IMG/VR virus record: IMGVR_UViG_3300027770_000118
Location: 1-39,010 of that record
Source of the DNA: a virus
Reading direction: 5' to 3' (one strand)
Length of the DNA stretch: 39,010 bases
Under the pieces are notes generated by a model. It was not told the origin of the DNA and did no database searches. It saw only the letters and a program-made list of their open reading frames with translations. Shown here piece by piece: positions 1 to 39,010 of this stretch. The position numbers and the translations under genes were made by a program. How positions within the stretch are numbered: the stretch's first letter is position 1; each line of letters opens with the position of its first letter.

Positions 1-208
1 ACCCCATAAAGGCGGCAGCAGCGCATAGCGCATCACCCGCCTCCTCCAACCGCTTGATGCGGTCGTTTGCTGCGTTGAGTTCGCGTTCGATGTCGCAACC
101 CACCTGCCATATTTTGGCAAATCCAGCATCAGGATGGTCTAAGAGTGCAGATTGCATTCTCGGTGTGTCGCTGATCATTTTCGTGGGGTCAGGAATATGA
201 TCATTCAT
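1..208 (-). CDS. Small coiled-coil phage protein (3' part cut by window edge)
   Basis: The first 69 codons of this gene are visible and the rest lies beyond position 1. The start is ATG at 208-206, overlapping the resolvase stop as ATGA. A good ribosome binding site (GGAGG, 220-216) lies 7 bases upstream. The protein has a SDTPR motif near residue 14, then a charged helical stretch with ERELN and RIKRLEEAG, typical of a short coiled coil. The same signatures occur in the protein at 38491-38685, so the two look like paralogues. Small proteins of this type are frequent in phage accessory regions and their function is unknown to me. Confidence 0.75.
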   Translation of the reverse strand, partial: MNDHIPDPTKMISDTPRMQSALLDHPDAGFAKIWQVGCDIERELNAANDRIKRLEEAGDALCAAAAFMG

Positions 209-660
209 TGAACTCCCTCCGCAATTAAAGCGTGTTCCAATATCAGAAGAGCATCCGCGGTTTTCAGTGTGATCGATAGGCGAGGATGGCGCTGCTGGGC
301 TATCTGTTTGAGGTGGCCCTTCCAGCCTGTGCCGTAGGTGGCTTTAACGCCGCATTGGAGCGTCTTTTGCCAGCGTTGGGGTGGCACTTCGATCAGCCTT
401 GTTTTGGTGCTGGCGATGAGCCCCAACAGGAAGCCTACGTTGCGACCGAAGTTGAACATGGCCGAGCCCGGTGCGCCCTTCCCGCCCACATAGCCTCCGA
501 CTTTCTCTACGTACACCACGTCGGTCACGCCAAGCCTGTCGAGCACTAGGTCGCGCACATCAGCGTCTGTGGCCGGCATGGCGTCCAGCGTCACACCGCT
601 CGGGCCGTAGTGCGCCAGGCCGCCGGACATCCCTGGGTCTATTGCCAAGATCCGTTTCAC
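205..660 (-). CDS. RuvC-like Holliday junction resolvase
   Basis: This 151-residue protein has the RNase H-like fold signature of RuvC-type nucleases. Strand one carries LAIDPG with Asp8, a second acidic residue is Glu52 in VEKVGG, and a C-terminal helix carries Asp136 in KTADALLILEHAL. These fit the acidic metal-binding set of the family. Phage enzymes of this kind cut branched DNA so that replication intermediates can be packaged. The start is GTG at 660, overlapping the stop of the upstream ribbon-helix-helix gene by four bases (GTGA), which implies translational coupling. The length is close to the usual 150-170 residues and I see no damage. Family assignment is strong; the exact substrate is inferred. 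Confidence 0.85.
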   Translation of the reverse strand: MKRILAIDPGMSGGLAHYGPSGVTLDAMPATDADVRDLVLDRLGVTDVVYVEKVGGYVGGKGAPGSAMFNFGRNVGFLLGLIASTKTRLIEVPPQRWQKTLQCGVKATYGTGWKGHLKQIAQQRHPRLSITLKTADALLILEHALIAEGVQ

Positions 661-791
661 TTAGCGGCCTTTCTTAGCCAGGCCTGAATGGCCTTGTCGG
701 CAATAGCCTGAATCTTCAGTCCGGCCTGTAAACAATGAGCCTTGAGTTTCTTGTGTGTGTCCATGTCGATAAGGATGGTTTTGGTTTTCAA
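657..791 (-). CDS. Small ribbon-helix-helix DNA-binding protein
   Basis: This 44-residue gene starts with TTG at 791-789. The start overlaps the TGA of the upstream gene, and the stop overlaps the GTG of the resolvase. The protein begins with a short basic beta strand (KTKTILIDMD), then two helices (THKKLKAHCLQAG and QAIADKAIQAWLRK). This is the layout of Arc/CopG/ParG-like ribbon-helix-helix proteins, which dimerise and bind DNA through the strand. It may repress its own operon or bind phage DNA, which is inference. An internal ATG at residue 10 would remove the binding strand, so the TTG start is preferred. Confidence 0.65.
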   Translation of the reverse strand: MKTKTILIDMDTHKKLKAHCLQAGLKIQAIADKAIQAWLRKAAK

Positions 792-1105
792 TTGTTTTTA
801 ATCAACTGTGTTTTAACAACTGATTCTGGGTTCCTTATTGGAATAGAATCAATAAGCTCCGCAGTATTTCTGCAATCATCCGCAGTTTTTCTCATGTCAA
901 ACACTATATTGCGAGCAGTTTCAAATGCACAAGGCCAACATAAGGCTAACAGAAACGGTGTAAGATGACGTACTTCAGCGTCTTTTTCTTTCTCGCTGTT
1001 AATATGTTGAAACTCATATCCCCAACATGGAAATGTTAATCTATCTCCACAAAGGTCACAGTGTGTCTTGTCTTGTGACTCTGTATCGCTATATATTATT
1101 CCCAT
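788..1105 (-). CDS. Hypothetical protein with two CxxC pairs
   Basis: This 105-residue protein starts at ATG 1105, one base after the TAA of the lysozyme gene. A longer reading frame upstream exists but would overlap the lysozyme. Two cysteine pairs are visible, CDLC near residue 17 and CWPC near residue 56. The spacing would suit a structural zinc site. A histidine-containing segment and a charged middle part lie between them. No family is recognised. It sits between the lysozyme and the ribbon-helix-helix/resolvase pair and is probably on the same message. Confidence 0.6.
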   Translation of the reverse strand: MGIIYSDTESQDKTHCDLCGDRLTFPCWGYEFQHINSEKEKDAEVRHLTPFLLALCWPCAFETARNIVFDMRKTADDCRNTAELIDSIPIRNPESVVKTQLIKNN

Positions 1106-1106
1106 A

Positions 1107-1442
1107 TTATTTAAGATGCTTTCGGACTTTGTTCCAATAGGCCTGAGTGGCCTGCTTCTTCTTGTGTCCCTGGGGCCCTGCATTCCAGATCCGGGCTTGG
1201 TCCTCGGTGCTCTTGCCCTTGCCGTAGTGGGTCAGGTAGGCCTCGCACACAGCCCTGGCCTGCACCCGGTTGGTCATTGCCTCCCATCGGTAATGGCCGC
1301 CGGTGATCCGGTTGACGTCCTGAACCACGGCCCGGTGGATCTGCAGGGGGCCTACAGCGCGTCCTTGATCGCCAATGGCAAGATCGTTGCCCGAGGACTC
1401 CACCGCGATTAAGGCGGTGATGAGGTTGGAGAGAGTGGTCAT
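1107..1442 (-). CDS. Lysozyme / lytic transglycosylase-like endolysin
   Basis: This 111-residue protein, counted from ATG 1442, resembles the catalytic core of soluble lytic transglycosylases. Glu15 lies in IAVESSGND, the usual position of the catalytic acid, followed by GRAVGPLQI, which matches the Gly-x-x-Gly-x-x-Gln substrate-groove motif. A later segment (EAYLTHYGKG, then ARIWNAGP) fits the C-terminal half of the fold. It would cleave the glycan backbone of peptidoglycan, either for lysis or during entry. An in-frame start at 1499 adds 19 residues without visible signal features, so I prefer 1442, although no clear ribosome binding site precedes it. There is no signal peptide. It lies far from the holin-like genes. 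Confidence 0.75.
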   Translation of the reverse strand: MTTLSNLITALIAVESSGNDLAIGDQGRAVGPLQIHRAVVQDVNRITGGHYRWEAMTNRVQARAVCEAYLTHYGKGKSTEDQARIWNAGPQGHKKKQATQAYWNKVRKHLK

Positions 1443-1513
1443 GGTTTGGAAAGTGTGCGCGTTGGCCAGTCGCGCCCCTGGGGGTGGTATTGGCCCCACC
1501 CGGGGCTAAAGTC

Positions 1514-1846
1514 TCAAACCACTGCGTAATTGTAATGACCGCGGCAATAAGCATCGAGGCCTTCGTACAGCTTGTTGATCTTTGCAGCCGCAGATTCTAA
1601 AGTTGGAAAGGCACAAACAAACCGATTGTAGGAACCAGCCAAAGCGTCGGTAGAAGCGCAGTGATACTCGCACTTCAAAACAACCACAAACAGGCCCAGA
1701 GCCTTGGCCTTGTTGATTGAAACGCTCTCCTTAGCGGCCAGCTCGTAGGCAGCCTGCTGTGCCTCGGTGAAACAATTTTCAAACTCGCTGGCAGCGCCAG
1801 ACTCAAACTCGTAGTGCTCTTCTTCTTGGAGTGTTGCGTATCTCAT
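1514..1846 (-). CDS. Hypothetical protein
   Basis: The protein has 110 residues from ATG 1846, which has a good ribosome binding site (AAAGGA, about 6 bases upstream). An in-frame ATG at 1867 would place that site inside the gene, so the later start is preferred. The N-terminal third is rich in Glu and aromatic residues. The middle is helical, and a hydrophobic strand (ALGLFVVVLKCEY) precedes a C-terminal helix and an aromatic tail. I recognise no family. It is the first gene after a 137-base gap and could start its own transcript. Confidence 0.6.
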   Translation of the reverse strand: MRYATLQEEEHYEFESGAASEFENCFTEAQQAAYELAAKESVSINKAKALGLFVVVLKCEYHCASTDALAGSYNRFVCAFPTLESAAAKINKLYEGLDAYCRGHYNYAVV

Positions 1847-1915
1847 GGTGTTTCCTTTTTCCTTCAAACTTGATTGCCCCGACGGAAGTCAAGCTGCCAC
1901 AGAGATAGACACGAG

Positions 1916-1943
1916 TCTACAGCATTTTACTCTTTTCTGTAGA
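1916..1943. repeat. 7-bp inverted repeat, possible operator
   Basis: TCTACAG at 1916-1922 is matched exactly by CTGTAGA at 1937-1943, separated by a 14-base AT-rich spacer. The arms and spacing would suit a dimeric DNA-binding protein. The site lies about 70 bases upstream of the start at 1846. The ribbon-helix-helix protein at 657-791 is one possible binder, which is a guess. Confidence 0.35.
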
Positions 1944-1949
1944 TTTGAG

Positions 1950-1978
1950 AAAAAACCCAATGTTTACAGGGGTAAAAC
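1950..1978 (-). terminator. Weak candidate terminator
   Basis: On the minus strand, a 5-bp stem (TTTAC/GTAAA at 1972-1976 and 1963-1967) is followed after six bases by a run of six T (1955-1950). It lies just downstream of the stop at 1984. The stem is short and AT-rich, so it would be weak at best. Confidence 0.25.
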
Positions 1979-1983
1979 AGGGC

Positions 1984-2157
1984 TTACTCGGAAACGAACT
2001 TGGCATCGAACTCGGCCTTCGGGCGCACGTAGATTTTGCCCGTGTCCAGCCGGCGGTAGACCACCACTGGCCATCGAATCTCACCCATTCTGAGCTCCGC
2101 GGTATCGGCCAGTATTTCGACCACTATCGACGGGTTGGTGCGATTGTGGTGATTCAC
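1984..2157 (-). CDS. Small DUF1653-like protein
   Basis: The protein has 57 residues. GTG 2157 overlaps the upstream stop as GTGA. The core reads EILADTAEL, then WPVVVYRRLDTGKIYVRPKAEF. This resembles the DUF1653 pattern of small bacterial and phage proteins, where a strand, a VVYR motif, a turn with Gly and a WVRP/YVRP motif form a compact beta barrel. Its function is unknown. It is slightly shorter than usual because the N-terminal Tyr-x-His-Tyr-Lys segment is missing or replaced by an Asn/His-rich start. The match is by pattern only. Confidence 0.6.
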   Translation of the reverse strand: MNHHNRTNPSIVVEILADTAELRMGEIRWPVVVYRRLDTGKIYVRPKAEFDAKFVSE

Positions 2158-2414
2158 GGCCAGATGGGGTAAACCACGGTGCCCTGGCCATTTGCATCGG
2201 TCAGCTCGACGGCATTTACGCCCTTCAATTTAGCCAGTGAGGCCAGGAGCAGAGTGTCGTTGTTTGCCTGGGCAATGCAGGTCGAAACGATGTCGGCATC
2301 ATCGTACGAGGCAGCCAGGAGCTCGGTGGTGCGGTCGCGCCAGACTCGGATGACTCGGCCATTGGAGAGCGGGACGCGCCGCATTGATTCGACGCAGGGG
2401 AAGGTGTGTTTCAT
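2154..2414 (-). CDS. Hypothetical protein downstream of tail fibre
   Basis: This 86-residue protein starts at ATG 2414, 12 bases after the tail fibre stop. Its N-terminal half is basic (RRVPLSNGRVIRVWRDR) and its C-terminal half is acidic and hydrophobic, ending in YPIWP. No cysteine cluster, membrane segment or known motif is obvious. Its position directly after the fibre gene would suit a small fibre chaperone or accessory virion protein, but nothing in the sequence proves that. Confidence 0.6.
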   Translation of the reverse strand: MKHTFPCVESMRRVPLSNGRVIRVWRDRTTELLAASYDDADIVSTCIAQANNDTLLLASLAKLKGVNAVELTDANGQGTVVYPIWP

Positions 2415-2426
2415 GGAAACCTAAGG

Positions 2427-5378
2427 TTAGGCCAGCGCCACTGATTTCCAAGCGAATCCGTTGTGAATGTAAAGCACGTTGGTGTTGGTGCTGTTGTTTG
2501 TGTGGAAAAACATTGGCACATTATCAATGCCCGTGTTGGTGGGGGTGTTGCTCGGTGCTGTCGGGCCTGCCGGAATATAGACAAACCCATCAACCATCGT
2601 CGAATATCCGAGAGGCCCCTTGAAGTCGCTGTTCACCTGATTCCAGGCCGATCCCTTGATCAATTTGCCGGTGATTCCATCGAACAGCACGAAGTTGTTG
2701 TTAGGGGAAGAACCAGGCCCCACCACGTCGCCAGATCCGCTTCCAGTAGTGTTCAGCACGCCGGCAGTCAGCGACAGGCCTGCGCCCAACGTAAGCTGCT
2801 CCACACTACCCGTGCCTGCCGTGCTGCGCCCAAGCACCCGGGCGGTTGCACAGGTTATCCCGGTGTTTTGAATGGCTACCGGAAAAGTACAGTTGGTCAG
2901 CGTACCACCAGATGGCGTGCCGATGTTGGGAGTCAGTAGGCTGACATTTGTCAGAATGGCTGACGTCGCACGCACCAGATTGCCGGTGCCCGTAGTCGCC
3001 CCCACCTTGATAATTTTTCCGGTGGTGCCATTGAAAACAGCTACATCCCCATCGACCGCCACACTAGGGCCGGTGACATCCCCTGAACCACTAGCGGTAG
3101 CATTCAGCGTGTTGCCAGCCATTGAGAGGCCTGTGCCCAGAATAACCTCGTCGATAGCATTGCCCAACGGGCTGCTGCCCAGGAGCCTTGAGGTAGTGCT
3201 GGCAGCCTGGATCTTGCCGTAGGTGACTGCGTTCGCCGCAATGGTCGCAGCGAATGACCCGGTGCCAGACCCACCAACATCACCGGTCAACGTAATCGTC
3301 TGGTCGCCAGTGTTGGTGCCCGAGGACGTGCCGGTGTGCGTGCCGCTCAAGTTGCTCCCAGTGACCGTACCAGTCGCAGCCACCGAGGCTGGCGTGATGG
3401 CCCCCAGGACAATCGTGATGGCCGGGGTGCTGGTTGGGTTGGCCACCGTACCGCTGACTCCGTTTGCCGTGGTGACTGAGGCCGTGGTGACCGTGCCGGA
3501 GTTGTTGGTAAACCCACTGGGGTTGGCCGCGGGATAGGCTCCCAACGAAGTAAGGGCTGCAGCAGCGCTGGTGGCTCCTGTACCGCCATTGGTGAGCGCC
3601 AAAGTGCCGCCGAGGGTAAGAGTGCCCGAAGTGGTCACCGGGCCGCCTGTGAAGCTCATGCCCGTGGTCGAGCCATCGGCATTGACCGAGGTCACCGTGC
3701 CCGTGCCTGGTGCCGAGGCAGACAGCGTGTTGCCCACCATCGACAGGTTGGCTCCTAGGTTGATCTCGCCGATGCTGTTGCCTGTGGCATCGGACCCAAG
3801 CAGGCGCTTGATAGCGGCAGCCGTCTGGATCTTGTCGTAGGTCACCGCGCCATTGGTGATCGTGGTCGCGAAGGTGGTGCTGCCTGTGCCTGTCACCGGC
3901 CCGGTCAGCGTGATGATCTGGTCACCGGTGTTCGCTCCCGAGGTGCTCCCGGAGATGTTGGTGCCGGTCACCGAGCCGGTGGAGGCTACCGAGGTGGGCG
4001 TGATTGCTCCCAGGCCTAGCGAGATGGCCGGGGTCGTTGTCGATGTCCCCACCGAGGCTGTGATGCCGTTGGAAGCGGTCACCGTGACGTCGGTCACCGT
4101 CCCCCCGGTGCCTGTGGCCGAGAGCACGGTGCCGGCAAACGAGATACCGCTGCCCAGGCTGATCTCCTCCACAGCGCCGCCGCTAGTGCTCCTACCCAGC
4201 AGCCGGTTGTTGGTGCCGATGGTTAGGCCCGAGGCCGTGATGGGGCCACTAGCCGCCGCTCCGAGGGTTGTGCGTTGATCGGCAGCACTGGCGTCGTCCA
4301 GGAGGGCCCGGCCTGCCGCGGTGCAGGTGATCTCCTCGATCAGCCCTGGCCCTGCAGATTGACGGCCCAACAAGCGGTCGGTGGCGCTCACATACTGCAT
4401 TTTGTCGTAGGTGACAGCCTGAGGGGTGATCACAGCCGGGATGCGGCCTGTGCCCTGCCCGGTGACATCACCGGTCTCAAGGATGTAGTCGCCGGCCTCG
4501 GTGATTAGGAAGTCGCTGCCCTCGGTCAGCATCCGGTCGCCGCTCAGGATGATCACCTGGTCGCCGGTGTTGACGCCTGAAAGGTTGGAGCCCGTGACCG
4601 TAGCCCCGGCAGATATTGCCCCCGAGGCAGTCACACTGGTGGGAGTGATTGCTCCCAGGGCTAGAGTGATGGCTGGCGTTGTCGTGGACGTTGCTACGGA
4701 GCCCGACACGCCGTTTGCGGTAACCACAGATACGTCCGTAACCGTTCCGCTTCCAGCCGGTCCCGGGGGACCAGCGGGGCCTACAGGTCCAGCCGGGCCA
4801 GGTGCCCCCTGGATGCCCGATCCACCGGAGGGCTTGGTCAGGCCGGTGTCTAGCCTGGTGATCTCGCAGATGGCGTAGATTTCCGGGATACCTGTGAGGC
4901 CAGCAGCAACACCAAGGTGATCAGCGCCTGCTGCCGAGATGTAGTATTCAAGCCTATAGACATTGTCCTTGTGGGGCTGCACCCGGACATTGATGTCGTT
5001 GTAGGTGTTTGACTGATTGCTCACCTCCACCGACACGCCGTAACCAATGATTACATCGACGCCTGCCTCTGCACTAGCTGTGACGTCGTAGATCCGCATC
5101 CTGGTGTGACCAGTGTGCAGTAAGGCAGCCATGGCCCGGATCTGGTAGGCACCTGCTGCCAGTTTGAACTGGTTGGCAGTCAGGTCGAGGATGAGCCCGT
5201 TGGGATCGAAGGAGATGGTGTTAAGATCCCTGGTCGTCCAGGTAGTCGCCACACCGTTGCCTCCACTGGTGCCCGAGGTCTTGCTGTCGGTAAGGACAGC
5301 GACCTTCAGGGTCAAGGAGTCGACGTCTTTCCTGAGCTTGTTGATCAGGGTGGTGCTGGTCTGTGAATCGTAGCTCAT
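2427..5378 (-). CDS. Collagen-like repetitive tail fibre
   Basis: The protein has 983 residues. The N-terminus has a short helical part, then a beta-rich domain (about residues 40-175) with a C1q/TNF-like jelly-roll pattern. Next comes a Gly-x-y collagen-like segment (about 188-211, GAPGPAGPVGPAGPPGPAG). The rest is a long Thr/Ser/Gly-rich region with near-repeats: LGAITPxSVxxxGxVTGxNLSG followed by NTGDQ, then a strand-turn unit (ITLTGxVxGxGxxxFxxTI) and a VTYDKIQ/LLGR unit. Such repeats form trimeric beta structures in phage fibres. The last 100 residues differ and are likely the tip. It should bind the host surface. ATG 5378 overlaps the upstream stop (ATGA). Confidence 0.85.
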   Translation of the reverse strand: MSYDSQTSTTLINKLRKDVDSLTLKVAVLTDSKTSGTSGGNGVATTWTTRDLNTISFDPNGLILDLTANQFKLAAGAYQIRAMAALLHTGHTRMRIYDVTASAEAGVDVIIGYGVSVEVSNQSNTYNDINVRVQPHKDNVYRLEYYISAAGADHLGVAAGLTGIPEIYAICEITRLDTGLTKPSGGSGIQGAPGPAGPVGPAGPPGPAGSGTVTDVSVVTANGVSGSVATSTTTPAITLALGAITPTSVTASGAISAGATVTGSNLSGVNTGDQVIILSGDRMLTEGSDFLITEAGDYILETGDVTGQGTGRIPAVITPQAVTYDKMQYVSATDRLLGRQSAGPGLIEEITCTAAGRALLDDASAADQRTTLGAAASGPITASGLTIGTNNRLLGRSTSGGAVEEISLGSGISFAGTVLSATGTGGTVTDVTVTASNGITASVGTSTTTPAISLGLGAITPTSVASTGSVTGTNISGSTSGANTGDQIITLTGPVTGTGSTTFATTITNGAVTYDKIQTAAAIKRLLGSDATGNSIGEINLGANLSMVGNTLSASAPGTGTVTSVNADGSTTGMSFTGGPVTTSGTLTLGGTLALTNGGTGATSAAAALTSLGAYPAANPSGFTNNSGTVTTASVTTANGVSGTVANPTSTPAITIVLGAITPASVAATGTVTGSNLSGTHTGTSSGTNTGDQTITLTGDVGGSGTGSFAATIAANAVTYGKIQAASTTSRLLGSSPLGNAIDEVILGTGLSMAGNTLNATASGSGDVTGPSVAVDGDVAVFNGTTGKIIKVGATTGTGNLVRATSAILTNVSLLTPNIGTPSGGTLTNCTFPVAIQNTGITCATARVLGRSTAGTGSVEQLTLGAGLSLTAGVLNTTGSGSGDVVGPGSSPNNNFVLFDGITGKLIKGSAWNQVNSDFKGPLGYSTMVDGFVYIPAGPTAPSNTPTNTGIDNVPMFFHTNNSTNTNVLYIHNGFAWKSVALA

Positions 5379-8300
5379 CGGTTGCCCTTACGTCGGAGGA
5401 TTCGCTGGGCTTCGTCAAGGCTGCTGGCGATGCCTATAAGGCTGCCTGCGGGGCCGTAGAGGCGAAGTGAGCCTTTGGCCTTGCCTGGGAGGGCACGGTA
5501 GCCACCGGGGAACGAGTAGGCCCCGGGCATGGCGGAGTCGGGGGAGGGCATATAGCGGATGTCCTCTGAGGTTGCCTTGAACCGCTGCGAGAGGGGGATG
5601 ACGTTGCCGGCGTCGTCCTTGGTGATGGGGTCGGCGAGCTTAACCTGAGACGAATCTTTTACCGACAGTATCAGTCCAGTTGAGTTTCGGATTACAGGCT
5701 CCTTGAGATAAGCGGCAACCTTTATGTCTCCGCGTTTACCAAACAGCGTCTTGCTTGGAGTGAACTGGATCAGCCCATTTTTACCAGGTTCAAACACAGT
5801 GAACTTCGAAGGTGTGTTGTGATAAACCGGGTCACCTTCATTGTATTTTGGACCAGAAAGCTCACTTGCGTCGAGGTATCCAGCCGCTTTTGCAGCCTGT
5901 CCAACCATCCGCTGGGCGGTGGCCGTGTCGCCCTTCTTCACTGCGGAGAGGTAGTCGGTGTCCGAGGCAGGCATGAAGCGCTCACCCGAGGACGGCTGCC
6001 TGTAAAACCGTTCGGATATCGCGTAGTCCTTGTTTTTGCCCGGCTTGTTTTCAACGAATCCAAATTGCTTGTAGAACTTTTCGAGCCTTCCCTTCGATGT
6101 GGCTCCAAGCTCGTCGCTTGGGTTGATGCGGATTTGCTTTCCAGTAAGGTCAGCAAACGCAACCAGGTCCTTCATAAATGCGGTCCCAAGGCCTTTGTTG
6201 CGATTGGCTTTGTCGACCTCAATCTTGGAAGGCCTGATGTGTTCGTACGGAGTCCCTTTTTCTCGGATATCCGTCATGTTGCGAACACCAAGCGCGTTCC
6301 AATGTTCTCGGAAACTGTCGACGTTTTCGTAGCGCTTTGGAGCGGTCTCAACACCGGCAGGCATATAGCGCTGGCCCTCAACAGAAGCCCCCTCGTCCGG
6401 TGCTAGGCCTTCGTTCCAAGTCCAATCCGGCATGAGTCCGGTCTTCTGATCGGCGAATACGGTGTCCTCTGTTTTGGCTGTGCGATTGCGCTCGCCATGC
6501 GGGCCGTAATTCAGCCAACTGTTTTGCCCCCGAGTCTCGGTGGTAATAGCGCCACGAGCAGGCCCCGTAAAGAGCCGGATGTGCGCCTGCCAGGCATTCT
6601 CCTCGCCCTGAGCTCGGAAGCCAGATCCCTCCATGCCATGACCGAAAGCGTCGTGCACGGCGCGGAATAGGTCGTTGGCATAAACGGTTCGCAATTCACC
6701 GTTGGGCCCACCGAACGGCCAACGCAAACCAGTATCGGCAAGCATTGGGTTTGATTCTGGATTGAAGTCCTCCTTGGTTCCAAACCCAGAGTCTGTTGGG
6801 AAAACCCCCATCGACTTGTTTGCGCGGAGGTCGCGCATGGCGTTGAACGGAGATGATGCGTACTGCTGCCCCGCATCCGAGTTGATATCAATGAACCAAA
6901 ACTTGTATCCCGCTGAATCAAGCGCTTGATACTGATCCGTGGTTTGGCGGATCAAGTCCTGGTAGGCTTCGCGCACCGCAGGATCTTGCGGTGCATGAGG
7001 CATCTCCTCGTAGGCCTGAGCAATTCTGCGAGCGCGATCCTCGTCTACCTTAACGTACTCCGATTGGCGACGGAGACCGATTCCTTTGTCCCTGGCGTAC
7101 CACTCTGCGATGCCAACCAGGCTCTGGTCTGGCCCACTAGCGCCTTTGACCTGTGGAGCGCCTGCAAGCGGCGCAAGGTTCCCAGACGTATACCGTCCTT
7201 CTCCTCGGTCTCCACGTCCTCCTCGTTGTTCTGGGGCTTGTTCATAAAGTTTTTCTCCTCCGGCAGGCATGAAATACGCTAGACGGGACGGTGAGTCAAT
7301 TTGCCTTCTCTTCCATTTCTCGCCTGCCTCCGGCGTGCTTCCGTACCCGGCAGCCTTGTTTGCTTTCTGCGCTTCGCCCAGTTGCCGGTCGTTCAAGGCA
7401 GGCAATTTGTCGAGCCCAGGGAACATGACCTCATGCGGCTCAACTCGTCCCCGAATGCGATCCCAGAGGGTCCATTGAGCCGGGAAGACAGCAACGCCAA
7501 GCTCGTTTGCCCGGCGCTCGTTGATCTCAAGTGCTGAGCGGTAGGAATCCGACATTACCTGGAAGTCTTTTGGAGTCTCAACCCACTCAACCGACTTAAT
7601 GTTCGCCGGAGCATTCGGGTTGATGCCGCCTTTCTTGGCTATCAGCGTTGCCTTGCGGCTGCCCATGGCAGCAAACACGGCCTCATTGACGAATTTCTGG
7701 ACGCGATCAGCACCGTAGATTTGCGCTTGACCTAGAACGTCATCAATAGTTTTTGCCCGAGTTGCCGTTGGGTCTGGCAACGAATCCAAGGTGGATGCCA
7801 TTTCGGCTTTGATGCTCTTGATGCGTTTATCGTTTTTGGCCTTTAGCGTCTTGAGCGTTTTCGGGTCGTCCTTGTTGATCTCCTCAATGCGCTTCCCTTT
7901 TTCCTCGGCATTTTTGAGCCGGCGATTGAAGGCCGATGTGGCTTCCTTCGACTTCTTCAGCATCGAATTGAAGCGGTCGACAACGATGCCTTCAAACCGT
8001 TTGCGGAGCTCTGGGTTTCCAAGCAGCTCCTGGCCAAAGATGCGAGCCATGTGGCGGTCCATGGCCGATATGGATGCCTTGAGCGGATCTTGCCACACAG
8101 ATCCGAATGATCCTGTTTTGGTGCCAAACCCTTTGATTTGAGTTGTCAGCTTGTCGACAAAGTCTGCCCAAGATTCGTTGGCTTTTTTGACAAAGAAGTC
8201 TGGGTTCTTGGTGAACAACCGAGCGGCATTTACGATGTTTGATATGTCCGCGGTGATTGCAATGCCAAGGCCACCCTTGCCAGCAGAGATGAACCCTAAC

Positions 8301-11300
8301 TCCTTTTTGAGTCGTTGGTTCAGCTCCTTTAGGTTTTCTTTAGTCGGGTTCTCTGGGTATAGACTGGCAAATTTGCGCACATCTTCCATCGAACCAAACC
8401 GCAATCGTGCCATCCCCATTTCATTGGGAAGCAACGGAGCATTCGGGGAGAGCATCCCGAAGACAATGGAGTTGAAGCTGGAAACCTTGTCCCCAGGTGT
8501 GGGAGCCATTGTCGCCGCCAGCTTGGCTGTCAGCTTGGCGTGCGTTGTCTCTGGCAGGTTTGCTACGTCGACCGGATTGGTTTTGAGCCAGAGGAGATCG
8601 TAGTACGTGAACTTGCCCTCAAGGCCGCCGGGTATTCTCGCAGGATCTCCAGCCACGTCCGAGGGGATGTTTGTGATTTCTGAAAGAGGTCCAAGGTTTT
8701 CGACGCCGAATGCTTTGCCGTATTCCTCAAACTCCTTTGGAGTCCAGTCTTTCGGTTCTTTGCCTTTGAAGTAGATGTTTCCATTTTGATCCCTTGAAAC
8801 TCCTGGAGCTTCAAAAGATGCACGCCGGGGAAGACCTTCCGCAACTTGTTTTCTGGCCGCCTCCTCTTCAGCCGGCATGAACCTTACATCCCCCGCTTGT
8901 CGAACCGCCCCGCCTTCGCCTTGGCCTTCTTGGCCACGCTCAATGCGATTGCCACCGCCTGCTTCTGCGGTTTGCCGGACTTCATCTCCCGCTTGACGTT
9001 GCTGCTGACGGACTTCTGGCTGTAGCCTTGTTTGAGTGGCATCTGCTTTCCTTTCTGCTTGGGTTTGGGTGTCGTAGATCCCGATCAGTTTGCCGTCGGG
9101 ACCGTAGAGTCGGTGCTTGGCACCGCTGATAATGCGGTAGCCTTCCTCGGAGTTGATGACCGATTTGTCGCCGACGGTCTCCGCGGGCATCCAGCGCATC
9201 TTGGACTTCTGGATGGCGTCCTCGGAGATACGGGCGCGGAAGTCCATCGGGGCTGTCGATCCGATGCGGTCCAGGCGGAAGTCGCGCACGAACTTGCGCC
9301 CGCCCTTCTCCTGCTCGTTTACGAAGTCACCGAGGAACTTCGCCTTCTCCAGGCCGAAGATCTCGGCCGACCGGCGGGCGCCCTCACCGGCGTCCAGGTT
9401 GGTGAAGTACGCGGCCAGATCCGACATGAACCCGTCGACATTGTCCCACAGGCCCTTGGCTACACTTCCATCGGGAGCAGTCAGCTTGTCCAATGCACCA
9501 CGGATCTTGCTGATGTCGATGGCCTTGATGACCGGGTTGTCGGCCTTCGACAGGTAGAAGCTGTATGGCAGCAACTCGCGCTGGGAGAGACGAATGCCGC
9601 TGTTGTATTTGCTGGTAAACTTGCCGGTCTGTCGGTTCTTCACCCGGCGGGTAGCAGCACCGTAGTTCACAAAGATGCTGTTGCCGGCATCCATGGCTGC
9701 ATTCACAGCCCGGATCTTGTCCTTCATCCGGCTGCTGACTGCCTGGGACTGCTCGATGGCAGACAACTGCTGCGGGCTGAACCGGCCCAGGATCTCACCA
9801 TCGACCACGCGGGCACCCGGGACGCCTTCTAGGATTGTCCTTATGGCAGTGGTGTCTTTCTCTTCGCGGACTCGGATCTCCTCGTCTGAGAGGTTCCTGA
9901 CGCTGCCATCGGGCATCTTCTCAGCTACACCAAGATCCACCAACTGCTTGGCGGCAATCGGGTTAGAGACATCCTGAGGCTTCAAGACCTTACCCGGTCC
10001 CTCGTTCTCTATCGTGATGCGCTCGTCCAGCTTGCGCCGGGCACGCAACAGGTCGCGCAGCATGGCGTTCACCTGTGGAGAAGCCTGCTTTAAGTCCGGG
10101 AACAGCACCGAGTCGGTTGGCTTGACTCCGAAAGTGCGCTCAATGGTCGCCGCGGCATCGGCTAAAGCCCGACTAGCATTCTGGGTCAGTGCGGAGTCGA
10201 GCAACTGACGAGTAATACCTGAAAAGCCCTTTAGCAATGCATCAGGCTTCTGACCGGCTAGGAGTCCGGCAAAGTGCTCTGCTGCAAGCTCAGAAGCCAC
10301 GTAGCCAGCCTTCTTGTCGATGGTGTCGAACTGGGCGAGCTGGTCGGCACGTTCCTGACTGCCTGCGGCCAGCTTGTCTCGGTACTGATTGAAACGGGCC
10401 TCGATCTCGGCGTCATTGAAAGCGCCCTCGGCCAGCTTGCGAGTGATGTCGCCCTCCTGAACCCAGCGTCCGACGAGCGCATCCTTGATCTCAGTGGCGC
10501 CGCCCTCAAGTTGGGTCGTCTTCTCAAGAGCGTGGAAGAGCTCATGGCCGAGCGTGTAGAGCGGGCCGTCTCCGGTGCCTTTGCCGATGATGTCGGCGTT
10601 TATGAATATAGTGGGCCGTTCAGCTTGCTCGAACTGCACGCCGCGGATGTTGTCGCCGAACTTTTCGGCCATCTGGGCATTGGAACGATAGAGGATGTCG
10701 ACATCCCCGAACTTGCCTCGAACCAATCCCTGCAGATCCATCAGCGCCGAGGCAGCATCGACCCCATGCGTATCCCGCACCCGCTCAAACAGCGCCTTGG
10801 TCGTCGGGTCCTGCTGCCCGTCGATGAATCGTCCCAGGTCGCCTGCCCGGGCCTCCTTGGCGGCCCTGCCTGTGAGCCGCTCGAAGCCGCGGGCACCGAG
10901 GGCACCTGCTGCGCCCTGGGCAAGGCCAGATCCAACGCCAGCGGCCGCACCTTCTTCGCCGCCGGACAAAAAACCCAAGCCTGCACCAACTGCTGCACCT
11001 TCAATACCTCCGGCAATACCCCTCAGTGAGGCATCCAAGGCAGCGTCACCGCCGTACTGCCCGACCACACCGAGCATCCGTTGGCGCAGATTAGCACCTG
11101 GAGCAGCACCGATGGCCTCCAGAGGACCAATTCGGGAGGGCTGGGTCATCAGGTTCTCGCCGGCACGAGCCAATGCCTCACCGGCCTCTCGGGCTGTACG
11201 GATGCCGGCAGGGATTGCTGCAAAGGCAGCAGCCTCGGGGGCAATGCCAAGGGCACCTGCGATGCCGGCGGTAGCTGCAGTGCTGCGGAGCGCTTCTGGC

Positions 11301-12031
11301 GTCACGCCAACGGCTTCTGCAGTAAGACGCTCGGCAGCACCGGCAAAGCGCTCCAGAGGCCTTGCAACGCCGGCAACGGCCCGCCCGGTGAGTTGGGCTC
11401 CCTTACCGACAGCACGGGTGGCTAGCTTGCCTGCGCCGAAAATCTCACCGATGCCGGGGAGAGCCAGTGTCGGGTCGAGAATCATGGACACGCCCTGAAC
11501 GAACTCCGGGTTGGTGTACTCGGGAGGGACAACGATGCCTTCCTCGCCTCGCTCAAGTCGGGCGGTGGTGTTGGCGAAGTCGCGGGCCTCGAGGAACTGG
11601 CTGTAGCGGGATTCCGGGGTGCCGGTGCCTGCGACGAGGTCCTTGAACTTAAAGAGTGGAGAGGCCGGGTCCTGCGATTGCGCAACAAGGCCGTAGAGCT
11701 GGCGGGTGCCCTGAGCCGCGCCCTCAATGTAGTTGAGCGGGTTGGCAACAGCGCCCTGAGCGCCCTCGGATATGGCACCGCTGATCATTCCGGCGGCAGC
11801 ATCCACCGACTGCGCGATGGTGTTGACCCAGTCGGTCTGCTTGTTCTTGGAGAACTCCTCAAACTTGAGATAGTCGTCGACCGACGGCTTGTAGGCCGGG
11901 TCCTGCATGGCACCGGCAATGTCCTCGCCGGTGGCTGGGAACTGCTCGGACAGAATCCGCTGGGCCTCATCCTGGCCAACAGAATCAGGGAACTCGACAA
12001 CCTGAGAGCCGACCTGGATCTGGTATGGCAT
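5375..12031 (-). CDS. Giant polyvalent virion protein: metallopeptidase, GNAT and ART-like domains
   Basis: This 2218-residue protein is probably carried in the virion and ejected. The first 35 residues match the EFPD...EAQRILSEQFP start seen on phage internal proteins. An Ala/Gly-rich helical part (about 90-400) could interact with membranes. HELFH at 496-500 is a zinc-metallopeptidase motif. A conserved block near 1793-1837 holds HDAFGH, GEENAW and ETRGQNSW and is typical of phage polyvalent proteins. A GNAT acetyltransferase-like domain lies near 1900-1990 (NRNKGLG at 1943). An ADP-ribosyltransferase-like domain lies near 2060-2160 (PVYHNT...FTPSK). Aromatic-Met-Pro-Ala/Ser motifs occur with Met at 948, 1052, 1588, 1890, 2020 and 2161, apparently at domain borders. 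YGPxGxLIGI occurs twice (976, 2192). Domain calls come from motifs only. Confidence 0.8.
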   Translation of the reverse strand: MPYQIQVGSQVVEFPDSVGQDEAQRILSEQFPATGEDIAGAMQDPAYKPSVDDYLKFEEFSKNKQTDWVNTIAQSVDAAAGMISGAISEGAQGAVANPLNYIEGAAQGTRQLYGLVAQSQDPASPLFKFKDLVAGTGTPESRYSQFLEARDFANTTARLERGEEGIVVPPEYTNPEFVQGVSMILDPTLALPGIGEIFGAGKLATRAVGKGAQLTGRAVAGVARPLERFAGAAERLTAEAVGVTPEALRSTAATAGIAGALGIAPEAAAFAAIPAGIRTAREAGEALARAGENLMTQPSRIGPLEAIGAAPGANLRQRMLGVVGQYGGDAALDASLRGIAGGIEGAAVGAGLGFLSGGEEGAAAGVGSGLAQGAAGALGARGFERLTGRAAKEARAGDLGRFIDGQQDPTTKALFERVRDTHGVDAASALMDLQGLVRGKFGDVDILYRSNAQMAEKFGDNIRGVQFEQAERPTIFINADIIGKGTGDGPLYTLGHELFHALEKTTQLEGGATEIKDALVGRWVQEGDITRKLAEGAFNDAEIEARFNQYRDKLAAGSQERADQLAQFDTIDKKAGYVASELAAEHFAGLLAGQKPDALLKGFSGITRQLLDSALTQNASRALADAAATIERTFGVKPTDSVLFPDLKQASPQVNAMLRDLLRARRKLDERITIENEGPGKVLKPQDVSNPIAAKQLVDLGVAEKMPDGSVRNLSDEEIRVREEKDTTAIRTILEGVPGARVVDGEILGRFSPQQLSAIEQSQAVSSRMKDKIRAVNAAMDAGNSIFVNYGAATRRVKNRQTGKFTSKYNSGIRLSQRELLPYSFYLSKADNPVIKAIDISKIRGALDKLTAPDGSVAKGLWDNVDGFMSDLAAYFTNLDAGEGARRSAEIFGLEKAKFLGDFVNEQEKGGRKFVRDFRLDRIGSTAPMDFRARISEDAIQKSKMRWMPAETVGDKSVINSEEGYRIISGAKHRLYGPDGKLIGIYDTQTQAERKADATQTRLQPEVRQQQRQAGDEVRQTAEAGGGNRIERGQEGQGEGGAVRQAGDVRFMPAEEEAARKQVAEGLPRRASFEAPGVSRDQNGNIYFKGKEPKDWTPKEFEEYGKAFGVENLGPLSEITNIPSDVAGDPARIPGGLEGKFTYYDLLWLKTNPVDVANLPETTHAKLTAKLAATMAPTPGDKVSSFNSIVFGMLSPNAPLLPNEMGMARLRFGSMEDVRKFASLYPENPTKENLKELNQRLKKELGFISAGKGGLGIAITADISNIVNAARLFTKNPDFFVKKANESWADFVDKLTTQIKGFGTKTGSFGSVWQDPLKASISAMDRHMARIFGQELLGNPELRKRFEGIVVDRFNSMLKKSKEATSAFNRRLKNAEEKGKRIEEINKDDPKTLKTLKAKNDKRIKSIKAEMASTLDSLPDPTATRAKTIDDVLGQAQIYGADRVQKFVNEAVFAAMGSRKATLIAKKGGINPNAPANIKSVEWVETPKDFQVMSDSYRSALEINERRANELGVAVFPAQWTLWDRIRGRVEPHEVMFPGLDKLPALNDRQLGEAQKANKAAGYGSTPEAGEKWKRRQIDSPSRLAYFMPAGGEKLYEQAPEQRGGRGDRGEGRYTSGNLAPLAGAPQVKGASGPDQSLVGIAEWYARDKGIGLRRQSEYVKVDEDRARRIAQAYEEMPHAPQDPAVREAYQDLIRQTTDQYQALDSAGYKFWFIDINSDAGQQYASSPFNAMRDLRANKSMGVFPTDSGFGTKEDFNPESNPMLADTGLRWPFGGPNGELRTVYANDLFRAVHDAFGHGMEGSGFRAQGEENAWQAHIRLFTGPARGAITTETRGQNSWLNYGPHGERNRTAKTEDTVFADQKTGLMPDWTWNEGLAPDEGASVEGQRYMPAGVETAPKRYENVDSFREHWNALGVRNMTDIREKGTPYEHIRPSKIEVDKANRNKGLGTAFMKDLVAFADLTGKQIRINPSDELGATSKGRLEKFYKQFGFVENKPGKNKDYAISERFYRQPSSGERFMPASDTDYLSAVKKGDTATAQRMVGQAAKAAGYLDASELSGPKYNEGDPVYHNTPSKFTVFEPGKNGLIQFTPSKTLFGKRGDIKVAAYLKEPVIRNSTGLILSVKDSSQVKLADPITKDDAGNVIPLSQRFKATSEDIRYMPSPDSAMPGAYSFPGGYRALPGKAKGSLRLYGPAGSLIGIASSLDEAQRILRRKGNR

Positions 12032-12033
12032 AA

Positions 12034-13665
12034 TTACTCGATGCGCTTCGTGACGGGGTTGTACTTACGGACACTGCCTTGGGTCTGACCTTCCTGACCG
12101 ACGCCCATCTGGCGCAGGTAGTCGTCAGCGAACCGACCGATGCCGGCCTTCATGGACTTAAAGACGGTTGAGCGCAGGGTTGCCTTCTGTTTGAGCACCT
12201 TGTCGCTATCTCCAGCCTGCGGAAAGTACTGACGATCTGCGGCAGAATACTCGTCCTTACCAATAGCAGCACCGGACTCCTTACGCAGCGCGGCGGCAAT
12301 CCAGTTTTCCTTGGCGGCATCGTAGGTCTTTCGGTCATCGGATCGAAGGCGCTCAGGAGTAAAGCCAAACTCGGTAAGGCCTCCTGGGCGATATCCGCGG
12401 CTAACAACGTCGTTGATTGTGCCCTCGTTCAGCACCATGCGCGAAGCAAAGCCAAGCGAGTTGGACTGGCCCTCGGTCAGGTCTTTTCCTTCGACCATCT
12501 TGGGCGCAGGCAGGATGTCCACCTTGCCGTCCGCACGCACCACGGTGATGCCGCCAGGCAGCGTCTGGGTGTCGACCTGGATGGGCCGAGGCGTCCCGGT
12601 GGCCTCCAGCACGCTCCTAATGGCGTCTGGGTTGATCGGAGCACCCAAGCGCTGGAACACGTTGACCGCCTGCCTGAAACGGTCCTGATAGCCGACAGGC
12701 TGGGTCTCGGTGGCCGTGCGCTGGATGGGCTGCGACTCGAAAGCCGGGACCTCGCGCTGCGAGATGGGGGCAATGCCGGCAGGCAGGGCTGCCTGAACCT
12801 GCGGAGATGGAGTAAACTGCGAGCGAGTCGTCCCAGCCGGGATGGGCATGATGTTGCGCCCGAGGCCTTGGGTATACTGCTGGCCACCACCAAAACTCAT
12901 CCCACCAAAGGTTGGGCCCTGCGGCATCTGCGGAGCCGGAGGCTGCTGGATTGTGCCGCCCGGGATCTGCTGCACCTGGTAGAACGGGGTGTAGGGCTGC
13001 TGCTCCGCGGGAATGTTTAGGCTGCTGCTGATGATCGCCGGAGGCGCTGGCACGGTGACATCCTGCGTGGTCGGAAGCTGGGCGACCTGGGAGACGGCCT
13101 GCTCAAGCCCAAGGCGTCGAGCCTCGGCACCTTGCGCTGTCTGCAGGTTAAAGCGGGCGGCAGTGGTTTGAAGATTGCGCAACTCAGTCTCAGCCTGTTT
13201 CTGCTGATCCGTCCGATACTGGTTCAGCACCATCACGGCGTCCCCGAGCGCTGCCTTCTTCTTGGCCAGGCTCATGTCCGGGAACTTCTCACCGAGGGAC
13301 GAGAACTTGTTCAGCATCTCACGGTCGGCCTGCACCTGCTGGGTGTAGCGCGGGATGTCCTGCTCGGTTACGCCTTGAGGAAGCGCTCCGGTCTCCATGT
13401 ACTGTTGGATGGCCAGGTACTTGGGATCGCTTGAAAGCTGCTGCTGCATCAGCCCGGAGACAGTCTCCCAACTCTGGGTGGCAGCCTCAGTGTCCGCCTT
13501 CTTGGTGCGGTACTGCTCGATGGCTTTGCCCAGGCCCTGCCCCATGGCGGCGATACCCATGGCCAGGTTACGTCCCGGAGCGGTTGCGGCCTCCATGTAT
13601 CCCGGAGGAAGAGGGCCGGGGTCTCCGCGTCCGGTGTATGGTGTGGAGTAGCCGTAAGTTGCCAT
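12034..13665 (-). CDS. Ejection-like internal virion protein
   Basis: The protein has 543 residues. An N-terminal Gly/Pro-rich stretch is followed by a long helical region (about 35-200) rich in Gln and Ala, then a Pro/Gln-rich linker (about 205-320). The C-terminal domain (about 390-525) carries WIAAALRKESGAAIG, a Tyr-Phe-Pro-Gln segment and GDSDKVLKQKATLR. This pattern recurs at the ends of phage internal and DNA-ejection proteins. It lies directly upstream of the polyvalent gene with a two-base gap, so the two proteins may be made together and packed in the same internal core. The ejection role is inferred from the C-terminal pattern and the neighbourhood. Confidence 0.7.
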   Translation of the reverse strand: MATYGYSTPYTGRGDPGPLPPGYMEAATAPGRNLAMGIAAMGQGLGKAIEQYRTKKADTEAATQSWETVSGLMQQQLSSDPKYLAIQQYMETGALPQGVTEQDIPRYTQQVQADREMLNKFSSLGEKFPDMSLAKKKAALGDAVMVLNQYRTDQQKQAETELRNLQTTAARFNLQTAQGAEARRLGLEQAVSQVAQLPTTQDVTVPAPPAIISSSLNIPAEQQPYTPFYQVQQIPGGTIQQPPAPQMPQGPTFGGMSFGGGQQYTQGLGRNIMPIPAGTTRSQFTPSPQVQAALPAGIAPISQREVPAFESQPIQRTATETQPVGYQDRFRQAVNVFQRLGAPINPDAIRSVLEATGTPRPIQVDTQTLPGGITVVRADGKVDILPAPKMVEGKDLTEGQSNSLGFASRMVLNEGTINDVVSRGYRPGGLTEFGFTPERLRSDDRKTYDAAKENWIAAALRKESGAAIGKDEYSAADRQYFPQAGDSDKVLKQKATLRSTVFKSMKAGIGRFADDYLRQMGVGQEGQTQGSVRKYNPVTKRIE

Positions 13666-13669
13666 AGAT

Positions 13670-14092
13670 TTAGCTGTGTTGAGAGTGATACGCGAACTCG
13701 CGCAGTTTCAAGCTGATAGCCCTCATGTGCTTGTAGCCCCCGATAATCCAAGCCACTTGGAGGATCATGTCGTTGCCGCAGAGCCGTAGGACATCTGCTG
13801 TCTGACGCTTCCATTCCTCGTCAGCCTTTTCCCAGGCCACAGAGTCGGCGTAGGTGCTGGTGATCTGCGCGATGACGGGCTGCAGTCGGAACCAGTTGTC
13901 GATGTAGAACGGGGTCGAGTACAGGCTGTTGGCCTGCATCATCACGTCCAGGAAGGCCTCCGGGGTGAACGGCACGTCGCCGTCGATCAGGTCGTCGATG
14001 GCATGGCAGTAGGCATGGAAGGCCGTAATGAACACCACGGCGTTGTGGTTGCCTCCAGCGGCATCAAAGTAGAGCTGGCCTAGCTTGTTCAT
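13670..14092 (-). CDS. Hypothetical helical protein of the virion module
   Basis: The protein has 140 residues and appears all-helical. A striking cluster, AFHAYCHAIDDLIDGD (residues about 24-39), combines His, Cys and four Asp and looks like a potential metal site. A similar DDLID pattern occurs in unrelated isoprenoid enzymes, and I do not claim that link. The start ATG 14092 overlaps the cupin-like gene stop (ATGA). No signal or membrane segment is seen. It sits between small virion genes and ejection proteins. Confidence 0.6.
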   Translation of the reverse strand: MNKLGQLYFDAAGGNHNAVVFITAFHAYCHAIDDLIDGDVPFTPEAFLDVMMQANSLYSTPFYIDNWFRLQPVIAQITSTYADSVAWEKADEEWKRQTADVLRLCGNDMILQVAWIIGGYKHMRAISLKLREFAYHSQHS

Positions 14093-14418
14093 GCCGGATT
14101 GAAGTCGACTGCCGCGGAGGTTGGGTTACCGCTCCACCGCTCAAGATTGGCGAACACCGAGAACGACAGCGCGATGGCACTGTGCTTCACGCCGGCCGGG
14201 ACAAGTTTAGACCATCCGCAGTGGTAGCTGGTGACGTGCTTGGACTTGTTTCCCATCATCCAGCGCATTGTTCCGAGGATGTGGATGATCCGGGAGTCGA
14301 ACTGGCTGTGGGAGTGCGACGGGATTAGTTCTCCAGCGGGGCAAAACCAGACCTCAAGCTGCCATCGGAACAACCGAAAGAGCCTGATTCCTGTGCATCT
14401 CTGGAACTTGATGATCAC
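14089..14418 (-). CDS. Small cupin-like protein
   Basis: This 109-residue protein shows a single cupin-like beta-barrel pattern. CPAGELIPSHSHSQFDSRIIHILG holds the first motif, with His35 and His37 and a possible third ligand (Asp41 or His46). KLVPAGVKHSAIAL holds the second motif, with Pro74, Gly76 and His79. Cupins bind metals or sugars, or serve only as structural barrels. GTG 14418 overlaps the upstream stop (GTGA), and the stop overlaps the next start. In this location a structural or adhesin-accessory role is possible, but there is no direct evidence for a function. Confidence 0.6.
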   Translation of the reverse strand: MIIKFQRCTGIRLFRLFRWQLEVWFCPAGELIPSHSHSQFDSRIIHILGTMRWMMGNKSKHVTSYHCGWSKLVPAGVKHSAIALSFSVFANLERWSGNPTSAAVDFNPA

Positions 14419-14777
14419 AAAGAGGACGCCAAGCCTTTGAGGCCAGCACCGGCGGCAGACGCTGCCCCGGTGATATTGCTGCCCGCAGCCTTGATCCCGC
14501 CTCCAATAGCCTCCAGGGCCTTGCCCTGCATCTCATCACGCTTCTCGAAGAGTCCCTGCTTAAAAGACAGGGCATCGTCGATCATGGTGTCGTCCAGGCC
14601 GAGGGCCTTCAGTCGTTTGCGCTGCTCCTCAACATCCGCAACGGTGTTGCTAGGATTCATCTGCTGCATTGGAGCACCATAACCGGTGCCCTGCTGCATT
14701 GCAGGCATCTGAGGGGCAAACTGGGTCATGCCACCGCCCTGTCCGTAGGGTATCGCCCCGGGGTATCCGTAGTTCAT
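14415..14777 (-). CDS. Gly/Met/Gln-rich small virion-module protein
   Basis: The protein has 120 residues. The first 45 are rich in Gly, Met, Gln and Pro and look disordered. A central charged helix follows (VEEQRKRLKALGLDDTMIDDALSF). The C-terminus is an Ala/Gly-rich segment (GGGIKAAGSNITGAASAAGAGLKG) that could insert weakly in a membrane. Ala/Gly-rich tails of this sort are frequent in small ejected proteins. ATG 14777 overlaps the upstream stop (ATGA). No family is recognised. Confidence 0.6.
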   Translation of the reverse strand: MNYGYPGAIPYGQGGGMTQFAPQMPAMQQGTGYGAPMQQMNPSNTVADVEEQRKRLKALGLDDTMIDDALSFKQGLFEKRDEMQGKALEAIGGGIKAAGSNITGAASAAGAGLKGLASSL

Positions 14778-15571
14778 AGGCTAGAGGCTGCTGACATACC
14801 GGCGCCAATCAGCGCGGTAGAGTTGGCTGCAGAAGCTGTTCGCGCGGCAAGCTGTTGCTGCTGGTTGCCACCAATCAGGTTGGCCGCATACTGCGACTCA
14901 GGGTTGAAGAGCTGGCCCGGGTTGAAGCCACCTGCCTGGCCAACGAAGCCTTGAGAAGCACCAAAGGCCTGGGAAGGCCTTCCCAAGACCTGCTGGAACA
15001 CGTCGCCATAGACGCCCTGGCCGGCCTGCAGTGCTCCCATGGCCTGCTGCTGGCGCTGCTGTTGCAGGCCGGCACCGGCCATCTGAGAGCGCACAGCTTC
15101 CTGTAAGGCACCGGACGGGCCTTGGGCCAGCCCGCGAGCAGCCAGGCCGGAGCGGGTCTGTTGCTCAACCATGCGCTGCTGTTCCGGGGTCAACCTGGAG
15201 CCTGCAGCCAGACCGGATTGGGCTTGGGCTGTGAGAGTGTCGGCAAGAGCTGCCTGCTCTGGAGACGCTGCCTTGATGGCGGCGCGTGCCTGGGGACCGA
15301 GAGCCGAGATGTCCGCGATGTCACCAGCACGCGAGCGGGAACGGGCGGCGGCCTCGACCTCGCCCATGGTGGGCGCGATCTGCTCCTTGTAGAGCCTTAG
15401 GAGCTCCGGTGTGGCCTGCTGAAGAAGCCCAAGCTGCAGCGCCTGATACTTTGGCGCGAACTGGGCCTCTGCCGCGTACTTCTGCGGAGCGAGGTCAAGC
15501 TGCGCCTGCAGAGTGTCTCGGGTCTCTTGGCCGTAATTACGCGGCTCCGGTGCGCTAACTGATGTTCCCAT
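14774..15571 (-). CDS. Ala/Gln-rich internal virion protein
   Basis: The protein has 265 residues from ATG 15571. This start overlaps the end of the upstream gene by 17 bases, and a longer in-frame extension to 15757 only mirrors that gene. The protein is almost wholly helical and rich in Ala and Gln, with QAQLDLAPQKYAAEAQFAPKYQALQLGLLQ near the start and RSGLAARGLAQGPSGALQEAVRSQ in the middle. Such composition is typical of ejection proteins in short-tailed phages. Together with the products of 12034-13665 and 5375-12031 it probably forms the internal or ejected set. This is inference from composition and position. Confidence 0.65.
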   Translation of the reverse strand: MGTSVSAPEPRNYGQETRDTLQAQLDLAPQKYAAEAQFAPKYQALQLGLLQQATPELLRLYKEQIAPTMGEVEAAARSRSRAGDIADISALGPQARAAIKAASPEQAALADTLTAQAQSGLAAGSRLTPEQQRMVEQQTRSGLAARGLAQGPSGALQEAVRSQMAGAGLQQQRQQQAMGALQAGQGVYGDVFQQVLGRPSQAFGASQGFVGQAGGFNPGQLFNPESQYAANLIGGNQQQQLAARTASAANSTALIGAGMSAASSL

Positions 15572-15971
15572 GTTTTTTGTAGGCCATCTTGTAGATCGGC
15601 ATACTGCCTTTCTTGTAGGTGACCAGTTTACCGTTTCTGTGACCGATGGCCGGGAGAATTGCGCTTTCCGGCCTGTCGTGAAAGAACTTAGCCGCCACCG
15701 CCATGGCAAACAACGCGCAGTCGGCAGCGAACTGGTGCCAGTACCAATGGTCGCCATTGGGGTCGTTGGGCTGCCAGGACCAGGCCTGGGGCTCCGGGCC
15801 CGTCTGGCGCCAGCCTACAAGCACGGCCACCACATAGTCGTCCTGGCAGGCGATCTTGAGTGTGCCCTGCTCCGCGTGGAACATCACGTAGTCCTCGACT
15901 GCCTCGCGGGTCCATCCCTTGAAGCTGTCGGGCACTTTGGCCAGAAGGTAGTCTGTGATCTGCGGGATCAT
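15555..15971 (-). CDS. Hypothetical protein, possible GNAT-like fold
   Basis: The protein has 138 residues. A helix-strand start (ITDYLLAKVPDS) is followed by strands (LKIACQDDYVVAVLVGW) and a Trp-rich turn (SWQPNDPNGDHWYWHQF), then a long helix and a final strand with RNGKLVTYKK. The order recalls an acetyltransferase-like fold, and virion-module proteins of this shape occur in podoviruses. However, I see no clear acetyl-CoA loop (Gln/Arg-x-x-Gly-x-Gly/Ala), so activity is doubtful. It starts at ATG 15971, overlapping the upstream stop. Confidence 0.55.
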   Translation of the reverse strand: MIPQITDYLLAKVPDSFKGWTREAVEDYVMFHAEQGTLKIACQDDYVVAVLVGWRQTGPEPQAWSWQPNDPNGDHWYWHQFAADCALFAMAVAAKFFHDRPESAILPAIGHRNGKLVTYKKGSMPIYKMAYKKHGNIS

Positions 15972-16387
15972 TGCTCAGGATTGTTTGGGACAGTGTTCCA
16001 CTGCTGCGGTTCTGGGGTCTGGATACCGTCTCCGGTCACTGTATCGAAAGCTCGGCTTGCCATCAGATAGGATGGACCAACCGTTGCACCTGGGAGTGCT
16101 TGAGTTAATACGAAAGGGCCGGTGTAGGTGTAATAAACAGCGGTGTTTGTGATCGGGTTGTTAATCGTGCCAGCGCCGTTTTGAACCACCTGAACTTTTA
16201 ACGTGGTGGTGATTGGTATCGGCCTTTGATAGATATCTTGCGCTGTAAATAAAGTTGTCGACGGGTTGATGACATACTCATCATTCGCATTTGGATCTGT
16301 CTGAGTGTTGGCTGGGACAGTAAAAATGCATTGGACCGTGCCAGAAGTTGGCACTGACGCTCCAGTGGTGAACCAAGAGTCGTGCAT
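15968..16387 (-). CDS. Hypothetical virion-module protein
   Basis: This 139-residue protein is rich in Thr, Pro and Asn and poor in charged residues, which suggests an extracellular beta-structured protein. Pieces such as GTVQCIFTVPANTQT and ITTTLKVQVVQNGAG look like edge strands. ATG 16387 shares one base with the TAA of the upstream gene (TAATG). It follows the tail-nozzle and fibre-like genes, so a role as a small tail component is plausible. No family is recognised. Confidence 0.55.
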   Translation of the reverse strand: MHDSWFTTGASVPTSGTVQCIFTVPANTQTDPNANDEYVINPSTTLFTAQDIYQRPIPITTTLKVQVVQNGAGTINNPITNTAVYYTYTGPFVLTQALPGATVGPSYLMASRAFDTVTGDGIQTPEPQQWNTVPNNPEQ

Positions 16388-17118
16388 TAGGCGTCAAAGT
16401 TGGCTATCTGCTTCGCGTATACGTTGGTGCCGATGCAGGCAAAGACAAACAAGTCGGCTTTGTTGGCTGCAGTGGTCAATGACGGGACCGGTGGCGATCC
16501 GCCCTGCCAACGAACCGTCTTACCTGTCGAAGTAAAGGTTGCTGTCAGGCCGCCGGCTGAACTCTGCTTCACCTTCACCAGCACGGTCTTGCCGTCGTCG
16601 TTGGCTCCAAAGAGGATGTCAGCGGTGACATTGGCTGTCGGTGTCAGGTTCCAGGTCAGGCTGGTTCCTACGACGACTGATGGCGTGGCCGAACTGCTGG
16701 TCTGCGGGGCTGTCGAGAGCTTGGCCGAGGTGACCGAGTTGTCTTTCACCCGGATGGTGCTGCCACTGGTCTCAATGGTGACCTCGTCGGGCACCAGGGA
16801 GAGCATGGTCTTGGTGTTGGCCACCGTTAGATCAAGTGGCACTGCAGCCGACCCGGTGTTGTTGCCCTTAATCGTGTTGGCCGGCATATTTGCCAGCTTG
16901 ATGTTTGTGACATTACCGTCGGCAATCTTGCCGGTGGTAACCGCCAGATTCTGAATGGCATCAGAATTCACCGAGTTGGTACCGAGAGTCAGCGTGCCGC
17001 CGTCAATGGTGCCCGTGATGTTGACCGTTGGCGTACCAAGGAGGTTGAGTGTCGAGGCCGACAGCGTGGTGGTCGAGCTGATCGTAGTGCCTGGGGTGAC
17101 GTTTACAAAGAGTGGCAT
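16387..17118 (-). CDS. Tail fibre-like or baseplate-decoration protein
   Basis: The protein has 243 residues. It is Thr/Ser/Asn-rich, with repeated fibre-like units such as [31 protein letters not shown] and a [14 protein letters not shown] segment also found in phage fibres. The C-terminal 80 residues are more compact and beta-rich ([32 protein letters not shown]). The start lies after a TAAACCACC leader with no Shine-Dalgarno site. It may be a second, shorter fibre or a protein attached to the tail nozzle encoded next to it. Confidence 0.65.
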
Positions 17119-17124
17119 GGTGGT

Positions 17125-19983
17125 TTAGACGTCGTTCTTGCCGTAGAGTCGGAATGCAATACCGACAACTTTGGCACTGTAGATATCGAGAGATCCTTGA
17201 TCAGTAGTGATCAGTGGCTGCACAGAGGCCGAGTGCTTGCGCAACCGAGCTTTGTGACTGAAGAACTGGTGCAAACCAGCCTTCCATCCGTTGTTACCGC
17301 ACCGGAACTGGGTGGTCACTGAGTAGTCCTCGCGGTACGGATCCAAGAAGTTGTCGGCAGTGTTGTTGGTGTTGTAGGTGCCGCTGCCGTAGGTGTAGTA
17401 GACCGAGCGGTTTTTGGTTTGGTTGGTGGCCACCGTATAGAACTCGTTCACACCATCGAACTGCGCGGTGATGGAGTACTGCGTGTTCCAATTACCAAGC
17501 TCAAATTGGATGTCGGTCCACTGCTTGTGATCGACGTTGTTGTTGTTGGCGATGTTGGCTTGGGAATACGGGTTTTTATCACCGGTGTAGCCGCGGAACT
17601 TCACCTCGGTGCTGATCTGGGTCAACACACCGGTACGGTTAACATCCACAAGTCCGAGCGGGTCGAACTGATGTATCAGGCCACTCTCATCCGCCCAACA
17701 GAGAGTGTCGGTGCCGGCCACGATGACTCGGCACCAGTATTTCGGAACAAGCAATGAGCCCTCCCAGTAGCCTTCCCAGGCTTTATTCAGGAAGTTGTAG
17801 GAGAGCGTGCGCTGGTTAGTACCGTCACCGCCTTCGACCGGGACACTCAGGATGTAGCGGTTGGCAAAGTAAGCGGCGCAGGCGTTGCCCCAATAGGCCT
17901 GGTCAATGTCGTCGACGATGTTCTGGATCTGGTCGGACAAAGGCACTACCACCGACTGACTGATTCCGAACTCGGTCTGGCGTAGGCTGATAATGCCGCG
18001 CTGCGACAGGAAGATGACGTCGGAGCCTGTGCCTGCAATGGATGCCTGCGAGACGCAACCGAACTCCCGGGTAATCTCGGTCAGGCGAGTGGTCGACAGG
18101 TCGCCATAGAGGTTTTCCACTGCCAACACTGAGCGTTCCTTAAACACCAGCAACGTGGTCGTGTTGAACGGGTACAAGGCAACCACCCGGTCATTGCTGC
18201 CGGTGTTCAACTTGAATTCGTTCAAGATCGGGCTGTAGTGCAGCGGGTCCAGCACGTCGGAGACGGCCAGATAGTCGTTGCCGTAGAGAAGCAGCAGTCG
18301 GTTCTGGAAGTAGAGACCTTCGCGTCCTGGGGGCACTGATGAGCCCGAGGCACTTGAGCGCTTAATGCTGCCGGTGATGTTTGACGTAGTGACGTCTACT
18401 AGCGTCGAAGGCATTGCCACTGTGGCTGCAGGGGTCGTTGAATAGAGGCCTGCATTGACAATGGTGACTGCACTGACTTTGCCGTCGGCAATCGTGGTGG
18501 TCAGGCTTGCAGCGACACTGGATGTGCCGGTGACGGTGATGATCGGGGCTGAGAGGTAGCTAGAGCCCTGGTTGAGGATTGTGACCGCGCTGATCGTGAT
18601 GTTGGGCGATGTGCCGGTGGTCGTGAGTTGAATGACTGCCTGACTGGCGTCGTTGAGCGAGTCGGTCTCCTCGGTGGTGCCCGAGAACAATCGCAGCGTG
18701 TTGTTATCAACGGGGTAGGCGTAGTAGATCTTGTTGGTGACGTTGGCACCGCCATTGGTGACGCTAGACAACGTGACCTGGTCGCCCGGGATGAAGTTGT
18801 GGTTGAAGACCGAGATCGTGTCTGCAACGGGCTCCGAGCTGTTGATCGACAGCGTTGATGGGATGCGGTCAAAGCCGGCATCAAGTGCAGACGGGTTGGT
18901 GGCCGTGCTCTGCATCATTATCGGCATCCCGTCGTTCAAGTTGTTTACAATGTCCTGAGCCAGGTCGTAGCCAGTCGTGTTGCTGGCCAGCTCGATGTAG
19001 TAGCGGGCATTGGTTTCTGGCGACAGTGCGAGCGCGTTGGTGCCGGACTGCGCGTCCACTAGGGTCAAGTGCAGCGAGATCTCGGTGTTGACCACGTTGA
19101 CGTAGAACTGGAAGGCCTGCCCAGCGCTTGGGCTTCCAGTCCACAGTGGCAGTGCAGTACCAATCTGACCGAGATTCACAATATCGCCCGTAGCTAGGTC
19201 GGGCAACACGTTGAGATTGATCCGAGTCGAGTCCTCGTTGGATAGGATGGAGCTGTTCTCGCATAGGATCTGGAAGTCATCCTCAAGCAGGATTGAATCG
19301 TAGATGCCAGAGGTTGAATCAAAGTAATAGCGGGCGTTGCCCGGGCGTAGCATAACCACGCCATTGGTGGCCTGGATGAGGCGCACAGGCAGGTAGATGT
19401 CGTGCCCGTTCATGGGCACCTCTACAGGCGATTGATTGGGTCGAATACACCAGACTTTACCCTGGCCGCCATCGGATGAGCGTTCCTCGTTGACTGCTAC
19501 CAGAAGAGCGTTTGCCCCGGTGTCTGGGTCGCGGTATTGCAAGACGCCAAGGATATCTTCAAAGGGAGCGGTCGAGTTGTAGAACTGCACCGTCTTGTTG
19601 GCGGGCGACGGTGAGAAGCTGAAGGTCGCAGTGCTGAAGGCCGCGTTCGCGTTGTCGTCGAGCGTACAGATCGTGCCGTTTGAGAAGATCTGTAGGTTGG
19701 CATCGACATCGCAGACCACCTGCGAGTTGACCGGGATCTGAGTGCCTGAAACGGGTACACCGACTGATGAGCCAGAGGTGAGCGTGACAATGCGTGATCC
19801 GCTCGACCAGCGGCCGCCCCACTTGGGCTGCACAATGCCCCAGCGGTTCTTGATGACCTGATCCTCGAAGCGTCGGTTGACGGCGTTGGAAACGTAGGAG
19901 GGCGGGATCAGCGCAGGGTCAATGCGCGATGCCACTCCAATGAATCCATCATCCATTCCGCCAATTTGAGGAAGGTCAGGCAT
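17125..19983 (-). CDS. Tail nozzle / stabilisation protein
   Basis: The protein has 952 residues. The N-terminus (GGMDDGFIGVASRIDPALIP, then VSNAVNRRFEDQVIKNRWGI) resembles the start of podovirus tail tubular B or stabilisation proteins, where a hexamer forms the lower tail tube. A small beta domain (about 380-530) with paired repeats is inserted. It is followed by beta-propeller-like stretches: LLLYGNDYLAVSDVLDPLHY, VVALYPFNTTTLLVFKERSV, DVIFLSQRGIISLRQ and an AWEGYWEG turn. It follows the adaptor gene, as in other short-tailed phages. The family call rests on pattern and gene order. Confidence 0.75.
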   Translation of the reverse strand: MPDLPQIGGMDDGFIGVASRIDPALIPPSYVSNAVNRRFEDQVIKNRWGIVQPKWGGRWSSGSRIVTLTSGSSVGVPVSGTQIPVNSQVVCDVDANLQIFSNGTICTLDDNANAAFSTATFSFSPSPANKTVQFYNSTAPFEDILGVLQYRDPDTGANALLVAVNEERSSDGGQGKVWCIRPNQSPVEVPMNGHDIYLPVRLIQATNGVVMLRPGNARYYFDSTSGIYDSILLEDDFQILCENSSILSNEDSTRINLNVLPDLATGDIVNLGQIGTALPLWTGSPSAGQAFQFYVNVVNTEISLHLTLVDAQSGTNALALSPETNARYYIELASNTTGYDLAQDIVNNLNDGMPIMMQSTATNPSALDAGFDRIPSTLSINSSEPVADTISVFNHNFIPGDQVTLSSVTNGGANVTNKIYYAYPVDNNTLRLFSGTTEETDSLNDASQAVIQLTTTGTSPNITISAVTILNQGSSYLSAPIITVTGTSSVAASLTTTIADGKVSAVTIVNAGLYSTTPAATVAMPSTLVDVTTSNITGSIKRSSASGSSVPPGREGLYFQNRLLLLYGNDYLAVSDVLDPLHYSPILNEFKLNTGSNDRVVALYPFNTTTLLVFKERSVLAVENLYGDLSTTRLTEITREFGCVSQASIAGTGSDVIFLSQRGIISLRQTEFGISQSVVVPLSDQIQNIVDDIDQAYWGNACAAYFANRYILSVPVEGGDGTNQRTLSYNFLNKAWEGYWEGSLLVPKYWCRVIVAGTDTLCWADESGLIHQFDPLGLVDVNRTGVLTQISTEVKFRGYTGDKNPYSQANIANNNNVDHKQWTDIQFELGNWNTQYSITAQFDGVNEFYTVATNQTKNRSVYYTYGSGTYNTNNTADNFLDPYREDYSVTTQFRCGNNGWKAGLHQFFSHKARLRKHSASVQPLITTDQGSLDIYSAKVVGIAFRLYGKNDV

Positions 19984-19984
19984 A

Positions 19985-20914
19985 TCACCGATTGGGCACG
20001 ATTATCTGACGCACATACTTCTCTTGGAGGGCCACCTTGTCGATCTCCTTGGTGAGCTCAATCTCGGCTAACTCAAGAAACTGGTTGCCCAAGTCAATCT
20101 TGCCGTCGACCCGAAGCATCTGGCCGGCAGCTTTGAGTGAGCAGATCTCGCAAAAACGATACGGGAAAGCATAGGCACTAGCCTCGGCAGCATTGGCTAG
20201 TAGCGGAGGAGTCTTGCGAAACTCCAGCCAGACGTAGGGCAGTTCGTTTCCAACGAGGATGCCGTTGTCGGTGAACGTGTAGGTAGCCTCCTGTTGACGC
20301 CAGGTTATCCGGGGGTCAGCAGGCCAAACACTGAATGTCTCGCCAATAGGGACGGCTCGGGTAGTGCCATCTGGGTTGGTGGTCTGCGAGATGTTGCGCA
20401 GGAACTTGTTCAGGATGCCCCAGTAGGCCGTGTTTGTAGGAGCGGTGGCGACCGGGGGAACCGCGGTGGCTTGATAGTGCTCCTGCGTCACTGGATACAG
20501 CACAATCTGGCCTAGCGTGTATGCCGTTGTGCTGTCCCAATCGCCGTCGTTATTGCCGTAGCTGGGCAGCGCCTCAGACCAATAGATTGAATTGATTGGG
20601 CCGCCCGGGCCGTTGCTGGTCGGGGTCTGGCCAATGCCGGGGTTGATGTTGACCCACTGATAATACTTTTCCTCGACCTTGTAATAGACCACGTCGCCAG
20701 CGTTGTAGGTCGTCTGGTAGGAGTAGGTGGGCGCAAAGTACTCATCCTGATAGACCGTCTGCTCGGGCCAATCGAAGCACTCCCAGGCGCTCCGTAATGA
20801 CATGGAGATGAACGTGCGGAAGAAGTTGGACTCTTCGGTCGTTAGCGTTGAGAAAACGCGCCCAGTGAGCTCACAGGCACGTTGCAACACATAGTCGTAG
20901 GTGACGGTTCTCAT
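19985..20914 (-). CDS. Head-tail adaptor / tail tube A-like protein
   Basis: The protein has 309 residues from ATG 20914, overlapping the upstream stop (ATGA). A TTG six bases earlier is less likely. Helices at both ends (YDYVLQRACELTGRVFSTLTTEESNFFRTFIS and FLELAEIELTKEIDKVALQEKYV) enclose a beta-rich insert. The insert has two similar units, TYNAGDVVYYKVEEKYYQWV and AYTLGQIVLYPVTQEHYQAT, each a strand pair seen in carbohydrate-binding-like modules. The helical frame fits the tail tubular A adaptor below the portal, and the next gene is the nozzle. The inserted duplicated unit is unusual. Confidence 0.65.
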   Translation of the reverse strand: MRTVTYDYVLQRACELTGRVFSTLTTEESNFFRTFISMSLRSAWECFDWPEQTVYQDEYFAPTYSYQTTYNAGDVVYYKVEEKYYQWVNINPGIGQTPTSNGPGGPINSIYWSEALPSYGNNDGDWDSTTAYTLGQIVLYPVTQEHYQATAVPPVATAPTNTAYWGILNKFLRNISQTTNPDGTTRAVPIGETFSVWPADPRITWRQQEATYTFTDNGILVGNELPYVWLEFRKTPPLLANAAEASAYAFPYRFCEICSLKAAGQMLRVDGKIDLGNQFLELAEIELTKEIDKVALQEKYVRQIIVPNR

Positions 20915-21159
20915 TTCCAAGCCTTACAGGACCAATATTTAGCGGAGAGTTTAGTGCCGGGGTTGTCGCAGCCATGGCGGGCTTTGAAGTTAGCTTTACG
21001 CTCCGGGATGTGCTTCTTGATGGTCATGTCCGGGTCGCCGAAACGCACCAGGGCAACCTTGCCGTTCTCCTTAGCGAGCACCGCGGACTTCTTGCTTTCG
21101 CCAGGGGTGGCCTTGGGCTTGTTATAGCCTGCGAACTTGTTTCCCTTGTAGTTGATCAT
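20911..21159 (-). CDS. Small conserved basic phage protein
   Basis: The protein has 82 residues from ATG 21159, overlapping the lipoprotein stop (ATGA). Its pattern is KFAGYNKPKATPGESKKS, then VALVRFGDPDM, FKARHG and KLSAKYWSCKAW. From memory, a protein of this layout (RFG, RRKSFKARH and SAxYWxxKxxW) occurs in many marine and freshwater phages and has no known function. It is very basic. In this genome it lies between lysis-type genes and the head-tail adaptor. A nucleic-acid-binding or virion role is possible. Confidence 0.65.
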   Translation of the reverse strand: MINYKGNKFAGYNKPKATPGESKKSAVLAKENGKVALVRFGDPDMTIKKHIPERKANFKARHGCDNPGTKLSAKYWSCKAWK

Positions 21160-21389
21160 TGGCTCTTCGGTAAAACATACCAACCTGCCGGCAGAGTGAC
21201 GGTGGATGGCCCCACCAGCTTCTTATCAGAATCGAATCCGTAGACGCTGGCCGTTGTAGGCTTGGCCAGCATCACCGGATCACCGGAAGGGACCAGGACC
21301 ACCTTCGTCTGCTGGCAACCCAGGCAGATCGGCAACACGGCCAGCCAGATCATTCTTGAGATCATCAGGTGCTTGGCCATGTTGCACAT
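21156..21389 (-). CDS. Small lipoprotein, candidate outer-membrane spanin
   Basis: The protein has up to 77 residues. A basic start (MAKHLMISR) is followed by a hydrophobic stretch (MIWLAVLPICLGC) and a Cys that could be lipidated. The box reads C-L-G-C, so position -3 is unusual. The remaining 50 residues are beta-prone with Pro and Val, ending in TVTLPAGWYVLPKSQ. Small lipoproteins next to holins are often outer-membrane spanins. No partner i-spanin with a membrane anchor and coiled coil is evident, so the function is uncertain. Starts at 21389, 21380 and 21365 are possible. The first 110 bases overlap another gene in a different frame. Confidence 0.55.
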   Translation of the reverse strand: MCNMAKHLMISRMIWLAVLPICLGCQQTKVVLVPSGDPVMLAKPTTASVYGFDSDKKLVGPSTVTLPAGWYVLPKSQ

Positions 21390-21453
21390 TGGTGGGTGGT
21401 GTTTCTCGGAACCAGTCGAGCAGAGCCTTGAGGATCTGATAGATCCAGTTCAC
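21280..21453 (-). CDS. Short amphipathic protein overlapping the lipoprotein gene
   Basis: The protein has 57 residues. GTG 21453 overlaps the holin-like gene stop (GTGA). The N-terminus, MNWIYQILKALLDWFRE, is an amphipathic helix. The rest is charged and Pro/Gly-rich (QAPDDLKNDLAGRVADLPG). It is not a membrane-spanning protein. The coupled start and its location between a holin-like gene and a lipoprotein gene argue that it is translated. Its 3' 110 bases double as the 5' end of the lipoprotein gene in another frame. Function unknown; a peripheral membrane or lysis-accessory role is a guess. Confidence 0.5.
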   Translation of the reverse strand: MNWIYQILKALLDWFRETPPTNVQHGQAPDDLKNDLAGRVADLPGLPADEGGPGPFR

Positions 21454-21641
21454 GGCTTAGTTACTTCGGCTTCCTTGGCATCCTTGGCCCAAATCAAACC
21501 AATGCCAGCGGTGACCGCGGCGATGGTGGTAGTCAGGTCGAGGTTGGTTGTCGGGTCGTTATCGAAGACAGCCTTCAAGGCTCCTCCAATTGCGACGAGG
21601 ATAGCACCAACACCGGCGAGAGTTGTTTTCGTGTTTTTCAT
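21450..21641 (-). CDS. Small holin-like membrane protein
   Basis: The protein has 63 residues. There are two hydrophobic helices, about residues 8-26 (LAGVGAILVAIGGALKAVF) and 38-53 (TTIAAVTAGIGLIWA), joined by an acidic turn (DNDPTTNLD). A Lys/Glu-rich tail ends the protein. This two-helix hairpin matches small phage holins that form lesions in the inner membrane to release the endolysin. Its start overlaps the stop of another small membrane protein (ATGA). The lysozyme gene is 20 kb downstream, so the lysis functions are not strictly clustered. Holin activity is inferred. Confidence 0.65.
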   Translation of the reverse strand: MKNTKTTLAGVGAILVAIGGALKAVFDNDPTTNLDLTTTIAAVTAGIGLIWAKDAKEAEVTKP

Positions 21642-21808
21642 TTTGATCTAAATAATCGAAACGCTGCGTAACAGGCGCAAAGTAAGCCTATCAGCGCGGT
21701 GATAAGGCGAACCCAGTCGGTCAGTACCGGAAGAAACGAAACAGCGGTAGCACCTGCCGCTGCTGCTAGGCTGAGTCCAGGGCTGGTGCTGCTGTTCGTT
21801 GGTTCCAT
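21638..21808 (-). CDS. Small membrane protein, possible holin or antiholin
   Basis: The protein has 56 residues, with ATG 21808 sharing one base with the upstream TAA (TAATG). After a short polar start there are two hydrophobic segments, about 12-28 (LSLAAAAGATAVSFLPV) and 34-50 (RLITALIGLLCACYAAF), ending in a basic tail (RLFRSK). It lies directly upstream of the holin-like gene and overlaps it by four bases. Pairs of small membrane proteins often serve as holin and antiholin, which is the simplest guess here. An overlapping reading frame in another phase (21648-21899) lacks such features and is rejected. Confidence 0.6.
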   Translation of the reverse strand: MEPTNSSTSPGLSLAAAAGATAVSFLPVLTDWVRLITALIGLLCACYAAFRLFRSK

Positions 21809-21957
21809 TACTCGGATTTAGGCTGTGCGGCGTTGAGGATGATGTCTGCCAGAGGAACGCCAACCTTAGCGTTCTGATAGCCACCGGCCTTGATGGCAAT
21901 GTCGATGAGTTGGAGGAGGCTATTGGTCTGCTCCTGGGTGAGTTCGATCTTGATCAT
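21808..21957 (-). CDS. Small conserved phage protein
   Basis: The protein has 49 residues: a strand (MIKIELTQEQ), a helix (TNSLLQLIDIAIKAGG) and a second helix (LADIILNAAQP). This TxEQxxxxxxxxDIAxKAGG layout is common among tiny phage proteins of unknown role. ATG 21957 overlaps the upstream stop (ATGA), and its own stop overlaps the next start. Confidence 0.65.
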   Translation of the reverse strand: MIKIELTQEQTNSLLQLIDIAIKAGGYQNAKVGVPLADIILNAAQPKSE

Positions 21958-22307
21958 AGGGCGGAAGGATCGGCAACCACAACCGGAGGCGGCACCGGCA
22001 CCCACGGCAACGGAGGAGCGATGATCGGAGGATTGATCTGGTCGTTGATCTGCTGCGTCACGTTCGCTTCGATGGCGGTCTTATCGACTCCATTGGCGTA
22101 GCACCAACCAAGCACCTGCGCTTCGGTCAGATCCTCGTATGGCGTGAACTCACCAGTCGGCGGTTGGAACGAGCAGGAGCCGTAGCAAGTGCCGCTGTAG
22201 GTTTCGTCAGTGCCGTTGCAACGCCAGTCGGCGGTGATTACGACATCGGTGAGTGAGCCTTCGGTGGGCTTAACGAGAAGGCGTTCGATGATCCAGAGGA
22301 TGGTCAT
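21954..22307 (-). CDS. Conserved phage protein, probably tail-associated
   Basis: The protein has 117 residues. The N-terminus is beta-rich, with IIERLLVKPTEGSLTDVVITADWR and a strand pair around YSGTCYGSCSF. Next come FTPYEDLTEAQVLGWCYANGVDKTAIEANVTQQIND and a Pro-rich end (PPIIAPPLPWVPVPPP). This order, ending in a Pro-Leu-Pro-Trp motif, is typical of a small protein encoded next to tail fibres in many podoviruses and cyanophages. The function is unknown. The Pro-rich tail here is longer than I would expect. It directly follows the S74 fibre gene. Confidence 0.65.
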   Translation of the reverse strand: MTILWIIERLLVKPTEGSLTDVVITADWRCNGTDETYSGTCYGSCSFQPPTGEFTPYEDLTEAQVLGWCYANGVDKTAIEANVTQQINDQINPPIIAPPLPWVPVPPPVVVADPSAL

Positions 22308-22311
22308 ATCA

Positions 22312-23169
22312 TTAGGCGTTCTTCAGAGCGTTGACTTCAGCGGTGAGTTCTTGGATGGCTGCAACCAAGATTGGAACGACTCGGGACATATCAATGCCCT
22401 GCGACTTAATCGAACCGTCTGCGTTCACGGCGTCTTTTTCTCCAGTCACAGCAGCAGGAACCACTTCGGCAAGTTCGTGGGCCAAGAAACCTTCTCCAGT
22501 TGAACCGTCAGATTTCCAACTGTAAACGGACGGCTTGAGGGCATTGACCCGAGCCAGACCGCCGTTGAGCGGTTTTACGGATTCCTTCAAACGATAGTCG
22601 GATGAAGTGTTATAAGCAGTGGCAGTAGAAGAAACAGTTATGTTTCCAACGAGAGTCGGGGTGCTTCCCCAGTTGAAACGAGCGACGTAATCAGAGGAAC
22701 CAGAGTTGTTTGAAAATGTGATCTGACCAAGATTTCCAGCAACATTGCTGAGCTTTAATCCGCCAGCATTTCCAGAAGTGGTCGTCGTCCCCACCAGCAA
22801 ATTTCCGGATGAGTCCACACGATAACGCTCAGTGCCTCCCGTAGTGACAGCAAACGTGTCTGCCGCTGGATAGTAGATTCCAGTGTTAGTGTCTCCAGTC
22901 GTTGTCAGAGCGGGAAGCAGTGCAGTGCCAGCAGCAAACGTCGAAACACCCGTCACACCCAGCGTCGTCCCCACCGTAGCCGCGCCGGTGACGGTGGCGG
23001 AGGCGAGGGTGGCGGTGCCGCCGGCCCCGAGGATCTGGTTGCTGGTAATCTTCTTCGTGGTGCCCGATGCAGCCATCGAAGTATCGGAGACATCCACAAT
23101 CGGCAGAACGTCTGCCGCGGGATCGACGGTGGTGATGGCCGCCAAGGCCGTAATTTTCGTGTCTGCCAT
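22312..23169 (-). CDS. Tail fibre or spike with C-terminal S74 chaperone
   Basis: The protein has 285 residues. The first 45 (KITALAAITTVDPAADVLPIVD) form a typical fibre attachment start. A repeat-rich beta region follows, with VTGAATVGTTLGVTGVSTF and GNLLVGTTTTSGNAGGLKLSN. The last 96 residues (190-285) are an intramolecular chaperone of the peptidase S74 family: SDYRLKESVKPL with the Ser and Lys near the self-cleavage site, GFLAHELAEVVP, and GIDMSRVVPILVAAIQEL. Such a domain folds the trimer and then cuts itself off. The mature fibre would be about 189 residues. The call is strong. Confidence 0.85.
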   Translation of the reverse strand: MADTKITALAAITTVDPAADVLPIVDVSDTSMAASGTTKKITSNQILGAGGTATLASATVTGAATVGTTLGVTGVSTFAAGTALLPALTTTGDTNTGIYYPAADTFAVTTGGTERYRVDSSGNLLVGTTTTSGNAGGLKLSNVAGNLGQITFSNNSGSSDYVARFNWGSTPTLVGNITVSSTATAYNTSSDYRLKESVKPLNGGLARVNALKPSVYSWKSDGSTGEGFLAHELAEVVPAAVTGEKDAVNADGSIKSQGIDMSRVVPILVAAIQELTAEVNALKNA

Positions 23170-23175
23170 AAATGT

Positions 23176-23415
23176 TTAGTTTGCTTGGATGATGAGTTTG
23201 CCTGTGTCCTCTTGGAGCAGGAAGTCCCCGTTCTCCAAGTCTAAAGAGTCGAAAGTGCCGAAAGTGATGACGATCTTGGACGTGCCGTCCTCGAGGAATA
23301 CGAAGAAGTCGTCCTCCTGCAGCAGGTCGCGCCGGATAATAGGCAGGTCGGCGCCGCCGCCAGCCCCACCGAGGGCTTGCTGCACGCCGAGTCCTAGTCC
23401 TAGGCCGAGACGCAT
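23176..23415 (-). CDS. Small virion-module protein, function unknown
   Basis: The protein has 79 residues. A Gly/Leu-rich start (LGLGLGLGVQQALGGAGGG) looks flexible. The rest alternates acidic turns and strands (DDFFVFLEDGTSKIVITFGTFDSLDLENGDFLLQEDTGKLII), with the segment LLQED occurring twice at an interval of about 35 residues. This may be a duplicated beta unit. It lies between the small head gene and the S74 fibre. Confidence 0.55.
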   Translation of the reverse strand: MRLGLGLGLGVQQALGGAGGGADLPIIRRDLLQEDDFFVFLEDGTSKIVITFGTFDSLDLENGDFLLQEDTGKLIIQAN

Positions 23416-23416
23416 T

Positions 23417-23671
23417 TTAGACCCACTTGCGGTTGTAGGCGATGATCGCCCCGGAGGATACAGCCACCGAGGTGAAGACGCCCGAGATCGAGTCTCCGGC
23501 CTGAATGGTCACGCCGGATGGGAAGTTGGTGATGTTGGATGTGATGGCTCCGAGGATGGTCGTGGCGACGGCATGGATCTCCATGTAGTTGCCGGTCACA
23601 GTGCCCGCGGAGGCGTCGATGTACCGGCCACCGTATTCGCCGGCCAGTTGGCGATTAGATCCGACATTCAT
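23417..23671 (-). CDS. Small head or neck protein, function unknown
   Basis: The protein has 84 residues and is beta-rich. The start is ATG 23671, overlapping the upstream stop (ATGA). Pattern: RYIDASAGTVTGNYMEIHAVATTILGAIT, then FPSGVTIQAGDSISGVFTSVAVSSGAIIAYNR. The core reads like a small beta barrel with an asymmetric turn (QAGDSISG) as in decoration or joining proteins. The location between the capsid gene and tail fibres supports a particle role, but no family is confirmed. Confidence 0.55.
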   Translation of the reverse strand: MNVGSNRQLAGEYGGRYIDASAGTVTGNYMEIHAVATTILGAITSNITNFPSGVTIQAGDSISGVFTSVAVSSGAIIAYNRKWV

Positions 23672-24051
23672 AGAGTGAACTTCTGACTACTGCGTTTTGT
23701 GCCACCGCTCCATCCAACCTGCAAGCGTGTAGCCCCGCAGCGCACTCGCACCTCGGGGTTATCCCGCTCAACCTCGTTCAAAAATTGGGAATCCTTCCAA
23801 CAGTCGTAGCCAAGTTTGGCTCCCCAGGCATGGTAGAGAGTGGGGTCGATGCGCATACGGAGGCGGCCGATGCCGTCAATGCTGCGACGGTCAACCTGCG
23901 AGTCCTTGGCGATGCGTTGCTGATGGATGCCGGCCTTCACCCACTCCTTAGAGATCCCGGATTGGAACTCTTTGATGACGGCGCGGCGCAGTTCGCCAGG
24001 TAGGTCGTCGAGAGCGTTGGCGATGACGGACGTTACGGAATTGTGAGCCAT
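23668..24051 (-). CDS. Hypothetical protein of the head module
   Basis: The protein has 127 residues. An N-terminal helix (VIANALDDLPGELRRAVIKEF) is followed by a basic region (RLRMRIDPTLYHAWGAKLGYDCWKDSQFLNEV) and a beta end (VRVRCGATRLQVGW). The HAWG and YDCW motifs appear distinctive, and similar proteins occur near capsid genes of podoviruses. It is the first gene after the capsid terminator. It starts at ATG 24051. Confidence 0.6.
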   Translation of the reverse strand: MAHNSVTSVIANALDDLPGELRRAVIKEFQSGISKEWVKAGIHQQRIAKDSQVDRRSIDGIGRLRMRIDPTLYHAWGAKLGYDCWKDSQFLNEVERDNPEVRVRCGATRLQVGWSGGTKRSSQKFTL

Positions 24052-24089
24052 GAGAAAGGAAAGAGGGGGAGGCCCCGAAAGGCCTCCCC
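24052..24089 (-). terminator. Strong hairpin terminator after the capsid gene
   Basis: On the minus strand a perfect 9-bp GC-rich stem (GGGGAGGCC/GGCCTCCCC, 24089-24081 and 24074-24066) has a 6-base loop, TTTCGG. It is followed by a pyrimidine-rich tract (CTCTTTCCTTTCTC, 24065-24052). It begins 12 bases after the capsid stop. A terminator here would let the capsid be made in excess over downstream tail genes, as is known in other phages. The U-tract is interrupted by C, so read-through is likely. Confidence 0.75.
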
Positions 24090-24101
24090 ATTGAGATTAG
24101 A

Positions 24102-25160
24102 CTAGCTTGCGCCGTTGAAGAAGCCAAACCCGCTCGGGTTCTTCACCACGAGACCAGCAATGGCCTCAACGAGGCGGGCAGGGCCGCCGCCGGCGTCAGG
24201 CAGGTTTTTGACCTGGGGCAGTTTGGCGTAGCGAACCTCGACCATGTCCATGGGGATGACGTAGCCCTTGAAGGCCTGGGCGGTGAGCGAGGTGCTGGTT
24301 TTACCCCCCAAAAACGTTGAAGGATGTAAAATTAGCCGTCCAAAATCTCCTTCAAAAAGATCGATCGACGCCTTGAAAGTATCGGAACCGAGATCCTGAT
24401 TGAAGGTGCGGACGCTGGTAGCAGCAATGGTGCTGCTGTTCGCGGCCGTAGTGGTGCCACTGGCCGTGAGGTTGGTGAACGCACGCTTGAGCGTGGTGCC
24501 CAGGATACAATCGTAGTCGCGGAACGTGCCGGTGGCGCTGTAGATAGCGGTCAGCACGTTCTGGGCGGTGGCCTCGGTAAAGGAGGCGCTGGCGGTGGTG
24601 TCGACCGCGCCGGAGGCCGGCAGGAAGGGCGAACCGGAAGCGCACGCGCCGATGTTGGATGCGTTGGTGCTGTTGAGCCAGTTGCCCATCGAGCCGGTCA
24701 GGTACGGGTTCGTACCGTTGTCGGCCTGAGCGGCTTGGTTGGTGCACAGGAAGGTCGACTCCATGTCGCGCTTGATCTCAACGAGCTTCTTGGCGATGCC
24801 GTTGGCCAACTCATCGGTCACACCAGCGACGTCCTGGGTCTCGGCGATGAAACCGATGCGCAGGTCCCGGCGGAAAGCCTGGCCGTAGTTGTTCAGACGG
24901 GTCCGGTTGACCACCGGGTTCGAGGCGCTGGCAACGGTCACATCAGTGCCGTCGACCACGCCGGCAAGCACGGGGGCGCCATAGTTGTCGACCTGCCAAG
25001 AGAACTGCATATTGCCGATGTCACGGCCCTTCGGGGCCATGGACACGAACGGGGTCGACTTGGCGTCGACGATGGCGATGTAGTCCGCCAGATCTTCACG
25101 GGCGGAGGAGGTTGAAGCGAGCGGCACAGAGCCGCCCTGGTTGGGCTGGAGTAGGGGCAT
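24102..25160 (-). CDS. Major capsid protein (DUF5309-like)
   Basis: The protein has 352 residues. The start motif REDLADYIAIVDAKSTPFVSM and NMQFSWQVDNYGAP match the N-terminal arm and strand of HK97-fold capsid proteins of the DUF5309/SU10-like family. The centre holds ANGIAKKLVEIKRDMESTFLCTNQ, the long spine-like helix. A SATGTFRDYDCILG...KRAF segment and the end (VIPMDMVEVRYAKLPQVKN, then LVEAIAGLVVKNPSGFG) complete the pattern. It follows the scaffold by three bases and precedes a strong terminator, consistent with high expression. The start has no Shine-Dalgarno site. Confidence 0.85.
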   Translation of the reverse strand: MPLLQPNQGGSVPLASTSSAREDLADYIAIVDAKSTPFVSMAPKGRDIGNMQFSWQVDNYGAPVLAGVVDGTDVTVASASNPVVNRTRLNNYGQAFRRDLRIGFIAETQDVAGVTDELANGIAKKLVEIKRDMESTFLCTNQAAQADNGTNPYLTGSMGNWLNSTNASNIGACASGSPFLPASGAVDTTASASFTEATAQNVLTAIYSATGTFRDYDCILGTTLKRAFTNLTASGTTTAANSSTIAATSVRTFNQDLGSDTFKASIDLFEGDFGRLILHPSTFLGGKTSTSLTAQAFKGYVIPMDMVEVRYAKLPQVKNLPDAGGGPARLVEAIAGLVVKNPSGFGFFNGAS

Positions 25161-25163
25161 GGT

Positions 25164-26174
25164 TTAGAGCATCCTTTTGAGTACTTGGGCTAATTCGGTG
25201 GTCGTCCCGGACTTTCTGAACTGCGACTTGGCGTTGTCCAGGCCGACCTTGGCCGCATCCTTCTTTGCAGGGATTGCGGTGGGTCGACCAGGCTGACTGG
25301 GTGCCTTGACCAGTGGGCGGGTGGCAGATGGCTTGCCCTTGGCGGACTCCTGAGCCAGACGCAACTTGCGCCCGGCAATGAAGTCACCGACCAGCACCTG
25401 GTACTCCGGCAGTGAGGCAATCTGCGGCAGTTGCCGCAGGACGGCCTGCGCCTCGGTGTACTCGGCAGCCGAACGGTCTTTCCACCATGGGTAGAGCGTC
25501 TCGGCGATAGGCTTGATCTGCTGGTAGTTCTGCAGGAAGCGGGCTCTGGATGGGATGTGCAGGTCGATGGCGTCTTCTACACGCCGTTTGATCTGCTTCA
25601 CATCGTCTGAGCTGTACTCCTTGCCCTCTACTTCGCAGCCATCAATATTGTCCTCGCACCACCGCTTCAAATTCCGGGCTTTGCTCCACTCATCGTTGAG
25701 TTTCGACACTTCCCAGACATCCGAAAACGGGTCTGCAGCGGACTGCATTGAGGTTGGCCTGTCGTTGGTCTGCTCCAGCTTGGTCTTGGCGTCGTTGAGT
25801 TCCCGCTCGAGCGACTCGGCCTTCTCCAGCGCCTCTTTCTTCTGGCGCGTGAGCTTGTCGATGCGTTTGCGGTAACCCAGCGAATCCTCGTCGCTGTTCT
25901 CTTCGGTCTCGGAAAGAACCTCCTGCTCAGGCGACTCGGCCTGAGCGTCCGTTTGTTCTGCGGTCGGCTCCGCATCCTCGGCCTGATCGTCCACAGAAGT
26001 GGCTTCCGGCTCCGGCGCTTGTCGCTCGACGGCTGACGCCTTGTCTTCCTCCCCGCTGAATCGTGTCTTCAGTAGCTTGGCCAACGCCGATTCGTCGAAC
26101 TGCATCGGGTTGATTGGGGGCTGTGCCGTGTTTTGGGCAGGTTTCGCTTCCTGTGTATTCGTCGGGATGTCCAT
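25164..26174 (-). CDS. Scaffolding protein
   Basis: The protein has 336 residues from ATG 26174. An in-frame extension to 26207 has weaker support. It is acidic and largely helical. The first 130 residues are rich in Glu, Asp, Gln and Pro. A coiled coil follows (RIDKLTRQKKEALEKAESLERELNDAKTKLEQ, about 105-140), then a mixed region. The C-terminus is basic (SQFRKSGTTTELAQVLKRML), suited to binding capsid subunits. Its position right before the capsid gene fits an internal scaffold. Assignment is by composition and order. Confidence 0.75.
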   Translation of the reverse strand: MDIPTNTQEAKPAQNTAQPPINPMQFDESALAKLLKTRFSGEEDKASAVERQAPEPEATSVDDQAEDAEPTAEQTDAQAESPEQEVLSETEENSDEDSLGYRKRIDKLTRQKKEALEKAESLERELNDAKTKLEQTNDRPTSMQSAADPFSDVWEVSKLNDEWSKARNLKRWCEDNIDGCEVEGKEYSSDDVKQIKRRVEDAIDLHIPSRARFLQNYQQIKPIAETLYPWWKDRSAAEYTEAQAVLRQLPQIASLPEYQVLVGDFIAGRKLRLAQESAKGKPSATRPLVKAPSQPGRPTAIPAKKDAAKVGLDNAKSQFRKSGTTTELAQVLKRML

Positions 26175-26253
26175 GCTTTTAGACCCTGCAAGCCGGGTGT
26201 GCTGCAACCATGGTTGTTAAGGCCAACCAAGAAGCCGTTGTGTGAGTGAGAGC
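26175..26253. other. Short intergenic gap with a 12-bp palindrome
   Basis: This 79-base gap separates the small head gene from the scaffold gene. It contains the perfect palindrome CAACCATGGTTG at 26205-26216, about 30 bases before the scaffold start. No sigma-70 promoter is convincing. A longer scaffold start would run through part of this gap. A regulatory site is possible but not shown. Confidence 0.35.
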
Positions 26254-26496
26254 CTAGAACTGACCAGAAGTCAATTCCCTCCCGTTTCTTAACGCACTGA
26301 TTTGTGCGATGAGATCCTTGATCGCGGCTGCCCGGCCTGCGTTGTAGGCACGGTCCTCCGCGGAAAGTGATGGGAGGATGGCCATTAGCACCTCGTCCCG
26401 TAGCGTGTCGTCGATGACCTGGCCCATGGCCTTGAGCACCGGGTGCTCCTCGGATACTGAGAGAGCCTCCGAGAGTTGTTCGTTGGTCAGTTTCAT
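26254..26496 (-). CDS. Small helical protein next to portal
   Basis: The protein has 80 residues. The start is ATG 26496, overlapping the portal stop (ATGA). It is helical: LTNEQLSEALSVSEEHPVLKAMGQVIDDTL, then EDRAYNAGRAAAIKDLIAQIS. Proteins with this AYNAGRAAAIKDL pattern often lie next to the portal in podoviruses, and their role in head assembly is unknown. Its consistent position suggests a head accessory role. Confidence 0.65.
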   Translation of the reverse strand: MKLTNEQLSEALSVSEEHPVLKAMGQVIDDTLRDEVLMAILPSLSAEDRAYNAGRAAAIKDLIAQISALRNGRELTSGQF

Positions 26497-28583
26497 TGTT
26501 GGACTCCGAGGCGGCCGGTGATGGCGTTCTGCTGCTGTTGGACGCTAAATTGCAGGTTCTCAAGGTACTTCTGCAGGTTGGCCTGGAAGAGCGGGTCCTG
26601 CTGAAGCTGGGCCTGGTACTTCGGGTTGGATTGCAGGACTTGCTGGCTGAATTGCAGGCGCATGGGCGCGGTGGGGTCATTCTCCCGGAGCTGCGGCGGG
26701 TTGCCGAGGGACATAAGCGCGATCTCGTCGTTGGTCTCGTTGAACATCTTCTGCGCGGCAGGGCCCTGCTGCATCACCAGCTCGCTTGCCAGGTTGGGAT
26801 CAATGGCCCGGAGGGCGACAGAGATCAGCTTGGCCCGGTCGATGACGCCGGCGGTGTCGAGAGGCAGGACAAGGGTACTGATGGCCTTGAGCTTCTCGGT
26901 GACCAGGTCGGTGCTCATCTCGCGGACGTCAAACTTGAGCATCACGTCGAAGTCCTGGATGTCGGGCGGGAGCGGCGTGGCCGAGGCCGTGATGCGCTGG
27001 ATCTCGGCAGGGCCGATGTATTGCAGGGTGAGGGCCAGCACCTGGCGGAACGCCTCGGTCCAGCCGTGCAGCCAGTTGTTGATCAGGCGCTGCTGGCGCA
27101 TCTGGGTCACCGCGGGGGGCACCTTCTCGGTGGGTCTTCCGAAGTACCTGTCGGTCTGCGCCATGACCTCGTTGATCAACGTAAAAGCCACATTAGGCTC
27201 ACGGGCAGGAGGCTGCATGAAGCCAATCTCACCGCGGCGTAGCACCGGGATCTGGATGGCCGGCCCGATCTTCAAGTTACCGCCTCTGGTCTTGGGCACC
27301 TCGATGGGAGGCAGTGTGGCTAGGCTGGTGTAGTCGAACACCGAGTCGCGCTGGGCTTTGATCTCCTGCTGCCAGGTCGAACAGATCTCGGGCACGCCGC
27401 GGCTCTCGGTGATCTGGCGGTGGATGAGCTCGGAACGCCAGATAACGAAGGGATACTGCCCGTGCGCGTAGTCCAACAAGTCGAAGTAGCCCCACTTGTC
27501 GCCGACCTGGGGGCTGAAGACGGTGTAGAACACGCCCGGTATGCCGTCGGAGTCGATGGATTTCTGGTAGGCGTAGCAGACTTCTATGAGGTTCTCGCGG
27601 TCGAGTATGGAGTTCTCGGCCAGGCCGACGGCGGCGTAGGTATAGGCCGAGTAGTCGCTGAAGCGGCCCATCGTGTTGATCGCTTCCTGAGCCCATTCGG
27701 CGTCCCACTTCTCGGTCTCGACCTTGTTCAGGAGCTGGGCCTCGGTCATGTAGAACCGGCGGAAGACCACTCGGGCGGACTGGATGTCGGTGGTCTCGGG
27801 CGGGAACACCAGCTCGTCGTAGGGCGCCAGGGCTGCGACCATGGGCTTGTTGGTGACCATCGTGGGGATTGGGAACTCACACTCGCCCTCGGTGCGCAGG
27901 TCGCGGATGGCCTTGAGGGCCCGGCGTTTGCGGAGGTTGGGGAAGGCCGAAAGGAGGAGCTCCGCGGATTGGTCGTCGGCCTCGGGGTTGGCGATGAGAT
28001 TGGGCAGGTCGGCCAGGATGGAGTCCACGGGGGATTGGGCGGCCAGGGCCATGATCTGGTCCATGGTCAGGTACTGCTCGCGCTGTCCCATCTCCTGCTG
28101 CCAGGTGACGTGGACGCCGGCCCATCCGTAGGTCCAGAGGTACTGGGAGAGTAGCTCGACCTCGCGGGTAAGGTCGTTGTACATCTTCGCGTTGACCGTC
28201 CAGTCCATCAGGTTGTGCGCGGTGACGGCCTGATCGAGCTGGCTGATGTTGGTGGGCGATACGCGGAGCATCGAGCGCCAGAAGGAGGTGCTGCAGAGGT
28301 CCACGAGGCCGTTGATCACCTCGTCGGCCAGCGGGATACGCGTGTCGGAGGCTCCGTCCCAGGGGAAAGCCGGCTTGTTACGGTTGGCATCATTCCACTT
28401 CTTGCCATCGTCGGTCTGTCCAGGCCAGCGGCAGTAGCGCACATTCTCGGCATTCTCGACACGGGCGAAGACGCCGTAGTCGGTGGCCGAGCGCCGCAGC
28501 TCCTCGGTCAGTGCGCTGACATTGGGCTCGTCGCCGACCCGTGCCATCACGTCGGTTGCCTGCTTGTAGGAATCTCCTTGCAT
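26493..28583 (-). CDS. Portal protein
   Basis: The protein has 696 residues from ATG 28583, 11 bases after the terminase stop. An in-frame start at 28619 would overlap the terminase. The N-terminal third has FPWDGASDTRIPLADEVINGLVD, a signature of P22-like and related podovirus portals. The centre holds KWGYFDLLDYAHGQYPFVIWRSELIHRQITESRGVPEI, the clip and wing region. A long helical stem follows (NEVMAQTDRYFGRP, MRQQRLINNWLHGW). The C-terminus is Gln-rich (LQQDPLFQANLQKYLENLQFSVQQQQ), like a barrel. It forms the dodecameric DNA channel. The call is strong. Confidence 0.85.
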   Translation of the reverse strand: MQGDSYKQATDVMARVGDEPNVSALTEELRRSATDYGVFARVENAENVRYCRWPGQTDDGKKWNDANRNKPAFPWDGASDTRIPLADEVINGLVDLCSTSFWRSMLRVSPTNISQLDQAVTAHNLMDWTVNAKMYNDLTREVELLSQYLWTYGWAGVHVTWQQEMGQREQYLTMDQIMALAAQSPVDSILADLPNLIANPEADDQSAELLLSAFPNLRKRRALKAIRDLRTEGECEFPIPTMVTNKPMVAALAPYDELVFPPETTDIQSARVVFRRFYMTEAQLLNKVETEKWDAEWAQEAINTMGRFSDYSAYTYAAVGLAENSILDRENLIEVCYAYQKSIDSDGIPGVFYTVFSPQVGDKWGYFDLLDYAHGQYPFVIWRSELIHRQITESRGVPEICSTWQQEIKAQRDSVFDYTSLATLPPIEVPKTRGGNLKIGPAIQIPVLRRGEIGFMQPPAREPNVAFTLINEVMAQTDRYFGRPTEKVPPAVTQMRQQRLINNWLHGWTEAFRQVLALTLQYIGPAEIQRITASATPLPPDIQDFDVMLKFDVREMSTDLVTEKLKAISTLVLPLDTAGVIDRAKLISVALRAIDPNLASELVMQQGPAAQKMFNETNDEIALMSLGNPPQLRENDPTAPMRLQFSQQVLQSNPKYQAQLQQDPLFQANLQKYLENLQFSVQQQQNAITGRLGVQQ

Positions 28584-28594
28584 AGTCAAATGGT

Positions 28595-30301
28595 TTAGTA
28601 TCCGCCGCCGCCGCGGCAATCAAAGCCCCCATGGCCCACAAACGCAAGACTGGAGACCAAAAGCATCCCCAGGCAGTCGATGGGGTCCTTAGTGCAGCCC
28701 TTCTGCCCGTCGCGGCCGGTGTGCTCGGAGAGTGCGTAGGAAAGGTTGGCGCAGTCGTCGGTGATATAGAGGGATGGCTCGTTGAGCGGGGTGATCGGCT
28801 GGGTGGCGTCGTAGGATAGGAGGCTGTTGATCGCGGAGGTGCGCTGGTCGACGGGCACGCCGGGTGCGGGTACGAAGGCCATGGGCTCGTTTAGCGGGTT
28901 TTCGGACTCGGCCAGGAGGTCGATCAGGGTCGTGCCGCCGGCCTCGGAGAGTGCGGGGGAACCGCCGGCCTTGGGGTCGATCAGGCGCATTACGGGCTCG
29001 CCGTAGCCGAGATCGGACTCGATTTGGCGGAAGAGGGCTCGGTACTCGGAGATAGACCGGCCGGCATCAAGAGTTTGGGCGGGCCCGAGCTTGCCGTCGG
29101 GCTTCTCGGAGGGCAGCGCCCACTCGCCATAGTTACTGAAGTCCGGGAACTCGCGGACTACGATGCGCTTGCCGTCCTCGTACACCAGGAGCCACAGGCA
29201 GAACCAATTCCGGGCGCCCGCCGGGTCGCACACCATGTACAGGGTGCCGCCGGAGGGCACCTTGGATGATGGGATGCAGTGGATATCGGGTCTGAAACGG
29301 GCGAAGGCCTTGCCGATGTTGTCCGAGGCCCAGCCGTAGGCACGGGTCAGGACCTGGCCCATGGGCGAGGTGACTAACTTGCTCTTCATCTCGTCGAATG
29401 GGTTGTACGGGTTGTCCTCCGAAAAGAAGAACACGGTGCGACGGTTGGTCTGGGGCTGCACCATGGTGCGGGCACATTTACCAACGGGCCACGCGGGCAG
29501 CGCCTGCTTGCCCTTGATGAGCTCGGCGTCGTCGAAGCGTGTGATGGCAGAGCCGGCGGTGAACTCCTTGTAGACACTGGCAACGCCTTCGAGGGGGGTT
29601 TGGGTCACGAGGAGCTTGCCGCGGCGCGTGATCAAGCGGTAGCGCAGTGTGTCCACCCAGGACTGCGGAACAAGCTCGTCACACCAGATCATGTCGGCCT
29701 CGCGGCCCTCGATGGTGTTCTCGGACTGGGTGTAGTTTAGGAAGTCACAGCGGCTGCCGTTGGGTAGGATGAATGAGCCGTCGGTAAAGCCATTTTTGCG
29801 GCTGTAGTTCAGGTAGTGAATACGGCCCTTCTTGGTGGCCCGGAGTGCGACGGGCAGGTAGTTGTAGATGGCGGGCTGCTGGACGGTGACCGAGGTGGCG
29901 TGTGATGTGTGGCAGCAGAGCACGCTGGCGTTTTCCTTCTCGATGAGGGTTTGCACCACGCGGCGTGCGGCCCACAGGGTTTTACCGGCGCGGTTGCCGC
30001 CGGAGATGAGGAGCTCCTGGGTGGCCTGGAACTCGGTGTTGGCGATCTCCCAGTGGTCTGGGATAAAGCCGTAGGTGTACGGGTCTGCCTTTTCAAGTAG
30101 CACGAGCTGGGTGCGCTTCTGCTTGAGCTCGAGTGCGCGGGGGTGCGAGGCGTCGACCCGGGGTATGACAGGGTGCAGGGGTTGCTCGTTCCACCAGCCG
30201 GTGTTGCAGGCGTCGGAGCAGAAGCGCTTCTGCTTGGGGCCTTCGCGGACCTTGATGATCTCGAAGGGCTTGGAGCAGGTGAGGCAAAGTGGTTGGCTCA
30301 T
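28595..30301 (-). CDS. terL: Terminase large subunit with N-terminal zinc-finger-like segment
   Basis: The protein has 568 residues. The first 40 hold C6-x2-C9 and C28-x3-C32, a zinc-finger-like arrangement. Residues 101-108 are the Walker A motif (GGNRAGKT), 204-209 the Walker B (MIWCDE), and about 233-237 the coupling segment (TQTPL). The nuclease domain starts near Asp359 (YMVCDPAGA), with a further acidic site near RLIDPKAGGS and a final region around DDCANLSYAL. It cuts and pumps DNA into the head. The metal-binding N-terminus is not standard for the family. The C-terminus ends in a Gly-rich FDCRGGGGY tail. The start has no clear ribosome binding site. Confidence 0.9.
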   Translation of the reverse strand: MSQPLCLTCSKPFEIIKVREGPKQKRFCSDACNTGWWNEQPLHPVIPRVDASHPRALELKQKRTQLVLLEKADPYTYGFIPDHWEIANTEFQATQELLISGGNRAGKTLWAARRVVQTLIEKENASVLCCHTSHATSVTVQQPAIYNYLPVALRATKKGRIHYLNYSRKNGFTDGSFILPNGSRCDFLNYTQSENTIEGREADMIWCDELVPQSWVDTLRYRLITRRGKLLVTQTPLEGVASVYKEFTAGSAITRFDDAELIKGKQALPAWPVGKCARTMVQPQTNRRTVFFFSEDNPYNPFDEMKSKLVTSPMGQVLTRAYGWASDNIGKAFARFRPDIHCIPSSKVPSGGTLYMVCDPAGARNWFCLWLLVYEDGKRIVVREFPDFSNYGEWALPSEKPDGKLGPAQTLDAGRSISEYRALFRQIESDLGYGEPVMRLIDPKAGGSPALSEAGGTTLIDLLAESENPLNEPMAFVPAPGVPVDQRTSAINSLLSYDATQPITPLNEPSLYITDDCANLSYALSEHTGRDGQKGCTKDPIDCLGMLLVSSLAFVGHGGFDCRGGGGY

Positions 30302-30599
30302 TTATCAATATTTTTCGTTTTGGGGAACCCGTCGACTTTTACCGTCGCCGCGGAATGCCCGACCCCCTCCCCCCGGGGGCCCGGGCGGCCTGGTGTCTGC
30401 CTTGTGTAACGGGGTAGGACATTGGGTCTGTCGAGGGGTGCTGACGTGCGTTTCGATCAATGTTTGCAGGGATTTGCTGCGTGTTTGAGCGTCGAAGTGA
30501 ATATAACTGCTATTGTGCATCTGACTGCCATAAACAGGCCTAAATACGTGGTTTCCGCGTGGTCACTTGTGGTAGGGGTAGGACATTTCTGGCCATTAC
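30302..30599. other. Intergenic region between terminase genes
   Basis: This stretch of about 298 bases is the largest gap in the window. It holds a 13-bp direct repeat (listed separately) and a very GC-rich palindrome, CCCCCGGGGG at 30370-30379, within a longer C/G tract. A frame of 71 residues (30305-30520) is open but is Pro/Gly/Arg-rich, lacks a ribosome binding site and has no recognisable pattern, so I do not call it a gene. A gap next to the small terminase is a likely place for a late promoter or for a packaging site. Confidence 0.5.
30411..30587. repeat. 13-bp direct repeat pair
   Basis: GGGGTAGGACATT occurs at 30411-30423 and again at 30575-30587, 164 bases apart and on the same strand. 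Both copies lie in the non-coding gap between the terminase genes. On the minus strand they read AATGTCCTACCCC. They could be binding sites for the HTH protein encoded next to them or part of a packaging signal, which is inference. Confidence 0.5.
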
Positions 30600-31211
30600 C
30601 TAAACCACATCGGGCGTCTGTTCGTCGTTCACGGTGGTCACATTGCGCTCTTTCATGTCCTTCATAAGGTCGCGGTGGCTCACTGAGGCCGTCATTGCGA
30701 GATGAATGCTGGTGGGCTGGCCTTTGATATTAGCCAGCTTGTCGGTTAGCACAGCTACTGATACGGGTAAGCTGCGGTCATCAATAAAAGCCATTGATTC
30801 CTGAGCCAATCTTCTTGTCCCTTTCCATATTGCGACCTCCAGGAACCCTGTGACGTCTTTCCGCCAGTCTTCCTCATTCTCTGGATAATCCACCGGCACC
30901 TTGACTCCTCTGATGTACTTGAAGGCGGTGTGCTCGCTCAGTCCTGTTTCTGCAGCAATGGTGGCAAGTGACTTGTTGGCCACGATACCCTCCACAATCT
31001 TGTCAGCCTTGTCTTGGTCCAGCTTAGAGTTTGGGTGCTGGTTGGTCGGTGGCTTGACGTAACCAACCTCTTCTGCGGCCTTCCTGATCTTGTCTTTGAA
31101 ATCTTTGGGCAGCTTGGGGTCATCACGTAGTGCCCACGTTACGCGGTTTCTGTCTGTCCCGGCTTTTGCCGCCACATCATTCAGTGACGCCCTTGTCTTC
31201 TTACCCGGCAT
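30600..31211 (-). CDS. HTH protein, candidate small terminase subunit
   Basis: The protein has 203 residues from ATG 31211, overlapping the glycosyltransferase by 11 bases. Residues about 9-53 form a LacI-type helix-turn-helix (SLNDVAAKAGTDRNRVTWAL, then IRKAAEEVGYVKP). A second helix-turn-helix follows at about 78-103 (VANKSLATIAAETGLSEHTAFKYI). The C-terminal half is helical (FLEVAIWKGTRRLAQESMAFI, VAVLTDKLANIKG), suited to oligomerisation. Its place before the large terminase and its DNA-binding front suggest a small terminase that recognises the packaging site. A transcription regulator is the main alternative. No sugar-binding LacI domain is present. Confidence 0.55.
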   Translation of the reverse strand: MPGKKTRASLNDVAAKAGTDRNRVTWALRDDPKLPKDFKDKIRKAAEEVGYVKPPTNQHPNSKLDQDKADKIVEGIVANKSLATIAAETGLSEHTAFKYIRGVKVPVDYPENEEDWRKDVTGFLEVAIWKGTRRLAQESMAFIDDRSLPVSVAVLTDKLANIKGQPTSIHLAMTASVSHRDLMKDMKERNVTTVNDEQTPDVV

Positions 31212-32019
31212 AAGGCGCAAAGCTAAAGGGGAACTCTCCCCAGTGGTTGAGTTGCTTCTTGGGCTTCATGGAATAGTGCTGCACTCCGGCCAGGGTCATC
31301 CTGACTGCGGCAGCGTAATCCTCACTGAGATACTCGAGTTTGCCGGGCATGGATTCCATGGCGAACGGCATCCATAAGGTCGGGAAGCGCTCGACGCGCA
31401 CATCGTCGCACCAATCGATCCTGTATGGGTTCTGCACTGCTGACCCTTCCAGCATCTCAAGCGTCTCCAGAAGGCATTTACGGGGGATTGCGAGGCATCC
31501 CGATGCGAACATGGTGATGGGCACCAGCTCAGAGGCGCACTCAGCGTCATTCACCTGGTGCTTCAGGGCCTGCAGGTGCTCCACCTTCGGACGTAGGGCC
31601 GGCCTGGCGGGCAGTGAGCGGCAGGAGTAGGGGATGCAGACCGTTGCCTGGTGTTTATGGGCCAACTCGGCCATGCGGACTACATCGGCCGCGGCGAACT
31701 CAATGTCGTGGTCTAGTTGGACCCAGACGTCCTTGCCAGAGTCGAGGAACCACTTCGTGGCACGGCACCGGGACCGGCTAATGAGGGCATCCTCCCGGAT
31801 GGTGCGCAGATCGGTCTGCCTGTCCGAGCGGGCGAACGTGGCCGTCAAGTCGACCCAGGACATCATGCACGCAGCACTGATGCCGCCGTAGGCGTACATT
31901 GAGACATGGATTGAAGGCCTGGTGCCTGCCTGGGTTATGCCTTGCACCTTGCTGGTCGGCTGCGGTGCGTAAATGAATGGATCTTCCATCTGTGGGGATT
32001 CTGCATTGGTTGCGGTCAT
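31201..32019 (-). CDS. GT-A-type glycosyltransferase
   Basis: The protein has 272 residues. YAYGGISAACMMSWVDL starts a Rossmann-like region. SRSRCRATKWFL (about 81-92) resembles the Arg-rich donor-binding loop seen in phage glycosyltransferases. VWVQLDHDIEF gives a DxD motif (Asp103, Asp105) for metal and nucleotide-sugar binding. ITMFASGCLAIPR and a later WCDDVRVERF segment fit the acceptor side. It could glycosylate a virion protein, phage DNA or host surface. The gene sits between replication and packaging genes, overlapping both neighbours, and so belongs to the core operon. Substrate unknown. Confidence 0.65.
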   Translation of the reverse strand: MTATNAESPQMEDPFIYAPQPTSKVQGITQAGTRPSIHVSMYAYGGISAACMMSWVDLTATFARSDRQTDLRTIREDALISRSRCRATKWFLDSGKDVWVQLDHDIEFAAADVVRMAELAHKHQATVCIPYSCRSLPARPALRPKVEHLQALKHQVNDAECASELVPITMFASGCLAIPRKCLLETLEMLEGSAVQNPYRIDWCDDVRVERFPTLWMPFAMESMPGKLEYLSEDYAAAVRMTLAGVQHYSMKPKKQLNHWGEFPFSFAPYAG

Positions 32020-32342
32020 GGTTCAATGTCCTTCCGTTGGCTTGCGAGGTAGAGCTCGTGGCCCTTGGTGATGAGGTAGACCACACTGCCTCGGGGCACC
32101 TGGCAGGCCGCGGCGACGTCGTTCAAACTGAGCCCACGGTCCCGCAGGTCGTAGGCCTTGCGAGCTAGGTCGGGTGTGTGCCTCTGCTCGGTGACTTCGG
32201 GCTCATCCTGCATCACCGGGGCTGGCGTGCCGTCTTCCTTGAACGCCATGTTTTTGGGATACGATAGCCAGCCACGCTGCACGCCTATTTTTATGAGTCT
32301 CGGTGCTTCCATCAATAGTTTTGTTGTGTTTGTTGTTATCAT
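32016..32342 (-). CDS. Small helix-turn-helix protein
   Basis: The protein has 108 residues. ATG 32342 overlaps the zinc-finger gene stop (ATGA). The C-terminal part, ARKAYDLRDRGLSLNDVAAACQVPRGSVVYLI (about 60-91), has a helix-turn-helix pattern. The N-terminal part has a basic helix and a linker. A regulator or a component acting on phage DNA is likely. A later start at residue 11 is possible. Confidence 0.6.
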   Translation of the reverse strand: MITTNTTKLLMEAPRLIKIGVQRGWLSYPKNMAFKEDGTPAPVMQDEPEVTEQRHTPDLARKAYDLRDRGLSLNDVAAACQVPRGSVVYLITKGHELYLASQRKDIEP

Positions 32343-32746
32343 AACAGTGAGATGTCCAATGGTGTTGTGGGCAAGTGCTGCCTACCCTGACCGCTTTTGT
32401 CTCCTATAAGCTGAAAGATGCGTTGTCTATGTGCCTTGCCACTGGCGCCGGGGTGGATAACGCAACCAAACCTCCCGTCTGCCTGGACAACGAGGTGGTT
32501 GCGCTGCTTGTCCCCACCTACCTCGGCACAGGCTGGGCACTGCCCGACCATTTTCGAGCCAATTTTGCGTAGGCCTGCCACTGTCAAGCGGTGTCTAGTG
32601 TTTGGGACGGGAGGGACGGCATTTCCGAACTCCATCCCTACCTTGGAGCAGCCTATACCCCCTTTTACACTTCTAGCACCGAGTTGAGAAGTGCCGTCCC
32701 CCGTCCCAAACGCTTGACAACGCTTGACAGATCCAGTGCTTTTCAT
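32339..32746 (-). CDS. Zinc-finger primase-like protein with palindrome-encoded N-terminus
   Basis: The protein has 135 residues. ATG 32746 overlaps the primase-helicase stop (ATGA), which supports this start. Residues 58-115 form a primase-type zinc ribbon: GLRKIGSKMVGQCPAC with Cys70 and Cys73, then GRFGCVIHP with Cys95 and His98, then RIFQLIGD. Residues about 6-56 are encoded by the palindromic element at 32581-32730, read in frame, and look low in structure. The upstream primase has no zinc site of its own, so this protein may supply it in trans. An alternative start at 32635 would drop the first half of the palindrome. Confidence 0.65.
   Translation of the reverse strand: MKSTGSVKRCQAFGTGDGTSQLGARSVKGGIGCSKVGMEFGNAVPPVPNTRHRLTVAGLRKIGSKMVGQCPACAEVGGDKQRNHLVVQADGRFGCVIHPGASGKAHRQRIFQLIGDKSGQGRQHLPTTPLDISLL
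32581..32730. repeat. 150-bp palindromic element inside a coding sequence
   Basis: Outer arms CTGTCAAGCG (32581-32590) and CGCTTGACAG (32721-32730) are exact inverted copies. Inner arms span 32600-32621 and 32692-32711 and are complementary over 20 bases, except for a 2-base insertion (GA at 32611-32612) in the left arm. The loop is 70 bases and contains a small hairpin (CTCCA/TGGAG, 32630-32648). CGCTTGACA is also repeated in tandem at 32711-32719 and 32721-32729. The whole element is read through by the zinc-finger gene without a stop. Confidence 0.85.
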
Positions 32747-34713
32747 GCGGTCAAGGTCACTTTCATGTAGCCTCTGGACTGTTGTTGTTGACCGTCGTTA
32801 CGTTGAATGTGGTTCGACGGGATGGCCTGGTGTATCTCCAGCATGAGTTCAGCGGCACGTTTCTGGAAACGCTTCTCCGGTTCAGGCCCCCATTCCTTGT
32901 TGTTACACATCGTCATGTAGGCGCTATACAGTTCCTCGGTTGTGATACAATCCGACGACATACTGCTACCCCTGACATGATTAACGGCAAAGTATCTAAC
33001 ACTGTCGCTCTCGCTCAACAGATTATCAATCATCCAGCGCTGCCTCTCGGTAACCGGGAACGGCCTACCGGCCTGCATGACCCGGCATAGATCCTCCGCG
33101 CCCTCCAGGAACCAGTTCAATATACCGCTGCCCTCGCGCTCAATCATCACATCGTGGTAATTGGGGATCACCTTCTCGGGCTTGGGCTGGCTGAAGTCGA
33201 GCAGCAGCAACCTTCTTGACCACGCGCCCAGGTCTCCCTGCACGTTCACCTTCAGCCTGCTATTAGCCGTCACAATGACGTTCCAGTCGCCCACCACGGC
33301 TTTCGCCCCGCTCTTCCCCTTAAACTCCACGCTCAGTCTATCGCCGCCCGTCAGCGCCTTGAGCTGCTGGCTCTCCTCGCAGCTTAGAAAGTCCGGCGGC
33401 ACGTCGCTGCCGATCAGCAGTGTCCTATCGTGGAAGTTGGCCAGCTCGAACCGGCTGCCCAGGTGCGCGGTCCGCAGCTCGCTGCAGTTCTCATCACCCA
33501 CCAACCGCCGCACCAGCCCGGTCACCGTGCTCTTCCCGCCGCCACCAGTTCCCGTCAGCAGCAGTATGACCTGCGGCCTGTTCCTCTGCAGCAGCGCCAG
33601 GCCGCCCCATCTCTGCAGCAGCATCTGGTCATCCTTCTCGGGCAGCGCATGGTCCATGAAGGCCTGCCACATCGGGCTTTGCGCATCCTGGACATACCGC
33701 ACCGGCGTCTGGTTCCTGCTCATCCACTCCGGCCCAAAGCCATGCATCTCATACGGCGCAGCCCTTAAATCCACCATGACATTGGAGCAGTGGACCACGC
33801 TGTCGGGCCTGGAGAACGGGTTGCGCTCCACCTGCAGCCGCCCGATCAGATCCACCACCTGATCCGCAAAGCTCGCTGTCAGCCGCGTCAGCAGGGCCGG
33901 CAGCCGCGGGTCCTCCGTAGACGCCACTTGATCCAACAGAACGCGCCTGGCGGTCTCCAGAGCCTTTTGCGCCATCTCCTCGCGGCTCATGCTCATCCAG
34001 ATCCCGCGGTCCCCATGATACCAGTAGTGCATCCCGGTGACCGCATCGAACAAGAACCGCTCCTTGTGCGCCATGTAGGCCGCGAAGAACGGTGCCTGCA
34101 GATTGCCGGTGCCGCTCCGGCCAAACGTCCAGGGCACGCCATGCTGCCGGATCAACTGCGCGATCTCATCCCTGCTTCCCGGCGCCGGCCATCCCTCGGG
34201 CCAGCGTATCTGTGAGAACTCCAGCGCCACCGGCGGCCTGTCCACCAGCACGCTATACTCGCACCCGCTCGGGTGCAGGCCCTTGACAGTGCTCAAATTA
34301 CCCGTGCTTCGCCACTCGTACAGCGGCTTGCCGAGCAACCGATCACCCACCTGTATCATCTCGGTCGTGCTCCGCTCCGCGCAGGGCCCCGGGTACTTGC
34401 CCGTCACCCGCACCCCAATCTGCGCCCCGCGTTTGCCCTTCCACCTCGCACTGCCCTGCAGCACCGGGTTCACTCTCAGGAACGCCTCCAAACTCCCCTC
34501 ATCATCGAAGTCAATGGCGCACAGCCCGCCGGAGAACTCCCCGAGCCTCACCGCCACGTTCCCGTGCTCGAGCATGACCCGGTACACCTCCCGCTTGGTG
34601 CTCTCCATGGTCTCCTGGGTGTACTTCACCATCGGAATCTTGGTCCCCGGGCCCTGCGGCACCAGGAACAGCGGCGTGCCCAGCCAGCCCTCGATCTCTT
34701 GCGTCGTCATCAT
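32743..34713 (-). CDS. Primase-polymerase / SF3 helicase fusion
   Basis: The protein has 656 residues. The N-terminal prim-pol-like part has GGLCAIDFDDEG with Asp68 and Asp70 as metal ligands. The expected Ser-Gly-x-x-His motif that follows in this family is not seen; KRGAQIGVRV lies in its place. A D5-like linker (about 200-280) leads to the SF3 helicase: Walker A GTGGGGKST (388-396), a Walker B-like strand (RTLLIGSDVP) and motif C (VIVTANSRL). The C-terminal part has the helical extension of the family. It would unwind and possibly prime phage DNA. ATG 34713 overlaps the upstream stop (ATGA). Helicase call strong, primase activity uncertain. Confidence 0.8.
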   Translation of the reverse strand: MMTTQEIEGWLGTPLFLVPQGPGTKIPMVKYTQETMESTKREVYRVMLEHGNVAVRLGEFSGGLCAIDFDDEGSLEAFLRVNPVLQGSARWKGKRGAQIGVRVTGKYPGPCAERSTTEMIQVGDRLLGKPLYEWRSTGNLSTVKGLHPSGCEYSVLVDRPPVALEFSQIRWPEGWPAPGSRDEIAQLIRQHGVPWTFGRSGTGNLQAPFFAAYMAHKERFLFDAVTGMHYWYHGDRGIWMSMSREEMAQKALETARRVLLDQVASTEDPRLPALLTRLTASFADQVVDLIGRLQVERNPFSRPDSVVHCSNVMVDLRAAPYEMHGFGPEWMSRNQTPVRYVQDAQSPMWQAFMDHALPEKDDQMLLQRWGGLALLQRNRPQVILLLTGTGGGGKSTVTGLVRRLVGDENCSELRTAHLGSRFELANFHDRTLLIGSDVPPDFLSCEESQQLKALTGGDRLSVEFKGKSGAKAVVGDWNVIVTANSRLKVNVQGDLGAWSRRLLLLDFSQPKPEKVIPNYHDVMIEREGSGILNWFLEGAEDLCRVMQAGRPFPVTERQRWMIDNLLSESDSVRYFAVNHVRGSSMSSDCITTEELYSAYMTMCNNKEWGPEPEKRFQKRAAELMLEIHQAIPSNHIQRNDGQQQQSRGYMKVTLTA

Positions 34714-35978
34714 ACCTCTTCGCGCCTTTCAAACCGCAACGCCTCCTCTGATATAAACCAGCCCTTCGGCCACTCGGTCAGGTAGATCCCGCCCAGCGTC
34801 CGCACCCGGCTCAGGGCCACGTAGGCCTGTCCGGGCTCCCGGGCCGCCCTGATGTCAATCCTCGCGGCATCCAGGGTCAGTCCCTGCGCCCGGTGTATTG
34901 TCATAGCGTAGGCCAATCGAAGCGGGTATTGTTGGACGGTCACCCCCAGCGACTCAAAGAACCATTTGCGCCGGCCCAGTGAAATTTTCTCACCGCGGCT
35001 CTCGACCAGGATATCCCCACCCCTGAACTCCACCACTTTACCCACCTGCCCGTTGTAGAATCCCTGCTCCGCATCATTAGCGGTGAACATGACCGCAGCA
35101 CCGGGCTTCAACTGCAGCACCCGCGGCGTGCTCATGTTCTTGGTGGCGAACTCCACGGCCTGGTCAACGCCCCGCACCTCCGAATCAAACACGGCAATCG
35201 GGCCATCAATACTGCTCAAGCGGTAGTTGTTCCACTTATCCACCTGCACGTTGTGCGTCATCAGCCGGGTGATGTGCTCCGGCGGGTTCATCCTCAGCGC
35301 ACTACGCAGCAACTGGTTGTCCCGCGGCTTCATCCTGCCAACGCGGAACCCGCTCAACATCTCAATGAAAGGCAGGTCATTCTGCCTGCGCACCTTCTCG
35401 AGCTTGATCGTCTTGAAGTCGGCCTCCTCCCAGGCCTTGCTCAGGAACGCCCAGTCGTAGGGCTTGCTCTGGTCGGTCCTGACCGGCGGCAACTGCAGGA
35501 AGTCGCCCAGGAAGATCACCTGTAACCCACCGAAGGGCCGGCTGTCTTCTCTGATCCGCTTGACCCAGAAGTTCAGGAAGTCCAGGTGCCGGCCCGCCAT
35601 CATGCTGATCTCGTCGACCACCAGGACCTCGGTGCCCCGCACGCGCTTGCGGGCGCCATGAATCGAAGGCTGCTCCTCCAGCCGCTCAGCAGCCTGCAGG
35701 AAGTCCTCGCCATCCTGCGGCCCCAACTGCATCCCGCACCACCTGTGCACGGTGGTCCCGCCCACATTCAGCGCGGCAATGCCTGTCGGGGCCGTGATAG
35801 CCACGTCCCGGACTCCTTCTACCCTGCTCAGGAACTCCCGCAGCAGCGTGGACTTGCCGGTGCCCGCCTGCCCTGTGAGGAAGACGTTTCCAAAAGATTT
35901 TGCCCAGACCATGAAGCGGTCCTCGGGCGTCGGATCGAAGTCGTCCTCGATCACATGGACAGACGGGCTTGTAGTCAT
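34710..35978 (-). CDS. Pif1/Dda-like SF1B helicase
   Basis: The protein has 422 residues from ATG 35978, two codons past the exonuclease stop. A longer frame upstream mirrors the exonuclease gene and is not used. Motif I is GQAGTGKST (36-44), motif Ia TAPTGIAALNVGGTTVH, motif II VVDEIS (Asp122, Glu123) and motif III FLGDFLQLPPV. Motif V is YAMTIHRAQGLTLD and motif VI YVALSRVR. This is the full set of the RecD/Pif1/Dda group, which unwinds DNA 5' to 3'. It sits in an operon with the exonuclease and prim-pol helicase and likely helps replication or recombination. No broken motif is visible. Confidence 0.85.
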   Translation of the reverse strand: MTTSPSVHVIEDDFDPTPEDRFMVWAKSFGNVFLTGQAGTGKSTLLREFLSRVEGVRDVAITAPTGIAALNVGGTTVHRWCGMQLGPQDGEDFLQAAERLEEQPSIHGARKRVRGTEVLVVDEISMMAGRHLDFLNFWVKRIREDSRPFGGLQVIFLGDFLQLPPVRTDQSKPYDWAFLSKAWEEADFKTIKLEKVRRQNDLPFIEMLSGFRVGRMKPRDNQLLRSALRMNPPEHITRLMTHNVQVDKWNNYRLSSIDGPIAVFDSEVRGVDQAVEFATKNMSTPRVLQLKPGAAVMFTANDAEQGFYNGQVGKVVEFRGGDILVESRGEKISLGRRKWFFESLGVTVQQYPLRLAYAMTIHRAQGLTLDAARIDIRAAREPGQAYVALSRVRTLGGIYLTEWPKGWFISEEALRFERREEV

Positions 35979-35982
35979 CGGA

Positions 35983-36645
35983 TCAGTAGGTCGGAATGAG
36001 GATGTCGGAGACCTGCTGCGTGAGTTCCACGTCGCGCAGGCAGTAGGCAATGGCAGCCTCGCGGTCGGTCCTGAACAGCTCGTGGAAGTGCGCCCCGTTG
36101 CCGGCCTTGTCGCCCAGCCCGAGGTGCCTGGATATCGCAGCCAAACTCCCATGCGCCCGGCTGTCGCCTAGCTGCCAGACCTCGCGCAGATCCACAATCA
36201 GGTCGGTCCAGTACCTACCATTGCGCATCCAGTAGGGCACGGTGATCCGGTGCTTCCAGCTCCGCTTAAACAAAAACGGCAGGTCGAACGGCTTCACATT
36301 GAACCCGATCATCTGCGGCTTGCGCTCGAAGCTGTCGAGCATTGCCCAGAACTGCAGCAGCATAGCCTTCTCGCCATCCGCATCGGCGCAGAGCACCGCG
36401 GGCTGCTCATGCTCGATCCGGTATCCGATGGCCAGCACCTGGCCGCTGATGGCATCTAGGGCTGCGTTTCGGATATAGTCGCTGGCGTGGTTCTCCTCGG
36501 ATGTCCTGATTTTTTCGGCGATCAGGTCCGGGTTCTTGATGTTACCCAGCTTGACCTGGCTCGGGTCAAACGGGGGGATGACCAACTCTCCAAGGGGGAG
36601 CGGTCCAGTTTCGATGTCGAAGTAAATACGTGGGTTTGCTGGCAT
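35983..36645 (-). CDS. DEDDy 3'-5' exonuclease
   Basis: The protein has 220 residues. ExoI is FDIETG (Asp10, Glu12), ExoII is GFNVKPFDLPFL (Asp121) and ExoIII is YCLRDVEL (Tyr201, Asp205). This DEDDy set matches the exonuclease domain of family B polymerases and related stand-alone phage nucleases. It removes mismatched or single-stranded 3' ends. No polymerase domain is attached and none is found in the window, so it must work with a host or separately encoded polymerase, or in recombination. It follows a 93-base gap and lacks a clear ribosome binding site. Confidence 0.85.
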   Translation of the reverse strand: MPANPRIYFDIETGPLPLGELVIPPFDPSQVKLGNIKNPDLIAEKIRTSEENHASDYIRNAALDAISGQVLAIGYRIEHEQPAVLCADADGEKAMLLQFWAMLDSFERKPQMIGFNVKPFDLPFLFKRSWKHRITVPYWMRNGRYWTDLIVDLREVWQLGDSRAHGSLAAISRHLGLGDKAGNGAHFHELFRTDREAAIAYCLRDVELTQQVSDILIPTY

Positions 36646-36738
36646 AGTATGAAAAAGTTTGATGTGCGTTTGTCAGCGGATGCGCACCCCCCGCTTGTCC
36701 ATGAGTCCCCGACAGCAACAGGCTGCCCGGGAAAGTTG
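36646..36738. other. Intergenic gap with a hairpin
   Basis: This 93-base gap lies between the HTH gene and the exonuclease gene. On the minus strand, a 10-bp stem with one mismatch and one wobble pair (36731-36722 with 36716-36707) has a 5-base loop. No T-run follows, so it does not look like a classical terminator. It could act on translation or transcript processing. Confidence 0.4.
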
Positions 36739-37140
36739 TCAGATGTGCTTACCGCAGTGCGGGCACAGCTTGGGCTGCTTGGGCCGTTTCAGGAGTACCG
36801 GAACGGCCAACCAGTCGCAGATCTCGCTGTAGGATTTCCACCCGAAGCCTGTGACGGCATTGGGATGCAGGTGCCCGGACGTGTAGAGTCTCAGCGCCTC
36901 GTCCTTATCATTCACCGCCATGCGGTCCAGAACATTGAAGGTGCGCGTGGTGAAGGGCCAGCCCCACTGCGCCTGGATCTCGGCCTTGGTCTGAGCGGCC
37001 CGTGCGATCTGGCTGATGCGCTGCTTGGTCAGGCCCAGGATCTCGCCGATCTGTGTGATGGACTTGCCCTCGGCCTTCATCTGCATGACCTCCGGGATGA
37101 GGTGGGCCACCTTGATGTACTTCTTCTTGGTCGGGTTCAT
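36739..37140 (-). CDS. HTH DNA-binding protein with C-terminal CxxC
   Basis: The protein has 133 residues. A helix-turn-helix lies at about 14-50 (VMQMKAEGKSITQIGEILGLTKQRISQIARAAQ), with the form of sigma-region-4 or resolvase-type HTH. The middle part is helical (NVLDRMAVNDKDEALRLYTSG). The end is CPHCGKHI, half of a zinc knuckle. It may be an early regulator or may help with origin recognition. It lies after the OB-like gene and starts at ATG 37140. Confidence 0.65.
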   Translation of the reverse strand: MNPTKKKYIKVAHLIPEVMQMKAEGKSITQIGEILGLTKQRISQIARAAQTKAEIQAQWGWPFTTRTFNVLDRMAVNDKDEALRLYTSGHLHPNAVTGFGWKSYSEICDWLAVPVLLKRPKQPKLCPHCGKHI

Positions 37141-37143
37141 GGC

Positions 37144-37926
37144 TCAGTAGGGTAGGTCATCCTCTTCCAACTTGACCTGGGCCTCCTCGTCGGCCTTGAA
37201 CTTGGTCTGATACCACGTCAGCCCATTGATCAGGCGCTTGTCGTCCGCGGTCTGCTTCACCTCGGCCCGGGCCTTGGGCAGCCAGTGCTCAATGAGGCTC
37301 GTGATGCTCTCCTCGGTCAGCTCCCGGAGCTCGATGCCCTTGTGCTTGCCGACGTGCACCTTGACCTTCGACGGGTCATCCGTCGCCGGCTGTCCACCGC
37401 CCGAGGTCTTGCGGAAGCTCGAGTCCCCGCTCGCCGGCGCTGCCTTGCCATCGGCGCCATCCTTCGCAGGCCGGTCCTGCAACCGCACCCACAGCCCGCT
37501 TGCTGCCAGCGGCTCGCCTGCCTTGTGTGCCATGATCAGCTTGATGTTCGCGTAGGTCTTGCTGCCGTCCGCGCTCTGCTCGTGCCCGATGACCAGGCTG
37601 GCCGGGCGCCCGATGAGGCTCTCCAGGTCCAGGCTCTTGTTCTCCTGGTCGGTCAATTTCCGGCCGAACCAGTCCTTGAGGAACTTGGTTAGCGCCGCCT
37701 TCTCATGCAGGCTCGGCACCATGGGCTTGGTGAACACCACCCAGGGCTGCACCGGGTCCCTGCTGTCGTCCTGCAGTTCGATCTCGAAGGCGAACTTGAA
37801 CTTTTGTTTGATGCCGTACTCGGTCTCGTACTCTTTGAGCTGAGTCACGTCCACGCACACCGCACGGCCCGAGAACTCGGGGCACGGCGCGAAGTCCTTC
37901 TTACCGCCTGTTGCACTGATTATCAT
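37144..37926 (-). CDS. Single-strand DNA-binding-like protein
   Basis: The protein has 260 residues. The first half (about 20-135) is beta-rich: RAVCVDVTQLKEYETEYGIKQKFKFAFEIEL, then PWVVFTKPMVPSLHEKAALTKFLKDWFGRKL and ASLVIGHEQSADGSKTYANIKLIM. This resembles OB-fold replication proteins of phages. A linker (Lys/Gly/Ala-rich) leads to VHVGKHKGIELREL, a small module also found after exonuclease X, and to an acidic tail (KLEEDDLPY) like those that recruit partners in SSB. It probably coats single-stranded DNA and interacts with the replication proteins encoded next to it. The call is by pattern. Confidence 0.6.
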   Translation of the reverse strand: MIISATGGKKDFAPCPEFSGRAVCVDVTQLKEYETEYGIKQKFKFAFEIELQDDSRDPVQPWVVFTKPMVPSLHEKAALTKFLKDWFGRKLTDQENKSLDLESLIGRPASLVIGHEQSADGSKTYANIKLIMAHKAGEPLAASGLWVRLQDRPAKDGADGKAAPASGDSSFRKTSGGGQPATDDPSKVKVHVGKHKGIELRELTEESITSLIEHWLPKARAEVKQTADDKRLINGLTWYQTKFKADEEAQVKLEEDDLPY

Positions 37927-37932
37927 ATCGTC

Positions 37933-38151
37933 TTACTTTATGTTGTTGTTGTTGTGTTGAACCGAGGCCTGTTTCTCGACCTCCGAAAGTTGAATAGCCA
38001 TCTTTGTGTAGTTGGCCCAGTAGTCGGGAAAGGCATCCCGGATCTGCTTAAGGTTGGATGGGTCAGCGGCTAGTGCTGCTGCTCCCAATTTGGATACGAA
38101 CGAACCACCGTATTCGATCATACATCTTGCTACGTCTCGGTCTGTTATCAC
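37933..38151 (-). CDS. Small conserved phage protein
   Basis: The protein has 72 residues. GTG 38151 overlaps the upstream stop (GTGA). The pattern DRDVARCMIEYGGSFVSKLGAAALAADPSNLKQIRDAFPDYWANY is common in small phage proteins, with conserved YGGSFV and FPDYW. Its function is unknown. The tail contains four Asn codons in tandem (AAC repeats), making a CAA/AAC tract before the next gene. That tract may vary in length between isolates. Confidence 0.65.
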   Translation of the reverse strand: MITDRDVARCMIEYGGSFVSKLGAAALAADPSNLKQIRDAFPDYWANYTKMAIQLSEVEKQASVQHNNNNIK

Positions 38152-38300
38152 TTGGTTGCCTTTCCGCGTTTACGGTTCCAGAAGGTGGTGAACTCCGTTT
38201 TGATCTTGCGAGCTGCACGGTATGCTTCGCCGGCCTGTTCCTTGGTTAGCTGATATGGACCGCTGCCGTGGTTGATGATCTTGATCACTTCCTTGCTCAT
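38148..38300 (-). CDS. Small basic protein, function unknown
   Basis: The protein has 50 residues. ATG 38300 overlaps the upstream stop (ATGA) and its own stop overlaps the next GTG (GTGA). A short strand-turn (EVIKIINHGSGPYQLTKEQ) is followed by a basic helix (AGEAYRAARKIKTEFTTFW) and a basic end. It could bind nucleic acid. No family is recognised. Confidence 0.6.
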   Translation of the reverse strand: MSKEVIKIINHGSGPYQLTKEQAGEAYRAARKIKTEFTTFWNRKRGKATK

Positions 38301-38494
38301 GTCAGTAGATGTTTGATGATCTGATTCCGCTCTTTAATCGTCGCTCTCAAGATGCTCTCCAGCACAACGTGAGGGTTGATTGTCGCAACGTGTTTCCACT
38401 CTGGATTACCATCGATTTGTTTAGCTGTATCCAGACTCTCCACGCGCACTAGTCCGTTAGATTTGTGGACGTATATGAAGGCGCAGTCTCTCAT
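38297..38494 (-). CDS. Hypothetical early protein
   Basis: The protein has 65 residues from ATG 38494. The start has a strong ribosome binding site (AAGGAGG, 38505-38499) at 4 bases and overlaps the upstream stop (ATGA). A longer frame would include that site, so it is rejected. The protein starts with strands (DCAFIYVHKSNGLVRVESLD), then has an Asn-rich turn and a helix (VVLESILRATIKERNQIIKHLL). Function unknown. Confidence 0.6.
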   Translation of the reverse strand: MRDCAFIYVHKSNGLVRVESLDTAKQIDGNPEWKHVATINPHVVLESILRATIKERNQIIKHLLT

Positions 38495-38685
38495 TTGTCC
38501 TCCTTCTTGTGGGCGTTGTTGTAGTTTTTCCACGCTGCCACTTCTAATCGTTTTATTAGTTCCTTTGCTTCGTTAAGTTCGCGTTCAAGTTTACGAACAA
38601 ACCTAGAATCGCAAACTGGAGTCATGTCGTCTGCAATCCAGTATACAAGTTTCTCCACCTGATCCGTCCTCGGTGTATCACTCAC
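38491..38685 (-). CDS. Small SDTPR/ERELN coiled-coil protein
   Basis: The protein has 64 residues. GTG 38685 is preceded by GGGAGG at 9 bases. It begins with SDTPRTDQ and has a charged helix (FVRKLERELNEAKELIKRLEVAAW). The same elements appear in the truncated gene at 1-208, which suggests duplicated genes. It ends in KKEDK, whose codons double as the ribosome binding site of the next gene. Function unknown. Confidence 0.65.
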   Translation of the reverse strand: MSDTPRTDQVEKLVYWIADDMTPVCDSRFVRKLERELNEAKELIKRLEVAAWKNYNNAHKKEDK

Positions 38686-38860
38686 GCCATTTGTCCTCCC
38701 GCCAGAGCAGCAGATCGGCTCTCATGGCGTCGTTCTCCTGCTCCAGTTGTTTCACCCGATCCTCCAGCTTGCGGACATCGAGAGCGATTGCGCGGAGTTG
38801 GCGGCGGTCGTTGTAATCGGCAAAAGCCGGCAGGTCCAAGATTCGTTGTTCTACGCTCAC
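38678..38860 (-). CDS. Small coiled-coil protein
   Basis: The protein has 60 residues from GTG 38860, which has GGAGG (38872-38868) at 7 bases and overlaps the upstream stop (GTGA). A longer frame to 38932 mirrors the upstream gene. The second half is a clear coiled coil (LDVRKLEDRVKQLEQENDAMRADLLLWRE). The first half has QRILDLPAFADYNDRRQLRAIA. Function unknown. Confidence 0.6.
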   Translation of the reverse strand: MSVEQRILDLPAFADYNDRRQLRAIALDVRKLEDRVKQLEQENDAMRADLLLWREDKWRE

Positions 38861-39010
38861 AGCTTTGCCTCCTTTGCTTTGTTCCACAATTGCTTTGCTG
38901 GAAGATTCTCTCCAGCTATAGATAAAAGACATTCGTCTAAGTAGTTTCCAGCTTTCACTAACCGATTGATATACTCCTCTTGCTCGCGAATCTTGGTGGC
39001 CTGTGCATCG
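38857..39010 (-). CDS. Small coiled-coil phage protein (5' part cut by window edge)
   Basis: The last 51 codons are visible and the start lies beyond 39010. The protein has a charged helix (IREQEEYINRLVKAGNYLDECLLSIAG) and ends in LWNKAKEAKL. The RLxxAG element and the KAKEAK ending resemble the SDTPR/ERELN small-protein group seen at 38491-38685 and 1-208. The stop overlaps the GTG of the next gene (GTGA). It is not the continuation of the gene at 1-208, because the two parts do not join in frame. Confidence 0.6.
   Translation of the reverse strand, partial: DAQATKIREQEEYINRLVKAGNYLDECLLSIAGENLPAKQLWNKAKEAKL

Follow-up and report, generated by a model that had tools for sequence, protein, structure and literature searches.

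The polyvalent protein gene and its repeated motif

The window analyzed here comprises positions 1 to 39,010 of IMG/VR virus record IMGVR_UViG_3300027770_000118. Its minus-strand open reading frame (ORF) at 5375-12031 encodes a protein of 2218 aa, in which the aromatic-Met-Pro-Ala/Ser motifs WMPA, FMPA, FMPA, YMPA, FMPA, and YMPS begin at residues 947, 1051, 1587, 1889, 2019, and 2160, respectively. The original prediction had placed the Met residues of these motifs at 948, 1052, 1588, 1890, 2020, and 2161, mostly after Arg, and a HELFH motif at residue 496. Our reading agrees, since Arg precedes five of the six motifs, Tyr precedes the one at 1587, and HELFH occurs once, at that residue. A chance origin of the six motifs was ruled out by 5000 composition shuffles of the protein, which averaged 0.03 motifs and never exceeded 2. 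The pattern [RK][FYW]MP is absent from all other coding-strand reading frames of at least 80 aa in the window.

The encoded protein is a multidomain phage protein with several unrelated effector domains, the feature by which polyvalent proteins are recognized. Its nearest entry in the viral structure library, 72% identical, is named "ART-PolyVal-like domain-containing protein," and its relatives carry the annotations ART-PolyVal-like or large polyvalent protein. A Pfam scan of the protein returned nothing above cutoff, including the hallmark ART-PolyVal and LPD domains; the polyvalent assignment is supported by the end of an ADP-ribosyltransferase (ART)-type module and by its relative in locus L077. 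The same conserved module end also flanks Pfam ART-PolyVal in other proteins. The gene shares a minus-strand block with capsid, tail fiber, and internal-virion-like genes. The adjacent gene at 2427-5378, which contains four DUF5907 repeats and has a weak collagen-like match, probably encodes a tail fiber. The features of the 2218-aa protein are as follows.

5375..12031, minus strand: polyvalent protein gene, 2218 aa (ORF and translation)
10154..10624, minus strand: zincin-like metallopeptidase (MPTase) domain, residues about 470-626 (profile common to other word-bearing polyvalent proteins; weak SprT 6mdw fold match)
10532..10546, minus strand: HELFH, residues 496-500 (H496, E497, and H500 invariant in 22 aligned relatives)
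10289..10291, minus strand: Glu581, candidate third zinc ligand (invariant in 22 aligned relatives)
9182..9193, minus strand: joint word 1, RWMPA, residues 947-950 (AF2: low-confidence linker between two folded parts)
8999..9166, minus strand: small LYGP domain at the cassette start, about residues 956-1011 (AF2 strands and helix; resembles the C-terminal cap)
8870..8881, minus strand: joint word 2, VRFMPA, residues 1051-1054, principal swap point behind the conserved N-terminal region (breakpoint in 13 relatives; AF2 disordered tail)
7274..8869, minus strand: module M1, residues 1055-1586 (exchanged as a unit among relatives; no Pfam match)
7262..7273, minus strand: joint word 3, AYFMPA, residues 1587-1590 (motif and joint reading across relatives)
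6377..7192, minus strand: module M2, residues 1614-1885 (invariant ND.FR.VHD...H, GE, H, ET..QN, and N)
6356..6367, minus strand: joint word 4, QRYMPA, residues 1889-1892 (motif and relatives' breakpoints)
5978..6355, minus strand: GNAT acetyltransferase-like module, residues 1893-2018 (Pfam Acetyltransf_7, E 3e-4, below curated cutoff; phrog_10691, E 6e-20)
5966..5977, minus strand: joint word 5, ERFMPA, residues 2019-2022 (motif and joint reading across relatives)
5555..5965, minus strand: short ART-like module, residues 2023-2159, ending in SEDIR (52% identical to the L077 ART module)
5543..5554, minus strand: joint word 6, IRYMPS, residues 2160-2163 (motif and relatives' breakpoints)
5378..5542, minus strand: fixed C-terminal cap, LYGP-type, residues 2164-2218 (kept regardless of cassette order)

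The resemblance between the LYGP mini-domain (8999-9166) and the C-terminal cap (5378-5542) means that related mini-domains bracket the payload. Module M2 (6377-7192) has invariants that resemble a metal site (HD..H, GE, H, and ET..QN). Its relatives are encoded in 593 IMG/VR stretches, 187 Mycobacterium phage records contain matches that it overlaps, and a PDB sequence search gave no convincing match for it. M2 is likely an unrecognized enzyme family.

Module exchange at the joints

A scan of IMG/VR retrieved 30 relatives of the window protein, 45-100% identical to it, in which the N-terminal 1050 and the last about 58 residues are conserved and the middle cassette varies between phages. Divergence from the window protein sets in at about residue 1056 in thirteen relatives, and others diverge at about 1895 or rejoin at about 2157. 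Reading the joints across relatives gives their true form as [R/K][F/Y/W]MP with the opening residues of the next module after it. Thus, the upstream end EVGAQR joins MPAGDMA, MPATIQR, MPSDTDY, or MPADREV in different relatives, and the downstream start MPAGDMA comes after EVGAQRY, TSEDIRF, NPQDFRY, or ESGQPRF. Among about 100 relatives, unrelated modules meet exactly at [R/K][F/Y/W]MP. The borders of distinct domains, at which the motifs had been suspected to lie, are in this way confirmed as homology breakpoints, and the search of homologues for the motif at domain joints found the module-swap breakpoints on it. In the alignments, the joints are the swap points of a module-exchange system, i.e., of domain shuffling.

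The wider clade comprises 135 distinct joint contexts, with Arg before the word in 121, and all 129 placed joints lie C-terminal of HExxH (0 N-terminal), even though about 27% of residues are N-terminal of it. Two N-terminal types, HELFH and HEILH, which are about 30% identical, share modules and word. In many HEILH-type relatives (L290-L302), the first joint reads NFQPAE rather than RWMPA, and every later joint reads RFMP. A 76% identical stretch is encoded on a contig of a Verrucomicrobiota metagenome-assembled genome (L237), a hint of the host or of a co-binned phage.

The structural setting of the words was examined by AlphaFold prediction of residues 400-1060, in which a low-confidence linker joining the LYGP domain to a helical part contains WMPA at 947, and a disordered tail contains FMPA at 1051. 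The model of residues 1560-2218 had a pLDDT of 41.5 on a shallow alignment and was excluded as evidence, and fuller alignments misplaced fragments. The flanks of words score as more disorder-like than the background does (means of 0.166 and 0.112, respectively). According to Pfam, words lie directly C-terminal of ART-PolyVal in L154, L198, L206, and L211, and they also occur around NUDIX and DUF7178 domains.

Joint words in other polyvalent proteins

Further polyvalent proteins were collected by a scan for DIR[FY]MP, which retrieved proteins with several [RK][FYW]MP each, by a scan for PDIR[FY]S, which retrieved proteins with another repeated joint peptide, and by sampling 80 M2 loci from the 593 IMG/VR stretches with a relative of this module. 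A universal R[FY]S/M motif was dropped as a candidate when protein-specific words were found instead. Repeated 4-of-5 words with nonhomologous flanks were sought without bias; besides FMPA, this search identified the words [FYW][SMT]PA[RK] (L115), RYSPGR (L167), GYSI (L180), IRKS[EA]DR (L198), KLS[VI]R (L211), LQSR (L166), Q[YF]A[LV]P (L154), RFSKRP (L125), IRESR (L206), and others. In comparison with local shuffles, a repeated word passed the 0.1% threshold in 11 of 97 polyvalent proteins and the 1% threshold in 18; most of the 97 have no clear word. The FMP-type share of the word-bearing proteins is inflated, because some proteins were fetched by the FMP pattern, while L167, L180, L198, and L206 derive from the M2 scan. 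A clear word is absent from the polyvalent proteins of the named phages checked, including F116, Jess A, Skulduggery, and Parlo. In Planktothrix phage Pag-Yong1 (L034), ESAR occurs four times, once right after M2, which is suggestive and not significant after multiple testing. Caulobacter phage polyvalent proteins, e.g., that of Jess A (L230), carry the annotation "lysis protein."

Homologous modules are followed by different words in different proteins. The word after M2 is RYMPA in the window, RYSPGR in L196, GYSIA in L180, KLSVR in L211, QYALP in L154, LQSRS in L166, and RYSPAR in L115, and the word after the ART module is RYMPS in the window, RYSPGR in L196, GYSIK in L180, RLSVR in L211, QYALP in L154, and RYSPAK in L115. 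For the 16 proteins with both modules, the agreement between post-M2 and post-ART words of the same protein exceeded all 5000 permutations, and the result stayed at 0/5000 without the FMP proteins and under three choices of the compared span. A separate permutation test on the residues following ART-type ends gave 0/5000, and 2/5000 without the FMP class. When the count was anchored on DIR under looser criteria, the signal was weak (276, with 229 expected), since the anchor is noisy; the stricter versions are clear. As judged by these sequence comparisons, the joint word belongs to the protein and not to the module.

Codon use at the joints

At the words of the non-FMP proteins, 434 pairs were identical in amino acid; 169 of these have the same codon, where codon usage would give 151.5. 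The four Leu codons at the L211 words are all different, and Ser in the words of several non-FMP proteins is coded by a mixture of TCN and AGY. Because codons in these proteins vary as codon usage predicts, it is the peptide that is selected and not the DNA, and a DNA recombination site as the sole cause of the words is ruled out by the codon test outside the FMP clade.

Sharing of some codons exceeds expectation within the FMP clade. In the window clade, the joint Tyr is TAT in 24/24 distinct contexts (e.g., 6356-6370 and 5543-5557), compared with 22% of Tyr codons overall, and the joint Phe is TTC in 44/45. The higher codon sharing and the invariant TAT make recent DNA exchange at the joints additionally likely in this clade, where the shared CGNTATATGCC may serve as a recombination anchor.

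The zincin-like metallopeptidase domain

H496, E497, H500, and the downstream E581 do not vary among the 22 aligned relatives, and most word-bearing proteins have an HExxH domain that the profile of the window MPTase matches. Of 78 word matches in the other word-bearing proteins, 75 lie C-terminal of a single HExxH or HExxxH. On a tree of the MPTase domains, the FMP-type words fall in one clade, requiring 4 changes versus 11 in shuffles, a result inflated by near-copies and including two M labels that rest on single regular-expression matches. The fold match of the domain to the SprT protease 6mdw is weak (probability 0.80, E 0.36); a PDB fold search with the domain gave nothing at E 0.001, and a PDB sequence search gave no match. 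The complete ORF of L180 (2484-12320) contains GYSI five times, yet no HExxH or HExxxH was found in its 17-kb locus.

Zincins often favor a bulky residue after the cut. This preference suggests the bond between R and [FYW] as the scissile bond, which is a guess.

Proposed processing and its alternatives

The original prediction offered two ideas for the motifs, a polyprotein cut at them to release separate effectors after ejection and a remnant of domain shuffling. The first fits the peptide-level selection, the phage-specific words, and the position of the sites C-terminal of a conserved HExxH domain. The second holds insofar as the motif marks module-swap joints, but alone it fails to account for the free codons and for the same module bearing protein-specific words.

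We consider that the words are probably cleavage sites of the in-cis zincin-like MPTase, which would free the payload effectors from a phage polyprotein; the cutting, the enzyme, and the timing are what we infer. According to this model, the conserved N-terminal half with its HExxH metallopeptidase would precede an interchangeable effector cassette, followed by the short cap; the MPTase would recognize and cut [R/K][F/Y/W]-M-P at each joint, and processing would release M1, M2, the GNAT-like and ART-like modules, and others as separate proteins. Other polyvalent proteins would be built in the same way, using a different word. The broader proposition, to which we give about even chances, is that ejected polyvalent proteins process themselves as polyproteins, each lineage's in-cis metallopeptidase having a private word of 4 to 6 residues to which captured modules are adapted, so that protease and word would co-diverge and the payload would be of a plug-in type.

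The words might instead be docking or translocation signals to which a virion component or an ejection component binds, the modules being packaged or threaded separately along an uncut chain. Peptide-level selection, protein specificity, and linker position would suit any short linear recognition motif, and the gene stands in a block with structural and internal-virion-like genes. This explanation is nevertheless unlikely in our view, as it leaves unexplained both the HExxH domain N-terminal of the sites and the clustering of FMP-type words on one MPTase clade. We regard as distinctly unlikely that the words are DNA-level recombination sites or shuffling scars with no role as peptides. Breakpoints do coincide with the words, and the window clade has its invariant TAT and its excess codon sharing; against this, codons elsewhere follow codon usage with unconnected Ser codon families mixed, F/Y/W and R/K interchange within words, and the word tracks the protein rather than the module and is found only C-terminal of the protease domain.

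Cutting of the words by another protease, from head maturation or from the host, would accommodate L180, which has words without HExxH, and P1 DdrB is described by Iyer et al. as processed before packaging, with other timings possible (PMC5512222). It is improbable to a still greater degree, given that no further protease gene was found among the window genes scanned, that a different word per phage is unexpected from a host protease, and that the placement of the sites is ordered with respect to the in-cis MPTase. Finally, the suggestion that the motif Met is an internal start codon from which modules are translated, to which the Met at the start of each downstream module in the window clade lends itself, has hardly any probability left, as inspection revealed no consistent ribosome site upstream, and it was rejected because the words of most other proteins lack Met.

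Comparison with known systems

Autoproteolysis of polyvalent proteins by their MPTase, before or after ejection, was proposed by Iyer et al. 2017 (PMC5512222), who also note that some polyvalent proteins function or are transported without being cut. The window protein shares with the proteins described there the large mosaic of MPTase, ART-like, and GNAT-like modules. The difference is the protein-specific joint word identified and tested here; the available passages of that paper contain no cleavage-site motif. A literature search on the motif and on processed polyvalent proteins, with most subscription journals outside its scope, found only PMC5512222 and papers by overlapping authors. In the papers searched, we found no earlier report of the private punctuation or of its link with a protease clade, the components being of known kinds.

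Polyvalent proteins are common in phages, and the joint words bear on the question of how many effectors are delivered from a single chain. With a joint word that can be read, the precise borders of the modules and the resulting products would become predictable. We know of no tested activity for this protease family; the words would supply it with substrates and turn the 2017 proposal into a direct test. If words and MPTases diverge together across polyvalent proteins, they would provide matched pairs for studying the evolution of protease specificity.

In virion maturation by T4 gp21 and phiKZ gp175, one phage protease cuts several substrates at a short repeated motif. The scheme proposed here likewise has one protease and a short repeated site; it differs in that a single chain carries the repeated sites, placed where exchangeable effectors join, and in that the word varies by phage. 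Polymorphic toxins of the CdiA type exchange modules at a short conserved VENN-type peptide, a single joint before a single toxin. Exchange at a short conserved peptide is common to both systems, whereas the polyvalent proteins have several joints per chain and protein-specific words. RNA-virus polyproteins resemble the proposed arrangement in combining, within one chain, a protease and several cognate sites at domain joints; here, by contrast, the chain is a DNA phage protein with exchangeable conflict effectors.

Follow-up and report, generated by a model that had tools for sequence, protein, structure and literature searches.

A long palindrome behind a phage primase-helicase gene is best explained as an iteron-type replication origin with an incidental reading frame

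Introduction

A 39,010-nt stretch of viral DNA (IMG/VR record IMGVR_UViG_3300027770_000118; "the window" below is this whole stretch) contains a 150-bp palindrome which lies within an open reading frame for a zinc-finger protein, directly behind a gene for a primase-helicase. The question this locus raises is whether the palindrome is a piece of coding DNA, inserted into the zinc-finger gene, or a signal which happens to be readable. An earlier note on this DNA gave as its main claim that it resembles the mobile palindromic elements (RPE) which insert in frame into genes of Rickettsia, and named a replication origin and protein-binding iterons only in passing. Here we set the palindrome beside its close viral relatives, distant loci with related primase-helicases, and known replication origins.

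Results and discussion

A single strong palindrome follows the primase-helicase gene

The gene order on the minus strand is the primase-helicase gene (34713-32743), 12 nt between its stop codon and the start of the palindrome, the palindrome itself (32730-32581) and a zinc-finger coding region running on to 32339. The features concerned are as follows:

32743-34713, minus strand: primase-helicase with a Prim-Pol-like N terminus, D5_N and DUF5906; proposed initiator
32588-32746, minus strand: in-frame 5' extension of the zinc-finger ORF, 53 codons, nearly all of it putative origin DNA
32581-32730, minus strand: proposed replication origin, a 150-bp imperfect palindrome of inverted iterons around a spacer
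32713-32728, minus strand: outer repeats, GTCAAG twice in the 5' arm with 10-nt spacing
32694-32706, minus strand: 5' iteron pair, GGACGG at 32706-32701 and 32699-32694, 7-nt spacing
32633-32680, minus strand: spacer or apical loop, candidate melting region, only modestly A+T-richer than the window (GC 0.52 against 0.59)
32605-32619, minus strand: 3' iteron pair, CCGTCC at 32619-32614 and 32610-32605, 9-nt spacing
32339-32587, minus strand: body of the zinc-finger gene, TTG at 32587 being the first possible start within the part that homologues share

The inverse of the outer repeat, CTTGAC, occurs at 32588-32583, and another CTTGAC lies at the end of the primase gene. The outer arms CTGTCAAGCG and CGCTTGACAG are exact (32581-32590 and 32721-32730) and lie within a longer arm pair of 31 nt with 90% complementarity (32581-32611/32700-32730), and there is a second pair of 20 nt with 85% complementarity (32613-32632/32681-32700); no comparable second inverted-repeat pair was found in the 39-kb window. 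Folding, which the earlier note had proposed as a check, gave -83.9 kcal/mol for the sense RNA (z = -8.9) and z = -10.2 for the DNA, and none of 200 shuffles was as stable whether folded as RNA or as DNA; the palindrome with its exact outer arms is thus real and far above chance. The tandem copy described on one side is also there (CGCTTGACA at 32711-32719 and 32721-32729). An intrinsic terminator was considered and rejected because no T-run follows the stem, the sequence after it on the transcribed strand being TGGCAGGCC.

The element has one copy and one site

Searching with the zinc-finger ORF as query returned 80 viral loci, and those which cover the region have the element at the same place. 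The core pattern was found in 69 viral stretches with one match in each, and the matches that were checked lie directly before the zinc-finger gene, so that the site is constant in the relatives, with the primase-helicase gene on one side and the zinc-finger gene on the other, and each contig has one copy. No zinc-finger homologue above noise was found in the phage collection, and two scans with degenerate patterns, aimed at distant viral relatives, yielded no loci that could be used.

These results bear on the main claim of the earlier note, that a mobile or domesticated palindromic element (RPE-, MITE- or REPIN-like) was inserted in frame into the zinc-finger gene. Terminal inverted repeats, a frame which is open in both clades of close relatives and the lack of the segment from the protein of distant homologues are what such an insertion would leave, but RPE, REPIN and MITE families are dispersed, with several copies at different genes, while here a single copy per contig is always at one locus. 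The exact core pattern was found nowhere in 84,980 bacterial and archaeal genomes, and a search of the phage collection gave no DNA match to the element. Moreover, distant relatives (below) have at an equivalent place an element which is built alike but differs in sequence. The mobile-element reading is therefore largely refuted, and we consider it highly improbable.

The close relatives form two clades. Compared with the window, clade B has a stretch from primase stop to palindrome that is 11 nt shorter and a spacer that is 1 nt shorter, and because of these length differences it reads the 5' arm in a different frame; the frame into the zinc finger is still open. One relative (L081) has a 1-nt deletion in the 3' arm which breaks the frame, possibly an assembly error since its contig ends inside the element. 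In two members of clade B (G016 and G021) about 1.1 kb of additional DNA, which the window lacks, separates the primase-helicase gene from a PIF1/Dda-like helicase gene at the position of window 34714/34725.

The reading frame through the palindrome is probably a by-product

The zinc-finger ORF (32339-32746, minus strand) is open throughout, and its ATG is indeed coupled to the upstream stop codon, overlapping the primase stop as ATGA (32743-32746). The description of the element as read in frame is therefore formally true, in both clades, but it does not extend to the protein, as the segment showed no protein-level constraint and its residues are missing from distant homologues. Pairwise nonsynonymous/synonymous ratios within clade A were 6.5 for the 5' arm, 0.73 for the loop and 1.2 for the 3' arm, compared to 0.15 for the zinc-finger body and 0.10 for the primase tail (these are simple counts which the stem constraint may distort, but the contrast is large). 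Aligning homologues, as had been advised, showed that some do lack the segment: 15 distant ones are without it and start about 20 residues ahead of the CPxC motif. An AlphaFold model of the ORF had low confidence to residue 57 and was ordered from about 58 to 117, which adds little because the alignment is shallow across the N-terminal segment. That the frame is open in both clades argues only weakly for translation, because 50 codons without a stop are not rare in sequence of this kind.

An extent of the zinc-finger gene over the full ORF 32339-32746 is thus not supported; homologues and codon-level selection place its body at about 32587-32339, suggesting that translation of the protein probably begins at the TTG at 32587, close to the 3' foot of the palindrome, and that the in-frame N-terminal part would be origin DNA. 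The reading frame would then be a by-product of an origin which sits between two genes, and ORF callers may more generally extend genes through origins. A primase/zinc-finger fusion or a translational bypass across the hairpin was also considered, because CTTGACC lies in frame on both sides in some relatives, and was dropped because the take-off and landing codons are mismatched across both clades, the primase ends much like its homologues, and the homologues have separate genes.

Direct repeats change in concert and the stem keeps its pairing

In two relatives (L049 and L053) all four GGGACGG iterons have become GGGGCGG, the two on one arm included. A hairpin alone predicts change across the pair only, whereas a sequence-specific protein predicts that direct copies change as well, and so this concerted change suggests that such a protein recognises the repeats. 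Pairing in the stem was intact in 97.9% of cells, and both partners had changed in four of the pairs (16 doubly changed cells compared to 6.3 in shuffles); two of these pairs, 10/157, a compensatory change in the outer arm, and 39/128, fall outside the iterons and indicate that the palindrome is kept beyond them. On the sense strand G.U cells outnumber A.C cells by 54 to 9, the pairs affected being about equal in number (7 and 6).

As the neighbouring genes share its strand the palindrome would be transcribed, and it might act as an RNA hairpin in a polycistronic mRNA, either as an RNase III processing site or in control of zinc-finger translation. The great stability of the sense RNA, the compensatory changes which keep pairing, the excess of G.U cells over A.C cells and a loop with start-like codons and A/G-rich stretches are all in keeping with this. 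Against it, direct copies on one arm change along with those of the other arm, a search of Rfam with the element gave no match, and the distant elements described below consist of short iteron arms, usually some 60-110 nt apart, which keep a 9-nt spacing and lie before, after or inside the zinc-finger ORF. We therefore regard a function as an RNA hairpin as unlikely.

Many distant primase-helicase loci share the iteron design with different iterons

Searching bacterial genomes with the primase alignment as query gave 80 loci, the closest of which are mostly metagenome-assembled genomes labelled as Verrucomicrobiota or other PVC lineages; identity was 56% for the closest (L223) and about 30-38% for the next ones. 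From these labels on distant primase loci alone, the host of the virus is probably a member of the Verrucomicrobiota. We sought the strongest inverted repeat anywhere in the locus in 51 distant loci, and in 27 of them it lay between -60 and +450 nt from the end of the primase match, compared to 3.6 expected (binomial P = 3e-18), although in one of these 27 (L236) the scoring inverted repeat differs from the iteron array, which is nearer the gene. In the other 24 the strongest repeat lay away from the gene end, some having a weaker iteron array there and others none that was seen.

The distant elements share a design in which two or three tandem iterons of 6-7 nt are followed by an A+T-richer spacer and then by the same iterons inverted. 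We tabulated 37 elements, which include the window and one close relative; each was selected as the best inverted repeat close to the gene (in L258 and L267 it is elsewhere in the locus), so their symmetry is partly due to selection, but this choice does not account for the exact 9-nt spacing or for the positional excess. In 28 of the 37 one 6-mer is present at least four times across both strands, same-strand iterons are spaced by exactly 9 nt in 63 of 68 cases, and the spacer has a lower GC content than its locus in 33 of 35 (P = 7e-8; 0.44 compared to 0.54 in the distant relatives). The iteron itself varies by lineage (GGGACG, GGGACA, CGGACG, TGGACG, GGTACG, ACACGG, CATACG); L223 has flanking AACTC/GGAGTTGGAAA motifs similar to those of the window, with iterons of the GGAAC type. 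The window element matches the design with GGACGG twice and CCGTCC twice, plus outer copies of GTCAAG, although its 5' pair is spaced by 7 nt rather than 9.

The position of the element also varies: in L247, L248, L260, L276 and the window it is between the two genes, and in others it follows the zinc-finger motif or lies inside the zinc-finger ORF. In L224, L226, L227, L237, L241, L243, L245 and others the iterons fall within the 3' half of that ORF and are read as LGTLGT- or LGRLGR-like peptides.

The primase-helicase resembles initiators which bind iterons behind their own genes

The primase-helicase has domain matches to D5_N and DUF5906 above the cut-off and to Prim-Pol marginally below its own. 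Chain 7ola is among its solved relatives by sequence profile, and the same entry, titled as the SaPI5 primase-helicase, ranks first in the PDB in a fold search with the primase-helicase model. The Rep protein of SaPI5 is a D5_N primase-helicase, and the C-terminal domain of SaPI Rep recognises iterons directly downstream of its own gene (PMC7581432). In PICIs the origin is immediately 3' of the initiator gene and has an AT-rich region flanked by two sets of iterons, and a cloned PICI pri-ori unit replicates (PMC6092414). The window element is like the origins of SaPI5 and EcCICFT073 in lying immediately 3' of a primase-helicase gene, with one iteron set on each side of a spacer, and the enzyme, a primase with a D5-type helicase and a C-terminal domain presumed to bind DNA, is closest in fold to that of SaPI5. 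The A+T-richness of the spacer is significant in the distant relatives but only modest in the window (GC 0.52 against 0.59). It differs in that the arms form a long, near-perfect palindrome and the putative origin is inside an open reading frame. The replicon differs too, being a tailed phage rather than a satellite, with its own terminase large subunit, a portal/head-tail adaptor match and other large genes; the origin is PICI-like, but the window as a whole is not a PICI.

In plasmid pRN1 a 100-bp stem-loop 3' of the primase-SF3 helicase gene must be intact, the sequence of the stem is poorly conserved between plasmids, and the same kind of stem-loop origin has been proposed for Bordetella phages including BIP-1 (PMC4234260). 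The window likewise has a stem-loop of the 100-bp class, with conserved stem symmetry, 3' of a replication gene, as pRN1 has directly behind a gene for an archaeo-eukaryotic-type primase with SF3 helicase and winged helix, where stem integrity is needed; no iterons were recognised in pRN1. The alpha protein of satellite phage P4 is also a primase-helicase with a winged helix domain which binds origin repeats (PMC4234260). Unlike the window enzyme it has a Toprim (bacterial-type) primase domain. The coding sequence which contains the lambda origin is gene O. That origin has its iterons inside coding sequence (PMC11447400), as in the window, but the lambda initiator is unrelated, and the window frame runs through the putative origin with no protein-level constraint.

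Inverted iterons would equally suit a repressor or a small terminase, and the element might be the binding site of another protein, an operator or a packaging (pac) start. A terminase large-subunit gene lies about 2-4 kb downstream, an unassigned small gene (32016-32342) follows the zinc-finger gene, and the window ends (1 and 39010) are close together in several relatives, which shows that the genome is circular or circularly permuted, as fits headful packaging. However, many distantly related elements have their arrays behind the primase-helicase gene, and this enzyme family binds iterons behind its own gene (PMC7581432), so that an operator or pac site seems quite improbable.

The palindrome as a probable replication origin

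Its location, iteron architecture and single copy, the concerted iteron change and the paired changes, the recurrence of the design with different iterons beside distant relatives of the enzyme, and the resemblance of the enzyme fold to the SaPI5 primase-helicase together suggest that the palindrome is probably a replication origin of the iteron/stem-loop type seen in PICIs and pRN1, here belonging to a new group of phages. Within this known kind the length of the palindrome is unusual, and the reading frame is best explained as incidental. The two possibilities raised in passing by the earlier note, an origin and protein-binding iterons, are thus the ones that the data favour. By analogy with these systems we infer that a protein binds the repeats, the spacer melts and replication starts at the element. 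The primase-helicase encoded immediately upstream would bind GGACGG twice in one arm and the inverse twice in the other, probably assisted by the outer GTCAAG repeats. Two of its oligomers would form on the arms in head-to-head orientation and open the spacer, after which they would prime and load the replisome. An uncultivated phage group thereby gains a specific candidate for its origin and another for its initiator.

The sense-strand GC skew goes from about +0.2 upstream to negative downstream of the element in the window and nine relatives, which are not independent as they contain the same genes; in the distant loci the effect is weak (P = 0.02). The sign changes at the element (window 31-36 kb) although the genes there are on one strand. 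Under the usual leading-strand convention this sign fits a terminus better than an origin, and so the skew is compatible with the origin reading but is not proof of it.

A possible common design and candidate origins in cultured phages

Phages, PICIs, elements of PVC bacteria and perhaps pRN-type archaeal plasmids may share one origin design, a suggestion which we make tentatively, in which two inverted sets of 6-7-nt iterons, one every 9 bp, lie around a melting spacer adjoining the gene for a D5/SF3-type primase-helicase, and the iteron sequence shifts as the initiator diverges. If so, the "stem-loop" of the pRN1 type would be inverted iterons, and the arms in these presumed Verrucomicrobiota phages would have grown into a long selected palindrome. 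This links two literatures, on PICI iteron origins and on the stem-loop origins of pRN1-like plasmids, and the rule of 9-bp inverted iterons by a D5-type primase-helicase gene predicts origins elsewhere, including the cultured phages phi105 and BPP-1.

Among seven cultured phages examined which have similar primases, three (9NA, Wrath and PF672P2) showed no clear inverted repeat behind the primase gene, and in the other four the strongest inverted repeat was just behind it; this is clearly built of iterons in BPP-1 and phi105 and iteron-like in a Microcystis phage, the fourth being a Methanoculleus virus. In Bordetella phage BPP-1 (NC_005357.1, 26607-26710) intergenic 9-bp inverted iterons, TTGCCTCGT twice and ACGAGGCAA twice, flank an A+T-rich spacer and lie about 470 nt behind the primase gene. 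They are at another position than the stem-loop proposed for its close relative BIP-1, and thus constitute a candidate origin different from that of PMC4234260. Bacillus phage phi105 (HM072038.1, about 33902-34015) has inverted iterons, TGTTACTTTTGTTACTT and AGTAACAAAAGTAACA, around an A+T-rich spacer 44 nt behind a primase-like gene, and Microcystis phage Mae-JY02 (PP395635.1, about 37154-37296) has a strong inverted repeat with GGGGAAGAT-like units behind its primase gene.
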